In this document: positions 1-5,965 of the stretch, one piece after another
Position numbering within the stretch: position 1 is the stretch's first letter
Layout of the letters: the number at the start of each line of letters is the position of its first letter
Assembly: GCA_003696125.1 (NCBI GenBank)
Contig: RFHZ01000896.1
Coordinates: 1-5,965 of the forward strand
Length of the DNA: 5,965 bases
Reading direction: 5' to 3'
Source: Nitrospinota bacterium
GTDB lineage: Bacteria; Tectomicrobia; Entotheonellia; J063
Translations under genes and position numbers: made by a program
The notes under the pieces: model-generated
Database searches by the model: none
What the model was told of the DNA's origin: nothing
What the model saw: the letters and a program-made list of their open reading frames with translations, nothing else

Positions 1-1
1 G

Positions 2-481
2 GGGAAGTGTCGGCAGGGGTATGGTGGAGCCTGGACCGTGGGGGAGACAGGTGCTGCCACTCTCTGTCCCTTCCTCTTTCATGCCGCCTATCCCTATTTT
101 GTCACCCTGCTCAACGGTGGCTGGTTCCCCTGGGTTCCGGCCGGAGGCACGGTTATTGCCCAGTGTGGCAATCCTGAGGGAGCGGTAGAACTGGAGATTG
201 GCCGGGAGGTCCGAGAGGACAGCACGGTCGTTTTTGCCCGCATCAGAAAGGTACGGGGCATCTGTCCTCAAGGGTATGAATCCGGGCAGGCATTTGCCTT
301 TACCATGGACGAACTCCCCTGCTGTCCCAAAGCTGCCGGGGCCTTTATCCCTTATCTGGCTTTTGTGGCCCAGGGAGGGGAACTCCCCTGGAAGGATGCA
401 GAGGGAACTCCCGTTCTCTGTTGTCCTGATGTCTCGTGTGATGCGGTATTTACCATAGGGAAGGATTGGCGGTGCGGTTGA
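2..481 (+). CDS. Tandem TIGR04076-like cysteine-rich protein (copy A), 5' end cut by window
   Basis: The frame is open to the window edge, so the gene starts upstream; the GTG at 38 lies inside the first domain and is not the start. Numbering from the codon at 2, 159 residues are visible and hold two copies of one domain. Copy 1 has C3, GY at 6-7, CP at 22-23, a YPY motif at 30-32, GGxxPW at 39-44 and C55. Copy 2 has C88, GY at 91-92, CCP at 107-109, PY at 117-118, GGxxPW at 125-130 and CCPD at 140-143. This is the pattern I recall for the small cysteine-rich TIGR04076 family (about 90 residues, usually one domain), whose function is unknown to me. The conserved cysteines suggest metal or cluster binding; that is inference. 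No signal peptide or membrane segment is visible in this part. By comparison with the paralogue at 2764-3363, probably only a short N-terminal piece is missing. The gene lies 49 bases before a radical SAM gene on the same strand, probably in one operon. The family call is good; the function is open. Confidence 0.8.
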   Translation, partial: GKCRQGYGGAWTVGETGAATLCPFLFHAAYPYFVTLLNGGWFPWVPAGGTVIAQCGNPEGAVELEIGREVREDSTVVFARIRKVRGICPQGYESGQAFAFTMDELPCCPKAAGAFIPYLAFVAQGGELPWKDAEGTPVLCCPDVSCDAVFTIGKDWRCG

Positions 482-506
482 TCCCCGGGTACATGGTACC
501 CGGGAT
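481..506 (+). promoter_or_regulatory. Intercistronic hairpin at the end of the copy A gene
   Basis: A near-perfect inverted repeat: CCCGGGTAC (484-492) pairs with GTACCCGGG (496-504) across a three-base loop. The stem extends by two A-T pairs (481-482 with 505-506) past a bulged C at 483. It begins at the last base of the TGA stop of the upstream gene and ends 10 bases before the Shine-Dalgarno site of the radical SAM gene. No T-run follows, so it is not a standard intrinsic terminator. It could stabilise or process the mRNA, or lower expression of the downstream gene relative to the upstream one. The structure is seen; the role is inferred. Confidence 0.55.
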
Positions 507-516
507 TCACATCCAC

Positions 517-521
517 AGGAG
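517..521 (+). promoter_or_regulatory. Ribosome binding site for the first radical SAM gene
   Basis: AGGAG lies nine bases before the ATG at 531. It supports that start and sits outside the preceding hairpin, so the hairpin would not directly cover it. Confidence 0.65.
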
Positions 522-530
522 AACAGGATC

Positions 531-1622
531 ATGCGTTTGCTCTACAATCGAGCCAGAATTTTTGCCGGCATAGCCACATACCACTACCTGGGACGAAGAC
601 GGCCGGTGGTGGCCTATCTCTTGCTGACCAATCGATGCAACCTGCGCTGCCGCTACTGCTTTGTCGATGTGAACACCATCTACAAGAGCGACTTTACCCT
701 CAGCGAGTGGGAGGCAACGCTGGATAACCTGAAAAAGCATGGCGGAGTTTCGATCTGTCTGATGGGAGGAGAACCGCTCCTCTTCAAAGATATCGATGAG
801 TTGATCCTCTATGGAAAGCGGCTCGGATTCAACATCGAGATGACGACCAATGGGTTTGGCCTCGAGAAACATATCGATGCGGTGAAGCGTGTGAATGCGG
901 TGATGCTCTCCCTGGACGGTCCCCAGGAGATTATGGAGAAGAATCGAGGGAAACGATCGTATGACTATGTGATGCGGGCACTCGAACTTTTGCAGCGGCA
1001 TAAGGTACCGGTACGGATCAACTGTGTGGCAACAAAGCAGAATAAGGACGCCATCCCCTGGCTCTTGGACTTTGCAGATAAACACAATGTCTGGGTGACC
1101 TTCTCTCTGACCGCCGATTTTCCCCCGGAGGCTAAGGATCTGGAAGCGGAGATCATGCTCACCCGGGAGGAAGTCAAGGAGTACTACCGTCTGCTCCTGC
1201 GACACAAGCGGGCAGGGAGGAAGATCCTCTTCTCCGAAGAGACGCTCCGATACGTTATCGACTATCCCCTCCCCTACCAGGAAATCCTCTGGCGTAATGG
1301 GGAGAGATTGCGACCAAAAGAGACGTGTCTGTTTGGACAGACGATGATCTATATCAACAGCAATGGGGACATCTACCCCTGTGCAACTCTCTGGAATACG
1401 GATAAGTTTCAGCCGAAGAATATCCGGAAAGATGGGTTTGAGGCTGCCCTGGATCATGCGGCCCGTCTGCCGTGTAAAGGGTGTTTCTGCCCCGGAGTGC
1501 CGGAGTGGAAGCGGATGGCTACACTACGGGGAGCCCTGTTCGGTCTGAAAGTCACGATCAATCAGGTATGGAGTCATCGATTAAACCGGGAGACGCCTTC
1601 CGCGATCACCCATATGGAGTGA
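531..1622 (+). CDS. Radical SAM protein with SPASM/twitch-like C-terminus
   Basis: A 363-residue radical SAM enzyme. The 4Fe-4S/SAM-binding motif CNLRCRYC gives C36, C40 and C43, preceded by a LLLTNR strand. The SAM-contacting GGEP motif is at 79-82, and TTNGF and LSLDGP follow as the usual barrel strands. The C-terminal part has C266-x12-G279-x4-C284, the SPASM signature, then C315, C318 and C320, so it probably carries one auxiliary Fe-S cluster. SPASM/twitch enzymes modify peptides, proteins, lipids or small molecules by radical chemistry begun with 5'-deoxyadenosyl. The N-terminal 25 residues are basic and aromatic, with no clear transmembrane helix. ATG 531 is preceded by AGGAG at good spacing. 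The gene sits between a cysteine-rich tandem-domain gene and a second radical SAM gene. The two radical SAM proteins differ clearly in sequence (GGEP here, GIGE there), so they are not a recent duplication. The superfamily call is very secure; the substrate is unknown. Confidence 0.93.
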   Translation: MRLLYNRARIFAGIATYHYLGRRRPVVAYLLLTNRCNLRCRYCFVDVNTIYKSDFTLSEWEATLDNLKKHGGVSICLMGGEPLLFKDIDELILYGKRLGFNIEMTTNGFGLEKHIDAVKRVNAVMLSLDGPQEIMEKNRGKRSYDYVMRALELLQRHKVPVRINCVATKQNKDAIPWLLDFADKHNVWVTFSLTADFPPEAKDLEAEIMLTREEVKEYYRLLLRHKRAGRKILFSEETLRYVIDYPLPYQEILWRNGERLRPKETCLFGQTMIYINSNGDIYPCATLWNTDKFQPKNIRKDGFEAALDHAARLPCKGCFCPGVPEWKRMATLRGALFGLKVTINQVWSHRLNRETPSAITHME

Positions 1623-1724
1623 GTAGTCATCTACACTCCATGCAGGACAGGGGGCACCCTTTTAAAGAGAGCCTTCCTGGGGCTGCATGCTGAGAAGTGA
1701 GGGTTATCGGTGCTGGAGTAGAGC
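1623..1724 (+). other. 102-base gap between the two radical SAM genes
   Basis: This is the longest non-coding gap in the window. It holds a short inverted repeat, CATGCAG (1639-1645) and CTGCATG (1683-1689), with a 37-base loop, too weak to call a defined structure. A 17-codon frame runs from ATG 1640 to TGA 1693 and has no Shine-Dalgarno site. I see no clear -35/-10 promoter and no terminator with a T-run. The last bases carry GGAG (1715-1718), six bases before the ATG of the next gene. Confidence 0.4.
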
Positions 1725-2744
1725 ATGAGACGATCAACGAAACACAGCTTTATGCAAGCGATCCCCTTATCCAATCTCCTCCGGTATACGCTCGATCTCT
1801 ACATACGACCGAGCAGAGCCCTGGCCAAACCCTCTTACTTGCAGATCTCGACCACGTCCCGTTGTAATCTCGCCTGTAAAATGTGTAACAACCAGAGGCT
1901 TCGCAGAAGGGCGAGCCTTCCCCTAGAAGATTTTGTCACCATACTCCAGCATGCAAGAGAGGTCCCGATCATCGTATTTTCCGGTATCGGGGAGAACTTT
2001 CTCCACCGGGACTTTCTGGACATGGTCGATTTGTGTCGGCAGGAAGGCAAGTATATTCAGGTTACCACGAATCTCAACGTGGGAAAGCACCGCCTGGAAA
2101 AGCTCCTTACCTACAGGATCGACCTTATCGATGTCTCCATCGATGGCTGGGATCAGGCGTCTTATGAACAGATCCGGATCCATGGAAAGTGGTCGCTCTT
2201 GATAGAAAACTTGCAAGCGATGAGCCAGTTCATCCGAGAGGAGTCACTCCCCACTCGTATCAGAGTCCGGCTGGTGCTGAGCAGGTACAATGCAGACAGG
2301 CTCATCGACTTTGTGACCCTGATGGAACGGTTAGGGGTTCATGCGATCGAGATCTCTCCCCTGACCGGTGCGGTGCATAAAGAGGTCCGAGCCGTAAGCT
2401 CCTATACCACTATCGTAAAGGCGCTGCGAAGACGGCTGAAACAGTCATCGGTAATCCTTGAAGCGCAAAAAGTGAGCAACGTCAAAGCGATCAATCGCTG
2501 TCCGTATCCCTATCGCGGAATGTACATAGCCGAAACCGGCGCCTATCTCCCCTGTTGCTGGCAGTTACATAACCCCAGGTATGAACAGATTGTGCATGAG
2601 GAATTCCCCTTTGGTAGCCTCAAGGACTATACCCCGGATATGGCCTGGAATTCTCCTCCAATGCGCCATTTCAGACGCATGATGCGTCTGGGAAAGACGC
2701 CAGATTTTTGTCGAGGGTGTGTCCTCTTTAAAGGTGCAGCATGA
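1725..2744 (+). CDS. Radical SAM/SPASM domain protein
   Basis: A 339-residue radical SAM enzyme. The cluster motif CNLACKMC gives C47, C51 and C54 after an ISTTSR strand. The usual GGE motif appears as SGIGE, followed by the VSIDGW and YEQIR stretches typical of SPASM-type enzymes. The C-terminal SPASM domain is well formed: C259-x12-G272-x4-C277, directly followed by C278; then an AWNSPPMRHFRRM segment that matches the usual 'eiWnspe...R' stretch; then C329-x2-C332 just before the stop. One auxiliary 4Fe-4S cluster is likely. The start at ATG 1725 has GGAG six bases upstream; an in-frame ATG at 1752 (residue 10) is a weaker alternative. The N-terminal leader of about 37 residues before the barrel is basic. 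The gene is 19 bases upstream of the second tandem cysteine-rich gene, so the two are probably co-translated and functionally linked. The family is secure; the substrate is unknown. Confidence 0.93.
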   Translation: MRRSTKHSFMQAIPLSNLLRYTLDLYIRPSRALAKPSYLQISTTSRCNLACKMCNNQRLRRRASLPLEDFVTILQHAREVPIIVFSGIGENFLHRDFLDMVDLCRQEGKYIQVTTNLNVGKHRLEKLLTYRIDLIDVSIDGWDQASYEQIRIHGKWSLLIENLQAMSQFIREESLPTRIRVRLVLSRYNADRLIDFVTLMERLGVHAIEISPLTGAVHKEVRAVSSYTTIVKALRRRLKQSSVILEAQKVSNVKAINRCPYPYRGMYIAETGAYLPCCWQLHNPRYEQIVHEEFPFGSLKDYTPDMAWNSPPMRHFRRMMRLGKTPDFCRGCVLFKGAA

Positions 2745-2750
2745 GAACAG

Positions 2751-2760
2751 AAGGAAGGAA
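2751..2760 (+). promoter_or_regulatory. Ribosome binding site supporting the ATG at 2764
   Basis: AAGGAAGGAA lies just upstream of ATG 2764, inside the 19-base gap after the SPASM gene. A second site, GGAG at 2799-2802, is nine bases before an in-frame ATG at 2812. Both starts are therefore plausible, and I prefer the longer form only slightly. Confidence 0.5.
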
Positions 2761-2763
2761 GCG

Positions 2764-3363
2764 ATGAAAGGATGCCTTGCCTTCCCCCCCTTTCTCCTGG
2801 AGACAGGGGAGATGAAGAAGATTTGCAAGTACTGCAAACGGCGGGGACAGGAGTTTAGGCCGAATGACATCGTCCGTGATTTCTGCCCGGATGCGTTGTT
2901 TGTGGCCTATCCGTACGCGTTAGCCCTCCTGTACGGGGCAGAAGGGGAATGTCAAAAGGGGCGTGTACATCTGCGCTGTCCTCACCCCCAGGGAATCGTG
3001 ATGGAGGTACGGCGTGTCCATTGCCGTCCGTTATGGCTCCGGCTGCTGAAGCGTCTCTTCGACTGGGTTGTTGCACGGGTGCTTTACCCTGTAGACTGGG
3101 AAGACTGGCATATACGGGTACGGGTACTAGAGAATCGGGGAGCCTGCCCGGCAAACTATGTTCCTGGTACAACCTACTGGCTGAATGTCAGGCGGACAGA
3201 TGAGTTGTGCCCGGCTGCCTTCCACGGAATCTATCCCTTTGTACTGGCCGACCATGGAGCAGGCGCAGAAGAGAGATCGATTCCTCGGCGTTTGCACTGT
3301 CCTGATCATGAGGGGATCATCTACAACCTGCAATGGCTTGCAGATCCCCCCATTTCATCATAA
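2764..3363 (+). CDS. Tandem TIGR04076-like cysteine-rich protein (copy B) with amphipathic linker
   Basis: A 199-residue paralogue of the protein encoded at the window start. Domain 1 has C21, an extra C24, CP at 41-42, YPY at 49-51 and CP at 72-73. Domain 2 has C128, CP at 149-150, YPF at 157-159 and CPDHEG at 179-184. The cysteine spacing matches the other copy, but the GGxxPW motif of that copy is lost in both domains here, so the role has probably diverged. Between the domains, residues 88-115 form a basic and hydrophobic stretch rich in Trp, Leu and Arg, which could be an amphipathic helix that touches a membrane or a partner. The start is uncertain: ATG 2764 has a good Shine-Dalgarno site, but ATG 2812 (residue 17) also has one and would begin directly at the first domain. 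The stop at 3361-3363 directly abuts the next gene's Shine-Dalgarno site, so translation is probably coupled. The relationship to copy A is clear; the function is unknown. Confidence 0.8.
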   Translation: MKGCLAFPPFLLETGEMKKICKYCKRRGQEFRPNDIVRDFCPDALFVAYPYALALLYGAEGECQKGRVHLRCPHPQGIVMEVRRVHCRPLWLRLLKRLFDWVVARVLYPVDWEDWHIRVRVLENRGACPANYVPGTTYWLNVRRTDELCPAAFHGIYPFVLADHGAGAEERSIPRRLHCPDHEGIIYNLQWLADPPISS

Positions 3364-3369
3364 GAGGAG
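3364..3369 (+). promoter_or_regulatory. Ribosome binding site that fixes the start at 3377
   Basis: GAGGAG begins right after the upstream TAA stop and lies seven bases before ATG 3377. It decides the start of the membrane protein gene. The frame stays open back to 3185, but that part overlaps the conserved second domain of the upstream gene. Confidence 0.7.
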
Positions 3370-3376
3370 CGAGCAG

Positions 3377-3814
3377 ATGCGACCAACGGTGCATGTCACG
3401 ACTGCCGGAATCCTGACTGTGGTAATGGCACGCTTTGTGCCTGTTGCAGAGGCCTTGGGGTTTTTTCTGGCCTCCTCGCTCCTGGATGTGGATCATTTCG
3501 TCTACTACGCGGCCCGTTTTCGAGAGATGAGTCTCCGTAAGGCGATGGCCTATTTTGAATCGGTGATGAATGTTCCCCGTCCCTGCGTCTGTGTATGCCA
3601 TACGCTCGAGTTTGTGGTCGGCCTGGGCCTGCTGACCCTGGCCAGCTCGTCACGGCTCCTCGTGGCCTGTCTGGCCGGGGTGGTGGTCCATTTAGCCCTG
3701 GACCTGGGGGAAGCGATCGCCATGGATCGCCTCTCCTATCGCTGGTGGTCACTGCTGGAGTATGGCTGGCAGATGCGGAAGCAGTGTTCGATTCACTGCT
3801 CACGCCAATCGTAG
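3377..3814 (+). CDS. Small membrane protein with metal-dependent-hydrolase-like His/Asp motifs
   Basis: A 145-residue hydrophobic protein. Membrane segments are likely at about residues 8-36, 76-92 and 94-110. Polar residues lie in or beside them: H6, D37-x-D39-H40, C-V-C-V-C-H-T-L-E-F at 70-79, and H105-x3-D109. An early His, a DxDH, an HTxEF-like motif and an HxxxD recall the membrane-bound metal-dependent hydrolase group (YdjM-like, PF04307) and related uncharacterised short proteins with a DVDHxxYY motif. The His/Asp set could bind a divalent metal near the membrane surface. The catalytic activity is inferred, not shown, and the protein is shorter than most members of that group. Three alternating cysteines (70, 72, 74) just before the conserved His are an odd feature. 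The C-terminus is basic and polar. ATG 3377 is chosen for its Shine-Dalgarno site and because the conserved region begins there. The gene is 13 bases after the copy B gene, within the operon. Confidence 0.75.
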   Translation: MRPTVHVTTAGILTVVMARFVPVAEALGFFLASSLLDVDHFVYYAARFREMSLRKAMAYFESVMNVPRPCVCVCHTLEFVVGLGLLTLASSSRLLVACLAGVVVHLALDLGEAIAMDRLSYRWWSLLEYGWQMRKQCSIHCSRQS

Positions 3815-3837
3815 TGGGAGAAGAGCAAAGGAAGAAG

Positions 3838-3842
3838 AGGGG
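3838..3842 (+). promoter_or_regulatory. Ribosome binding site that supports the start at 3849
   Basis: AGGGG lies six bases before ATG 3849 in a strikingly purine-rich leader (3815-3848). It supports this start over the upstream in-frame ATG at 3762, which lies inside the membrane protein gene and gives a non-conserved Arg/Glu-rich extension. Confidence 0.55.
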
Positions 3843-3848
3843 TGGAGT

Positions 3849-4658
3849 ATGCAGAGTAAGGTGGAGCAACGGGTCAAAGCCGCCAATCGCCAGTTCTATG
3901 ACGCCGTTGCCGATCATTACGAAGAGGTGGATGGACGCCGTTCCCCTGTGCTTGAAGCCTGGTTGCGTCGAAGACTCTCCTGGCTCCGCCGATATGCACC
4001 GGGAGGGCGACTCCTGGATCTCGGAACCGGGAGTGGCTTTGTGACCCGCTGTGCCAGGGGGATATTTGCTCTGCGGATAGGGGTCGATCTTTCAGCTCGT
4101 ATCCTTATCCAGCATCAAACGGCATTCGATGGGGGGATGGCAGCCGATGTGGATGCCCTCCCTTTTGCAGCCCAGCAGTTTGATGTCGTCACCTGCTTTG
4201 CCGTCTTGCATCACCTCTACACCTTTGACGGATTAGTTGCTGAGGTTGCTCGTGTCCTGAGAACCGGGGGGATATTCTACTCCGACCATGACATGAATGC
4301 AGCCTTTTATCGGCGATTCCGGCTCCCCCTCACCCTCTATCGGCGGCTCTGGTATGATGCCAGGACAAAGTATCACCGGGTGAATCGGCAGATTACTCCA
4401 GAGCTTTATCGATTTGCCGAGTGGCAGGAGGAGGGGATCGAGGTGGAACCCCTCGTACGCCTGCTGGAAGAGGCCGGCTTTTCGGTCATGACCACCTTTC
4501 ACTGGTTTGGGCTGACCCCGATCACCGATACGCTCTTTGGTCAACACACGTTTACGAATGGTTGGGCCCCGCTCCTTTCCGTGATTGCGGTGAAGGGGAG
4601 CAGGATACCAGCACTCTGGGAAGAGCATCTCACGGCAGATGTGACTGCCGTCTCTTAG
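3849..4658 (+). CDS. Class I SAM-dependent methyltransferase (Methyltransf_11/25 type)
   Basis: A 269-residue Rossmann-fold methyltransferase. Motif I is LLDLGTGSGF at 55-64, which binds SAM. The acidic ribose contact is D80 in GVDLS, the adenine-loop motif is DVDALPF at 100-106, FDVV is at 111-114 followed by LHH at 120-122, and the post-motif RVLRTGG is at 135-141. The N-terminus, with an FYDAVADHYEEVDG stretch at 16-29, is the usual entry helix of this group. The C-terminal half is not the minimal fold: residues 150-165 form a basic Arg- and Tyr-rich segment, followed by a region resembling the substrate-binding parts of lipid or small-molecule methyltransferases. No membrane segment is visible. 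The acceptor (O, N or C) cannot be read from the sequence. In this setting it is probably a tailoring enzyme of the same pathway as the radical SAM proteins, and it lies 24 bases before the cobalamin-type radical SAM gene. The family is secure. Confidence 0.92.
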   Translation: MQSKVEQRVKAANRQFYDAVADHYEEVDGRRSPVLEAWLRRRLSWLRRYAPGGRLLDLGTGSGFVTRCARGIFALRIGVDLSARILIQHQTAFDGGMAADVDALPFAAQQFDVVTCFAVLHHLYTFDGLVAEVARVLRTGGIFYSDHDMNAAFYRRFRLPLTLYRRLWYDARTKYHRVNRQITPELYRFAEWQEEGIEVEPLVRLLEEAGFSVMTTFHWFGLTPITDTLFGQHTFTNGWAPLLSVIAVKGSRIPALWEEHLTADVTAVS

Positions 4659-4667
4659 TCCCTCAGG

Positions 4668-4675
4668 AAGGGAGG
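4668..4675 (+). promoter_or_regulatory. Strong ribosome binding site for the cobalamin radical SAM gene
   Basis: AAGGGAGG lies seven bases before ATG 4683 and is the closest match to the anti-Shine-Dalgarno sequence in the window. A short stem, TCCCT (4659-4663) with AGGGA (4669-4673), could partly hide it. Confidence 0.7.
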
Positions 4676-4682
4676 TTGGTAT

Positions 4683-5965
4683 ATGCGTGTCTTGCTTGTC
4701 TACCCTAAACCCGATCTGATCGAATTCGATACCACCCACACCATACCGTTGGGTCTGGCTTATCTGGGCGCCTTTTTAGAGCAGGCCGGTCATCAGGTCA
4801 CTGCTCTCGATCTCAACGTGCAGCCGGATACGCTGGAGGAACAGGCGCGAGAGCACGATGTGGTCGGCTTCTATATGATCACCGCCACGGCCAAGGCAAC
4901 CTGGCGAGAAGCGGCACGGGTCAAAGCTGCCAATCCGCGGGCGTATGTGATTGTCGGAGGACCTCATCCTACTGTCCTGCCAGAGGAATCTCTCGCTTTT
5001 TCTCAGATCGATGCCGTGGCACGAAACGAGGCAGAGGAGACGATGGTCGAGTTTGTCGAAGCGGTCGCCTGTGGAGCAGATTGGGGTACCATTACTGGTC
5101 TGTCTTACAGACGACCTGGTGGAGAGATTGTGCACAATCCTGCCCGGAAATTTAACAAAGACCTTGATGCTTACCCCTTCCCCGCCTATCACCTCTTTCC
5201 CATGCACAAATATCAGCCGACCCGACCCACCTGGATTGCTCAGGTCGGCATACGGGCCGGGTCGATGATGACAAGCCGGGGCTGTCCCTATACGTGTAAC
5301 TTCTGTACCAGTTCCCGGCTCTCACCGTACGCCAAGAAGTTTCGTTTTCGCTCCCCCCGTAACGTCGTTGATGAGATTCTCTACCTGATGGATCGCTTTC
5401 AGGTCAACTTCATCGAATTTCAGGATGATGTCTTTAACCTCATCCCGAAGCGATCCATAGAGATCTGCCGGCTCATGATCGACGAAGGGATTCAGATTAG
5501 TTGGAGTATTCCCAACGGGATCTCCCGGGTCGAGAATGTATCACGAGAATTCCTCGAAGTGGCCAAAGCCTCGGGGTGTATCGATGTCTGGTATGCTGCC
5601 GAATCGGGGAGCCCTCGCATTCGAGAGCAGATCATAGGTAAGAGGAGTAGCATGGATGATGTCCGGAACGCGGTCAGTCTGTCGAGAGCGCTCGGCTTCG
5701 ATACCGGAGCCTTTTTCATCTTTGGCAATCCGGATGAAACCCGAGAGGACATGCAGATGACGATCGATTTTGCCCTCTCCCTCCCTATTGACCGGGCCCA
5801 GTTTTCGATTGCCACTCCTTTCCCGGGTACCACCTATTACCACCTGGCCAAAACGCAGGGACGGCTTCTGGTCGAGGATTGGAACATGTACGGGCCGTTT
5901 GAAAATACGGTTTTTTTCGAAGTCGGAGCCACCAAAGCGGTTGAAGTGCTGGAGATGTACAAGAC
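4683..5965 (+). CDS. Cobalamin-binding-domain radical SAM enzyme, 3' end cut by window
   Basis: The frame is open from ATG 4683 to the window edge, 427 codons. The N-terminal part is a Rossmann-like B12-binding domain (PF02310 type): RVLLVYPKP at 2-10, PLGLAYLGAFLEQAGH at 22-37 and the GGPHPT loop at 92-97. As in most enzymes of this class, the lower-ligand motif DxHxxG is not visible, so cobalamin would bind base-off without a protein His ligand. The radical SAM core follows: CPYTCNFC gives C201, C205 and C208, then FQDDVF, AAESGSPRIREQIIGK and FFIFGNPDETRED, all typical of this class. Known relatives methylate unactivated carbon or phosphorus, or carry out ring and lipid chemistry (for example hopanoid C-2 methylation by HpnP and archaeal GDGT cyclisation by GrsA/B). 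Nothing here shows which applies. The start is well fixed by AAGGGAGG. The gene follows the methyltransferase by 24 bases and probably ends a short way past the window. The class call is secure; the reaction is unknown. Confidence 0.93.
   Translation, partial: MRVLLVYPKPDLIEFDTTHTIPLGLAYLGAFLEQAGHQVTALDLNVQPDTLEEQAREHDVVGFYMITATAKATWREAARVKAANPRAYVIVGGPHPTVLPEESLAFSQIDAVARNEAEETMVEFVEAVACGADWGTITGLSYRRPGGEIVHNPARKFNKDLDAYPFPAYHLFPMHKYQPTRPTWIAQVGIRAGSMMTSRGCPYTCNFCTSSRLSPYAKKFRFRSPRNVVDEILYLMDRFQVNFIEFQDDVFNLIPKRSIEICRLMIDEGIQISWSIPNGISRVENVSREFLEVAKASGCIDVWYAAESGSPRIREQIIGKRSSMDDVRNAVSLSRALGFDTGAFFIFGNPDETREDMQMTIDFALSLPIDRAQFSIATPFPGTTYYHLAKTQGRLLVEDWNMYGPFENTVFFEVGATKAVEVLEMYK

Follow-up and report, generated by a model that had tools for sequence, protein, structure and literature searches.

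Radical SAM enzymes of the SPASM and twitch types, among them PqqE, AhbC/AhbD, NirJ, StsB and PapB, share a CX3CX2C core and C-terminal cysteines for auxiliary clusters. The full SPASM motif comprises seven cysteines and two auxiliary clusters, with the pattern C-x9-15-G-x4-C ... C-x2-C-x5-C-x3-C ... C, and SPASM-type enzymes often modify peptides. Of these enzymes, PapB, which carries auxiliary clusters, was shown to need intermolecular electron transfer (PMC10470005). The NCBIfam family TIGR04076 is an uncharacterised subfamily, represented by a model of 91 positions with a curated cut-off of 33 bits. The literature we searched yielded no description of its function; a paper on Bilophila guesses that it takes part in redox reactions or in the metabolism of iron clusters (PMC8667426). 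Here we describe a locus in which two multi-domain members of this family lie beside radical SAM enzymes, a set that is probably an undescribed functional partnership and not a chance neighbourhood.

The window analysed corresponds to the complete contig C302 (5965 bases) from a draft genome fragmented into 990 contigs, and contains seven genes, all in one direction (+). Gene 1 (2-481) encodes a two-domain TIGR04076 protein of 159 residues whose 5' end is cut by the contig edge, so that the first of its domains (about 2-205) is incomplete; the second lies at about 230-472, and the domain profile matches 2-208 and 221-460. Gene 2 (531-1622, 363 residues) is a radical SAM enzyme with a short SPASM/twitch-like C-terminus and gene 3 (1725-2744, 339 residues) is a second radical SAM/SPASM enzyme, from a different lineage. 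These are followed by another two-domain TIGR04076 protein, gene 4 (2764-3363, 199 residues), which starts at the ATG at 2764 with AGGAAGG upstream; its domains occupy about 2791-3018 and 3103-3339, joined by a linker helix at about 3031-3084 (residues 90-107 of the structure model). Gene 5 (3378-3814) encodes a small hydrophobic, membrane-like protein with no clear family in a Pfam profile search, where a YdjM match stayed sub-threshold at 9.7 bits. It shares strand and tight spacing with its neighbours, and may or may not belong to the cluster. Gene 6 (3849-4658) is a class I SAM-dependent methyltransferase (Methyltransf_11, 64.5 bits), and gene 7 (4683-5965), which runs off the contig, is a B12-binding radical SAM enzyme of the HpnJ/BchE-like group (B12-binding 77.8 bits, Radical_SAM 66.2 bits). 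No tRNAs or Rfam families were matched within the window. Mis-binned or foreign origin of the contig was considered and rejected: its GC content is 0.548 against 0.549-0.608 for the other contigs of the genome, and its tetranucleotide distance is 0.180 against 0.125-0.182, both measures lying at the edge of the range.

The original prediction held that two genes together carry four copies of one small cysteine-rich domain of the TIGR04076 type, and the family search it proposed bears this out. Genes 1 and 4 score 67.5 and 44.0 bits respectively, both above the cut-off and each over two stretches, and a wider domain profile recovers all four domains at E-values of 1e-14 to 1e-17, with no further such domain in the window's genome. 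The predicted pattern, C-x(18-20)-C-x(29-32)-C with CP at the middle cysteine and P-Y/F after it, is likewise present in every one of the four, with spacings of C-x18-C-x32-C and C-x18/19-C-x31/32-C in gene 1 and of C-x19-C-x30-C and C-x20-C-x29-C in gene 4. Of the three cysteines, the second and third never vary among 57 domains drawn from many genomes, and the first is almost always kept. One domain of a three-domain protein lacks the first cysteine, and the third domain of a protein in genome G359 lacks the second. The family was also said to be normally single-domain; loci elsewhere agree, but tandem copies exist in genomes G323, G010 and G236 as well. Since membership of TIGR04076 rests on score, the presence of two domains marks a variant and not an exclusion. 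The window proteins (hereafter T2, with T3 and T4 for three and four domains) thus resemble the family in scoring above its curated cut-off and in having the same three cysteines; they differ in their two domains (three or four in relatives), their divergent sequence and their tie to radical SAM genes. A PDB sequence search also aligned gene 1 with designed beta-propellers (8prj and others) at E-values down to 2.5e-6, with no single stretch passing, and we judged these matches to be chance similarity with repeats.

Between the two T2 genes, the predicted pair of radical SAM/SPASM enzymes is present on the same strand, with the qualification that the SPASM score of gene 2 falls just below the cut-off. 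Both proteins exceed the PF04055 gathering score of 29.5 bits (gene 2, 90.7; gene 3, 55.3) and contain CX3CX2C, as CNLRCRYC (residues 36-43) in gene 2 and CNLACKMC in gene 3. Against the SPASM cut-off of 21.5 bits (PF13186), gene 3 reaches 34.7 and gene 2 only 21.1. Neither protein contains the full SPASM motif, only C-x17-C and C-x2-C parts being evident in a twitch-like arrangement. In gene 2, whose motif is reduced in comparison with known SPASM/twitch enzymes, the auxiliary cysteines are confined to residues 266, 284, 315 and 318 (C-x17-C...C-x2-C), and by this pattern the enzyme appears nearer to a twitch type with a single auxiliary cluster. Both enzymes also score far short of all equivalog cut-offs, unlike the described ones. 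The best-matching model for gene 3, aligned over most of its length, is TIGR04317, the radical SAM maturase of a tungsten cofactor oxidoreductase, at 109.5 bits, far below the cut-off of 380, and there is no tungsten oxidoreductase gene within the window. Matches to viperins in PADLOC were set aside as ordinary radical SAM similarity, and a plasmid search returned no relative of gene 4 and only distant radical SAM proteins.

Among 386 diverse genomes, gene 2 has no ortholog except the window's own copy. When gene 2 and its distant homologs were used as queries, a single true ortholog was recovered, with 54% identity, at locus L083 of the Nitrospinaceae draft genome G386. Elsewhere, gene 2-type radical SAM genes were seen in adjacent pairs without T proteins (L048:6988-9145 and L049:7291-9377), the first pair lying near glycosyltransferase-like and sugar-nucleotide genes that were named by eye.

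At L083 the gene 2 ortholog is accompanied by a T3 gene, a PurH-like gene, a second radical SAM gene, an SDR, a methyltransferase and a B12-radical SAM gene. Genome G386 contains two additional loci of this kind, both of which again combine a separate T3 and PurH-like gene with several radical SAM genes, and the gene 2 orthologs of this genome are 54-55% identical to gene 2 (E about 1e-143). Each of the three T3 contigs carries two or three SPASM/twitch-type radical SAM genes, and between them they encode methyltransferases, SDRs, B12-radical SAM enzymes and PurH-like proteins; as all three belong to one genome, we count them as one independent case. One whole contig of 14.5 kb (L221:1-14451) consists of biosynthesis genes, with three SPASM-type radical SAM, three B12-radical SAM, two SDR, a methyltransferase, a T3 and a PurH-like gene, and this set may be a gene cluster not described before, of which the draft genome has three related copies. 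In overall composition these contigs are strongly different from the window, with a GC content of 36-40% against 55%.

Genes 6 and 7 of the window resemble genes of these cassettes: gene 6 is 26% identical to their methyltransferases (E about 1e-19) and gene 7 is 26-33% identical to their B12-radical SAM proteins, a likeness that lends weak support, both being drawn from very large families. Clusters with B12-radical SAM enzymes of the HpnJ group, which make small molecules or lipids, are alike in combining such an enzyme with a methyltransferase and, in G386, with an SDR. They differ in that no hopanoid or ladderane set is seen here, and to our knowledge neither T proteins nor a PurH-like gene occurs in them. 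Gene 7 itself scores 181 bits against HpnJ (TIGR03471), whose cut-off is 577, its protein being incomplete.

Immediately after each T3 gene of G386 lies a divergent PurH-like gene (L221:8911-10476, L222:1995-3560 and L223:2197-3720), whose product matches AICARFT at 96.5 bits, has an MGS-like N-terminus and keeps the KHGN motif, with a score far short of the PurH cut-off. At two of the three loci its reading frame overlaps that of T3, and at the third the two frames adjoin, a hint of coupling between the two proteins. A candidate for the same gene in the window's genome, a single match of 111 bits, was taken to be ordinary PurH.

A search of 77 genomes from the phylum of G386, with the T3 protein alone, recovered one further genome, G438. 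Its 5.2-kb contig has the order T2, radical SAM, T2, radical SAM, radical SAM, SDR. The official TIGR04076 model recognises the T3 and T2 proteins of G386 and G438, at 57.5, 45.1 and 55.8 bits. Radical SAM sequence played no part in the retrieval of the G438 locus, so its gene count is an unbiased test: where the rate at single-domain TIGR04076 loci would predict 0.06 radical SAM genes, these 5.2 kb contain three (P about 3e-5). The corresponding counts for the window and L083 are biased, both loci having been picked with radical SAM genes in view.

How general is this linkage? TIGR04076 occurs in 31 of the 386 diverse genomes, and a general association of the family with radical SAM genes was rejected, as a radical SAM gene lies within four genes at only 3 of 38 single-domain loci. 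The 464 kb around such loci hold five radical SAM genes, and the 41 immediate same-strand neighbours share no common family, two of them being radical SAM genes. On present evidence, the co-occurrence envisaged in the original prediction stands for the multi-domain subgroup (the window, G386 and G438) and fails for the family as a whole; likewise, the linked function it proposed, putatively that of a cluster carrier, electron donor, scaffold or substrate, gains genetic linkage that recurs in other genomes, within one multi-domain subgroup only. Direct adjacency of T and radical SAM genes is confined to three genomes, gene order and the identity of the second radical SAM gene vary between cassettes, and genes 3 and 5 have no counterpart in the others, an ortholog of gene 3 being absent from both the G386 and G438 cassettes.

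These figures bear on the idea that TIGR04076 genes are mobile and came to sit beside radical SAM genes here by accident. The low frequency at single-domain loci would fit such an account, as would the recovery of a T protein at just one of the 80 loci with gene 2 homologues; 54 viral loci searched alongside them returned none. That one locus, however, is L083, which holds by far the closest homologue of gene 2, and the G438 contig, found independently of radical SAM sequence, interleaves three radical SAM genes with two T2 genes. With domains and linker also homologous position by position, chance placement appears very improbable. All cassettes lie on short contigs of draft genomes and binning errors are possible for the relatives; such errors would leave the gene linkage intact, as it lies within single contigs. 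We regard the linkage of T and radical SAM genes in this subgroup as well supported.

The T proteins of the cassettes are related over their whole architecture. Gene 4 is homologous to proteins of G386, G438 and G359 from its first domain through the linker to its second, and aligns in this way with domains 1-2 of the G386 T3 protein (E 4e-17); the linker helices correspond in the alignment, and a short P-V/M motif comes after them. In a domain tree that is short (94 columns) and rough, domain 1 of gene 4 groups with domain 1 of the first G438 protein (G438a), domain 1 of G386 and domains 3-4 of G359 (support 94/76), and domain 2 of gene 4 with domain 2 of G386 (90/93). Domain 1 of gene 1 groups with the second G438 protein (G438b) and with domains 1-2 of G359 (97/89), while domain 2 of gene 1 and domain 2 of G438a fall outside these groups. 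Judged by this alignment, the domains appear to group largely by position in the protein.

The G359 member, from a third lineage, is a single T4 protein of 368 residues (L282:9389-10495), which lies below the official TIGR04076 threshold and was not detected by that model. Its residues 194-345 match gene 4 (E 3e-11) and its N-terminal half matches gene 1 (E 9e-8), so that by similarity it looks like a gene 1 type fused to a gene 4 type; this fusion suggests that the products of genes 1 and 4 work together. The radical SAM gene closest to it, a member of the same broad cluster of radical SAM sequences, lies at a distance of about 7 kb, which is not significant alone (P 0.18). The four genomes searched from this phylum yielded no other multi-domain T protein.

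The remaining tandem proteins appear to have duplicated independently. Within the tree the two domains of the G236 protein pair with each other, as do those of G010, and the G323 domains group together weakly, which points to separate duplications. In G010 the two-domain protein adjoins a ferredoxin-like gene and a split aldehyde ferredoxin oxidoreductase-like gene (L040:454-3368; the oxidoreductase named by eye), and in G236 it adjoins ketoacyl synthase genes beside a ribosomal protein operon (L041:7040-10206). In G323 two two-domain genes adjoin each other on a short contig, without radical SAM neighbours (L039:166-1513).

Structure modelling, also proposed in the original prediction, gave a confident single-domain fold and no clear match to a solved one. 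The single-domain model is b-b-a-b-b (pLDDT 87.5, pTM 0.77); the tandem model is weaker (77.6 and 0.51). With the two models Foldseek found nothing significant, E-values being 0.26 to 1.3 for XdhC-family chains. A second structural alignment ranked the XdhC/CoxI N-terminal domain first for both models (3on5, 2we8, 2we7; Z 6.0-6.6, where values below 8 can be chance), the next unrelated chain reaching 3.6-4.6. The similar predicted arrangement covers about 80 residues at a Z of about 6.5 (3on5, 2we8), with weak Foldseek scores and no sequence similarity detected to the T domain, and may be merely a common arrangement; we treat it as a weak lead.

XdhC proteins hold the molybdenum cofactor and have one conserved cysteine, whose role is unclear (PMC2997495). 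By analogy, T proteins could be scaffolds or carriers, in which a conserved cysteine holds a reactive intermediate or cofactor precursor that is passed between radical enzymes. Two, three or four domains would suit several holding sites, and the frame arrangement with the PurH-like gene in G386 would be in keeping with such a role. The low Z and Foldseek scores weigh against this reading, as do the lack of a sequence match between T proteins and any Pfam family and the missing PurH-like gene on the window and G438 contigs, and we consider a carrier function possible if unlikely. More specifically, gene 1- and gene 4-type proteins, fused in G359, might form a two-component system and a new radical SAM accessory class: an XdhC-like, cysteine-bearing holder of a purine- or pterin-like intermediate that radical SAM, B12-radical SAM and PurH-like enzymes build into a cofactor or metabolite. 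We rate this elaboration as decidedly unlikely.

T proteins might instead be enzymes in their own right, catalysing for example a redox or thiol-chemistry step of the pathway without partnering the radical SAM proteins. The very diverse enzymes that adjoin single-domain TIGR04076 proteins, the ferredoxin-like and oxidoreductase-like neighbours of the G010 tandem protein and the redox role guessed for the family in Bilophila would all agree with this. Cysteines aside, however, there is no catalytic signature, and small repeated domains of variable copy number are more like binding modules, which leaves an enzymatic role fairly doubtful.

That cysteine-rich, repeated small domains adjoin SPASM-type enzymes would also be expected if the T proteins were RiPP-like peptide substrates. 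Yet the domain is predicted with confidence to fold as a unit, and in most of its occurrences across the 31 genomes it lacks radical SAM neighbours. No leader/core layout can be seen, and the cassettes combine several radical SAM lineages with B12 enzymes, methyltransferases and SDRs. The wide occurrence of this folded family away from radical SAM neighbours makes a substrate role extremely unlikely.

The variable domain number, the mostly kept cysteines and the travel with SPASM-type enzymes together make an accessory role the most likely, in our judgement. The recurrence of SPASM/twitch radical SAM, B12-radical SAM, methyltransferase, SDR (G386 and G438) and PurH-like genes (G386) looks like a biosynthesis pathway based on radical chemistry; a literature search returned no description of this cassette. 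In the explanation we favour, to which we give about an even chance, the window belongs to an anaerobic biosynthesis cluster built on radical SAM enzymes, with gene 1- and gene 4-type T2 proteins as their dedicated accessory partners. The two types would co-evolve and serve SPASM/twitch radical SAM enzymes, each b-b-a-b-b domain with its three near-invariant cysteines binding a putative metal or Fe-S centre or a bound intermediate. Through physical contact, the T2 proteins would feed electrons to the neighbouring radical enzymes or hold their substrate, and the product of the cluster would be a small molecule, cofactor or lipid made by anaerobic radical chemistry. The three cysteines of each domain may also serve a purpose other than a metal or carrier role.

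TIGR04076 is a widespread family without known function, and the subgroup described here gives it a specific, recurring radical SAM context, with two T2 proteins and the gene 2 enzyme as the minimal set. If the partnership is true, the T proteins would be a new kind of accessory protein in radical SAM chemistry, and uncultured bacteria would be expected to have a biosynthesis pathway not described so far.
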